From a bacterium (lineage in GTDB: Bacteria; Bacteroidota; Bacteroidia; NS11-12g; UBA955), in NCBI GenBank assembly GCA_029945665.1, contig JAQSCZ010000021.1:1-44505 (forward strand): a stretch of 44,505 nt of DNA. Direction: 5' to 3'. Every line of letters starts with the position of its first letter. The first letter of the stretch is position 1. The translations under genes were made by a program, and so were the position numbers. Positions 1-44,505 of the stretch are shown piece after piece. The notes beneath the pieces are model-generated. The model had not been told where the DNA came from, did not search any database, and saw only the letters and a program-made list of their open reading frames with translations.

Positions 1-668
1 CGCTAGTAAGCCGTGGTACCAGCCATATGTGCAACCTTCGTAACAGTCATATAATATTAATAACATTCTTAATGGTTATTCAGGAGTTTGGAATTTCTAT
101 TGGACCCTTACTTGCTGGAGCAGGCATTATTGGTTTAGCAGTTGGCTTTGGTGGGCAATATCTGATAAGGGATATTATTTCTGGTTTTTTTATTATTCTC
201 GAAAACCAATATAGAATAGGCGATATTATTAGTATCGACAATACCAGTGGTCAAGTAGAAGATATTAGTTTGCGAATGACAACTTTAAGAGACCTTGATG
301 GAACGGTTCATCATATTCCTCATGGGGAAATAAAAAAAGTATCTAACCTTACAAAGTATTTTTCGCGGGTCAACTTGAACATTGGAATCGGTTATAAATC
401 CAATTTGGACCATGTTATAACGGTTATAAACAAAATAGGCTGCGACTTATATGAAGACCCTAATTGGAAACCATTTATAATCAAAGCACCATCATTTTTA
501 AGAGTGGGCGATTTTGGTGACTCAGCTATTATAGTTAAAATATTAGGCGAAACGATACCCCTAAAACAATGGGATGTTGCTGGCGAATTAAGAAAACGCA
601 TAAAAATCGCTTTTGATGAAGAAGGGATTGAAATTCCATTTCCTCAACGCGTTATTCACCAAGGATAG
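1..668 (+). CDS. MscS-family mechanosensitive ion channel, 5' end outside window
   Basis: This is the C-terminal part of a small-conductance mechanosensitive channel, which opens under membrane tension to release solutes after osmotic downshock. The frame (codons from base 3) has no stop before the left edge, so the ATG at 27 is probably internal and upstream membrane helices are missing. From that ATG, a hydrophobic stretch leads into the glycine/alanine-rich pore helix (LLAGAGIIGLAVGFGGQYL), then the conserved RDIISGFFIILENQY segment and RIGDII start of the beta domain, and a mixed alpha/beta C-terminal domain ending in EIPFPQRVIH, typical of the family. The next gene is convergent and only 37 bases away, with no clear terminator between. 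It sits near trehalose genes, which suits osmotic adaptation. Family assignment is firm; the subfamily is not. Confidence 0.9.
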   Translation, partial: LVSRGTSHMCNLRNSHIILITFLMVIQEFGISIGPLLAGAGIIGLAVGFGGQYLIRDIISGFFIILENQYRIGDIISIDNTSGQVEDISLRMTTLRDLDGTVHHIPHGEIKKVSNLTKYFSRVNLNIGIGYKSNLDHVITVINKIGCDLYEDPNWKPFIIKAPSFLRVGDFGDSAIIVKILGETIPLKQWDVAGELRKRIKIAFDEEGIEIPFPQRVIHQG

Positions 669-705
669 ATTCCTTCCAACCGAATATTCCTAATCCAATT
701 AATAT

Positions 706-2454
706 TTACATAATGAGCCTCACACCATTCAATTCCGAAATTCTATACGGAAATTTATCCCCTGGAGAACTAATGAACATAAAATTGGTTGCAATGCCCC
801 ATTTTTCACTCAATTTAGTTATCAATTCTGGTACAAATTCACCTTCAATTTGAACATACTCGAGTTTTATTTCAGGGTAAGCTCTATCTAAGGCATCAAA
901 ATCAGACATAAATTCTTTTGTAACCTGTCTTTCTTTATTAACAACTGTAACAATTTTCATTTTCGATGTAATTTCATTCTCAAACACATATAAAATGGCC
1001 TTATTAAGGGCAGAAATATCATCAGCCTTTGAAAAATAAACAAATTCTTGCTTGGTAAGTTTAATCAATTTCCTCGACAATAAAACTTCCGCAATTCTTA
1101 AATGATTCTTATAGGTAAGAAAAACACTTCTAACCAATAACAATAAATATTTTAAAACCTTATTCCTATTGAGTAGTATGAATATCAGAAGCATTGCTGG
1201 AACAAAATATTGGAGAAACACAACAAGAAAATCAGGATGTAATTTTATATTGCCATAAATAGCGGCAATTACAGCCAGCACTGCAATAAACACTATAATT
1301 GGCGAAGCGTATTCAGGTCTTGGCAATTTGGCTCTTTTAAATTTCAAAAGGAAATTTCCAAATCCGAAATAAGCCATTACTAGTAAAAATGAGATGGTAT
1401 ATACACCTGCAAGTGGACCTAAACTTCCTTTGGTTATTAATAAAACGGAGGCACAAAGCAAGAAAAATACTATTGCAATTCTGGGAGAACTTCCCTTCTT
1501 ATTTTCCTTTAATAATACTTGTGGTAAAATTCTATCAAAAGTCATTCGTTTCATAAGTCCTGATACACCAACATACGAAGTTAATACAGCGCCGCTTAAT
1601 ACCAATACGGCATCGATAGAGATGATGGTTGACAAGGTGCTTCCACCAGTTACATGGCCTAAGTAGGACAATAGAGTTTCCGTATGACTGTTTACTGTTA
1701 GCATTGGAATGATGCAAATGATGGCCAATGCCATTAAAGGATTAATAATACTCACTATGGCCCACATATTGCGCAAGGTTTTACGGAAGACGCCTGGCGC
1801 TTGTTCCTCAACAAAATTGGCTGAACTTTCAAACCCCGAAATACCTAGCATGGCTGTACAAAATCCCAGGAACAATGCGATGGGTATACCATACTTTACG
1901 GGTGTATTAAAATTTGAATAGGCGATATCTAATCCAGAGCCCATAATAAACCAAACAGCACTTGCAATCAATAGAACCATTGAAGTAAGGTGAAAAATAA
2001 ATATTGCGATCGCAACTTTCGAAGATTCTTTAATACCCCCAATCATTAAAAACATAAAAAAAGCTAATACTATAATTGTTGAAAGAAATACAGGAATTCC
2101 TTCAACTAAATTATGAAGATAATGCATGGCCTCGCTTGCCGAAATTACGGCTGTTGCCATATAAGATAAAATAGTTAAACAGGCGGCAACAGAGGCATTG
2201 CTCTTAGAGGTAGTATTCAGCAATATATTATAGGCGCCTCCGTTCAGGGGCAATGCGCCAACTGCTTCGCCATAAACAAATCTAAATAAGTATAAAACAA
2301 CCGCAACAATGAGTAGTGAAATCCAAGCATACTGACCTGCATACATTATAGAAAGTGCAGAGACATACAGACATGATGAAGTTATATCATTCCCGCAAAT
2401 GGCTGTGGCAGATAGTTCATTTAATTTTTTATTTTTTTCCATTGTTTGTATCAT
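706..2454 (-). CDS. APC-superfamily amino acid permease with C-terminal soluble domain
   Basis: This is a polytopic inner-membrane transporter of the amino acid/polyamine/organocation superfamily. The N-terminal signature reads ICGNDITSSCLYVSAL (about residues 19-34), where the broken first helix binds substrate. About twelve hydrophobic segments run to residue 445, including GISGFESSANFVEEQAPG (204-221) of the helix 6 region. Residues about 468-582 are hydrophilic and alternate beta strands with helices, resembling a universal-stress-protein-like regulatory domain; that fold is inferred from pattern only. The product is 582 aa from the first ATG; a second ATG four codons on (MEKNKK) is equally plausible. 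The substrate cannot be told from sequence. The gene is divergent from the trehalose operon across a 244-base gap. Confidence 0.87.
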   Translation of the reverse strand: MIQTMEKNKKLNELSATAICGNDITSSCLYVSALSIMYAGQYAWISLLIVAVVLYLFRFVYGEAVGALPLNGGAYNILLNTTSKSNASVAACLTILSYMATAVISASEAMHYLHNLVEGIPVFLSTIIVLAFFMFLMIGGIKESSKVAIAIFIFHLTSMVLLIASAVWFIMGSGLDIAYSNFNTPVKYGIPIALFLGFCTAMLGISGFESSANFVEEQAPGVFRKTLRNMWAIVSIINPLMALAIICIIPMLTVNSHTETLLSYLGHVTGGSTLSTIISIDAVLVLSGAVLTSYVGVSGLMKRMTFDRILPQVLLKENKKGSSPRIAIVFFLLCASVLLITKGSLGPLAGVYTISFLLVMAYFGFGNFLLKFKRAKLPRPEYASPIIVFIAVLAVIAAIYGNIKLHPDFLVVFLQYFVPAMLLIFILLNRNKVLKYLLLLVRSVFLTYKNHLRIAEVLLSRKLIKLTKQEFVYFSKADDISALNKAILYVFENEITSKMKIVTVVNKERQVTKEFMSDFDALDRAYPEIKLEYVQIEGEFVPELITKLSEKWGIATNFMFISSPGDKFPYRISELNGVRLIM

Positions 2455-2660
2455 CTTACAAAATTTTCCAATAAAAATGTTTCAAAAATTAAGTCCTACT
2501 CTGGGACATTAATTGAATAATTTTGTTCTGCAATGATACTAGTTCTTACAGCAACAATTCTTAAATAAAATTAAACTTTAGGAAAATTTCCCATCAAACT
2601 TATCAATGAATTTGTAGAAGAGTTGTTAGTCTTTTCATTCAAAATTTGTATTTTACGTTT

Positions 2661-2678
2661 TTTGTCATGCTCGACAAA
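2661..2678. promoter_or_regulatory. Inverted repeat upstream of the trehalose operon
   Basis: TTTGTC (2661-2666) and GACAAA (2673-2678) form a perfect 6-bp dyad around a 6-base spacer, ending 20 bases before the ATG of the trehalose synthase gene. It could be an operator or a small leader hairpin. There is no T-run after it, so it is not a terminator. I saw no convincing TAnnTTTG promoter with a -33 partner for this operon, so the start of transcription is unknown. The rest of the 2455-2698 gap holds no tRNA or small gene that I can recognise. Confidence 0.35.
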
Positions 2679-2698
2679 GATTAAAATTTTATTTATTT

Positions 2699-4861
2699 AT
2701 GAGAATTATCAATATTTCCTACAGATTACCAGTTTCATTTAAAACAAAAAACGGCAATATCGAATTAAAATCATCTTCTGGAGGCCTAGTAAGTGCGATA
2801 CTTTCACTAAAACAGAATGAAAATGAATTGCATTGGTTTGGAGTCGCAGATTTTACATTGACAGAATATCAGCAAGGCAAAAACTTATATAAAGGGGAAT
2901 TTATTTTACATCCCATTTTTCTAAGTAAAGATATCAATTTCGGATTTTATAGCGGATTTTCAAATGCTGTTATTTGGCCTCTTTTTCATTACTTTCCTTC
3001 CTTTGTCGAATTCAATGCCAATTATTTTGAATTTTATTTGGAGGCAAACCGCATCATAGCAAAAAATGTTTGCGAAATACTCCAAAAAGATGACACCATT
3101 TGGATACATGATTATCAACTTTTACCCTTGGCAGAAATGATAAGAGAATTGAGGCCTGATGTGAAGATTGGACTCTTTCTTCATATCCCATTTCCATCCT
3201 ATGAGCTTATCAGATTATTGCCGAAATACTGCAGAGATACCTTGGTAAAGTCTATGTTTGGGGCAGATTTAATAGGATTTCACACCTATGAGTATGCACA
3301 ACACTTTTTGCATACAGCACAAATGATACTTGGAATACAGCATAAACAATTTAACTTATTGTATCAAAACAGAACAATTAAGGTAGATGTGTTTCCTATT
3401 AGCATTAGTTATGAAAAATTTAATACCGCATTCTTTGATAAGTTAATTGAGGAAGAACGCGTTAAACTAAAAAAAATATATGAAGGAAAAAAAATCATAT
3501 TTTCAGTGGATCGGCTCGATTATACTAAAGGAATCATGTGTCGCCTTCAAGGATTCTCAGAATTCTTGCATCTATTTCCTGAATGGAAAGAAAAAATTGT
3601 ATTTCTGCTTGTGGCCGTTCCCTCTCGATCGGACCTAAAGAGATACAAAGAAAGAAAACAAATGATTGAACTACTCATAAGTGAAATAAATGGGAAATAT
3701 GGCAACTTAAAATGGACCCCCATTGTTTACCAGTATGGTTCAGTTGAATTCCGCCAACTACTCGGACTGTATACCAGTTGCGACATAGCCCTGATTTCCC
3801 CTTTACGAGATGGCATGAACTTGGTTGCAAAAGAATTTGTTGCCTCAAGGCAAGATGAGGATGGTGTTTTATTATTGAGTGATATGACCGGTGCTGCAAA
3901 GGAATTAACTGATGCTTTACTATTTAACCCTTTGGATAAAAATGAAATCGCTTTAAAAATTAAAACTGCCATCGATATGCCGGATGAAGAACGTAAAACT
4001 AGGATGATAAATTTGCGGACTCAGGTTAAAACATATCATGTTGAAAAATGGAGCCAAGATTTTATGGAAAAACTAAATGCAGTATGCAGTCTTAAATCGT
4101 TCCCACAAACACTTGAATATGAAAATAAAAGAGAGATTCTAATACAATACCAAAATGCAGCAAAGCGTTTAATTCTACTAGATTATGACGGAACTTTAAC
4201 AGCCTTTAAGTCATCACCCGAACTAGCAATTCCTAGCGATGGCCTCATAGAACTATTAAATAACTTATGTAAGAATCCTAAAAATGAAATCGTTTTGGTT
4301 AGTGGTAGAGATCATGAAACCTTAGAAAGATGGTTTGGTAAACTGCCTTTGACATTGATTGCAGAACACGGCATTTTTATTAAAAAACGGGAATGGAAAT
4401 CAACAATTACCGATGCCATGGATTGGAAGGCAGGGGTATTGAATATTATGAAACAATTTGCTGTGAATACAAGTGGAGCATTCCTAGAAGAAAAAACTTA
4501 TTCGGTTTGTTGGCATTATAGAAATGTAGAAAACTTAAAAGGATTTGCACAATCTCGCGAATTAGTTAACCTTTTAACGGTTTATTTAAATGGGGTTAAT
4601 GCCACAATCATTGATGGCAATAAGGTGATTGAAGTAAAGCCTTCGCAAATAAATAAAGGAACTTCAATTCAACGCAATTTTGATATGAATGTGTACGATT
4701 TTTGCTTGGCAATTGGGGATGACCGGACAGATGAAGATCTATTTGAGGTTGTATCTCAATACAATGGTATAAGTATAAAAGTGGGCAAAGAGACTAGTAA
4801 AGCAAAGTATCGACTGGAAACCATTCAACTGGTGCATTCTTTGCTCGAACTATTAAAATAA
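2699..4861 (+). CDS. otsAB: Bifunctional trehalose-6-phosphate synthase/phosphatase
   Basis: This fused enzyme joins UDP-glucose and glucose-6-phosphate into trehalose-6-phosphate and then removes the phosphate. Residues 1-460 are a GT20 synthase with WIHDYQLLPLAEMIRE (135-150), LHIPFPSYELIRLLP (161-175), SVDRLDYTKG (269-278, substrate lysine and arginine) and SPLRDGMNLVAKEFVA (367-382). Residues 485-720 are a HAD phosphatase with motif I DYDGTLT (495-501, nucleophile and acid aspartates), VSGRD (534-538) and motif IV GDDRTDEDLF (673-682). At 720 aa both domains look complete. The ATG at 2699 leads directly into the usual beta strand. A GH15 gene follows after 9 bases, so they are almost surely co-transcribed. 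Trehalose is a compatible solute and general stress protectant. Confidence 0.96.
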   Translation: MRIINISYRLPVSFKTKNGNIELKSSSGGLVSAILSLKQNENELHWFGVADFTLTEYQQGKNLYKGEFILHPIFLSKDINFGFYSGFSNAVIWPLFHYFPSFVEFNANYFEFYLEANRIIAKNVCEILQKDDTIWIHDYQLLPLAEMIRELRPDVKIGLFLHIPFPSYELIRLLPKYCRDTLVKSMFGADLIGFHTYEYAQHFLHTAQMILGIQHKQFNLLYQNRTIKVDVFPISISYEKFNTAFFDKLIEEERVKLKKIYEGKKIIFSVDRLDYTKGIMCRLQGFSEFLHLFPEWKEKIVFLLVAVPSRSDLKRYKERKQMIELLISEINGKYGNLKWTPIVYQYGSVEFRQLLGLYTSCDIALISPLRDGMNLVAKEFVASRQDEDGVLLLSDMTGAAKELTDALLFNPLDKNEIALKIKTAIDMPDEERKTRMINLRTQVKTYHVEKWSQDFMEKLNAVCSLKSFPQTLEYENKREILIQYQNAAKRLILLDYDGTLTAFKSSPELAIPSDGLIELLNNLCKNPKNEIVLVSGRDHETLERWFGKLPLTLIAEHGIFIKKREWKSTITDAMDWKAGVLNIMKQFAVNTSGAFLEEKTYSVCWHYRNVENLKGFAQSRELVNLLTVYLNGVNATIIDGNKVIEVKPSQINKGTSIQRNFDMNVYDFCLAIGDDRTDEDLFEVVSQYNGISIKVGKETSKAKYRLETIQLVHSLLELLK

Positions 4862-4870
4862 ATAAAACAG

Positions 4871-6658
4871 ATGACAAAAAAAATTCATAAATATCAAATG
4901 GGAATTGTCGGCAATTGCTCATTTATGGCGTATATAGACATAAAAGCTAGTGTTAAATGGATGTGTATGCCAAGATTTGATAGTAGCTTCTTATTCGGTT
5001 CACTTATCGACCAAGAACAAGGTGGTGAATTTAGTATTACTCCTAACGAAGAAAAGTATAGTTCTAAGCAATATTATCTCGAAAATACAAATATACTTTG
5101 CACGGAATTTGAGTCGCCCGATGGACGTTTTAGGGTTACTGATTTTGCGCCTCGGTTCCATCAACAGGACCGCTATTTTAAGCCATTAATGTTGTTAAGA
5201 AAAATTGAACCACTTGAAGGTCGTCCAATGGTAAATGTAAAATGTAGGCCAGTTGGTGATTATGGAAAAACAACACCCGAATTGCTTATTGGAAGTAATC
5301 ACATTCGATTTATGAATATTGGCTCACATATACGCTTAACCACAAATATATCGCTAAATAATATCATAGATGAAAAAGCATTTGTATTATCAGAAGTTAA
5401 ATACCTGATCTTCTCTAGTGAATTGCCATTAGAAGCAGAATTATCTGACACATTTGAGGCTTTTCTAAAAAAAACTACCAATTATTGGCGCGACTGGGTC
5501 AAAACAACTTCTATTCCTTCAATATTCCAAAAAGAGATTATAAGGTCTGCTCTTGTACTAAAAATGCACCAATATGAAGATACAGGCGGCATAATTGCTT
5601 CTGGTAGCATGAGCCTTCCAGAATTCAATGGTTCGGGTAGGAATTGGGACTATCGATATTGTTGGATGCGAGATACTTATTACACCTTGAATGCGCTTAA
5701 CAGCATTGGCCACTTTGAAGAATCACAAAAATATTTCCAGTATATCGAAAATATAATTGCCACAGAAAAAAATCACATCCAACCACTATATTCCATAACA
5801 GGCGAGAAAAATATTGTTGAAAAAATTCTTGACCTAAAAGGGTATTTAGACAACAATGCGCCTGTAAGACTTGGAAACGATGCATATACGCATGTTCAAA
5901 ATGATGTTTACGGTCAAGTGCTAGTGAGTCTGCTTCCGCTATATATTGACAAGCGACTTGCAGTTAATGCGTTGAATAAGCCACTCCAAATCATCCATTT
6001 TCTTTTAGATAAAATTGGTGAGACGATGAACACTCCTGATGCAGGACTATGGGAGTTTAGAAACAGTTTACAATTGCATTGTTACACATTCTTGTTTCAT
6101 TGGGCGGGCAGCAGCGCAGCGCTTAAAATAGGTAAAGAGTTAGATGATGCTTATTTGATTGAAAAAGCAGAAAACTTGAAAGTATTGGCAACAGAACAAA
6201 TTGAAAAATGCTACAATTTTGAGAAAAAAGCATACACACAAGCAATTGGCAGCAATTTTATGGATGCTAGCTGTTTAAAATTAGTCTCTATGGGTTACCT
6301 CGACCCAGATTCAGACAAAGCTAAAAACCATGTAAAGGCCATAGAAAATGAACTTAAAACAGAAAATGGGCTAATTTACAGATATAAGCATGCAGATGAT
6401 TTCGGAAAACCGGAATCTACATTTTTGGTTTGCGCATTTTGGTACGCCGAAGCTTTAGCATGTATTGGCCGTATTGATGAAGCGCATTCGGTACTAGAAA
6501 ATTTAATCAAAACAGGCAACCATCTGGGATTATATAGTGAGGATGTAGCAATAGATGGAAGCCAATGGGGCAATTTTCCGCAAACATACAGTCATGTTGG
6601 ACTCATGAACGCTGCATTTCGAATTGCAAGAAAATTAGACAAACCACACTTTTTATAA
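4871..6658 (+). CDS. Glycoside hydrolase family 15 (glucoamylase/trehalase-type)
   Basis: This is a cytoplasmic (no signal peptide) GH15 enzyme of 595 aa, the usual size. It has an N-terminal beta-sandwich region (about 10-190) starting MGIVGNCSFMAYID, a linker, and an (alpha/alpha)6 barrel. Family landmarks are GRNWDYRYCWMRD (257-269), NNAPVRLGNDAYTHVQNDVYG (split across 328-348), GLWEFR (392-397, E395 the likely general acid) and LYSED (554-558, E557 the likely general base) before GNFPQTYSHVGL. GH15 covers glucoamylase, glucodextranase and, in mycobacteria and some archaea, trehalase. The position 9 bases after a trehalose synthase/phosphatase makes trehalose or a short alpha-glucan the likely substrate, but that is context, not proof. 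A terminator hairpin follows. Confidence 0.93.
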   Translation: MTKKIHKYQMGIVGNCSFMAYIDIKASVKWMCMPRFDSSFLFGSLIDQEQGGEFSITPNEEKYSSKQYYLENTNILCTEFESPDGRFRVTDFAPRFHQQDRYFKPLMLLRKIEPLEGRPMVNVKCRPVGDYGKTTPELLIGSNHIRFMNIGSHIRLTTNISLNNIIDEKAFVLSEVKYLIFSSELPLEAELSDTFEAFLKKTTNYWRDWVKTTSIPSIFQKEIIRSALVLKMHQYEDTGGIIASGSMSLPEFNGSGRNWDYRYCWMRDTYYTLNALNSIGHFEESQKYFQYIENIIATEKNHIQPLYSITGEKNIVEKILDLKGYLDNNAPVRLGNDAYTHVQNDVYGQVLVSLLPLYIDKRLAVNALNKPLQIIHFLLDKIGETMNTPDAGLWEFRNSLQLHCYTFLFHWAGSSAALKIGKELDDAYLIEKAENLKVLATEQIEKCYNFEKKAYTQAIGSNFMDASCLKLVSMGYLDPDSDKAKNHVKAIENELKTENGLIYRYKHADDFGKPESTFLVCAFWYAEALACIGRIDEAHSVLENLIKTGNHLGLYSEDVAIDGSQWGNFPQTYSHVGLMNAAFRIARKLDKPHFL

Positions 6659-6672
6659 AAAGAGTTATTATT

Positions 6673-6699
6673 AAGTTGATTACAATTAATCGACTTTTT
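6673..6699 (+). terminator. Rho-independent terminator of the trehalose operon
   Basis: AAGTTGATTA (6673-6682) and TAATCGACTT (6687-6696) form a 10-bp stem with one G-U wobble and a CAAT loop, followed by a T-run to 6699. It lies between two convergent genes. Confidence 0.7.
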
Positions 6700-6770
6700 A
6701 TAGTCTGAGGCCATCTATATAAACAACCTCTCCATTATTCTGAAATTTAAAAACCTAATTGCAAAATTAG

Positions 6771-7646
6771 TTATTCTACCACGTTCACATTGGCGGCCTC
6801 AAAAACCCTGGTTTTTGAATTGAAGCAATTGCCCTTTTCCATAATATGAACAATCATATTCTCAACAGAAATAGGCGCACCTTCTTCGATATCTGCAATA
6901 TTGTTGTGTCTGATATTGCGACCATCTATAATTACCACAGCGCCGCTTCCAATAGCCTCCATTTCGCATCCATTCCGCACAATAACACCAGTATCTTCAC
7001 CTAATCCAATACCTATGGCCGATGGATTGGCTGCCACTGCCTGAGCTAAACGCGAAAATCTACCGCGCTTATTAAAATGTGAATCGATAATAACATCTTT
7101 TATAAATGCCAAACCAGTTGTGATCTTTACCTCACCCTTTAAATGGGCATTGCTCGCATTACCTTGATAAATCATAGTGTTACTCATGGCCATTGCACCA
7201 GCACTTGTACCTGCTATAATAAATTTTTCATTTTCGTAACGGTAATGTAATAAGTCAAGGAAATCTGTACCTCCAAAAATTGCAGTAAGGCGCAATTGAT
7301 TACCCCCACTAAACATAATGGCATCGCAAGCTTTCAAACGCTCAAGATAATCCACTTGCATGGCATCTTCGCGGTTGCGTATTTTCATATGCCCTACATT
7401 CTTACACCCCAATTTACTAAAGGCATCTAAGTAATTTTCACCCACTTCATCAGGAATCTGAGAAGCAGTCGTTACAATTTCTATCCTCGCCTCCAAATTG
7501 TCAATTTCATTAACAATGTTCTTAAGAATACCAATTTCAAAAAAATTAAGGTTATTTCTCGCTATGATACCTAGCTCTAAATCTGTTCCTTTATCCTCTG
7601 CCCCCCCAACTGAAATAAGTGTGCCTTTTGGCATATTTGTTTGCAT
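6771..7646 (-). CDS. cphB: Cyanophycinase (peptidase family S51)
   Basis: Cyanophycinases are serine exopeptidases that cut cyanophycin, a multi-L-arginyl-poly-aspartate storage polymer, into beta-Asp-Arg dipeptides. The 291-aa product starts PKGTLISVGGAEDKG and carries the full active site by comparison with the cyanobacterial enzyme: GGNQL (Q117), the nucleophile elbow GTSAGA (S148), DSHF (D188, H190), two arginines in NKRGRFSRL, and GLGEDTG (E217). There is no signal peptide, so it acts in the cytoplasm. No cyanophycin synthetase or isoaspartyl dipeptidase lies in the window, so the substrate could be imported or made elsewhere. It is a single gene facing away from groES, with a -7 box about 20 bases upstream. 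A related isoaspartyl peptidase activity is possible. Confidence 0.93.
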   Translation of the reverse strand: MQTNMPKGTLISVGGAEDKGTDLELGIIARNNLNFFEIGILKNIVNEIDNLEARIEIVTTASQIPDEVGENYLDAFSKLGCKNVGHMKIRNREDAMQVDYLERLKACDAIMFSGGNQLRLTAIFGGTDFLDLLHYRYENEKFIIAGTSAGAMAMSNTMIYQGNASNAHLKGEVKITTGLAFIKDVIIDSHFNKRGRFSRLAQAVAANPSAIGIGLGEDTGVIVRNGCEMEAIGSGAVVIIDGRNIRHNNIADIEEGAPISVENMIVHIMEKGNCFNSKTRVFEAANVNVVE

Positions 7647-7665
7647 TTATTTGATTAAGAAATTG

Positions 7666-7673
7666 CAAATTTA
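7666..7673 (-). promoter_or_regulatory. Possible -7 promoter box for cyanophycinase
   Basis: On the minus strand this reads TAAATTTG, a perfect match to the Bacteroidota -7 consensus TAnnTTTG, 19 bases before the start codon. No TTG lies at the usual -33 distance, which lowers confidence. Confidence 0.4.
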
Positions 7674-7760
7674 ATGTAAATATTTGAGTTCATTGTTTAC
7701 TTTATTGACAAAAGATGTGACAAGCTGTCCTTTCTTAAGGACTTCCTACCCTTGTTTTTC

Positions 7761-7799
7761 TGTCAATTTCGGCCAAAACCCTATTGGCATAAAAAATGA
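7761..7799 (+). promoter_or_regulatory. Candidate heat-shock-type promoter of groESL
   Basis: No CIRCE repeat (TTAGCACTC-N9-GAGTGCTAA) is present. Instead there is a TGTCA box (7761-7765), a dyad GCCAA (7772-7776)/TTGGC (7784-7788) with a 7-base spacer, and a sequence TTGGCAT-N5-ATGA (7784-7799) whose GG and G are spaced like the -24/-12 boxes of sigma-54 promoters (TTGGCAY...TTGC), with A in place of the final C. The predicted start would lie near 7811, about 30 bases before groES. This is read by eye; the sigma factor is an inference. Confidence 0.4.
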
Positions 7800-7840
7800 T
7801 AAATACATATTATAAAATTTTAAATAATTATAACAATAAT

Positions 7841-8110
7841 ATGAACGTAAAACCATTAGCAGACAGAGTATTGGTAGAGCCAGCAGTTGCTGAGCTTAAA
7901 ACCGCAGGAGGTATCATTATTCCGGATACAGCCAAAGAAAAACCACAAAGAGGCACTGTGATAGCAGTTGGTACAGGTAAAAAAGACGAGCCCATGACTT
8001 GTAAAGCAGGAGACACCGTTTTATATGGTAAATATGCTGGAACAGAAATTCAAGTTGACGGTAAAGATTATTTAATCATGAGAGAGAGCGATATTTTCGC
8101 TATTATCTAA
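7841..8110 (+). CDS. groES: Co-chaperonin GroES
   Basis: This is the 10-kDa lid of the GroEL folding chamber in the cytoplasm. The 89-aa product shows the N-terminal [14 protein letters not shown], the mobile loop that contacts GroEL (about residues 17-32, [18 protein letters not shown]), and the C-terminal [16 protein letters not shown] longer frame opens at 7796, but those 15 extra codons are low-complexity (Asn/Tyr) and overlap the promoter-like element, so the ATG at 7841 is the better start and gives the normal length. groL follows 156 bases later, with no terminator between, so the two are expected to form the classic operon. Confidence 0.97.
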
Positions 8111-8117
8111 ATAAAGG

Positions 8118-8220
8118 ATACTTCGATCCCCCTCAATATTTTAGAGTATTAGTGGATTAGAAATATCAAATAACACACTTCACTTCGATACCTCAGTGTA
8201 AACTGAAGCTCAGTGTGACA
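8118..8220. repeat. REP-like intergenic repeat remnant between groES and groL
   Basis: The spacer holds two ACTTCGAT units (one in 8118-8135, one at 8182-8189) and two CTCAGTGT units (8192-8199 and 8209-8216), with CAGT/ACTG and CTTC/GAAG inverted pairs between. The CACTTCGA...CTCAGTGTGACA pattern resembles palindromic intergenic repeats that I recall from other Bacteroidota genomes. Whether it is multicopy in this genome cannot be seen from one window. Confidence 0.35.
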
Positions 8221-8266
8221 AAAAAATAAACAAATTTATAAATCAAAAAATAATAAAATAACATAG

Positions 8267-9895
<1,629 letters not shown>

Positions 9896-9914
9896 TTTTA
9901 ATACAAATAAATTC

Positions 9915-9949
9915 AAAAAAGTCCCGCAAGTCATTGTGGGACTTTTTTT
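9915..9949 (+). terminator. Rho-independent terminator after groL
   Basis: AGTCCCGCAA (9920-9929) pairs with TTGTGGGACT (9934-9943) with one G-U wobble and a GTCA loop, flanked by an A-run and a seven-base T-run (9943-9949). It is strong and may work in both directions. Confidence 0.88.
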
Positions 9950-10209
9950 ATTTCCTCACCTATCACTTTAAAAATGCGTCTTTCAAAACTATTTTATTTA
10001 AATTATTAGCCACTTAACCAGATCTATTCTAGCGCATATGTTAAGTTGATGGTACAATCTTGCTAACGCTGCATTTCAATATAAGTATGCTATAGCGACA
10101 TATACCGGTAAAATTTGGAGACTGTTGTATGTTTATAATTGGTATTAAAAACCCATTTACTTTGTCAGGTTAAAGCAATAATTTTTTCTTACTCTTGTAG
10201 TAATTTATT
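9950..10209. other. Intergenic region with no recognised gene
   Basis: About 260 bases between the groL terminator and the next ATG. I see no ORF of note, no tRNA and no strong palindrome. Imperfect promoter-like strings lie near 10158-10164 (TTTAC-TTTG) and 10190-10197 (TACTCTTG, one mismatch to TAnnTTTG); either could drive the following gene, but neither has a good -33 partner. Confidence 0.4.
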
Positions 10210-11922
10210 ATGTTATCACTTTTCTTGTCAAGTTTTATATCACTTATTTTATTTACTATTTATGGTACTTTTATTTCAAAAGTGGCATTTTTTAGAAGCA
10301 ATATTTTTATAAATGTATTGATAGGTATTGTTGCAATAAATACATTAACAAGCTTTCTGTCTTTATTTTTCCCAATAAACAACTACGTTCTATTTGCATT
10401 TATTTTATCAAGTATAATTTTATTCTTTTTTATTAAAAAGGAGCTTAAAAGTATTTACCAATTAATAAAAAGTAAAAAATCAATTATCATCTACTCGCTT
10501 CCTTTTATTTTGGTCACTTTTATTATCTCCATTAATTCTCCGCAAAATTATGATACAGGTTTATACCACATACAAACTATCAAATGGATTGAAGAATATG
10601 CCGTTGTACCGGGCCTTGCCAATCTCCATGGCCGATTTGGTTTTAATCCTAATATTTTTACATTATTCGCCCTTACATCACTTTTTGATATATTTGGACA
10701 ACTGATATTTTCAATCAACTTTACACTTTTAATATTATTTATACTTTATTTTATCAATCAACTTTATTTTCACTTCAAGCAGTCAGGAATCAACCATCTA
10801 TTTATTTTAAATTTGATAGTATTCCTAACAATATTAAGCTTACAATATTATGTTTCATCACCATCACCAGATTTTATATCGATAGTTTTTCCATTATTTA
10901 TATTTACAAATCTTATAAATCAAGGAGTTAAAAATGACACTATAAGTGACATTCCTACGCTTATTCTATGCCTCTACTCAATCACTGTAAAATTGGCTAC
11001 CTTACCTGTTTTAATTCTTGTGATATTTATTTTGGTAAAACATAGGAAAGAAACTAAAACGATAAAATTTATTCTAGCGCTATTCTGTTTAATTATCTTT
11101 CCATGGCTATTTAGAAATATCATTTTAAGTGGTTGGCTTATTTATCCATTTTATTCAATTGATTTATTTAACTTTGATTGGAAAGTCCCACTTTCAAAGA
11201 TAATTCATGAAAATGAATCAATTATTGGCTGGGCGAGAAATCCAGGCAAGAAATATATAGAAGCATCCCATATGAATCTATTTTATTGGTTTCCTGAATG
11301 GTGGTATCAATTGAAGACAATTTATAAGTTACTATTTTTATCTTCAATAGCTTTTACACTACTCTCTATTATTGGTCAATATATGAAAAAAATAAAATTG
11401 GATTTTAATTCATTCGCCATAATCATAACATCCTTTTTTGGTATTTTATTTTGGCTAATGTTAGCGCCTGATTTGCGCTTTGGAAAGGCTTTTCTAATAT
11501 TCGCTACTTTATCGCCACTATTATTTTTAAAGTTTAATTTCAAACCATACGCGGCTAAATTTTTTAATCCATTCTTAACTCTAATTTCCATTGCATTCCT
11601 ATTCTTTGTGTTTTGTGCCAACAGAAATACAGACCTAAATTTTTTAAGAACTGTCAGCAAAAATCCAAGTCAATTAATTTTACCTAAAATTATTGAAAGC
11701 CCTGTAACCCTAAATTTTAAAACTATCAATATCAGTGGTATAAATTGCTATATGCCATTGGAAGGCGATAGGTGCTATAACTATTGCATACCTTGTACTC
11801 CATACTTTGACACTGCACTTATTTTAAGAGGAACAAACTTGAAATCTGGATTTAAACATAAGAGCAATGGCCAAAAAGATTATTCCCATTTAAAACAACT
11901 TCTCAAACCCTTCTGGTTTTAA
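10210..11922 (+). CDS. Large polytopic membrane protein, GT-C-like
   Basis: The 570-aa product has roughly twelve or more hydrophobic helices and a soluble C-terminal tail. After the fourth helix or so it carries YDTGLYHIQTIKWIEEY followed by GLANLHGRFGFNPNIF, an acidic-residue-plus-His loop that resembles the first extracytoplasmic loop of GT-C lipid-linked sugar transferases and a family of large bacterial membrane proteins (LIC_10190-like; recalled, not searched). The tail (506-570) has four cysteines (513, 522, 526, 529) in CYNYCIPC. Lys and Asn are abundant and the codons are very AT-rich. It ends inside the 3' end of the convergent glycosyltransferase gene (33-base overlap), suggesting a role in cell-surface glycan assembly. 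The function is not known. Confidence 0.75.
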   Translation: MLSLFLSSFISLILFTIYGTFISKVAFFRSNIFINVLIGIVAINTLTSFLSLFFPINNYVLFAFILSSIILFFFIKKELKSIYQLIKSKKSIIIYSLPFILVTFIISINSPQNYDTGLYHIQTIKWIEEYAVVPGLANLHGRFGFNPNIFTLFALTSLFDIFGQLIFSINFTLLILFILYFINQLYFHFKQSGINHLFILNLIVFLTILSLQYYVSSPSPDFISIVFPLFIFTNLINQGVKNDTISDIPTLILCLYSITVKLATLPVLILVIFILVKHRKETKTIKFILALFCLIIFPWLFRNIILSGWLIYPFYSIDLFNFDWKVPLSKIIHENESIIGWARNPGKKYIEASHMNLFYWFPEWWYQLKTIYKLLFLSSIAFTLLSIIGQYMKKIKLDFNSFAIIITSFFGILFWLMLAPDLRFGKAFLIFATLSPLLFLKFNFKPYAAKFFNPFLTLISIAFLFFVFCANRNTDLNFLRTVSKNPSQLILPKIIESPVTLNFKTINISGINCYMPLEGDRCYNYCIPCTPYFDTALILRGTNLKSGFKHKSNGQKDYSHLKQLLKPFWF

Positions 11923-12636
11923 ACTCGCATGTGGCCAATGTACCATGTCTTTTTCATTGGTTCTAATACAAGCTATGCCTTGTTTGTAAAAAGCAAAAAA
12001 GAGGAGCCAATCTTCCTTACCCCATTCGGTTATACTTTCATCGTAGCCACCTGCTTTTATAAAATTAGTTTTAGTGCTTGCAAACAAGCCAGTGCCCTCC
12101 GTAAAAAAACGTCCAGTGCTTTTATCATTACTCAACCACCAGACTTGCGGAAACCAACATGTGCGTTTGGTGACATAACGGTTTATTTTTTGTACAATGT
12201 CTTTGGGCAAACTGATGTCCGCGTCGCAAGCCATAATTAATTCTGTTGATGCTTGCAAGATGGCGGCATTAAAGGTTTTGCTTCTTGTAAATTGCTGCTC
12301 CTGAATTTGATAAATAAGGGCACCTTTCCAAACTTGCTTAATGGCTGCTTCTAAATTCTCAATATCATTACTGCCAGCATCGTATACCGATAAATGAATG
12401 AGGTTGCCATTCTCGCAAGCATTTAAGGAAGGTAATACATGGTTTAATAAATGCTCGCTGCGGTTTTTTATGCCTATACAAATGCTAATGGGTTGCAGTT
12501 CGCCCGACTTAAATTGACACGTTAAATAACCTCTAAAATCCGTCAACAAAGTTGACCATCCTACCCATTGTCTTTGCGGTGATTTGAATGTCCACCACAA
12601 CCATTGTTTAATCGCTATTGGAAGCCACCGTTTCAT
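11890..12636 (-). CDS. Glycosyltransferase family 2
   Basis: This 248-aa GT-A-fold glycosyltransferase moves a sugar from a nucleotide-sugar donor to an unknown acceptor. The fold begins at about residue 50 (PISICIGIKNRSEHL), with a metal-binding DAD-type motif in MACDADISLPKD and a C-terminal acceptor region, AGGYDESITEWGKEDWLLF, typical of GT2/GT7-C enzymes (chondroitin polymerase-like). There is no membrane helix, so it is cytoplasmic or peripheral. Its ATG overlaps the exonuclease III stop by 4 bases (ATGA), implying translational coupling. Its 3' end overlaps the convergent membrane-protein gene by 33 bases, so the two transcripts are antisense there. The acceptor and donor are unknown. 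Confidence 0.88.
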   Translation of the reverse strand: MKRWLPIAIKQWLWWTFKSPQRQWVGWSTLLTDFRGYLTCQFKSGELQPISICIGIKNRSEHLLNHVLPSLNACENGNLIHLSVYDAGSNDIENLEAAIKQVWKGALIYQIQEQQFTRSKTFNAAILQASTELIMACDADISLPKDIVQKINRYVTKRTCWFPQVWWLSNDKSTGRFFTEGTGLFASTKTNFIKAGGYDESITEWGKEDWLLFFAFYKQGIACIRTNEKDMVHWPHASLKPEGFEKLF

Positions 12637-13412
12637 TCAATAATAGCAAATGAACCGCAATGATCACTGTGTATCTCTTTGCTATAAATGCCAGAAGATT
12701 TAAGACCATCTTTCAAACTTTCCGAGACCGATATGTAATCGATGCGCCAGCCTTTGTTATTGGCGCGGGCATTGGCTCTGAAACTCCACCAAGTGTAATG
12801 GTGTGGTTCAGGATTCAAATGACGGAAGGTATCTACCATACCACTTTCGAACCAACGGTCCATCCAGGCACGCTCCTCGGGTAAGAACCCGCTACTGTCT
12901 TTATTGCTTTTTGGGTCGTGTATATCAATTGGTTTGTGACAGATATTATAATCGCCACACACAATTAATTTTTGACTCTTACCACCTTTGGACATTTCTT
13001 TAGAATATGATTGGATATAGTCCATAAAATGATCCAAGAATTGGTATTTAATATCCTGACGAATATCGCCAGTAGTGCCCGAAGGGAAATAACAACTTAA
13101 TACACTGGTATCGCCAAAATCTGCTTGAATAACGCGGCCTTCAAAGTCGAACAATTCATGACCACATCCTTTGGTAACTAAATCGGGCTTTTGTTTCGAG
13201 AGAATGGCCACCCCACTGTATCCTTTTTTTTGGGCAGAATACCAATAGCAGTGATAACCTAAATCCATAAAAGCTTTTTCATCTATGTCTTCATAATTGG
13301 CTTTTATTTCTTGCAAACAAATCACATCAGGATTTTCTTTTTTAACAAAATCTATAAAGCCTTTACTCATCGCAGAGCGTATACCGTTTACATTATACGT
13401 AATAACTTTCAT
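12633..13412 (-). CDS. xth: Exodeoxyribonuclease III (AP endonuclease)
   Basis: Exonuclease III nicks DNA 5' of abasic sites and removes 3' blocking groups in base excision repair. The 259-aa product shows all family motifs: YNVNGIRSA (5-13), CLQEIKA (metal-binding Glu), CGDYNICHKPIDIH (catalytic Asp and Asn), and the C-terminal SDHCGSF with the catalytic His. Its length is normal. The gene lies 36 bases downstream of uvrB on the same strand, so base and nucleotide excision repair genes are probably co-expressed here, and it overlaps the following glycosyltransferase by 4 bases. Confidence 0.96.
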   Translation of the reverse strand: MKVITYNVNGIRSAMSKGFIDFVKKENPDVICLQEIKANYEDIDEKAFMDLGYHCYWYSAQKKGYSGVAILSKQKPDLVTKGCGHELFDFEGRVIQADFGDTSVLSCYFPSGTTGDIRQDIKYQFLDHFMDYIQSYSKEMSKGGKSQKLIVCGDYNICHKPIDIHDPKSNKDSSGFLPEERAWMDRWFESGMVDTFRHLNPEPHHYTWWSFRANARANNKGWRIDYISVSESLKDGLKSSGIYSKEIHSDHCGSFAIIE

Positions 13413-13448
13413 TCTAAATAATATTTATAAATTTACAAATATGATGAA

Positions 13449-15479
13449 TTAATCTGCAGTTTGCATTTTCTTTTTCAAATCATCAATCTGATCTCTTAAT
13501 CGTGCTGCTTCTAAAAACTCCATTTCCTTGGCGGCTCTGTGCATGGCCTTTTCAGTTTCCTTAATGGCTTTTTCCAAATCCTTTTTGGTCATATAGGCAA
13601 ATACAGGATCGGCGGCTAAATTCATGCTTTCAGGTTCAGAATAAAAACGCGGCTCGTCAATAAAACGGGCATCAGCCACACTGGTTTGTTTCATAATCTC
13701 GTCTTTTGATTTACTTACTGTAGTAGGTGTAATGCCATGCTCGGTATTATAAGCAATTTGTTTCTCTCTCCTTCTATCGGTTTCCTCTATGGTTTTACGC
13801 ATGCTTTCTGTCATCTTATCGGCGTACATAATCACCTTTCCTCTTTCGTTACGGGCCGCTCTTCCAATGGTTTGCACCATACTCGTAACACTTCGCAAAA
13901 AACCTTCTTTATCGGCGTCTAAAATACATACCAAACTAACTTCAGGTAAATCCAATCCTTCTCTTAATAAGTTAATACCAATTAATACATCAATGTTCCC
14001 CAATCGCAAATCACGCAGAATTTCTACCCTGTCTAAAGTTTTAACTTCACTGTGAATATACTGGCAGCGAATGCCCAATCTGGACATGTATTTCGCTAAT
14101 TCTTCACTCATGCGTTTAGTTAAGGTTGTTACCAAAACTCGATCCCCCATTTTAACACGTTCTTCAACCTCGTCTAATAAGTCATCGACTTGATTCACAC
14201 AAGGCCTCACTTCTATCACAGGGTCTAATAGGCCAGTTGGTCTAATTACTTGCTCTACCACAACCCCTTCAGATTGACGTATTTCGTAATCTGCCGGAGT
14301 GGCCGTTACATATATAACTTGATCTATAATCGATTCAAATTCTTCGAATTTAAGCGGGCGATTATCCATGGCTGCTGGCAATCTGAATCCATAATCCACT
14401 AGGTTTATTTTCCTCGCTCGGTCACCACCATACATTGCTCTTACCTGCGGCATACTTACATGACTCTCATCGACTACAGTTAAGAAATCTTTAGGGAAAT
14501 AATCCAATAAGCAAAAAGGTCGATCACCTGGATTGCGCCTGTCCATATAGCGGCTATAATTTTCAATACCACTACAATAACCCAATTCCCTCATCATTTC
14601 TAAATCAAAATTAACGCGTTCTTCAAGTCGCTTGGCCTCTAATGGTTTTCCATGGTCGGTGAAGAATTTAATTTGCTCTACTAAATCATCTTGAATCTCA
14701 TGTATGGCACTGTTTAACCGTTCTCTTGGAGAAACATAAATATTGGCCGGATAAATAGCAATATCATCCAAGGACTCTATTAAATGACCTGTTGCGGGTT
14801 CGAAAGATTGAATTTCATCAATCTCATTTCCAAAAAAAGAAATACGGTATCCAAAATCGTTATAGGCCAAATACACATCAACTACATCACCTTTCACACG
14901 AAAATTACCGCGTTTAAAGTCAGCTGTGGTTCGGCTATACAAGCTATTAACCAAGGCATGTAAAAGGGCATTTCGGGCAATTTTTTGTCCTTTACTAACT
15001 CTTATAATGCTATCTTCATAATCACCAGGGTTACCAGCACCATAGATACAACTTACCGAAGCGACAACAATAACATCTCTTCTACCACTTAATAAACTTG
15101 TAATGGTTTTAAGACGCATTTTTTCAATCTCTTCATTGATATTTAAATCCTTTTCAATGTAGGTATTGGTCGTAGGTAAAAAAGCCTCGGGCTGATAATA
15201 ATCGTAATAACTAACAAAATATTCGACTGCATTGTTGGGAAAAAACTGGCAGAATTCGCTGTATAATTGGGCCACTAAAGTTTTGTTGTGACTTAATACT
15301 AAAGTTGGTTTCTGTACTTGCTCTATAACATTGGCAATGGTAAAGGTTTTACCACTCCCTGTTACCCCTAAAAGTGTTTGTGCATGAGTTCCTTCGTTAA
15401 GACCCTGCACCAGTTGTTTTATCGCGGTTGGTTGATCGCCTTTTGGTTCAAAAGACGATGTTAATTCAAATTTTGGCAC
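13449..15479 (-). CDS. uvrB: Excinuclease ABC subunit B
   Basis: UvrB verifies DNA damage and recruits UvrC in nucleotide excision repair. The protein has Walker A GVTGSGKT (38-45), the beta-hairpin region SYYDYYQPEAFLPTTNTY that grips one DNA strand, a DESH box (VVDESHVSMPQ), helicase motif VI TIGRAARNERG and a C-terminal UVR motif (RLRDQIDDLKKKM) that binds UvrC. No ATG begins the frame. I chose GTG at 15479, giving PKFELTSSFEPKGDQP, which matches the usual UvrB N-terminus; a TTG at 15497 would add six residues. The length of 676 aa is normal. xth follows 36 bases later. Confidence 0.97.
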   Translation of the reverse strand: MPKFELTSSFEPKGDQPTAIKQLVQGLNEGTHAQTLLGVTGSGKTFTIANVIEQVQKPTLVLSHNKTLVAQLYSEFCQFFPNNAVEYFVSYYDYYQPEAFLPTTNTYIEKDLNINEEIEKMRLKTITSLLSGRRDVIVVASVSCIYGAGNPGDYEDSIIRVSKGQKIARNALLHALVNSLYSRTTADFKRGNFRVKGDVVDVYLAYNDFGYRISFFGNEIDEIQSFEPATGHLIESLDDIAIYPANIYVSPRERLNSAIHEIQDDLVEQIKFFTDHGKPLEAKRLEERVNFDLEMMRELGYCSGIENYSRYMDRRNPGDRPFCLLDYFPKDFLTVVDESHVSMPQVRAMYGGDRARKINLVDYGFRLPAAMDNRPLKFEEFESIIDQVIYVTATPADYEIRQSEGVVVEQVIRPTGLLDPVIEVRPCVNQVDDLLDEVEERVKMGDRVLVTTLTKRMSEELAKYMSRLGIRCQYIHSEVKTLDRVEILRDLRLGNIDVLIGINLLREGLDLPEVSLVCILDADKEGFLRSVTSMVQTIGRAARNERGKVIMYADKMTESMRKTIEETDRRREKQIAYNTEHGITPTTVSKSKDEIMKQTSVADARFIDEPRFYSEPESMNLAADPVFAYMTKKDLEKAIKETEKAMHRAAKEMEFLEAARLRDQIDDLKKKMQTAD

Positions 15480-15557
15480 GGAAAGGCGAAGGTACAAAAA
15501 ATAGCGAAATATAGCTACGAAAGTCTGTCAGAAAAATACTTTTATTCGGTTGCGTTA

Positions 15558-16778
15558 CTATTGTTTCACAATTTTATAAACCGAGCCATTCAGCTCATAA
15601 GGACCGGTAGATTTTTGGCACAAAATATAAATTTCACCTGCCTCATCTTCTGCAAAACTATTCACATTTTGCTTAAATACTTGGCCAGTTTCGTCCATTA
15701 TTTCTATACCCTTCATTACCCAAGCTTTGTCTTGCTGCTGAAGGTTATAAAGTTGCCCGGTCCAATCGGCAAATACATATTTTCCTTTCAATTCATCGAT
15801 GGCTGTGCCATTATATACATAGCCACCTGTAACACATATCCCTTCCTTGTGGCTATACTCTGCAATGGGCAACACCAAATCTTTGGTATTACAATCTTTA
15901 GCAGGATTAAAACAATGTGTAGCCTCCATAATTCGCCAACCATAATTTTTACCCTTTTCAATAATATCAATTTCTTCCCATTCATTTTGACCAACATCTG
16001 CACAAAATAATCGGCCAGTTTTTCTATCAAAAGAAAAGCGCCAAGGATTGCGCAAGCCATAGGCCCATATCTCTGGCAAAGCATTCGCATTATTTACAAA
16101 TGGATTATCTTTAGGTACATTATAAGCCGAATCTGAATTCACATCTATTCTCAATATTTTGCCCAATAATGTTTTTAAATTCTGTCCATTGCCAATGCCT
16201 CCATGCTCGTCGTTTGCCCCTCCACCATCACCCGAGGCTATGTATAAATAACCATCAGGACCAAAGGCCAATTGCCCGCCATTGTGGTTCCCTTCCGGCT
16301 GCTGTATTTCTAGTAATATACGTTCTGTATTTGGGTTGGCTATATCAGGATTTTCTGAAACAATAAACTCCGCTACGATACTTTGATGGTCCTTGCTTTT
16401 ATCATTCCCTTGGCCACTAAAATAAACATAAAACTTGCCATTTACTTTATAATTAGGATGAAAAGCCAGACCCAATAATCCCTTTTCAGAATAATTTTTA
16501 TTAATTTCAGCTAATTTGGTGTTGATATCTAAAAAAGGAACAGCCAATAATTTGCCATCTTTAATGATGCGTATTTTACCAGACTGCTCGCAAATAAAAA
16601 GTCGTCCGCTGCTATCCTTTGGCGCATCTGCAGAAACAGGACCAACCAAACCATTGGCAATTAAGGCCAATTGAATTTCGCCTTTTTCCTTAGGTATTTT
16701 GGGCGCATTGTTGCAGGCAGAAATTAAAATACAAAGCAGCATAATACCCATTGGCTTTGGTGAATATAGTGTCTTCAT
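15558..16778 (-). CDS. Lipoprotein PQQ-dependent sugar dehydrogenase (soluble-GDH-like)
   Basis: This 406-aa protein starts with a type II signal peptide and lipobox (LCILISAC, Cys22), so it should be anchored to a membrane outside the cytoplasm. The mature part is a six-bladed beta-propeller of the glucose/sorbosone dehydrogenase family: GRLFICEQSGKIRII, EKGLLGLAFHPNY, GNHNGGQLAFGPDGYLYIASGDGGG, and GLRNPWRFSFDRKTG with DVGQNEWEEIDI. In soluble glucose dehydrogenase these loops carry the catalytic His, calcium ligands and PQQ contacts. Many Bacteroidota members of this family have unknown sugar substrates and may not bind PQQ. It lies 19 bases after the YbjQ-family gene on the same strand, so the two probably share a transcript. 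Confidence 0.9.
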   Translation of the reverse strand: MKTLYSPKPMGIMLLCILISACNNAPKIPKEKGEIQLALIANGLVGPVSADAPKDSSGRLFICEQSGKIRIIKDGKLLAVPFLDINTKLAEINKNYSEKGLLGLAFHPNYKVNGKFYVYFSGQGNDKSKDHQSIVAEFIVSENPDIANPNTERILLEIQQPEGNHNGGQLAFGPDGYLYIASGDGGGANDEHGGIGNGQNLKTLLGKILRIDVNSDSAYNVPKDNPFVNNANALPEIWAYGLRNPWRFSFDRKTGRLFCADVGQNEWEEIDIIEKGKNYGWRIMEATHCFNPAKDCNTKDLVLPIAEYSHKEGICVTGGYVYNGTAIDELKGKYVFADWTGQLYNLQQQDKAWVMKGIEIMDETGQVFKQNVNSFAEDEAGEIYILCQKSTGPYELNGSVYKIVKQ

Positions 16779-16797
16779 ATTCGGGTAAAATAAAAGT

Positions 16798-17133
16798 TTA
16801 ATTGATTTTTTCTACCACCACAGCGGTGCCATAAGCCAGCACTTCAGTAAGTCCATTCATTACTTCGTTGGCATCGTAACGCATATTGATAATTGCATTA
16901 GCGCCTAGTTCTCTGCCATGGGCCATCATCAACTGATACGCTTCCTCACGCGCTCTTTCGCACAACTCTGTATAGATAGTACTTCTCCCTCCAAAAATGG
17001 TCATAAAGCCACCGGCCATATTGCCCAAAATACTGCGAGAGCGCACGGTAATGCCGCGTACTAAACCCAATTGTTGTGTGACTTTGTAACCTTCTAACGA
17101 AGTGCTGGTAGTAATTAATGTTAAATTGCTCAT
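16798..17133 (-). CDS. ybjQ: YbjQ-family (UPF0145) protein
   Basis: This small soluble protein of 111 aa is in the YbjQ/DUF74 family, whose members form pentamers resembling a ring; their function is unknown, and a metal-binding role has been suggested. Conserved parts are the N-terminal TTSTSLEGYKV, the VRGITVRSRSILGN segment, a helix ARE(E)AYQLMMAHGRELGANAI and the strand NMRYDANEVMNGLTEVLAYGTAVV. The length is standard. It begins a probable two-gene transcript with the sugar dehydrogenase lipoprotein and has a good TAnnTTTG box 15 bases upstream of the ATG. Confidence 0.92.
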   Translation of the reverse strand: MSNLTLITTSTSLEGYKVTQQLGLVRGITVRSRSILGNMAGGFMTIFGGRSTIYTELCERAREEAYQLMMAHGRELGANAIINMRYDANEVMNGLTEVLAYGTAVVVEKIN

Positions 17134-17147
17134 ATTGATTTTTTATA

Positions 17148-17174
17148 CAAATTTAAACTATTTAGGCATACCAA
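17148..17174 (-). promoter_or_regulatory. Bacteroidota promoter of ybjQ
   Basis: On the minus strand, TAAATTTG (17148-17155) matches TAnnTTTG, and a TTG -33 box lies at 17172-17174 with a 16-base spacer, slightly short. The box ends 14 bases before the ybjQ ATG, so the leader would be short. Confidence 0.5.
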
Positions 17175-17228
17175 AAACTGCAAAACAAATGAGCTGAAGA
17201 ATAAAACCAAGAAGCCAAAAAAATAAAA

Positions 17229-17236
17229 TACTTTTG
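17229..17236 (+). promoter_or_regulatory. -7 promoter box of the GDSL lipase gene
   Basis: TACTTTTG matches TAnnTTTG exactly and lies 22 bases before the ATG at 17259. No TTG is seen at the -33 distance. Together with the ybjQ box it makes a divergent promoter pair. Confidence 0.45.
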
Positions 17237-17258
17237 TTTGCTATTTACTAATAATCCA

Positions 17259-17975
17259 ATGAAAGAAATCTTGTTTATTTTTTCAATTGTATTCAATCTA
17301 TTTGCCATATTGTTTATCTACTTTTTTATTTGCAAAAAGGGTGGAATGCGCTTTATAAAAAAGAAATTGCGCATACAGCAAGTACACGAAGACAATGGCT
17401 TTGGACCATACTACGACCAACGCAAAAGTTTGTTTAAATACCTTCCACAGCAATCAGATGATATTTTATTTATTGGTCATAGTTTGATAGATGGCTGCGA
17501 ATGGGCCGAGCTACTAGAGAATCCGCGAATAAAAAACAGAGGAATAAATGGAGAAATTGTCAAAGGTGTATTGATACGCGTCGAAGAAATTTTAATAACC
17601 CCACCTGCCAAAATTTTTTTAATGATTGGTACTAATGATATCGACCATGGTTATGAAGCACCTGAAATACTAAAGAATTATGAAAAAATAATAGTGTTTC
17701 TAAATCAAAGATGTCCTGATACAAAAATTTATTTAATCAGCATGTTACCTGTCTTTAAACACCTCAGACACCAAGTGAATACAATACCCGAAGACTTTAA
17801 TACTGGCTTACTTAAATTGACTAATAAATACAATTGCCATTATGTCGATTTATACAATCAACTGCAGGATGCTAATGGTCACTTAGTAGAAAATTACAGT
17901 AACGATGGCTGGCATTTAATGGGCGAAGGATATGTAAAAGTTAAAGGCATTCTATGGCCCTTGGTAAATGATTAA
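17259..17975 (+). CDS. SGNH/GDSL-family hydrolase, membrane-anchored
   Basis: This 238-aa esterase or lipase has an N-terminal hydrophobic segment (about residues 3-24) that serves as an uncleaved anchor or signal. The catalytic domain has block I FIGHSLIDG, where the usual GDSL reads GHSL but the serine nucleophile (S75) stays, a Gly in RGINGE (block II), GTNDI (block III, oxyanion Asn) and DGWHL (block V, catalytic Asp and His). It is closest in layout to platelet-activating-factor acetylhydrolase-like and sialate-esterase-like GDSL proteins. I start it at the ATG at 17259; the frame opens at a TTG seven codons earlier, inside the promoter region. Its stop overlaps the convergent lipoprotein gene by 4 bases. 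The substrate is unknown. Confidence 0.88.
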   Translation: MKEILFIFSIVFNLFAILFIYFFICKKGGMRFIKKKLRIQQVHEDNGFGPYYDQRKSLFKYLPQQSDDILFIGHSLIDGCEWAELLENPRIKNRGINGEIVKGVLIRVEEILITPPAKIFLMIGTNDIDHGYEAPEILKNYEKIIVFLNQRCPDTKIYLISMLPVFKHLRHQVNTIPEDFNTGLLKLTNKYNCHYVDLYNQLQDANGHLVENYSNDGWHLMGEGYVKVKGILWPLVND

Positions 17976-18529
17976 TGCATGCAGCCTTGAAAGAGGGAGG
18001 CCTTTGCAACAAATGTTGTTTTAAATTTTCCTTTTAATAAATGAGACAATTCATTGGCTTTTTTTTCATCCTCGAAAATACCTGCCACCAATGCCATTGT
18101 TTTTGCATTGGCCGACTTATAATACATATCGAGATATTCAAGACTCAAAAAATCTGAGGCACTTCTCCTTGGAAAATAATCTCCACGGTAGATTTCATCC
18201 TCATCTGTTTCAGATAATACAATCTCCTTCTTGCGCTGATTGTAATACCTATTCATGGTATCAATAGGCAATTTGAAAGTGGTGTTTATTTCAAACATTT
18301 GCTTTCTTAAGGCATAATAATGTTTTCCAGTATCTGCTATTACCACATAAAAAGTGGCCATCTCATCATCTACTTGTTCTATTATCGAACTATCATTTAA
18401 AACTAAATTAGAAAAAGAATCGCTCTTTACAGAATCTTTTAAAACCCCTTCATTAGCAAGGGTATTGCTGGCATTTCGATTACAACCTATTAATATTTGA
18501 AAACTTAGAATTACAAATAGTCTATTCAT
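17972..18529 (-). CDS. Putative lipoprotein of unknown function
   Basis: The 185-aa product starts with a lipoprotein signal (ILSFQILIGC, Cys16), followed by a Ser/Asn/Asp-rich linker. The region about 60-185 is mostly alpha/beta, with ATFYVVIADTGKHYYALRKQM and, near the end, MALVAGIFEDEKKANELSHLLKGKF, a strand-helix pattern slightly like a SPOR repeat, and it ends in CMH. I do not recognise a named family. It starts 2 bases downstream of the stop of the T9SS gene, so they are one transcript, and it overlaps the GDSL gene tail to tail by 4 bases. Its likely place is the periplasmic face of a membrane. Confidence 0.7.
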   Translation of the reverse strand: MNRLFVILSFQILIGCNRNASNTLANEGVLKDSVKSDSFSNLVLNDSSIIEQVDDEMATFYVVIADTGKHYYALRKQMFEINTTFKLPIDTMNRYYNQRKKEIVLSETDEDEIYRGDYFPRRSASDFLSLEYLDMYYKSANAKTMALVAGIFEDEKKANELSHLLKGKFKTTFVAKASLFQGCMH

Positions 18530-18531
18530 TA

Positions 18532-19731
18532 TTATTTTTCAAGAAGTACCTTTTGTATAATTCCATTCACATCAATCGTATAAACCCCTGTATTTAGGTG
18601 ACTAATATCTATTCGAGTTGAAGCATTGGAAATCTTATGTGTAATAACACAAGTGCCTATTGCATTGTACAATTTTAAAACACCAGTACTTGTTTTGGTT
18701 TCAATCACCAATTCATTGCACCATTGGTAAATTAATAATTTGCTGGGTGTTAGGAAACTAATTTTTCTATACCCTGCAAACCATTGTTGAACTTCCACTC
18801 GGCGCAAACTGGCATTTGTAAAGCGTTTTTCGTTGCTTACATACAAATGGTTGCCTTTATAACAAGTCGCTTCATATTGACCAAAACTCAAGGCATTGCC
18901 CAAATCTATTTTTCGCTTATTGCCACTAAAAAAAGAATGACCAGCATAATCCCATAACATCCACATAAAACAAGCACTGGAGCTGGTATTATATCCGCCT
19001 AATATAATTTTATTGCCTTCGGCATTTATACATGCTGAGGTAATTATACCCCCAATGTCCATGCTTTCTCTTGGGTTTAAAACATAAGTGCCCGGCTTGG
19101 CGCTTAGCACATAATGCCTTGTTTTATTATCTACCCAATTTTTGCTAAACAGGTGAATGCTATCGCCCAACACGAGCATGGCCTCCATATCAAAATTGGT
19201 ATTCTGATTGGCAGATACAAAACTGGTTTGATCGGCATAGCTCAGTTTAATCTCGCTTACCATTACCGAATCGCTTTTGCGATTTAATTTTAAATCTGAT
19301 TTATTGAGAATGTATATTTTTAAATCTTTGCGACTACCATCGTTATTGCCAAATTCACCTATGTAAATATGTGTGGAATCTTGGGTCATTTCTTCCCAGT
19401 CAATATTGGTTTTATTCTTAATAAAAGTACGATGAATGATAACACCAGTTAAACTATCAAAAGCATAAATGGCGGGTTCGTTGCCACTGTCATTAAGGGT
19501 CCAAAAAGCATTGTTAAAATAAATAAGTCCACTTGATTCCATCAAAGTATCGCTCAATTTCGAACACACTACTTTTGGTGAGTAGGAGGTTGAAGGATAT
19601 TGACATGAACCATCATTAAGTTTGGCAGATGTATCGTAATTACTTGCTTGGGGATCGGTACAACCTTTCTTTTGGGCATTACAGTTTTGGATAAAATATC
19701 CAATTAATAGAATGACTAATATTTGTTTCAT
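18532..19731 (-). CDS. Secreted T9SS type A sorting-domain protein
   Basis: The 399-aa product has a signal peptide (ends near NCNAQ, residue 20), then a cysteine motif CTDPQASNYDTSAKLNDGSC of the kind found as repeats in secreted marine bacterial proteins, then a central region of beta strands (WTLNDSGNEPAIYAFD, WEEMTQDSTHIYIGEFGNN, FDMEAMLV) that looks like a propeller, and a C-terminal T9SS domain (GVLKLYNAIGTCVITHKI, then LNTGVYTIDVNG and a final KVLLEK). Such tails direct export across the outer membrane and are then cleaved. The enzyme activity, if any, is unknown. It is the upstream partner of the short lipoprotein gene, starting one base after the menC stop. Confidence 0.8.
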   Translation of the reverse strand: MKQILVILLIGYFIQNCNAQKKGCTDPQASNYDTSAKLNDGSCQYPSTSYSPKVVCSKLSDTLMESSGLIYFNNAFWTLNDSGNEPAIYAFDSLTGVIIHRTFIKNKTNIDWEEMTQDSTHIYIGEFGNNDGSRKDLKIYILNKSDLKLNRKSDSVMVSEIKLSYADQTSFVSANQNTNFDMEAMLVLGDSIHLFSKNWVDNKTRHYVLSAKPGTYVLNPRESMDIGGIITSACINAEGNKIILGGYNTSSSACFMWMLWDYAGHSFFSGNKRKIDLGNALSFGQYEATCYKGNHLYVSNEKRFTNASLRRVEVQQWFAGYRKISFLTPSKLLIYQWCNELVIETKTSTGVLKLYNAIGTCVITHKISNASTRIDISHLNTGVYTIDVNGIIQKVLLEK

Positions 19732-20811
19732 TTATCCTGTTATATTTTGTGCATCTGGTGAAACTAAATCATCTGACACTTCATTCCCCATATCACGCCA
19801 TAAATACCCATTTTCAATATTGGTGTATGGAGGCATATTGTTTAAGTACAAGTGCCCAGTTCCTAATCCTTGGTGCACTTTCGGATTGAAGTTAGCAGTA
19901 TATTGTGCAATGGCATTTAGCCCAATATTACCCTCTAGTGCTGAAGTAATCCACCATTGTATACCTAATTCTTCGGCTACTTTAATCCATTTTTCACATT
20001 GAACAAATCCACCAACCAAATTTGGTTTTAATACAATATACTGTGGCTTTACTTTAGACAACAATTGTCTAAATTCATCTTCTGTATTATATCCTATCAA
20101 CTCTTCGTCTAAAGCAATAGGAACGGGTGAATGTGCACACAATTCAGTCATAGCCGCTATCTGTCCCTTTTTTATAGGCTGTTCAATGCTATGTAAATTA
20201 AACTGCTTTAGTGCATTTAGTTTTTCCATTGCATTCTCTGCCGTAAACGCTCCATTTGCATCAACTCTAAGTATTAACTTATCACCATCCTTCTGTTCTC
20301 TTATAAATTCTAAAAGTCCACACTCCGCTTCAAAGTCAAGGGCTCCAATTTTTAATTTTATACACTCAAATCCTTTGCCAATTTTTTCAAGCACCTCCAC
20401 TTTCATCGCTTCAATATTATCCATCCATACCAAACCATTAATTGGCAAACCTTGACGACCAATGGCGTAAAAATTTTGGTAAATTATTTTTTTGCCTCCG
20501 TATTTCAAGTCCAATAAGGCAGTCTCCAAGCCAAACTTAATGCTAGGATATTTATCGAAATTAAAATCTTCTGTGACTCTGTTCTTATTAATTTGATTGA
20601 CCAATTTTTTAAGCACATTTTCATAGTCTGGTACATCATCAATACTCAAACCCTTTAATGGCGCGCATTCCCCTATGCCTTTAACCTGTGGGTTAGCACT
20701 GTTCCAAATAGAAAGTAAGTAAATTTTTCTTTCACTAAGTGCTCCACGACTTGTGGTAGCTGGCTTTCTAAATTTTAGAATCTGTGTTTCAATGCTTGCT
20801 TCTAATCCCAT
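19732..20811 (-). CDS. menC: o-Succinylbenzoate synthase
   Basis: MenC dehydrates SHCHC to o-succinylbenzoate in menaquinone synthesis. The 359-aa enolase-superfamily protein has the capping domain (1-120) with PATTSRGALSERKIYLL and GIGECAPL, then a barrel with the KxK motif (CIKLKIG), metal ligands DANG, SIEQPI and ALDEEL, and the second catalytic Lys in VLKPNLVGG. I start at the ATG at 20811 (MGLEAS), which is one base after the menA stop; the frame opens four codons earlier at a TTG. Menaquinone is the usual respiratory quinone in this phylum. menD, menF, menE and menB are not in the window. Confidence 0.94.
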   Translation of the reverse strand: MGLEASIETQILKFRKPATTSRGALSERKIYLLSIWNSANPQVKGIGECAPLKGLSIDDVPDYENVLKKLVNQINKNRVTEDFNFDKYPSIKFGLETALLDLKYGGKKIIYQNFYAIGRQGLPINGLVWMDNIEAMKVEVLEKIGKGFECIKLKIGALDFEAECGLLEFIREQKDGDKLILRVDANGAFTAENAMEKLNALKQFNLHSIEQPIKKGQIAAMTELCAHSPVPIALDEELIGYNTEDEFRQLLSKVKPQYIVLKPNLVGGFVQCEKWIKVAEELGIQWWITSALEGNIGLNAIAQYTANFNPKVHQGLGTGHLYLNNMPPYTNIENGYLWRDMGNEVSDDLVSPDAQNITG

Positions 20812-20812
20812 T

Positions 20813-21718
20813 TTAAAAAACAATTAATTGTGAAAAACAAAAGACCAAACACAACATTAGCGTATACAAGGAAAGAAATTTTAATTGTTGGTTATAGGCT
20901 GGTCGACCGATTTCTTTAGCTTGAGATAAATTGTAATAATGTTTTGCTAATAACGGAATGGTTATTAAAAAGGACAATTGTAAGGCATGGTGATAATTAG
21001 TAAACACATAGATAAAAAGACTGAAAATTGCTCCCACTAGTAAAAAGACATGGTATTGAAGTGCCTTTTTGTAGCCCAACATGACAGGAATAGTAATCTT
21101 GTTTTTTTGTTGATCACTTTCAATATCGCGAATATTATTGACATTCAAAACACCTACGCTCATCAACCCAACTGCTGCGGCCATCCACCATACACTCGAA
21201 TTCACTGACTGAACTTGCAAATAATAAGTGCCCATCACTGCAAGAATACCAAAAAAGATAAAAACAGATGAATCACCAAGTCCTATGTAGCCATATGGGT
21301 TGCTACCTGCAGTATAAAAGTAGGCAGCAATAATACCTGTTACTCCAAATATAAACATCATCCAAAATTGTAAATCAAAAGACCCAATGCTATATGTTAA
21401 AAGCGCAATGCCTAATATCAAAATAATACCTATTAATACTGCAATGGCAAACTTCATTTTCGATTCAGAAATCAAACCCGAGGCCATCACTCGATCAGTT
21501 CTTTCCTTGGTATCAGCCCCATTCTTAAAATCACCATAATCGTTGGCATAATTACTCAATATTTGTAAGAAAACACCCGTTAACACACTTAATAAAAAAG
21601 TAAGGTTATTAAGTTGACGTGTTTCAACATAAGCCATAAGATTACCTGCTATGGCACCTGCAATAGCTAAAGGCAAGGTTCTGAGTCTAGCGGCCTGTAT
21701 CCAAATCTTTAAAGACAT
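20813..21718 (-). CDS. menA: 1,4-Dihydroxy-2-naphthoate polyprenyltransferase
   Basis: MenA attaches the polyprenyl tail to dihydroxynaphthoate in the inner membrane. The 301-aa UbiA-family protein begins with WIQAARLRTLPLAIAGAI, has the first Asp-rich motif NYANDYGDFKNGADTKER (57-74 region) and the second one NNIRDIESDQQKNKIT, and about eight or nine membrane helices. The length is normal. Its start overlaps the upstream SDR gene by 10 bases and menC follows directly, so SDR-menA-menC form one transcript. Confidence 0.95.
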   Translation of the reverse strand: MSLKIWIQAARLRTLPLAIAGAIAGNLMAYVETRQLNNLTFLLSVLTGVFLQILSNYANDYGDFKNGADTKERTDRVMASGLISESKMKFAIAVLIGIILILGIALLTYSIGSFDLQFWMMFIFGVTGIIAAYFYTAGSNPYGYIGLGDSSVFIFFGILAVMGTYYLQVQSVNSSVWWMAAAVGLMSVGVLNVNNIRDIESDQQKNKITIPVMLGYKKALQYHVFLLVGAIFSLFIYVFTNYHHALQLSFLITIPLLAKHYYNLSQAKEIGRPAYNQQLKFLSLYTLMLCLVFCFSQLIVF

Positions 21719-22494
21719 GGTGTTCTTCCTCCATCAACAACTGTATTGGTTCCTGTTATATAGGACGCCTTGTCTGAAGATAAAAAGACTGCGGCATAAG
21801 CTATCTCTTCTGGTTTGCCAAATCGTCTCATCGGAATTTCAGCAAGCATTTCCTCTTTCACTATATCTTGTTCAATGGCCATCTTATTTGATTTGTTTTG
21901 AATAATAGTAGTTAAGCGCTCAGTTTCAGTTGCGCCTGGCAATATATTATTGACTGTAATTCCAAAAACTGCCAATTCATTAGCCAAAGTCTTCGACCAA
22001 TTACCAACCGCACCTCTAATGGTATTACTCACACCTAAATTATGCAAAGGCACTTTTACCGAAGTTGAAATTATATTAATTACCCTTCCAAATTTTCTAG
22101 TTTTCATACTTGGAACCACTGCCTGAACCAATTGATGATTATTTATTAAATGGGCGTTAAATGCCTGCAAAAATTCAACTGGATTCGCATCAATGGCTTT
22201 TCCAGCAGCAGGACCACCAGTATTATTCACTAATATATCAATGGCATGTTTTTCCACAATTTTATTCGCTACCGCTAATACATTTTCAGTGTTAGAAAAA
22301 TCGGCTGTATATACAAAATGGCTTTGTCCATTGGTCGAACTTAATGCCGACATAACCGAATTTAATTTATCTTCATTTCTTGCCAATAATACAATATTAG
22401 CCCCAGCAGCAGCCATTTCATTCGCAATAGCACGGCCAATTCCCTGAGAACTACCACAAACAAGTGCTGTTTTTCCTTTTAAATCAATTATCAC
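21709..22494 (-). CDS. Atypical short-chain dehydrogenase/reductase
   Basis: This 261-aa Rossmann-fold protein has the NAD(P) motif CGSSQGIG (13-20), an Arg after the second strand (LLARN) suggesting NADPH, NNTGGP (90-95) in place of the usual NNAG, and the catalytic-loop serine (IISTS, S143). The usual YxxxK is absent: the aligned place reads S156-N-T-I-R160 in LGVSNTIRGAV. A similar change occurs in some FabG-like proteins and the bacilysin-pathway reductase BacG, which lack the catalytic Tyr. It may use another acid, or it may not be a standard dehydrogenase. The start is GTG at 22494. It overlaps menA by 10 bases, but a role in quinone synthesis is only suggested by position. Confidence 0.9.
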   Translation of the reverse strand: MIIDLKGKTALVCGSSQGIGRAIANEMAAAGANIVLLARNEDKLNSVMSALSSTNGQSHFVYTADFSNTENVLAVANKIVEKHAIDILVNNTGGPAAGKAIDANPVEFLQAFNAHLINNHQLVQAVVPSMKTRKFGRVINIISTSVKVPLHNLGVSNTIRGAVGNWSKTLANELAVFGITVNNILPGATETERLTTIIQNKSNKMAIEQDIVKEEMLAEIPMRRFGKPEEIAYAAVFLSSDKASYITGTNTVVDGGRTPCL

Positions 22495-22498
22495 AACG

Positions 22499-22506
22499 CA
22501 AAGGTA
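22499..22506 (-). promoter_or_regulatory. -7 box for the SDR-menA-menC transcript
   Basis: The minus strand reads TACCTTTG, matching TAnnTTTG, ending only 4 bases before the GTG start of the SDR gene. If active, the mRNA would be almost leaderless. No -33 TTG is seen on this strand. Confidence 0.4.
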
Positions 22507-22521
22507 ATCGAAAATATATTA

Positions 22522-22553
22522 TTGAAACTCTTTGCTAGAATTCTGTAATTTTG
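22522..22553 (+). promoter_or_regulatory. Promoter for the envelope gene run
   Basis: A TTG -33 box (22522-22524), a 21-base spacer and TAATTTTG (22546-22553) match the Bacteroidota consensus fully. The box ends 9 bases before the ATG at 22563, giving a leader of only a few bases. Confidence 0.55.
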
Positions 22554-22562
22554 AGCCTTCTT

Positions 22563-23384
22563 ATGAGACTTATATTGTTATTATGCTTAATAGGTGAGAG
22601 CTTGATGGCTCAAGATAAAAAACCGGCTTCAGAAACCACTATGAAAGGTAAATTTTATTTTTACTGGGGCTATAATCGCGAAACTTACACCAAATCCAAC
22701 ATCCATTTCAAAGGCGATAATTTTAATTTTACTGTAAAAAAAGCAGTTGCACTAGATAGACAATCGCCACTAGCGCTCGACCCATATTTAAAAATTGATC
22801 AAATAACAATTCCACAATACAACTACCGCTTTGGTTATTATATTAATGATAAATACAATTTATCATTGGGTTGGGACCACATGAAATATGTAATGGTTCA
22901 AGATCAAATTGCAAAAGTAAGTGGCACCATTAAGGGAACTGGAACGCCTTATGACAGAACTTACAATAACGAAGATGTGAAATTAGCTGGCGATTTTTTG
23001 CAGTTCGAGCACACCGATGGGCTCAATTATTTGAATGCTGAAATCAATCGCGTTGACCCTGTTTATGCTTATAGAAAATTTTTTATTAAAAGTACTTTTG
23101 GGTTAGGAACAGGCCTAGTATGTCCTAGAACAAGAGCAGTTGTTTTAAATAACGATGTGAACGATCAATGGCATATTTCTGGTTTCGGAGTATCTGCAAA
23201 AGCTGGACTTAACTTATCAATCAACAATCATTTCTTTGTTCAATGTGAATTAAAAACCGGATTCATAGATATGCCGAGTATAGTTATCGAAGCCCATTCT
23301 AAGGACCGGGCTAAACAAAACTTCGGTTTTTTACAAGGCAATGTTGTTATAGGCTATCAGTTCAATTTAATAAAGAATAAATAG
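22563..23384 (+). CDS. Putative outer-membrane beta-barrel protein
   Basis: The 273-aa product has a signal peptide (MRLILLLCLIGESLMAQ) and a mature part of alternating amphipathic strands rich in aromatic residues (KFYFYWGYNRETY, YNYRFGYYINDKYNLSLGWDH, FGLGTGL, GNVVIGYQFNL), ending in a strand like other outer-membrane barrels. I do not recognise a named family, though its layout resembles small porins or acyl-transfer barrels of the phylum. The start is set at the ATG at 22563; the frame opens at a TTG inside the -7 box, which cannot be the start if that promoter is real. The flippase gene follows after 3 bases, so it probably leads the long envelope operon. Confidence 0.75.
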   Translation: MRLILLLCLIGESLMAQDKKPASETTMKGKFYFYWGYNRETYTKSNIHFKGDNFNFTVKKAVALDRQSPLALDPYLKIDQITIPQYNYRFGYYINDKYNLSLGWDHMKYVMVQDQIAKVSGTIKGTGTPYDRTYNNEDVKLAGDFLQFEHTDGLNYLNAEINRVDPVYAYRKFFIKSTFGLGTGLVCPRTRAVVLNNDVNDQWHISGFGVSAKAGLNLSINNHFFVQCELKTGFIDMPSIVIEAHSKDRAKQNFGFLQGNVVIGYQFNLIKNK

Positions 23385-23387
23385 ACA

Positions 23388-24833
23388 GTGAGTTTTATTA
23401 AAAAATTAGCATCGCAAACGGCCATCTATGGATTGAGTTCCATGTTGGGGCGTTTTATTAATTTTTTATTAGTAATTCCTCACACACAATATCTAAAGTC
23501 TGTTGGTTCTTATGGCGATATTACAGCCATCTTCGCATTCATCGCATTTCTAAACATCATTCTTACCTATGGTATGGAAACCACCTATTTTAACTTTATT
23601 AGGAAAGGTTATCAGCCGAACAAAGTATATGCTATTGCTCAAAAAAGTATAATAACAAGTACTTTAATTTTCAGTCTTTTTGCAGTGTTATTTATTAATC
23701 AAAGTGCTGTAATTTTAGGATTTCCAGGCCAGGTAGATTTTGTATACTGTTGCCTCATTTTTCTCTTTTTCGACACCCTTTCAATGCTGCCCTATGCCAA
23801 ATTGCGTCAAGAGGAGAAACCATTGAAATTTGCACTTATAAAATTAGCAAATATCGCTGTCAATGTTAGCTTAAACTATTATTTTTTAGCACATAAGCCT
23901 GGTTCTCTAAAAACACTTAATCCGGTAACACTTATACTAATTGCCAACGCTGCTGCGAGCATGGTCTCCTTTGCAATTCTCGCACCTATGGCATTTAAAA
24001 TTAATGAAACTTTTGATAAAAAAATATTTAAAGAAATGTTTGCCTATGCTTGGCCACTTATTTTTGTTGGACTAGCTGGTATCGTTAACGAAACCTTGGA
24101 TAGAAATTTATTGATACGAATGTTGCCTGATGATGAAGGCTCCTATCAAAATGGTATTTATGGTGCCTTTTATAAATTAACCATGGTAATGACTATGTTT
24201 GTTCAGGCTTATAAATTTGCAGCTGAACCTTTCTTTTTCAAACAAAAAGAAGATAGTGATACACTAAAAAAATATGCAGATTTGATGTACTGGTTTGTTG
24301 GTGTTTGTACTTTTATTTTTGTAGCTTGTATGTACTTTATCACAGATTTAGCACATTTATTCATACATAACAAATCCTATTTTGAGGACAGCAATGGATT
24401 GTACGTTGTACCTATCTTGCTTTTAGCCAATTTATTTCTTGGCATTTACTACAACTTAAGTGTTTGGTATCGCCTTACGAATAATACTAAAATCGGAGCA
24501 ATGATAGGCATTGGAGGTGCCATAATTACCATCATTGGAAATGTTATTTTCATTCCGATATTTGGCTTCTTAGCATGTGCTTGGCTAACACTTATTGTTT
24601 ATTTTTTAATGTGTATTGCCGCATATTTATTAGGTCACAAATATTTCAGAATACCCTACCAGGTTGTAAAATTATTAACATTGATAGTGATTGCCATAGG
24701 TTTTTGGCAGTTTAACACCATTCTTCATACCCAAAACATGGTCATTTGGCAAGCAGTTGGCATTAAATTATTGCTACTCATCCTATTTATGTTAATAATT
24801 TGGTTATTACAACCAAAGCTTAAAAAAGCTTAA
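23388..24833 (+). CDS. Oligosaccharide flippase (Wzx/MATE-like)
   Basis: This 481-aa inner-membrane protein of the polysaccharide-transport branch of the MOP superfamily likely flips an undecaprenyl-linked glycan across the membrane. It has about fourteen hydrophobic helices, starting with [21 protein letters not shown], the family's N-terminal signature, and a central [18 protein letters not shown] loop region. The start is GTG at 23388 and no better ATG lies nearby. The gene sits between the outer-membrane protein and dut (2-base gap). The substrate could be O-antigen, capsule or another surface glycan; the window has no complete sugar cluster to decide. Confidence 0.92.
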
Positions 24834-24835
24834 AT

Positions 24836-25288
24836 TTGCCAATTAATATTTTGACACTAAAAGTAAATATAAAAAATCTAGGAAGTTCTCCTTTACCAGT
24901 TTACCAAACTGAACTAGCGGCTGGGGCAGATATTTTCGCAAATATTACCGATACAATTACAATTAAACCATTCGAACGATTTTTAGTGCCAACTGGTTTA
25001 TACATTGAATTACCGAAAGGCTATGAAGCACAAATACGACCAAGAAGTGGATTGGCGCTGAAACATGGCATTACAGTTTTAAACTCGCCAGGAACCATTG
25101 ATGCCGATTATAGAGGTGAAATCAAAGTATTATTAATTAACCTAGGACAAGCCGATTTTACAATCACTCAAGGTGATAGGATTGCACAAATGGTGATAGC
25201 TAAATGCGAACAAGCCGATTGGCAAACAGAAATAGAATTATCAACCACTTCAAGAGGCGAAGGTGGTTATGGACATACAGGAATTTAA
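24836..25288 (+). CDS. dut: dUTP diphosphatase
   Basis: dUTPase splits dUTP to dUMP and pyrophosphate, keeping uracil out of DNA and supplying dTTP synthesis. The 150-aa trimeric-type enzyme shows motif I (AAGADIFA), motif II ([11 protein letters not shown]), motif III ([14 protein letters not shown] with the catalytic Asp), motif IV (GDRIAQMVI) and motif V ([11 protein letters not shown]). The start is TTG at 24836; no ATG exists before motif I. It lies 2 bases after the flippase stop and before the nucleotidyltransferase, a housekeeping enzyme nested in an envelope operon; I recall the same order in other Bacteroidota. Confidence 0.96.
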
Positions 25289-25307
25289 AAAAAACAGAAA
25301 TAAAGAA

Positions 25308-26318
25308 ATGAGCGGAATGAATATTATTATACCTATGGCAGGTATGGGCAAAAGGATGAGACCACATACTTTAACAGTACCTAAACCACTTTTACCTATA
25401 GCAGGAAAACCCATTGTACAACGTTTAGTAGAGGATATTGCAGCAGTTTGTAAAGAGCCAATTAATGAGGTTGCTTTTATCATTGGTGATTTTGGAACAG
25501 CCATTGAAATGCAATTAATGCAAATTGCGGAAAGCATTGGTGCTAAAGGTCGAATATATTATCAAGACGAGGCCTTAGGCACTGCGCACGCAGTAATGTG
25601 CGCCACCCCGGCGCTTACTGGCGAAGTAATCGTTGCATTTGCAGATACGCTATTTAAAGCTGAATTTGAACTAGACAAAACAGCCGACGGTACAATATGG
25701 GTGCATAAAGTAAGCAACCCAAATCAATTTGGTGTGGTAAAATTAGATGCAGAAAATAACATTACAGATTTTATTGAAAAACCTACTGAATTTATCTCTG
25801 ACTTAGCAATTATTGGTATCTACTATTTTAAAGATGGGGATAATCTATTAGACGAAATTCAGTACCTAATTGAGAATAATATAAAGGAAAAAGGCGAATA
25901 CCAATTGACAAACGCACTTGAAAATATGAAGAATAAAGGTTTAATTTTCAAAGCCGGTGAGGTTGAAGAATGGCTAGACTGTGGCAACAAAGATGCCACC
26001 GTATTAACAAATCAACGCGTCCTTGAAATTAAGCGTTCGGAGTTTATAAATGATAACTCTAAATTTAACAATGGTACTCAGATAATTGAACCTTGCTATA
26101 TTGGCAAAGATGTAGAAATTGATAATTGCGTAGTAGGCCCTTATGTTAGTATTGGCGATGGCACGAAGTTAAAAAACAGTAAAATCACCAATAGTATTAT
26201 TCAAAACAACTGCAACATTGTAAATGCTGATTTTACTAATAGTATGATTGGCAATCACGTAATTCTTAATGGAGAATCAAAAGAATTCAGCATAGGCGAT
26301 TACAGTACCCTCAATTAA
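25308..26318 (+). CDS. Sugar-phosphate nucleotidyltransferase with hexapeptide tail
   Basis: This 336-aa enzyme couples a sugar-1-phosphate to an NTP to make an NDP-sugar. The N-terminal Rossmann-like domain has the signature PMAGMGKRMRPHTLTVPKP (about 6-24), the sugar-binding EALGTAHAV and a KPTEF loop; the C-terminal part (about 240-336) shows a left-handed beta-helix pattern (CYIGKDVEIDNCVVGPYVSIG). It resembles glucose-1-phosphate thymidylyl-/uridylyltransferases and GlmU-like proteins; the sugar and base are not certain. I prefer the ATG at 25308 over a GTG at 25263 that overlaps dut; an ATG at 25317 is also possible. Its product probably feeds surface glycan synthesis served by the flippase. 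Confidence 0.9.
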   Translation: MSGMNIIIPMAGMGKRMRPHTLTVPKPLLPIAGKPIVQRLVEDIAAVCKEPINEVAFIIGDFGTAIEMQLMQIAESIGAKGRIYYQDEALGTAHAVMCATPALTGEVIVAFADTLFKAEFELDKTADGTIWVHKVSNPNQFGVVKLDAENNITDFIEKPTEFISDLAIIGIYYFKDGDNLLDEIQYLIENNIKEKGEYQLTNALENMKNKGLIFKAGEVEEWLDCGNKDATVLTNQRVLEIKRSEFINDNSKFNNGTQIIEPCYIGKDVEIDNCVVGPYVSIGDGTKLKNSKITNSIIQNNCNIVNADFTNSMIGNHVILNGESKEFSIGDYSTLN

Positions 26319-26326
26319 CTTTTTAA

Positions 26327-27847
26327 TTGAAAAAACTAGCTCATTATTCATGCCATTACCTACTGATTGTAATCATATCAATCTTTATACAGGCTTGTAA
26401 AACGAGTAAGAAAACAGTTAATTCTGCCGACCAAAATGACTTATCGGTAAAGTTTGAAAAACTTTACATTGAAGCTTGTACGCAATACAATATTGGAAAC
26501 TTCACTGTGGCTTTGGCGCAATTTAACAAATGTTCCGACATTAAACCTGAAGAGGCTTCTGTCTACTTTCAAATTAGCCGAATCAAGCAAAATTTAAACG
26601 AAAACAATGCCGCCTTTCAAAATGCTTCGAGAGCCAATACTTTAGATCCTGCCAATAAATTTTACGCCTACCATTATGTTCGAATGCTTCGCGTTAATGG
26701 CGATTATATTAAAGCTACCGAAGTGCTAAAAGCCTGTATAAATTTTAATCCAAAAGATGAAAACCTATTTATTCAACTTGATGAAATATACAGTATCCAA
26801 AAAGAAACCTCAAAACAAATTGAGCTATGGAATCAATATAAAAATACAGTAGGATTAAAAAACAGAACAGGTATTAAACTTATCGAACTATATAAAAGAA
26901 ATAATGATTTTACTAATGCGCATCGCATTTTCGATGAACTTAAGAAAGGAGCACCAAATAAAGCACAATTGTATATAGATGATGCAAAGTTATATGAATC
27001 ACAAAAAGATGAAGTAAACGCAATGATTAATTATGAAAAGGCAATGATTTTGTCACCGAATAATTGGGAGATTAACTATGCTTTATATCAGTTTTATTGC
27101 ACCAAAAACGACACCGACAAGGCCTCGAAATATTTAAATGCCGCATTCCATAATAGCACAACAAGCTTCGAAACCCAACTACCTGCTTGTTTAGCGATAT
27201 TAAAATCAATAGATTCCGATACAGCAAATTGTAAATATGCGAAAATTGCAGCCATTGGCATGGCGGATGCATTTTCAAGAAACGCCAAAGCACTTTATAC
27301 CTCAGGTGAATTATTTTACGCTTGTGGCAACTATGAATTAGCCTTTAATAATTTTAACCTAGCATATGAATTAGACCCAAATTTATTTGATGCTTGGAAG
27401 GGTGCTATCGATTGTGGATTTAAATTAAATAAGGTCGATCAGTCTATTGCCATTGCTGGCAAAGCCATAGAATTTTTCCCTAATACCGTTTTGCTCTATG
27501 AAAAACTAAGCGAAGCCTATATATTAAAAAAGCAATTTGAAAAGGCAATTGAAGCTTCATCATTAGGCGAAAAATTCAGTTTTGATGACGAGACGAAGAG
27601 TCGCCTATTATTTCAAAAAGCAAATGGTTATTTTTTATTGGCCAAATATTCCGAAGCTAAATTAATTATTGAAGAAGCACTTGTAATAAATAAGTCAAGT
27701 GGCGCGTTATATGATTTACTCGGCAATATTTTTTTCAAACAAAGCAACATTGACAAGGCGATAGAAAATTGGCAGTTAGCGAATGACTTAGGCTATAAAA
27801 TTGAGTTAACAAAGAAAAAAATAAGCGATAAAACCTTGTATGAATAA
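26327..27847 (+). CDS. TPR-repeat lipoprotein
   Basis: This 506-aa protein has a lipoprotein signal (LIVIISIFIQAC, Cys24) and then about ten tetratricopeptide-type helix pairs to the end, with recurring patterns such as YNIGNFTVALAQFNKCSDIKP, DEVNAMINYEKAMILSPNNW, NYELAFNNFNLAYELDP and SNIDKAIENWQLANDLG. TPR lipoproteins usually act as scaffolds in the periplasm. The start is TTG at 26327. It overlaps the DUF4292 gene by 8 bases and follows the nucleotidyltransferase after 8 bases. The tight coupling with a LolB-like protein and an EnvC-like activator suggests outer-membrane or cell-wall assembly. Confidence 0.88.
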   Translation: MKKLAHYSCHYLLIVIISIFIQACKTSKKTVNSADQNDLSVKFEKLYIEACTQYNIGNFTVALAQFNKCSDIKPEEASVYFQISRIKQNLNENNAAFQNASRANTLDPANKFYAYHYVRMLRVNGDYIKATEVLKACINFNPKDENLFIQLDEIYSIQKETSKQIELWNQYKNTVGLKNRTGIKLIELYKRNNDFTNAHRIFDELKKGAPNKAQLYIDDAKLYESQKDEVNAMINYEKAMILSPNNWEINYALYQFYCTKNDTDKASKYLNAAFHNSTTSFETQLPACLAILKSIDSDTANCKYAKIAAIGMADAFSRNAKALYTSGELFYACGNYELAFNNFNLAYELDPNLFDAWKGAIDCGFKLNKVDQSIAIAGKAIEFFPNTVLLYEKLSEAYILKKQFEKAIEASSLGEKFSFDDETKSRLLFQKANGYFLLAKYSEAKLIIEEALVINKSSGALYDLLGNIFFKQSNIDKAIENWQLANDLGYKIELTKKKISDKTLYE

Positions 27848-28625
27848 CATTATTAAATACTTACCACTTTTAGCCTTACTCATACTCTTTTCCTGTAAAA
27901 GTAGAAAAAAGTTTGCTGCACCAAATACCGTTGTAAAATCAAAGGATTCATTAATCATAAACAATGTAAATTTGGCTGAAAATTTAATTCAACCAACATT
28001 AAAATCATGGACCTATTTCTCTGCAAAAGCCGACTTAGAATATACTAGTAATGGAAATTCTCAAGGAGTGGGCTCCAACATTAGAATGTATAAGGATTCA
28101 TTAATATGGATATCTGTAAATGTATTTGGAATTGAAGGTGCAAGAATCTTAATCAATAAAGACTCAATGGTCTTGTTAGATAAATTACATAAGTGTTATA
28201 CTGTTTTCAATAAGAACTATATAGAAAATCTCCTGGGCTCACCTTTATCTGTAAGTCAATTACAAAATCTAATTGTAGCAGAACCCATTTATGCATTGAT
28301 GCTTTATAAAATTATTAAAAATACTGAATCTGAATTATTAATATTAAATACTCAGCCAAAAGTAACTGTCGGTCATACTTATAAAAAAGAATTCTACACC
28401 ATTGATTCAACTTCCATTGACGACCTAACAGCGCCCCATTACGCCAGGGTAAAATATTCTAATTTTGCGAACGTAGATAACCATAATTTTCCTCTAAAAA
28501 ATCTAATAATTGCATACAACGGACAAAATAAAATAACTATCACCATGGATTTCGACAATCCGAATTTTTCAGAAATTGTTACGTTTCCATTTAATATTCC
28601 AACTTCATATGAAAAGTGTAAATAG
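27840..28625 (+). CDS. DUF4292 lipoprotein, LolB-like
   Basis: This 261-aa protein has a type II signal (LLALLILFSC, Cys19). Its mature region (55-250) belongs by pattern to DUF4292, a Bacteroidota family with a LolA/LolB-like half-barrel: WTYFSAKADLEYTSNG, DSLIWISVNVFGIEGARI, then YIENLLGSPLSVSQLQNLIV, which follow the order seen in LolB (strand pair, hydrophobic loop after a Gly, helix with Leu-Gly-x-Pro-Leu). LolB accepts lipoproteins at the outer membrane. The LolB comparison is my inference from pattern. The gene overlaps its upstream TPR neighbour by 8 bases and its downstream EnvC-like neighbour by 17. Confidence 0.88.
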   Translation: MNNIIKYLPLLALLILFSCKSRKKFAAPNTVVKSKDSLIINNVNLAENLIQPTLKSWTYFSAKADLEYTSNGNSQGVGSNIRMYKDSLIWISVNVFGIEGARILINKDSMVLLDKLHKCYTVFNKNYIENLLGSPLSVSQLQNLIVAEPIYALMLYKIIKNTESELLILNTQPKVTVGHTYKKEFYTIDSTSIDDLTAPHYARVKYSNFANVDNHNFPLKNLIIAYNGQNKITITMDFDNPNFSEIVTFPFNIPTSYEKCK

Positions 28626-29886
28626 AATTAATAGTGCTTTACTAGCTTTCCTGTTTTTATCTTTGCAATTAAATGCCCAGACGTCGCGTAAGGACCTTGA
28701 AAGACAGAGAAAACAAACTGAAGAGCAAATTGCATTAACCAAAAAAATTCTTAAAGAAACCAAAAATAAAAAAAATAAAAGTTTAAAGGAATTGGTGTCA
28801 ATAAGCCGATTAATTGAGAAACGAGAAGAACTTATCGTCACAATTAATGAAGAGATTGTATATGTTAATAGCGATGTTGAAAATAAAAAAGATGATATCG
28901 ACAGTTTAAATTCTCAACTAGATAAAGAGAAAAAAAACTATTCTAAAGCAATCGTTCAGTCTTATAAAAATCGAAAAGTATACAATAACGCTTTGTATTT
29001 ATTCGCGGCAAAATCGTTTAATCAATTATTTCAACGACTTAAATTTATTCAATATCTATCTGAGGCTCAGACAAGGTTTTTAGCTAAGATTGAGCATAAT
29101 AAAAATGAACTAGAAAAACGTTTATCTGAGCTGATTGGACTTAAAGATTCAAAAGAAAGATTAGTAAAAAATAAAGAGTCGGAGCTGAATGAGCTTGAAC
29201 AAAATAAAACCCAAAAGAACAAAGCCATTATTTCTCTTACTGGTAAAGAAAAGGAATTAAAAGAGCAATTAGATAAACAAAAGAAGGCCAAAGACAACTT
29301 AAATGCACAGATCAATGCTATTATAGCAAAAGAAATTGCTGAAGCCCGTAAAAAGGCAAAAGCTCAAGCTTCAAAAACAAGCAAAACAGAATCAAAATCT
29401 AAAGGCGACAATAAGACCAATCCAAAGGTTGAATCTAAAGAGCCATTATTGACGCCAGAGGCAAAAGAACTTTCTGATAATTTTGCGGCTAATAAAGGGA
29501 AATTACCATGGCCTGTTGAAAAAGGATTTATTTCTGAGCGCTTTGGCACGCATGCCCACGCTAAACTTGATCAGGTAATGATTCAAAACAATGGAATAGA
29601 TATTCAATCTGTTAATGGTTCATTTGCTAGATGTGTATATAAAGGCACAGTTGCTGCCATTATTTCTATACCTGGTATGGGTAAAACTGTCTTGGTGAAC
29701 CATGGTGAATATTTCACTGTTTACTCTAAATTAAAAAATGTAACGGTTAGTCAAGGTCAAATACTAAATTTGAAACAAAACATTGGCACGGTAGATGAAG
29801 ATGAAGATGGAGCAACAGAAATTCATTTCGAAATATGGATGAACCAAGACAAGCAAAATCCAGAAATTTGGTTAGCAAAAAAATAA
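28609..29886 (+). CDS. EnvC-like murein hydrolase activator (degenerate M23)
   Basis: The 425-aa product has a signal peptide (ends about residue 24, LNAQ), a long coiled coil rich in Lys/Glu (25-260), a low-complexity Lys/Ser linker and a LytM domain (296-425). The zinc site is broken: the usual HxxxD reads N327...D331 (NNGID), and the HxH reads E404-I-H406 (EIHFEIW). Such domains activate amidases instead of cutting peptidoglycan, as EnvC and NlpD do. I start at the ATG at 28609, since the frame upstream (28576) lacks a signal-like start. It overlaps DUF4292 by 17 bases. The role is probably cell separation or wall remodelling. Confidence 0.92.
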   Translation: MKSVNRINSALLAFLFLSLQLNAQTSRKDLERQRKQTEEQIALTKKILKETKNKKNKSLKELVSISRLIEKREELIVTINEEIVYVNSDVENKKDDIDSLNSQLDKEKKNYSKAIVQSYKNRKVYNNALYLFAAKSFNQLFQRLKFIQYLSEAQTRFLAKIEHNKNELEKRLSELIGLKDSKERLVKNKESELNELEQNKTQKNKAIISLTGKEKELKEQLDKQKKAKDNLNAQINAIIAKEIAEARKKAKAQASKTSKTESKSKGDNKTNPKVESKEPLLTPEAKELSDNFAANKGKLPWPVEKGFISERFGTHAHAKLDQVMIQNNGIDIQSVNGSFARCVYKGTVAAIISIPGMGKTVLVNHGEYFTVYSKLKNVTVSQGQILNLKQNIGTVDEDEDGATEIHFEIWMNQDKQNPEIWLAKK

Positions 29887-29890
29887 AAAC

Positions 29891-30739
29891 ATGGAAATAA
29901 AGTCAATTGCGATAGCAGGTGCAGGCACAATGGGCGCGGGAATAGCTCAAGTTTGTGCCCAAGCTGACTTCAATGTCATATTATTTGACATTAACGAGCA
30001 GATGCTAACCAAAGCCAAAACAAACATTGAGCAATCACTTGATAAACTCTGTAATTCTGGCAAAATAACCCAAGAACATGCAAAAATTGTAATTAGTCAT
30101 ATTCAATTTCAATCGGATATAAAATTGGTTAAAGCCGATCTTATCATTGAAGCCATTGTTGAAAAATTAAATATTAAGGTTGATTTATTTATCAAGTTAA
30201 TGGAATTAAATGGTTCAAAAACAATATATGCTAGTAATACCTCTTCAATTCCTATTACTCAAATTGCATCACAACTGCCTTTCCCAAGTCAGTTTATAGG
30301 CATTCATTTTTTTAATCCAGCTCAAATAATGAAGTTGGTGGAAATTATAAAGGGCGCGAAAACAGAACCTCTAATTGTTGAAATCGTTTATGGTTTAATT
30401 CAAAAATTAAAGAAAGAACCAGTAATTGCTGCCGATGCTCCTGGTTTTATTGTAAATAGAATCGCTAGACTCTATTATGTCGAAGCATTAAAAATCCTAG
30501 AAGAGGGTGTCTGTGATTTTAATGCTATTGATTCTATCATGGAATCATCTGGCTTTAAGATGGGACCATTTAAACTAATGGATTTAATAGGCGTTGACAC
30601 CAACTATTCTGTGACAGAAAGTCAATTCGAATTGTTTAATTATGAACCTAGGTTCAGGCCTAGTAGAATTCAAAAACAAAAAGTTGATGCTGGCCTGCAT
30701 GGTAGAAAAAGTAAGGAAGGATTTTATAAATATGAATAA
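29891..30739 (+). CDS. 3-Hydroxybutyryl-CoA dehydrogenase
   Basis: This 282-aa enzyme oxidises 3-hydroxyacyl-CoA with NAD (or the reverse), in fatty acid breakdown or butanoate metabolism. The Rossmann motif GAGTMGAGIAQVCAQ is at 10-24, the acidic residue after the second strand is in LFDINEQ, the catalytic His is in IGIHFFNPA, and the C-terminal helical domain has PGFIVNRIARLYYVEAL and the closing GRKSKEGFYKYE. The size fits the single-domain Hbd/PaaH type. The gene lies 4 bases after the EnvC-like stop and overlaps the next lipoprotein by 8 bases, though its metabolic role is unlike its neighbours'. Confidence 0.94.
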   Translation: MEIKSIAIAGAGTMGAGIAQVCAQADFNVILFDINEQMLTKAKTNIEQSLDKLCNSGKITQEHAKIVISHIQFQSDIKLVKADLIIEAIVEKLNIKVDLFIKLMELNGSKTIYASNTSSIPITQIASQLPFPSQFIGIHFFNPAQIMKLVEIIKGAKTEPLIVEIVYGLIQKLKKEPVIAADAPGFIVNRIARLYYVEALKILEEGVCDFNAIDSIMESSGFKMGPFKLMDLIGVDTNYSVTESQFELFNYEPRFRPSRIQKQKVDAGLHGRKSKEGFYKYE

Positions 30740-31184
30740 ACTATTTTTTTTAATTATTTTTTTGTTAACTTTTAGTTGTGCTAAAAATTCTAACAATAGC
30801 AATCCAGAACCCATAGATAATGTACCAGTTAGTATAACTGTTAACCTTAACCTGCCCACTAATTTTCATTTGCAAAACATTGGTTCATTTATATACTTAA
30901 CTGGAGGCGTTAAGGGCATTATTTTAGTGCACCATACTGATGATAATTTCTATGCCTTGGATAGGGTCTGCAGTTACCAACCTAACTCCGTAAGTTGTTC
31001 TAAAATTGAAGTTGATTCATCTTTCTTGCAATTTAGATGTGGCCAAACAACTAATAAAGGATTTATAAAATGTTGTGATTCAAGGTTCTTTTTTGATGGT
31101 TCAGTTTCGCAATCGCCTGCTCGCTTTCCGCTTAAACAATATAATATTAGCAAATCTGGTAACACAATCTTCATATCAAATTAA
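30732..31184 (+). CDS. Small lipoprotein with a Rieske-like fold but no cluster ligands
   Basis: This 150-aa protein has a lipoprotein signal (FLLTFSC, Cys16). The mature region follows the Rieske ferredoxin plan: a strand pair, YALDRVCSY (Cys80, where Rieske has C-T-H), then FIKCCDSRFFFDGS (114-124, where Rieske has C-P-C-H-G-S-x-F), then SPARFPLKQYNI, matching the usual G-P-A-x-x-P-L-x-x-Y. His ligands are replaced (Tyr82, Asp116), so no [2Fe-2S] cluster is expected in the standard way. The start is the ATG at 30732, overlapping the dehydrogenase by 8 bases; an in-frame ATG at 30642 lies far inside that gene. The fold call is inferred; a cysteine-paired (disulfide) domain is an alternative. 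Confidence 0.78.
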   Translation: MNKLFFLIIFLLTFSCAKNSNNSNPEPIDNVPVSITVNLNLPTNFHLQNIGSFIYLTGGVKGIILVHHTDDNFYALDRVCSYQPNSVSCSKIEVDSSFLQFRCGQTTNKGFIKCCDSRFFFDGSVSQSPARFPLKQYNISKSGNTIFISN

Positions 31185-31199
31185 ATTTTTTTTAAAAAA

Positions 31200-31232
31200 T
31201 TGTAGTATAAGTTAATCCTTTTTATATATTTG
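31200..31232 (+). promoter_or_regulatory. Promoter of the OmpA-family gene
   Basis: A TTG (31200-31202), a 22-base spacer and TATATTTG (31225-31232) match the Bacteroidota promoter consensus. The start of transcription should be near 31238, leaving a leader of about 30 bases before the ATG at 31271. Confidence 0.6.
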
Positions 31233-31270
31233 TCGGGTTGTAAAACTTTTGTAAAATTTTAATACAGCTT

Positions 31271-32806
31271 ATGATGAAAAAACATTTACTAATTACTTTT
31301 CTTGCCTATATATTTATATTTCAGGCATTTTCTCAATCTGCCGACCGTAGGCTTGGTATCGAAATTAATGGAGGCATTAACGAATACCAAGGCGACTTAG
31401 GTTCAGCTCTCTTTTTCGCTCGAAAGCCTAATTACCAAGGCATTGGAGGCTCTATTAGTTACTATTTAAACCCTAATATTGACGTTTGTCTTTTTGGATC
31501 AGGTGGTGATGTAGGTTTTTATACATTTGTTCCAAATGTTATTCCTTCCCTTACTTATCAGTCATTCAGAGCTAATGTTGCTACTTTAAATGGTGGTATT
31601 CGCTTCAAACTATTAAAAGATAAGCCATTCACCCCTTATATAATGTTAGGTGCAGGTGGAGTTTATGTGCATAGTGATGTAAGCAAAAGCCCTGATTCTT
31701 ACACGGGTGCTGCTGGTAACTTGGCTGGAGGAATTGGATTTCAGTATAGTTTCAATGAAAAATTTGGTGTTCGTTTGCAATCCGTTGCTAATTACACTTT
31801 CAATGATATTTGGGATGGTGCTCCTTTCACTTACCTTACACATACAAGAAACAAAAACAATGACATGTTTATGTACCATTCTCTTGGTTTCTTCTTTAAC
31901 TTGCCTTATGGCAGTGCAGCGGAAAGTGGTCCTAGTTTGAAAGACAAAGACAAAGATGGTGTGCCTGACAAATTGGATAAATGTCCTAAAACAATGCCTT
32001 GGCAACTCCCTGTTAATGAAGACGGTTGTCCTAAAGATTCAGATCTTGATACAATCCCTGATTACCAAGATAGCTGCCCTTACCAATTTGGCCCTCGCAA
32101 ATTCAACGGTTGCCCTGACAAAGATGGTGACGGTATTATAGATAAATTAGACCGTTGCCCAGAAAAGGCAGGTCCTGCGGAATACAATGGTTGCCCAGAT
32201 ACAGATGGTGACGGTGTACTTGACATTGATGACCAATGCCCTGCAGTTAAAGGTTCTAAAGAATTCAACGGTTGCCCAGATACAGATGGTGATGGGATTG
32301 AAGATAGGAAAGATAAATGTGTAAACGTTGCTGGTCCAATAGAAGGCGAAGGTTGCCCTGATAGTGATGGTGATGGTGTTTATGATAACAAAGACGTTTG
32401 TAAAACTGTTCCTGGAACTATTGCTAACAAAGGTTGTCCTGAAATTAAAGCAGAGGTTATTCAAAAAATCGCTTTAGCCGCTAAGGGAATCAACTTCGAA
32501 ACTGGTAAAGACATTATCAAGACAGAATCTTATGATGACTTAGATGCTTTAGTTGCTATTTTAAATGAATACCCTGAAGCCAATGTTTCTATAGATGGTC
32601 ACACGGACAACGTTGGTGAATCAGCAGCAAATATGACATTATCTCAAAATCGCGCTGGAGCAGTGAAAGCATACCTGATAAACAAAGGTGTTTCAGCAAT
32701 GAGATTAACTTCTTCAGGTTACGGAGATACCCAACCTATCGCTGACAACAAAACGAAGGCAGGAAAAGCTAAAAATAGAAGAGTTGATTTTAAATTAACC
32801 TACTAA
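31271..32806 (+). CDS. OmpA-family outer-membrane protein with thrombospondin type 3 repeats
   Basis: This 511-aa protein has a signal peptide (ends QAFSQ, about 22), an N-terminal eight-strand-type barrel (24-215, NGGINEYQGDLG, GGIRFKLL, YIMLGAGGVYVHSD), then six acidic TSP3 calcium-binding repeats (about 224-395, patterns such as DTDGDGVLDIDDQCP), and an OmpA C-terminal domain (about 400-511) that grips peptidoglycan: INFETGKDII, SIDGHTDNVGESAAN, SQNRAGAVKAYL and NRRVDFKL. It tethers the outer membrane to the wall. It is a single gene with its own promoter and a strong terminator, probably highly expressed. Confidence 0.95.
   Translation: MMKKHLLITFLAYIFIFQAFSQSADRRLGIEINGGINEYQGDLGSALFFARKPNYQGIGGSISYYLNPNIDVCLFGSGGDVGFYTFVPNVIPSLTYQSFRANVATLNGGIRFKLLKDKPFTPYIMLGAGGVYVHSDVSKSPDSYTGAAGNLAGGIGFQYSFNEKFGVRLQSVANYTFNDIWDGAPFTYLTHTRNKNNDMFMYHSLGFFFNLPYGSAAESGPSLKDKDKDGVPDKLDKCPKTMPWQLPVNEDGCPKDSDLDTIPDYQDSCPYQFGPRKFNGCPDKDGDGIIDKLDRCPEKAGPAEYNGCPDTDGDGVLDIDDQCPAVKGSKEFNGCPDTDGDGIEDRKDKCVNVAGPIEGEGCPDSDGDGVYDNKDVCKTVPGTIANKGCPEIKAEVIQKIALAAKGINFETGKDIIKTESYDDLDALVAILNEYPEANVSIDGHTDNVGESAANMTLSQNRAGAVKAYLINKGVSAMRLTSSGYGDTQPIADNKTKAGKAKNRRVDFKLTY
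31941..32441 (+). repeat. Thrombospondin type 3 coding repeats
   Basis: Six tandem units of about 35 codons encode DxDxDGxxDxxDxCP motifs. At DNA level the string GGTTGCCCAGATACAGATGG recurs exactly (near 32189 and 32273), so recombination between units could change the copy number. Confidence 0.8.
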
Positions 32807-32824
32807 GTACGATAATATCCCAAC

Positions 32825-32860
32825 AAAAAAAGGTGTTTCTTGTTAGAAGCACCTTTTTTT
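32825..32860 (+). terminator. Rho-independent terminator after the OmpA-family gene
   Basis: GGTGTTTCT (32832-32840) and AGAAGCACC (32845-32853) pair with one G-U wobble around a TGTT loop, with an A-run before and a T-run (32854-32860) after. It may also serve the convergent aat gene, whose stop is 15 bases on. Confidence 0.85.
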
Positions 32861-32874
32861 ATGTCAAAATTTTT

Positions 32875-33429
32875 TTAAATATTCTTTTTCAAAATTTCAA
32901 GGTAATCCGCCTGCGATATTTCCTTAGCTCCAAATTGCTTGAGATGTTCTGTTATAAATTGACAATCCAAAATCTGAAAGCCAAATTTAACCATCCATTC
33001 CATCAAAAAAACAAGGGCAAGTTTACTTGCATTTGTTACGCTATGAAACATACTTTCTCCAAAAAAAACCTTACCCATGGCTATTCCATATAAACCACCC
33101 ACCATCACATCTCCTTGCCAAACTTCAAAACTGAAGCCATAGCCCATAGACTTTAATCCACTGTATACTTCAATAATTTCTTCTGAAATCCAAGTTTCTT
33201 CGCGATTAGCACATGAACGCATGGTTGATTCAAAGTCCTTGTTAATAAAATACTGAAATTTACCCCTGTTATATTCTTTTCGAAGATTTTTTGGACAATT
33301 AAACTCTGATGGCAATATAATGCCTCTTAACTCTGGCTCGTACCAATAAATAACATTGTCTTCACTTGGCTCTGCCATTGGAAAAACACCATTGGCGTAA
33401 CCATTCAAAACCTCATGCGCGTTCAGCAT
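32875..33429 (-). CDS. aat: Leucyl/phenylalanyl-tRNA-protein transferase, short form
   Basis: Aat adds Leu or Phe to proteins with N-terminal Lys or Arg, marking them for ClpAP in the N-degron pathway. The 184-aa product keeps the core: GYANGVFPMAE, IYWYEPELRGIILP, CANREETWISEEIIEVYSGLKSMGYGFSFEVWQ (split), GGLYGIAMGKVFFGESMFH and the C-terminal LDCQFITEHLKQFGAKEISQADYL. It lacks most of the N-terminal segment of the E. coli type (about 230 aa), starting right at the G-x-FPM part. I know of similar short forms in this phylum, so it is probably complete. It sits 30 bases after the PfkB kinase gene. Confidence 0.93.
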   Translation of the reverse strand: MLNAHEVLNGYANGVFPMAEPSEDNVIYWYEPELRGIILPSEFNCPKNLRKEYNRGKFQYFINKDFESTMRSCANREETWISEEIIEVYSGLKSMGYGFSFEVWQGDVMVGGLYGIAMGKVFFGESMFHSVTNASKLALVFLMEWMVKFGFQILDCQFITEHLKQFGAKEISQADYLEILKKNI

Positions 33430-33459
33430 AAATCTTTATTTTTACAGCTTAGCAAAATA

Positions 33460-34380
33460 CTATAGCTTCATTTCAACACTGCTTAAGGTTTGGAATGCCT
33501 TCACTCTTGCATTTAATTGCTCTTGGGAGATAGAAAGAATATTCTCAGTACCAAATTTTTCGACACAAAAACTAGCCATTGCGCTGCCATAAATAATCGC
33601 TCTCTTCATATTCTCGAAACTTATATCACCCGTTTTTGCGAGCCAACCAATAAATCCACCTGCGAATGTATCGCCTGCTCCTGTAGGATCAAATACATCC
33701 TCTAATAACATCGCAGGCGCAAAAAACACTTGGTCTTTATGAAATAATAAGGCACCATGTTCACCCTTTTTAATAATTAAAAACTGTGGCCCCATCTCAC
33801 TTATTTTTTTAGCTGCTTTAACTAAACTATATTTACCAGATAGTTGACGTGCTTCCTCGTCATTTATAGTGAGCACATCTACCATCTTTAAGGTGGTCTT
33901 TAAATCATCCATCGCAATATCCATCCAAAAATTCATGGTATCCATTACTATTAATTTTGGGCGCTTACTCAATCGATTAATAAGCATACTCTGCACAATA
34001 GGTGCTAGATTACCCAACATCAAAAAATCAGGAGAGCTCAATTCTTGCGGAACAATTGGATCGAAATCAGACAGCACATTTAATTCTGTAATCAATGTTT
34101 CTCTGCTATTCATATCATTGAAATACCTTCCACTCCAAAAAAATGATTTTTCATTTTCCTTTATTTGCAAACCCTCTGTATTAATGCCCTTATCGTTTAA
34201 TAGTTGAATATAGGCTGACGGAAAATCATCTCCAACAACGCCAATCAAACTTATATCTTTAGTAAAATATGATGCGGCTAAACTTATATATGTGGCTGCA
34301 CCACCAATTATTTTATCAGTTTTGCCAAACGGTGTTTCAATGGCATCGAAGGCAACGGTTCCTGTAACTAGTAAACTCAT
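33460..34380 (-). CDS. PfkB-family carbohydrate kinase
   Basis: This 306-aa ribokinase-fold enzyme phosphorylates a sugar or nucleoside with ATP. It has the N-terminal VTGTVAFDAIETPFGK, the substrate-side glycine pair GGAATYISLAAS (26-37), and the PfkB signature 2 DPTGAGDTFAGGFIG, with the anion hole and catalytic Asp. The substrate cannot be read from the sequence; it most resembles the uncharacterised sugar kinases of the phylum. It is 52 bases from the DUF4249 stop upstream and 30 bases from aat downstream, so co-transcription with aat is likely. Confidence 0.92.
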   Translation of the reverse strand: MSLLVTGTVAFDAIETPFGKTDKIIGGAATYISLAASYFTKDISLIGVVGDDFPSAYIQLLNDKGINTEGLQIKENEKSFFWSGRYFNDMNSRETLITELNVLSDFDPIVPQELSSPDFLMLGNLAPIVQSMLINRLSKRPKLIVMDTMNFWMDIAMDDLKTTLKMVDVLTINDEEARQLSGKYSLVKAAKKISEMGPQFLIIKKGEHGALLFHKDQVFFAPAMLLEDVFDPTGAGDTFAGGFIGWLAKTGDISFENMKRAIIYGSAMASFCVEKFGTENILSISQEQLNARVKAFQTLSSVEMKL

Positions 34381-34432
34381 TTATGATTTTATATTTTTTG
34401 CAAAAATCAACCTTATCTATCAATTTATAAAA

Positions 34433-35332
34433 TTAATATTTAAACAGAATAATGGTTCTGTTAATATCCTTCCCAATAAAGCTGCCTAATGCATTACTAA
34501 TATTACCCTTGACCAAAGTTGGTTGGGAAAAAGGATCATTTTGGTAAAACATATGTTCTATCAAGCTTGCATAATATAGATATGAATCATAAGAATACTG
34601 TTCCAATTCAATACTCAATTTCTTTGTTTTTTTGGTCGCTGTGTTCGAAATTGCGGATGTGCCAAAACTAAAATAAATGGTTGAATTGTTAAAATACAAA
34701 TCAGAAAATAAAATATGCTTTTTTGAAAATTTATTATTTTCATCCTGAATTAACAGTGGATCGATGGTTTCAACATCAATCCACTCCTCCACTAAGGCAG
34801 TATCTATAGCACCGCCACCATTGACAAGGTATGTTTCATAACTATGTTTTAATTTTAATCCATAATAATTTGAACACAATTGCAAATCAGTTAGTTGGTA
34901 TTTAATTCGGAAAAAATTCGATTTGCCTTGAAAAAAAATACTATCAGTTTTAACAAGTGCTGCTGAACACTTTAAAGGACAGCTATCTTGCATCCAATAG
35001 ACCTTTTGTGGTGTAGAAATTTTTAAGATATAACTCTTGGATGCTTCCGCCTTAAAGAATGTCGTCTGATAAAATCCATTGATTCTTGGATTAAGTGTCT
35101 CAAGAAGTATGGTATCTTTACTAAATAATTCAACAATCGCATTATTTTCGGTAATCGGTTTAGAATTATCATTTATTGATTGGGTGTAGGTCAATTTTAC
35201 AGATATAAAACTATCTGCACATAAATTTGAATTAACAACAAGTATCCGCTCTTCATTAGGAATTTTAAATTCGATTTCCTTTTTACAAGAGAAAAGAAGT
35301 GTTAAAAACAATATGTAGGTTATGTGTTTCAA
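34433..35332 (-). CDS. DUF4249 lipoprotein, partner of the TonB receptor
   Basis: This 299-aa lipoprotein (signal YILFLTLLFSC, Cys16) belongs by pattern to DUF4249, a Bacteroidota family usually encoded next to a TonB-dependent receptor. The N-terminal beta domain starts KIPNEERILVVNSNL and runs through SVKLTYTQSI, NNAIVELFSKD and a GFYQTTFFKAEASKSYIL strand set, like a transthyretin-type sandwich. Its start is TTG at 35332, which overlaps the receptor stop (TTGA) by 4 bases. It probably sits on the outer membrane and helps the receptor bind or hold a ligand, which is unknown. Confidence 0.87.
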   Translation of the reverse strand: MKHITYILFLTLLFSCKKEIEFKIPNEERILVVNSNLCADSFISVKLTYTQSINDNSKPITENNAIVELFSKDTILLETLNPRINGFYQTTFFKAEASKSYILKISTPQKVYWMQDSCPLKCSAALVKTDSIFFQGKSNFFRIKYQLTDLQLCSNYYGLKLKHSYETYLVNGGGAIDTALVEEWIDVETIDPLLIQDENNKFSKKHILFSDLYFNNSTIYFSFGTSAISNTATKKTKKLSIELEQYSYDSYLYYASLIEHMFYQNDPFSQPTLVKGNISNALGSFIGKDINRTIILFKY

Positions 35333-37935
35333 AAATTGATTTTATAGCTAATATTAGGAAGTATAGGGAATAAACTAACCAATTGCAAAACGCGATCCCC
35401 TTTTTGATTATATGTTGGTGTTACATAGAATGCATTTAACCTATTGTAGACATTATATGCTCCAAAGGTCCAAATTCTCGTGTAATTTGATCTTTGCTTT
35501 TTGTAATTAATACATAAATCCATGCGGTGATAATTAGGAAATTTATAAGCATTTCTTTCGCCATAAATATAAACCGTATTGTCTGGAGAGAGGCCTGAAT
35601 TAGCAAAATAAACTTGAACTGGTAAGGTGGTATTGGCCCCTGTTGTATAAACCCAAGTCATAGTCCCTTCAAATCTATCGTTAAATTTATGATTAACGAC
35701 TAATGCTAAATTATGTCTTCTATCGTATTTATAAGGAAATATTTTACCAGCGTTAATGGCATTAAATTGCCTATTATTCCAACTATAAGTATAACTTAGC
35801 CAACCTGTAGTTTTACCTATTCTTTTTTCAAACAAACTTTCCAAACCATAAGACCATCCTCTTCCTGTAGTCACTTTATTTTCCCAATTGTTGTCATTTC
35901 CTATATAATTTACTTGTTCTTTATATTCAATTAAATTCTCCATGTTCTTATTGAACCCTTCTAAATTAAATAGATACTTTCCTCTTGTATAACTTAATCC
36001 TAAACTCGTAATATTTGCGTATTCCGGTTTAATTTTATTGGTGGAAGGCAGCCATAAATCAATTGGCAAACCTGCTGAAGAACTAGTGAGTAGATGTAAG
36101 AACTGCATCGCTGTGCTATAGGAAGCATGTATTAGCATTCTTTTATGTGGTTTATAATTAACATTAATCCTTGGTTGCATTTTTGAATATTGAGTTCCAA
36201 GTAAATTAAATTGAGCATAATGCCCTCCAATAGTTGTACTTAGCAATCGATGTAATTTTATATAAACATCGGTATAGGCATTAAATTCTATACTGTTAAT
36301 TGCTTCCTTTGACGAGGGTATGCTACTTGTAATATTTGAAGAGGATGTGCTTACTTCTCTGGCAAATTGATGAAACACAAAGCCACAACCCGATTTAACA
36401 TTCAACCAATTGAGGGGTTTATATTCGATATTATACATAACATTCCAATCTCTAATAATCGAAATGAAGCGGTAATTATATTTTGTTTCAAAAGCTTGAG
36501 AATCATTTTTTTCAGTATAGGCATAATTAGATTCATTTCCGAAATTATACTTGCTATAGGAAGCCAAGAACCAGCCAAAAAGCTTTGGTGAAATAACATG
36601 GTTATACCTCATTGAGGCAATTTTATTTCCCCAAAAAATATTCTGATCGTCTTTTTCTGTAACTACTTTCTCAGGATCTCGGGCTTTGAAGGTGTTTTTT
36701 ATAAATGAATTGTCAATTCCTGAGTATGCCGTTAATGACAATTGATGCTTTGAATTAAATCGGTGATTAATCTTACCGTTAAAATCGTAAAAATAATAAC
36801 TTGAATAAATTGGAGAAAACTGATTTTTGAAAAAATTACTTTGAGAAAATGAATTTAGAATATCGAGATAAGACCTCCGTCCAGATAAAACCATCGTCGT
36901 TTTTTTATTCTTAGAAATAGGTCCATTGATGGTTAATTTAGATGCTAATACGCCAATCGAAGCTTGGTAATTTAGCTTTTTTGTATTGCCATCGATTGTT
37001 CGCACGTCAATTACACTGCTCAATCTACCGCCATACCTTGAACTCATTCCGCCTTTTATTAAGGTCACGTCTTTGACAACATCAGAATTAAAAACACTAA
37101 AAAAACCGTAAATATGTGAAGGGTTATAAACTGGAACATCATCTAATAAAATCAAATTTTGGTCGGGTCCACCTCCTCTTATATTGATACCCGTTGTTCC
37201 ATCATTACCTGCACTAACACCAGGCAGCAATTGGAGCGATTTGATAATATCAGTTTCGCCAAATAACATTGGAAACTGCTTGAGTGTGCTGGAATTAAGC
37301 CTATATTCATCTGGTTTAAATAGTGTGTTATTATCTGGTTTGGAATTAATGGTAAACATTGGAAAACTCAGACTAGCTTTTAAATTAACACTAAAAATAA
37401 AATTTGAGTTCAACATGAAGATTGCATTCACACTCTGATAACCAACATACGAGAATACAAGTTTAATACTATCCTCATCCAAGGTTAAACTATAATAACC
37501 ATCTTGATTTGTAGTAGTGCCCTTGAGCGAATATAAATTGTAAATATTTGCATTGATTAACTTTTCGCCAGTAGATTCATCGTAAATGAAACCCGAAACT
37601 GTATATTTAATAGCCTTAGAAAGGGGCTTTGTAATAATTATATTTTTGCCGTAAAGCAAACTGAAATTAAGTTTATGGGGCTGTAGCAAAAGCACTAAAA
37701 CAACACCCAACTCTTCTTCTTTCACTTTTAAAGAAAATTTACCATTTGGCATTATTCTTTGATTGTAGTTAAAAGTTACCCCAGTAATTTCCTGGATTTG
37801 CTTTAATATCTCAGGAACAGTTTTCTTTTTAATTGATAAAGAAATACGTTTACCTAATAAATCGTTCTGTGCATTTAATCGAGGAGCAAATACACAACAA
37901 AACAAACAACATAATAAAACAGTCCTGATAAACAT
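35329..37935 (-). CDS. TonB-dependent receptor with STN domain
   Basis: This 868-aa outer-membrane importer starts with a signal peptide (ends RLNAQ, about 23), then an STN signalling domain (about 27-100, RISLSIKKKTVPEILKQIQE), a carboxypeptidase-regulatory-like beta domain (about 110-195, VSGFIYDESTGEKL), a plug with LQLLPGVSAGNDGTTGINIRG and QNLILLDDVPVYNP, and a 22-strand barrel ending ISYKINF. The STN domain reports ligand binding to FecR, whose gene is directly upstream (31-base gap). The ligand may be a siderophore, glycan or peptide; DUF4249 partners do not settle it. Confidence 0.95.
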   Translation of the reverse strand: MFIRTVLLCCLFCCVFAPRLNAQNDLLGKRISLSIKKKTVPEILKQIQEITGVTFNYNQRIMPNGKFSLKVKEEELGVVLVLLLQPHKLNFSLLYGKNIIITKPLSKAIKYTVSGFIYDESTGEKLINANIYNLYSLKGTTTNQDGYYSLTLDEDSIKLVFSYVGYQSVNAIFMLNSNFIFSVNLKASLSFPMFTINSKPDNNTLFKPDEYRLNSSTLKQFPMLFGETDIIKSLQLLPGVSAGNDGTTGINIRGGGPDQNLILLDDVPVYNPSHIYGFFSVFNSDVVKDVTLIKGGMSSRYGGRLSSVIDVRTIDGNTKKLNYQASIGVLASKLTINGPISKNKKTTMVLSGRRSYLDILNSFSQSNFFKNQFSPIYSSYYFYDFNGKINHRFNSKHQLSLTAYSGIDNSFIKNTFKARDPEKVVTEKDDQNIFWGNKIASMRYNHVISPKLFGWFLASYSKYNFGNESNYAYTEKNDSQAFETKYNYRFISIIRDWNVMYNIEYKPLNWLNVKSGCGFVFHQFAREVSTSSSNITSSIPSSKEAINSIEFNAYTDVYIKLHRLLSTTIGGHYAQFNLLGTQYSKMQPRINVNYKPHKRMLIHASYSTAMQFLHLLTSSSAGLPIDLWLPSTNKIKPEYANITSLGLSYTRGKYLFNLEGFNKNMENLIEYKEQVNYIGNDNNWENKVTTGRGWSYGLESLFEKRIGKTTGWLSYTYSWNNRQFNAINAGKIFPYKYDRRHNLALVVNHKFNDRFEGTMTWVYTTGANTTLPVQVYFANSGLSPDNTVYIYGERNAYKFPNYHRMDLCINYKKQRSNYTRIWTFGAYNVYNRLNAFYVTPTYNQKGDRVLQLVSLFPILPNISYKINF

Positions 37936-37966
37936 TCAGACCGCTAAATTAAAGCTTTTTTAATTG

Positions 37967-38863
37967 TTATTTTATGTCGACTTTGGTATTTAAAGTTCGG
38001 CTAAGCAATTCGGCTGCTTGTGAGGCAGATAAATGATCAAAAGTCAAGGTCAATTTTTCATCATTTAGCTGTTTATCGTATTCGAATTTAATATTGTATT
38101 GGTTTTCAAGTGTATTAATGATTACCAATAAAGTTTCGTTTTCAAACATTAATTTGGAATCTAGCCAAGATAAAGTCGCGGATTTAATTGAAGATTTAAC
38201 AAAAACAGATTCATTTTTGGAGGTAATCACTTCCCCTGGTATTAAAGCCAACTTGCCTTTAGGTGAAGTAAAAGTAACATGACCTTCTGCTAACGCAATC
38301 TGAAATGGTAAATTCACTCTGTTTCGCACATTAAATTTGGTTCCTGTAACATGAATTAAGCCATGGTCTGTTTTAACTAAAAAAGGTTTATCGTTATGAT
38401 TCACTTCAAAAAAAGCCTCGCCAATTAATTTCACTTCCCTTTCATCGGAATTCAAATCATTTGTAATTAATTTCGAAAAGCTATTCAATGTGATTATTGA
38501 TCCATCAGGTAAATTAAATTTCTTCAATGCCTTACCACTAGTGTATACAAACTCGTTTTGTGTCGACCTTGAGTTGTATTTCCAAAGTCCGAATGCTAAC
38601 GAAATAACTAAAACTGCTGCAATAGCCCATCTTGTAATCAGAGGAATAATCGTTGCCCTTGTAATTGATTCCTCTTTTGTTTCACCTAATTGGGACTTTA
38701 ATTCTAACCAACTCTTGTGTGTATTCGCAGTTGGATACTGAAATTGATTGCTAAGGTTTAAGATTTCCTCTATTTTTTTCGACTCACTTTCAGACAATAC
38801 GCCTTCTTTAGCAAACGAATTGCTAATAAAATTAGGTATCTTATTCTGAGAGAAATTATTCAT
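37967..38863 (-). CDS. fecR: FecR-family anti-sigma/sigma regulator
   Basis: The 298-aa inner-membrane protein has an N-terminal cytoplasmic part (1-78), one helix (about 82-98, WAIAAVLVISLAFGLW), and a periplasmic FecR domain (KKFNLPDGSIITLNSFSKL, VKLIGEAFFEVNHNDKPFLV, HVTGTKFNVRN) with the C-terminal DUF4974 secretin-like domain (LVIINTLENQYNIKFEYD). FecR normally binds an ECF sigma factor and frees it when the receptor STN domain signals. No sigma gene is in this window. The gene begins with ATG right after the TAG of a 55-codon ORF in the same frame, so the two may be a coupled pair or one interrupted gene. Confidence 0.93.
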   Translation of the reverse strand: MNNFSQNKIPNFISNSFAKEGVLSESESKKIEEILNLSNQFQYPTANTHKSWLELKSQLGETKEESITRATIIPLITRWAIAAVLVISLAFGLWKYNSRSTQNEFVYTSGKALKKFNLPDGSIITLNSFSKLITNDLNSDEREVKLIGEAFFEVNHNDKPFLVKTDHGLIHVTGTKFNVRNRVNLPFQIALAEGHVTFTSPKGKLALIPGEVITSKNESVFVKSSIKSATLSWLDSKLMFENETLLVIINTLENQYNIKFEYDKQLNDEKLTLTFDHLSASQAAELLSRTLNTKVDIK

Positions 38864-39031
38864 CTATTTCGAAAATCTTACCGACTGAGGAAAATTTTGT
38901 TGTACAAAACCCAAAAATAGTTGATTGGCTGGATTGTTTTTCAACCAATTTTTCAAAAATTGTTCTTCCTCATTTGAGCAAAGGCCTGCCAAATATTTAG
39001 TAAAAATGTTGGCTTGAATTTCTTCTTTCAT
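38864..39031 (-). CDS. 55-aa ORF in frame with fecR, FecR N-terminus-like
   Basis: This short ORF, ATG at 39031 to TAG at 38864, encodes MKEEIQANIFTKYLAGLCSN followed by EEEQFLKNWLKNNPANQLFL and a short tail. The pattern Y-L-A-G-x-x-S-x-E-E-E...W-L...N-P-N is that of the start of many FecR proteins, the helix that holds the sigma factor. The next codon after its stop is the ATG of fecR in the same frame. It could be a separate small anti-sigma-like protein, the product of a nonsense mutation in a longer fecR, or a leader for coupling. The 150 bases upstream (39032-39181) hold no gene or clear promoter. Confidence 0.65.
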   Translation of the reverse strand: MKEEIQANIFTKYLAGLCSNEEEQFLKNWLKNNPANQLFLGFVQQNFPQSVRFSK

Positions 39032-39181
39032 AGTGAATGGTGTGATTTATATGTATTAAAACAATAATAATCCTTTCACCCCCTAAGACCCACTAGACAC
39101 AATTTCATATTATGTTATATCTATTTGATTTACTGATATTTAAATATTTTCAATAGACCAATATTTATTTAGCTTCCGCAT

Positions 39182-39763
39182 TTACGAATGCATTGACCTT
39201 AAAACTTTAACCGCGTCAGGTCCTTCATTGAATAATAAATCAAGCACCGATAAATGCGGAATAAAATCAAGTTTCTCTTGAAAAACTTGGTAATACAAAA
39301 CAGGTTTCAACTGAATTTCTGATACTACGGCTGCACTAACTTCAACTAAGATTGACAATTCTAATTTTAGGCAGACTATAATTTCTTGCAGAATGGCTAA
39401 ATTAAGATCCCATAAATACTCATATTGAGATTTAAATATGATCTCGAACCTATAGCCATAATATTCGTAAAAAGGGCTTTTTCCATAAGCTGTTTTGAGG
39501 GCATTGATTAATTGATTCTGCCAATGGGTAGCGTAACTTATTTTAACGCCTTTGTAACTTCCTCCCGTCGAATTGTGAATCACCGGAACGGTAAATATTT
39601 TTGCTCCTTGGAAGGTTCCGTAAATTATTCTATTTCTATTGGTTTGCTTTGCGAAATTTTGTTCGTCTGCCAAAATTAATTTTGGCTTATCAACAACTGC
39701 AGCAAACCAATCAACGGTTGGCGCCATTTGAAGATATAAAATTGAATCAGTTTCTATGCCCAT
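39182..39763 (-). CDS. WbqC-family protein
   Basis: This 193-aa soluble protein matches the WbqC family by pattern: ILYLQMAPTVDWFAAVVD (replacing the usual P-P..YF.L), DEQNFAKQTNRNRIIYGT, the sugar-like IFTVPVIH, YATHWQNQLINALKTAYGKSPFYEYY, and LWDLNLAILQ. WbqC proteins lie in O-antigen loci of some bacteria and are thought to act in sugar or amino-sugar synthesis, but their reaction is not settled. The gene overlaps folK by 10 bases, ending the six-gene operon. The function is inferred from the family only. Confidence 0.88.
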   Translation of the reverse strand: MGIETDSILYLQMAPTVDWFAAVVDKPKLILADEQNFAKQTNRNRIIYGTFQGAKIFTVPVIHNSTGGSYKGVKISYATHWQNQLINALKTAYGKSPFYEYYGYRFEIIFKSQYEYLWDLNLAILQEIIVCLKLELSILVEVSAAVVSEIQLKPVLYYQVFQEKLDFIPHLSVLDLLFNEGPDAVKVLRSMHS

Positions 39764-40242
39764 AATTTCACTTCTAATTCATCTTTGCATTCCAATAACA
39801 ACTGCCTAATTGTTTTTTTAAGAAGTGGATGAACAAAATTAGGACTGATTTCATTACATGGCATTAACACAAATCTCCTGTTTGCAATTTCCGGATGAGG
39901 AATAGTTAAGGTATCGGTTTTAATTATTTGACTGCCATAAAACAAAATATCGATATCAATCGTCCGAGGGCCATACTTAATGGTCCTAACTCTTCCCAAT
40001 CTAGTTTCAATATCTAGAATCCTTCTCAACAAAAGCTTTGGGGGTAATTTAGACCTCATCAATATCGCGAGATTCATAAAGTCAGGTTGGGGAATTGGAC
40101 CCCATGCAGCAGTTCGATAAATTGCTGATTTTGTAACTATTTTTCCAATTTCATTTTCAAGCATTTGCAATGCTTTCAATAATAATTCTCCAGAGTTTTT
40201 ATCATTTCCTCCTGCTAGTAAAATCACTGTATGAACTTTCAA
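39754..40242 (-). CDS. folK: HPPK, folate-pathway pyrophosphokinase
   Basis: FolK transfers pyrophosphate from ATP to 6-hydroxymethyl-dihydropterin in folate synthesis. The 162-aa protein has the N-terminal VILLAGGNDKNSGELL, the pterin-binding WGPIPQPDFMN, the ATP-binding RTIKYGPRTIDIDILFYG (catalytic Arg and metal Asp pair) and the closing IPHPEIANRRFVLMP. The length is normal. It lies 63 bases after the gtrA-like gene and overlaps the WbqC gene by 10 bases. Confidence 0.96.
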   Translation of the reverse strand: MKVHTVILLAGGNDKNSGELLLKALQMLENEIGKIVTKSAIYRTAAWGPIPQPDFMNLAILMRSKLPPKLLLRRILDIETRLGRVRTIKYGPRTIDIDILFYGSQIIKTDTLTIPHPEIANRRFVLMPCNEISPNFVHPLLKKTIRQLLLECKDELEVKLWA

Positions 40243-40305
40243 AATATTGATTTTAAAAAAATTTAAAATTTATAATAAGGACAGTCAATTTATTGAAAAT
40301 AGCAA

Positions 40306-40797
40306 TTAAGAAACTTCAATATTAGTGTCATCTTTGGGATCAGAAGGCAAGCCATGAAAAACCCAATATTTCTGACCTAAAAAATTAAATACAGCACTAA
40401 AAACTGTTGCAAAGAAAAATGCCAAAAACTTATCTCCCTTTAAAGAAAAAAGCGATAAAATATCCTTATTTGAAAAAGTAATTGTTCCAGAAATCTCAAA
40501 ATTAGGGATGAACTCCAGACTATATTTATTAATAAGAATATTAAACACAAAAGAAATGGCATAAATAACTGCAAAGCGGCCAACCATGCCCTTATTGGTC
40601 TTTTCTGTATGTCGCCATGTCCACCTTTTATTGAGATAATAGGTATAAACCGATCCTATTAAAAAACCAGCGGCCTTTGAAAAATCAATATTGAGTTTTA
40701 TTAAATCTGATAGCGCATAATAAACGATTAAATCAACCAATACGGCAGATACCCCAATGATAAAAAATTTTGTTATTTGTTTGATTACTAGTTTCAC
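40306..40797 (-). CDS. GtrA-family membrane protein
   Basis: This 163-aa protein with four predicted helices (about 10-27, 38-54, 78-97, 122-142) fits GtrA, which helps move lipid-linked glucose or other sugars across the inner membrane. Typical features are FFIIGVSAVLVDLIVYYAL at the start and AAGFLIGSVYTYYLNKRWTW. It starts at GTG and overlaps the LD-carboxypeptidase stop by 4 bases (GTGA). The sugar is unknown; a link to surface glycan is plausible. Confidence 0.9.
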   Translation of the reverse strand: MKLVIKQITKFFIIGVSAVLVDLIVYYALSDLIKLNIDFSKAAGFLIGSVYTYYLNKRWTWRHTEKTNKGMVGRFAVIYAISFVFNILINKYSLEFIPNFEISGTITFSNKDILSLFSLKGDKFLAFFFATVFSAVFNFLGQKYWVFHGLPSDPKDDTNIEVS

Positions 40798-41708
40798 GCG
40801 CTTGCAAATGTAAGTATTCCATCTCGAAAAGAAATAGGTACCCCAAAAGGAATTGCAATATTTTTTAAATGGTGACCAACTTCCAAATCAAAGATGATTG
40901 GATAACCATAGCCCGCGCAATGCTGCATAATAATGGATTTAACATCCTGACCAAAAGGAATCGTGTGATCATGCATATTTGTAAAACTTCCAACTAACAA
41001 TGCTTTTAACTTTGAAAGACGCCCGGATCTTTTTAACATTAACAATATCCTATCAATATGATAATAATATTCATCTAAATCCTCAATAAAAAGAATCCTA
41101 TCATCAAAATTAATTTCCGAATTACTATCAATTATACTCATTAAAACAGATAAGTTTCCACCTACTATTTCCCCATCAAAAAAACTTGAATGGATTATTT
41201 CATTTGGAATTAAATTAAATTTATAAGATTTCCCTGAAATAACATCTAACATGCTATCAATTGCTAAGCCAACATCTTCATAATCTTTATCAAGTTTATT
41301 ATCCATGAAAATAGGCATCGTTGCATGCAAAACCGCAAGGTTGCAATTCTTTAAAACATGACTGTGAATTACAGTGATATCTGAAAAGCCAATAATCCAT
41401 TTTGGATTATTTTTTAGTATACTAATATCTATCCCATCTACCATTCGCAAACAACCATAACCACCTCTAGCACACCAAATTGCCTTTACATCCTTCCGAC
41501 TCAACAAATCATTAAATAATGCTGCCCGATGCTGGTCTGAACCACCCATTTGATTCTCGGAAATATATAAATCGTTAGGAATAAAAATATTAAACCCTTT
41601 AGATTCTACCCATGCCTTTGCAAGCCTTAATTGTTCATAGGAAATACTGCGTGCCGGTGCTGCTATAGCTATTGTATCGCCTTTATTTAAATAAGGTGGA
41701 ATTTGCAT
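40794..41708 (-). CDS. ldcA: LD-carboxypeptidase (peptidase S66)
   Basis: LdcA trims the terminal D-Ala from murein tetrapeptides during peptidoglycan recycling in the cytoplasm; the related MccF enzymes cut microcin-type adenylates. The 304-aa protein has the N-terminal GDTIAIAAPARSIS, IWCARGGYGCLRMVD, the nucleophile elbow WIIGFSDITVIHS (Ser), a conserved LFIEDLDEYYYHIDR with the Glu, and the late FDLEVGHHLKNIAIPFG with the His. Its length is standard. The gene starts 11 bases after the TatD stop and overlaps the GtrA gene by 4 bases. Recycling is more likely than microcin immunity, since no peptide antibiotic genes are near. Confidence 0.93.
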   Translation of the reverse strand: MQIPPYLNKGDTIAIAAPARSISYEQLRLAKAWVESKGFNIFIPNDLYISENQMGGSDQHRAALFNDLLSRKDVKAIWCARGGYGCLRMVDGIDISILKNNPKWIIGFSDITVIHSHVLKNCNLAVLHATMPIFMDNKLDKDYEDVGLAIDSMLDVISGKSYKFNLIPNEIIHSSFFDGEIVGGNLSVLMSIIDSNSEINFDDRILFIEDLDEYYYHIDRILLMLKRSGRLSKLKALLVGSFTNMHDHTIPFGQDVKSIIMQHCAGYGYPIIFDLEVGHHLKNIAIPFGVPISFRDGILTFASA

Positions 41709-41719
41709 TGTTATAAATG

Positions 41720-42484
41720 TTAAATATTAAATAATCGACTTGCCGTGTTAGTTGTTTTCTGTGCAATTACATCTATGGGCATTTGGTAAATTTCAGCAAG
41801 TTTTGCTGCAATAATTGAAATATAGGCACTTTCATTTCTCTTTCCTCTATGGGGCACTGGACTCAGATATGGCGCATCCGTCTCCAATATTAGTGAGTCA
41901 ATATCAACTTGAGCCAATACCGAAGGCAAACTTGAATTTTTATACGTTAATACCCCGCCTATACCCAAGTGATAACCCATTGCAATTATTTCATTAGCCT
42001 CCTCTAATGTACCACCAAAACAATGAAAAACACCGCCAGGCTGGCGAGTTAATGAATTCAAGCAAGCGATAGTTTCTTTGGTAGCGTTTCTGGTATGAAT
42101 TGCAATCGGCAATTTCATTTCATTTGCCCAATTACATTGAATTAGAAATGCATCTTCTTGTTGTGATTTAAACGCAGTATCCCAATACAGATCTAAACCA
42201 ATTTCTCCAATAGCCTTAATAGAAATATCTGCAATAAAACTTTCTATGAGTGAAAGTTCGCTTAAATAATTTTCCTGAACAGAACAAGGATGCAGTCCAA
42301 GCATTGCGAAGCAATTCTCGGGAAACTTATCGACTAAAACCTTAAGTCCAACAATACTGTTGCTATCGATATTTGGCAACAAGATTTTTGTGGTTCCTGA
42401 ATCAATAGATTTTTGAACCACTTCAAACCTATCAGAATCAAATTCTTCGGAATATAAATGCGCGTGTGTATCTATAAATTCCAT
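41720..42484 (-). CDS. tatD: TatD-family metal-dependent hydrolase
   Basis: This 254-aa TIM-barrel enzyme of the amidohydrolase superfamily, related to TatD and YcfH, acts as a metal-dependent 3'-5' DNase in studied members. The metal site is complete: DTHAHL (D5, H7, H9), GEIGLDLYW (Glu), AIHTRNA (His), VFHCFGGT (His) and LETDAPYLSP (Asp). The length is usual. Its start overlaps the crotonase stop by one base (TAATG), so translation is coupled. Confidence 0.94.
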   Translation of the reverse strand: MEFIDTHAHLYSEEFDSDRFEVVQKSIDSGTTKILLPNIDSNSIVGLKVLVDKFPENCFAMLGLHPCSVQENYLSELSLIESFIADISIKAIGEIGLDLYWDTAFKSQQEDAFLIQCNWANEMKLPIAIHTRNATKETIACLNSLTRQPGGVFHCFGGTLEEANEIIAMGYHLGIGGVLTYKNSSLPSVLAQVDIDSLILETDAPYLSPVPHRGKRNESAYISIIAAKLAEIYQMPIDVIAQKTTNTASRLFNI

Positions 42485-43251
42485 TACCAGGTTAATTTTT
42501 CTTTATTTAAAAATGCAGCGATACCTTTTTTACAGTCATCGGTTGCTCTTGCCTTGGCATTATAAACTGCCGCAAGATCAAGTTGACTTTGAATTGGCAT
42601 CCCTGGAAAACTCGATAACAATTTTTTTGTTAAGCGAATTGAATCACTTGAAACAGATTTAATTAATCTTTGAGCCACTTTGAGTACTTCAGAATCTATT
42701 TCTTCGTTATCAACCACTTTCGTTATTAAATGCATAGTATGGGCCTCTGAGGCGCTCACAATATCACCGGTTAATAATAGTTGCTTGGCAAGATTTTCGC
42801 CAATTTTTCTTGTTAAAAATACTGAAACAATGGCAGGTATAAATCCTATTTTAACCTCCGTATATCCAAATTGAGCATTGGGAGTTGCGTAACAGAAATC
42901 ACATAAGCCAGATAAGCCGCATCCGCCTGCTAAAGCAGCGCCTTCAACCTGAGCAATTGTTATCTTTGGAAAATGATATAAAGTGCTAAACATTTCCATT
43001 AACTGTTGAGAGTCTGCTAAATTTTGTTCATAGGTATTGCTTTGTAAATCTTGTAAATAAGCCAAATCTGCCCCAGCACAAAAGGCCTCTCCTTTGGCTT
43101 TAATGATAACAATTTTGCATTGATCATCCGACCTAAGATTTAATAATGCAGCATGAAGTTTTAACACCATTTCATTATTTAGCGCATTTCTTTTCTCAGG
43201 TCTGTTTAATAAAATAGTTGCAATTCTATCTTGAATACTTACTTCAATCAT
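42484..43251 (-). CDS. Enoyl-CoA hydratase/isomerase (crotonase)
   Basis: This 255-aa crotonase-fold protein has the oxyanion hole strand GEAFCAGADLAYLQ (CoA site) and AALAGGCGLSGLCDF. In true hydratases the second segment reads GGCELA, with the first catalytic Glu; here it is G112. The second Glu is kept (TEVKIGFIPA, E132). This pattern is known to me in a branch of Bacteroidota proteins annotated as enoyl-CoA hydratase or methylglutaconyl-CoA hydratase. I start at the ATG at 43251; a TTG nine codons upstream also opens the frame. It leads a six-gene run with TatD, LdcA, GtrA, FolK and WbqC. Confidence 0.9.
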   Translation of the reverse strand: MIEVSIQDRIATILLNRPEKRNALNNEMVLKLHAALLNLRSDDQCKIVIIKAKGEAFCAGADLAYLQDLQSNTYEQNLADSQQLMEMFSTLYHFPKITIAQVEGAALAGGCGLSGLCDFCYATPNAQFGYTEVKIGFIPAIVSVFLTRKIGENLAKQLLLTGDIVSASEAHTMHLITKVVDNEEIDSEVLKVAQRLIKSVSSDSIRLTKKLLSSFPGMPIQSQLDLAAVYNAKARATDDCKKGIAAFLNKEKLTW

Positions 43252-43324
43252 TGTACAAAGAACGCTATTCGAACACAATTAAAAAACTTTGCTATTGTTG
43301 GCTCATATAAAAACAGCCATAAAA

Positions 43325-43357
43325 AAAGGCCCTGTGTAATAATTACACAGGGCCTTT
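43325..43357 (-). terminator. Strong terminator of the T9SS gene
   Basis: A perfect 16-bp inverted repeat (43325-43340 and 43342-43357, core AAAGGCCCTGTGTAAT) with an effective loop of a few bases. On the minus strand it is followed by a run of seven T, 18 bases after the stop of the PKD-domain gene. Confidence 0.9.
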
Positions 43358-43375
43358 CTATTAAAGTTTATTAAA

Positions 43376-44505
43376 CTATTTGTTTAAGATTATTTGTTTT
43401 GTTGCAATTTGATTATCTGCAATTACTTTAACTACATAAACACCGTTTGCGAAATCTGATAAATCAATGTCTGCATTGTTGCTGCTTACATTTACAGTTT
43501 TCACTACTTCGCCAATTGAATTGTAAATTTCTACAACCATGTTATTGCTAACATAAGCATCTAATTTTACATTGAATACACCATTGGTTGGGTTAGGGAA
43601 GATTGTAATTAAGTTATTCAAGCTTGTTGCACCTTCAGTTCCTGTAGCTAATGTTACACACTTAGTAGCTGAACACTCACAACCTGAAACGTTTCTAGAA
43701 ATCATTGTTACACAGTATTTTCCTGTACCGGCATAAGAGTAGCTTGTACCTGCTGCTGATGTGGAAACTGTATTACCATCACCTGTTAACCAAGTGTAGC
43801 TGATACCTGACAACGCACCTCCTGTTGGAGTAAATTTGTATGCAGTTAATGAAGTATTGTAATCACGAGCGATGTCGAAGTTACAAGTAGTTGGCAATGG
43901 ATTGATATTTACAACTTGTACCATTGAATCTGAACAACCATCTTTAATGGAAGCCTTTAACTTAACAGTGAATGATTGTGTTCCAACACCTGTTGTATAA
44001 GTATGTCTTGGTGAAGTACCATTAGATATTGCGTTGTCACCAAAATCCCAATCATACGTTACTTTACCTTGTGTAAAGTTGGTTAAGTTGGTAAACTGAA
44101 CTTCAGAACCAGCGCACTGATCTGCAAATTGGAAATCAACCTTTGGTTGAACACCAACATTTACAATTTGTGATTTTTCTGCAGAACAACCGTTTGATAA
44201 AACAGTATTTAATTTTACAATTTTAGGACCCACTGAGAACCATTGTTTCAATGGACTAGTAGCAGTTGATGAGTAACCATCACCAAAATCCCAAGTATAA
44301 GAAGGAGTTAAACCAGCAGGAACACCTGTTGTATTGGTGAATTGTGATGGCGTTAAGCTACATGCAAATGGGTATGTAAAGTTTGTTGCTGGAATTGCTT
44401 TTACTGTTACAGGGACAGTTACTGAATTGGCACAACCAAATTCTGAAATTACTTCTAATTTTACATTTTTAACACCTGGAGTTAAGAAATCGTATTGTGG
44501 ATTTT
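43376..44505 (-). CDS. PKD-repeat T9SS sorting-domain protein, 5' end outside window
   Basis: This is the C-terminal part of a large secreted or surface protein. The frame stays open to the right edge, so the internal ATG at 44251 is not the start. The visible part has PKD-type Ig-like beta domains, with the motifs YTWDFGDGYSS (about 44267-44299), YDWDFGDNAISNGTSPRHTY and a final SYTWLTGDGNTVS, each with cysteine-containing strands between. The end is a T9SS type A domain: LITIFPNPTNGVFNVKL, VVEIYNSIGEVVKTV, LSDFANGVYVVKVIADNQIATK. It is likely exported by T9SS and attached to or released from the cell surface, maybe as an adhesin or gliding-related protein. Full length is unknown. Confidence 0.9.
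   Translation of the reverse strand, partial: NPQYDFLTPGVKNVKLEVISEFGCANSVTVPVTVKAIPATNFTYPFACSLTPSQFTNTTGVPAGLTPSYTWDFGDGYSSTATSPLKQWFSVGPKIVKLNTVLSNGCSAEKSQIVNVGVQPKVDFQFADQCAGSEVQFTNLTNFTQGKVTYDWDFGDNAISNGTSPRHTYTTGVGTQSFTVKLKASIKDGCSDSMVQVVNINPLPTTCNFDIARDYNTSLTAYKFTPTGGALSGISYTWLTGDGNTVSTSAAGTSYSYAGTGKYCVTMISRNVSGCECSATKCVTLATGTEGATSLNNLITIFPNPTNGVFNVKLDAYVSNNMVVEIYNSIGEVVKTVNVSSNNADIDLSDFANGVYVVKVIADNQIATKQIILNK

Follow-up and report, generated by a model that had tools for sequence, protein, structure and literature searches.

A 55-codon gene abutting fecR probably encodes a stand-alone FecR-type sigma-binding half-domain in an order of Bacteroidia

What is one to make of a 55-codon ORF whose TAG stop codon is followed immediately, and in the same frame, by the ATG of fecR? 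This arrangement was noticed in the window (the whole stretch of 44,505 nucleotides analysed here), and the original prediction left several readings side by side: a distinct mini anti-sigma protein, a longer FecR interrupted by a nonsense codon, a stop-start coupling or read-through device, or, should the codons prove unconserved, mere noise. The ORF, hereafter called mini, occupies positions 39031 to 38864 of the minus strand (ATG...AAA TAG, 55 codons plus stop), and its TAG does abut the fecR ATG at 38863, the TAG-ATG junction spanning 38861..38866 on the same strand. Taken together, conservation, purifying selection, a half-domain match and an AF2 model make it probable that in mini the part of FecR that binds sigma has its own gene, i.e. 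that mini is a stand-alone FecR-type N-terminal anti- or pro-sigma half-domain, belonging to a cell-surface signalling system composed of a FecI-type ECF sigma factor, mini, FecR and a TonB receptor.

Is mini a gene at all? Annotation models do not recognize it: the 55 residues had no Pfam match above chance (best E 0.25), no NCBIfam model matched the window copy, and neither did Pfam DUF4880 (PF16220), which describes the proteobacterial FecR N-terminus. Among relatives, DUF4880 reached the mini of locus L038 with E 0.007 (16.6 bits, under the cut-off of 25), and that of L047 matched an NCBIfam anti-sigma model, again below cut-off (E 5e-5). Conservation is nonetheless extensive. A FecR search followed by tblastn within the loci found the orthologous fecR directly preceded by 55 codons in 14 of the 17 genomes of the genus; the genomes without mini (G002, G004 and G009) are all fragmented and 68-83% complete. 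Within the genus, identity to the window copy is 67-91% for mini and 34-56% for FecR. A mini profile matched 60 of 70 genomes of the family and, once per genome, 87 of 108 genomes of the order, these order matches comprising 59 from the window's own family, f1, and 28 from its sister family, f2, all in open frames of 53-133 aa. Differences at codon positions 1, 2 and 3 number 811, 440 and 1960, the dN/dS values against the window copy are 0.03-0.12 in the eight of 12 comparisons with unsaturated dS, and the residues conserved throughout the order include invariant ones. Noise is thereby answered, since order-wide conservation at so low a dN/dS lies far beyond chance: mini is a real coding gene under purifying selection. 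Its neighbour is just as constant, because fecR adjoins mini in all 46 loci inspected, namely 26 of 30 from f1 (L045, L048, L049 and L050 being left out as near-copies) and 20 of the 28 sister-family matches.

Does the junction then betray a broken or read-through FecR, or two genes translated in concert? In the genus set of 14 loci (the window plus L051-L063), the distance between the mini stop codon and the fecR start is -1 to +7 nt in every case, the two being in many cases adjacent or overlapping as TAATG, a geometry that fits translational coupling. The frame of fecR relative to mini is by contrast not fixed, being 0, +1 and +2 in six, four and four loci, respectively, and mini ends with TAA in 11 loci and with TAG in three. 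Because the frame varies, a conserved fusion is excluded, and with both stop codons and all three frames represented there is no single fused protein that all loci could yield. The in-frame TAG-ATG of the window is thus all that speaks for a longer fecR that is read through or has been interrupted by a recent nonsense mutation or an assembly error; against it stand the variation in frame and stop codon and an ORF that is separate across the order, and both the nonsense and the read-through models were rejected on these grounds, their chance of being right being next to nil. Of the interpretations put forward at the outset, then, the distinct small protein and the stop-start geometry have held up, and the interrupted FecR and the read-through device have not. 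The same geometry, found in 14 of 14 loci, could also be expected of a leader ORF whose translation merely couples or regulates that of fecR, with the peptide itself having no function. This explanation is very improbable in the face of dN/dS values as low as those given above, of protein conservation with invariant residues throughout the order, and of homology between mini and a known functional domain.

Which domain this is becomes apparent outside the order. There, all 56 matches to the mini model in a sample of the class (rows counted by hand) fell in frames of 173-418 aa and all those in a sample of the phylum in frames of 273-418 aa, and each of the 16 inspected was confined to the N-terminal ~70 residues of a protein judged FecR-like by eye. 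The canonical FecR cytoplasmic domain was therefore considered as two halves, scored separately with a set of canonical FecRs that had been picked by their resemblance to mini. The first half was found in 46 of 46 minis, in none of 26 f1 FecRs and in 11 of 20 f2 FecRs; the second in none of the 46 minis, in four of the 26 f1 FecRs (weakly) and in none of the 20 f2 FecRs. Aligned by hhalign with canonical FecR N-termini, the minis gave a probability of 99%, and the tryptophan of helix 2 is present in all 46. The FecR N-terminal pattern originally seen in mini (YLAG...EEE...WL...NP, corresponding to the YLxG..s.eE...W..NP of the FecR sigma-interaction domain) is thus borne out, and the accompanying remark that fecR has a cytoplasmic part of its own is true as well, except that in f1 this part lacks the very half-domain that mini carries. 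Since the matches outside the order sit at the N-termini of FecR-like proteins and the f1 FecRs have lost that half-domain, mini looks like the FecR sigma-binding domain turned into a separate gene. The simplest history would be duplication followed by loss from the f1 FecR, because the f2 FecR keeps a domain of its own that is full-length but diverged. A canonical FecR paralog encoded elsewhere in the window genome has, by eye, an intact domain.

The predicted structure is compatible with this assignment. AF2 models mini as three helices (residues 2-14, 20-32 and 34-46) with a pLDDT of 81, and the top match among solved structures is RsiW from the SigW-RsiW complex, a weak match of a kind that small helical proteins produce easily (Foldseek, E 2.6 and probability 0.54; VIA, Z 6.0 and 2.4 A over 50 residues). 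A search of solved structures by sequence (A3) returned no match to mini, the best being glutathione transferases at E 0.37. Zinc-binding class I anti-sigma factors of the RsiW type carry an HxxxCxxC motif; mini does not, because it has a single cysteine, the conserved C18.

What does mini stand next to? The mini chain of the window has no FecR domain by Pfam; the transmembrane segment and the periplasmic FecR domain sit on the separate protein of 298 aa encoded by fecR (37967..38863, minus strand), in which half-domain scoring and Pfam delineate a short cytoplasmic stub with the second anti-sigma half only, a transmembrane segment (by eye) and periplasmic FecR and FecR_C domains (PF04773, E 7.6e-15; PF16344, E 1.4e-9). 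It is followed by a TonB-dependent outer-membrane receptor of 868 aa (35329..37935, minus strand), the likely signal input, with Plug, TonB_dep_Rec_b-barrel and CarbopepD_reg_2 above the Pfam cut-off and an STN signalling domain below it (E 0.089). Upstream of mini, likewise on the minus strand, lies a WbqC-family gene (39182-39763; PF08889). In genera g11 and g14 (L042-L050), the gene after fecR encodes a protein that starts with an LYFxPNxGQ-type motif and is not a TonB receptor, so the signal input may differ there. Three g9 genomes (G027, G028 and G029) have fecR and no detectable mini; in their loci (L259, L258 and L260, respectively), the FecR N-terminus carries two to four tandem copies of the remaining half-domain, EAASNDAAWERM, as if it had been amplified to compensate for the missing mini.

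If mini binds a sigma factor, which one? No sigma gene was seen among the ORFs of the window, read by eye. In f2, mini is immediately preceded by a sigma-like ORF in all 19 loci that have upstream sequence, fecR follows in 20 of 20, and both sigmas scanned, those of L093 and L085, scored above the TIGR02985 cut-off. The f2 gene order is accordingly FecI-type sigma, mini, fecR and, where the contig allows, a TonB-receptor-like ORF (identified by eye; the one scanned, in L089, had no Pfam match). The sigma-mini-fecR order recurs within the window's family in genus g8 (L035, L036); in the rest of the family the sigma gene is unlinked and usually comes directly after recQ. The window genome itself has two TIGR02985 sigmas above cut-off, one beside its canonical fecR and the other an orphan, L125 (G000:C25:15934-16473), flanked by recQ and infB (both named by eye). 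Identity to the g8 operon sigma is 48% for the orphan and 39% for the other. In a sigma tree of 74 chosen loci, four of them without a sigma (L093, L220, L221 and L223), the g8 sigmas fall inside the group formed by the orphan sigmas of the family, a placement that has starred support, and this group is joined by 12 of 15 f2 sigmas (92/89, not starred), L085, L089 and L100 being placed elsewhere. A relative of the orphan occurs in 61 of 69 genomes of the family, in G013 solely by way of the canonical paralog. Judged from sequence and tree, the recQ-linked orphan is the ortholog of the operon sigma that is adjacent to mini in f2 and g8. No ATG is present near the beginning of the L125 frame, whose first common start codon is a TTG inside region 2; a rare start codon or a mis-assembly may account for this.

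An alignment of upstream regions revealed a promoter-like element before mini, TTAGGGG-N15-TTGTTTT (39058..39086, minus strand), which is the sole match in the window even when one mismatch is allowed (0.16 expected). In the form TTRGGGG-N15-TTGTWTT it precedes mini in 13 of the 14 genus loci (L014 deviates in the last base), and in other genera the same pattern or close variants of it stand before mini. The 17 genomes of the genus contain 51 exact matches, versus one for the reversed control; once the 13 in front of mini, which had served to define the pattern, are set aside, 38 remain. Among 192 genomes of the class outside the order, the count of 47 against 35 for the control (by hand) is near control level. 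None of the 20 f2 loci has the exact pattern, and in many of them a looser GGGG...TTGTATTA can be made out by eye between sigma and mini. When 32 loci with the pattern were read, it was found to precede mini in ten, the ribonuclease Z gene rnz in seven (L225, L237, L239, L245, L249, L255 and L256) and lpxA in three (L230, L240 and L251), mostly at 30 nt or less from the start, and one rnz and one lpxA example were confirmed by NCBIfam. An element shared by mini, rnz and lpxA suggests a small conserved regulon, and we infer, from co-occurrence only, that the orphan sigma reads it. In many species (L009 and other genus loci), the element ends 6-9 nt before the mini ATG; the mRNA would therefore be leaderless, or nearly so, if this is a true -10 element.

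How might these parts work together? In the available portion of a 2022 review (PMC9249621), residues 1-59 of Escherichia coli FecR (9-59 for the interaction) bind FecI and turn it into an active sigma factor, nonsense mutations in fecR codons 82 and 202 result in inducer-independent FecI activity, the natural fragment is set free by proteolysis, and the Pseudomonas equivalent can inhibit instead. Because mini matches this fragment in size as well as in sequence, it can be read as a sigma-binding subunit with a gene of its own, FecR acting as the gate at the membrane, although both the binding and its sign (activation or inhibition) are things that we infer from sequence. Mini would bind region 4 of the orthologous FecI-type sigma as a soluble subunit, after the manner of FecR residues 9-59 and FecI, its own gene supplying the peptide in place of proteolytic release. 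FecR, no longer holding this piece covalently, would decide between a free mini-sigma complex and one tethered to the membrane, by means of its remaining cytoplasmic half and upon signalling by the TonB receptor, and TTRGGGG-N15-TTGTWTT would be the promoter from which the sigma transcribes mini, fecR, the receptor and a small number of further genes. Counting against this reading are the three g9 genomes with fecR and no detectable mini, two genomes (G031 and G039) that retain the sigma and in which neither mini nor FecR was detected, the diverged domain that the f2 FecR still possesses, and a poor AF2 model of mini joined to the FecR stub. In its most ambitious form, the proposal is that this order of Bacteroidia has swapped the signal-triggered proteolytic release of a FecR pro-sigma peptide for a ready-cut gene product of ~50 residues that serves as a permanent soluble subunit of the orphan sigma, with FecR as membrane gate, in a three-part switch acting on genes of the envelope (lpxA) and of RNA processing (rnz) through a dedicated TTRGGGG-N15-TTGTWTT promoter; taken as a whole, this is tentative and on balance somewhat unlikely.

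Could mini instead be a plain soluble anti-sigma factor that, without any involvement of FecR, feeds back negatively on the orphan sigma, its link to fecR being a matter of operon history? This is quite possible, if short of probable. The promoter-like element sits between sigma and mini even where the two genes are adjacent, so that mini would rise with active sigma; the closest solved fold is that of an inhibitor, RsiW, and the sub-threshold NCBIfam hit of the L047 mini is to an anti-sigma model. Yet an independent factor fits poorly with fecR adjoining mini in every inspected locus, or with the two highly complete genomes that keep the sigma and in which neither mini nor FecR was detected (G031, 95%, and G039, 99% complete); adjacency and joint absence together suggest a joint function. 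Such a function could also take the form of a composite, in which the sigma can be held only by a single domain that mini and the FecR stub build jointly. Complementary loss, with the first half in mini and a trace of the second in the f1 FecR, and the one-to-one stop-start geometry would agree with it; however, the f2 FecR retains most of its own domain, and when the two cytoplasmic parts were joined by reading through the TAG, the AF2 model was of low confidence and without confident packing (pLDDT 68, pTM 0.30). The poverty of this model leaves the composite domain unsupported, and we regard it as unlikely.

The putative, separately encoded sigma-binding subunit bears on two questions that reach beyond this order. 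So far, the ~50-residue fragment of FecR as a natural active form, be it activator or inhibitor, has been argued from E. coli and Pseudomonas truncations; nature having made the fragment a separate gene throughout an order, the question of activation or inhibition becomes directly testable. In the available part of PMC7406223, moreover, a class I anti-sigma gene is found near 6% of Bacteroidetes ECF sigmas, compared with 32% overall. Small anti-sigma ORFs without a Pfam or NCBIfam match, together with sigma genes relocated away from their partners, offer one concrete cause for the lower figure. A literature search, from which subscription journals were mostly missing, found no description of a stand-alone FecR anti-sigma domain, a small FecR pro-sigma protein or a split anti-sigma factor.

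Set against known systems, mini shares with E. coli FecR 1-59/9-59 its length of about 50 residues, the part of FecR concerned, a FecI-like ECF sigma as presumed partner and a TonB receptor/FecR setting; it differs in being a separate gene beside an f1 FecR devoid of that half-domain, and not a product of FecR proteolysis. The window fecR likewise departs from FecI-FecR-TonB systems with an adjacent sigma gene, for it has no FecI-type sigma next to it. With class I anti-sigma domains of the RsiW and RskA type, mini has in common a predicted three-helix fold resembling SigW-bound RsiW, but it lacks a transmembrane part and, at 55 aa, is about half as long as the average class I domain (~101 residues; PMC7406223, available part). 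Fused sigma/anti-sigma proteins of the IutY type (PMC9249621, available portion) are similar in that the genes of a cell-surface signalling system have been rearranged, with the difference that there sigma and anti-sigma have been joined, whereas here the anti- or pro-sigma protein itself has been split. In E. coli this piece is generated by cleavage of FecR; the bacteria of this order thus seem to have a gene for it.
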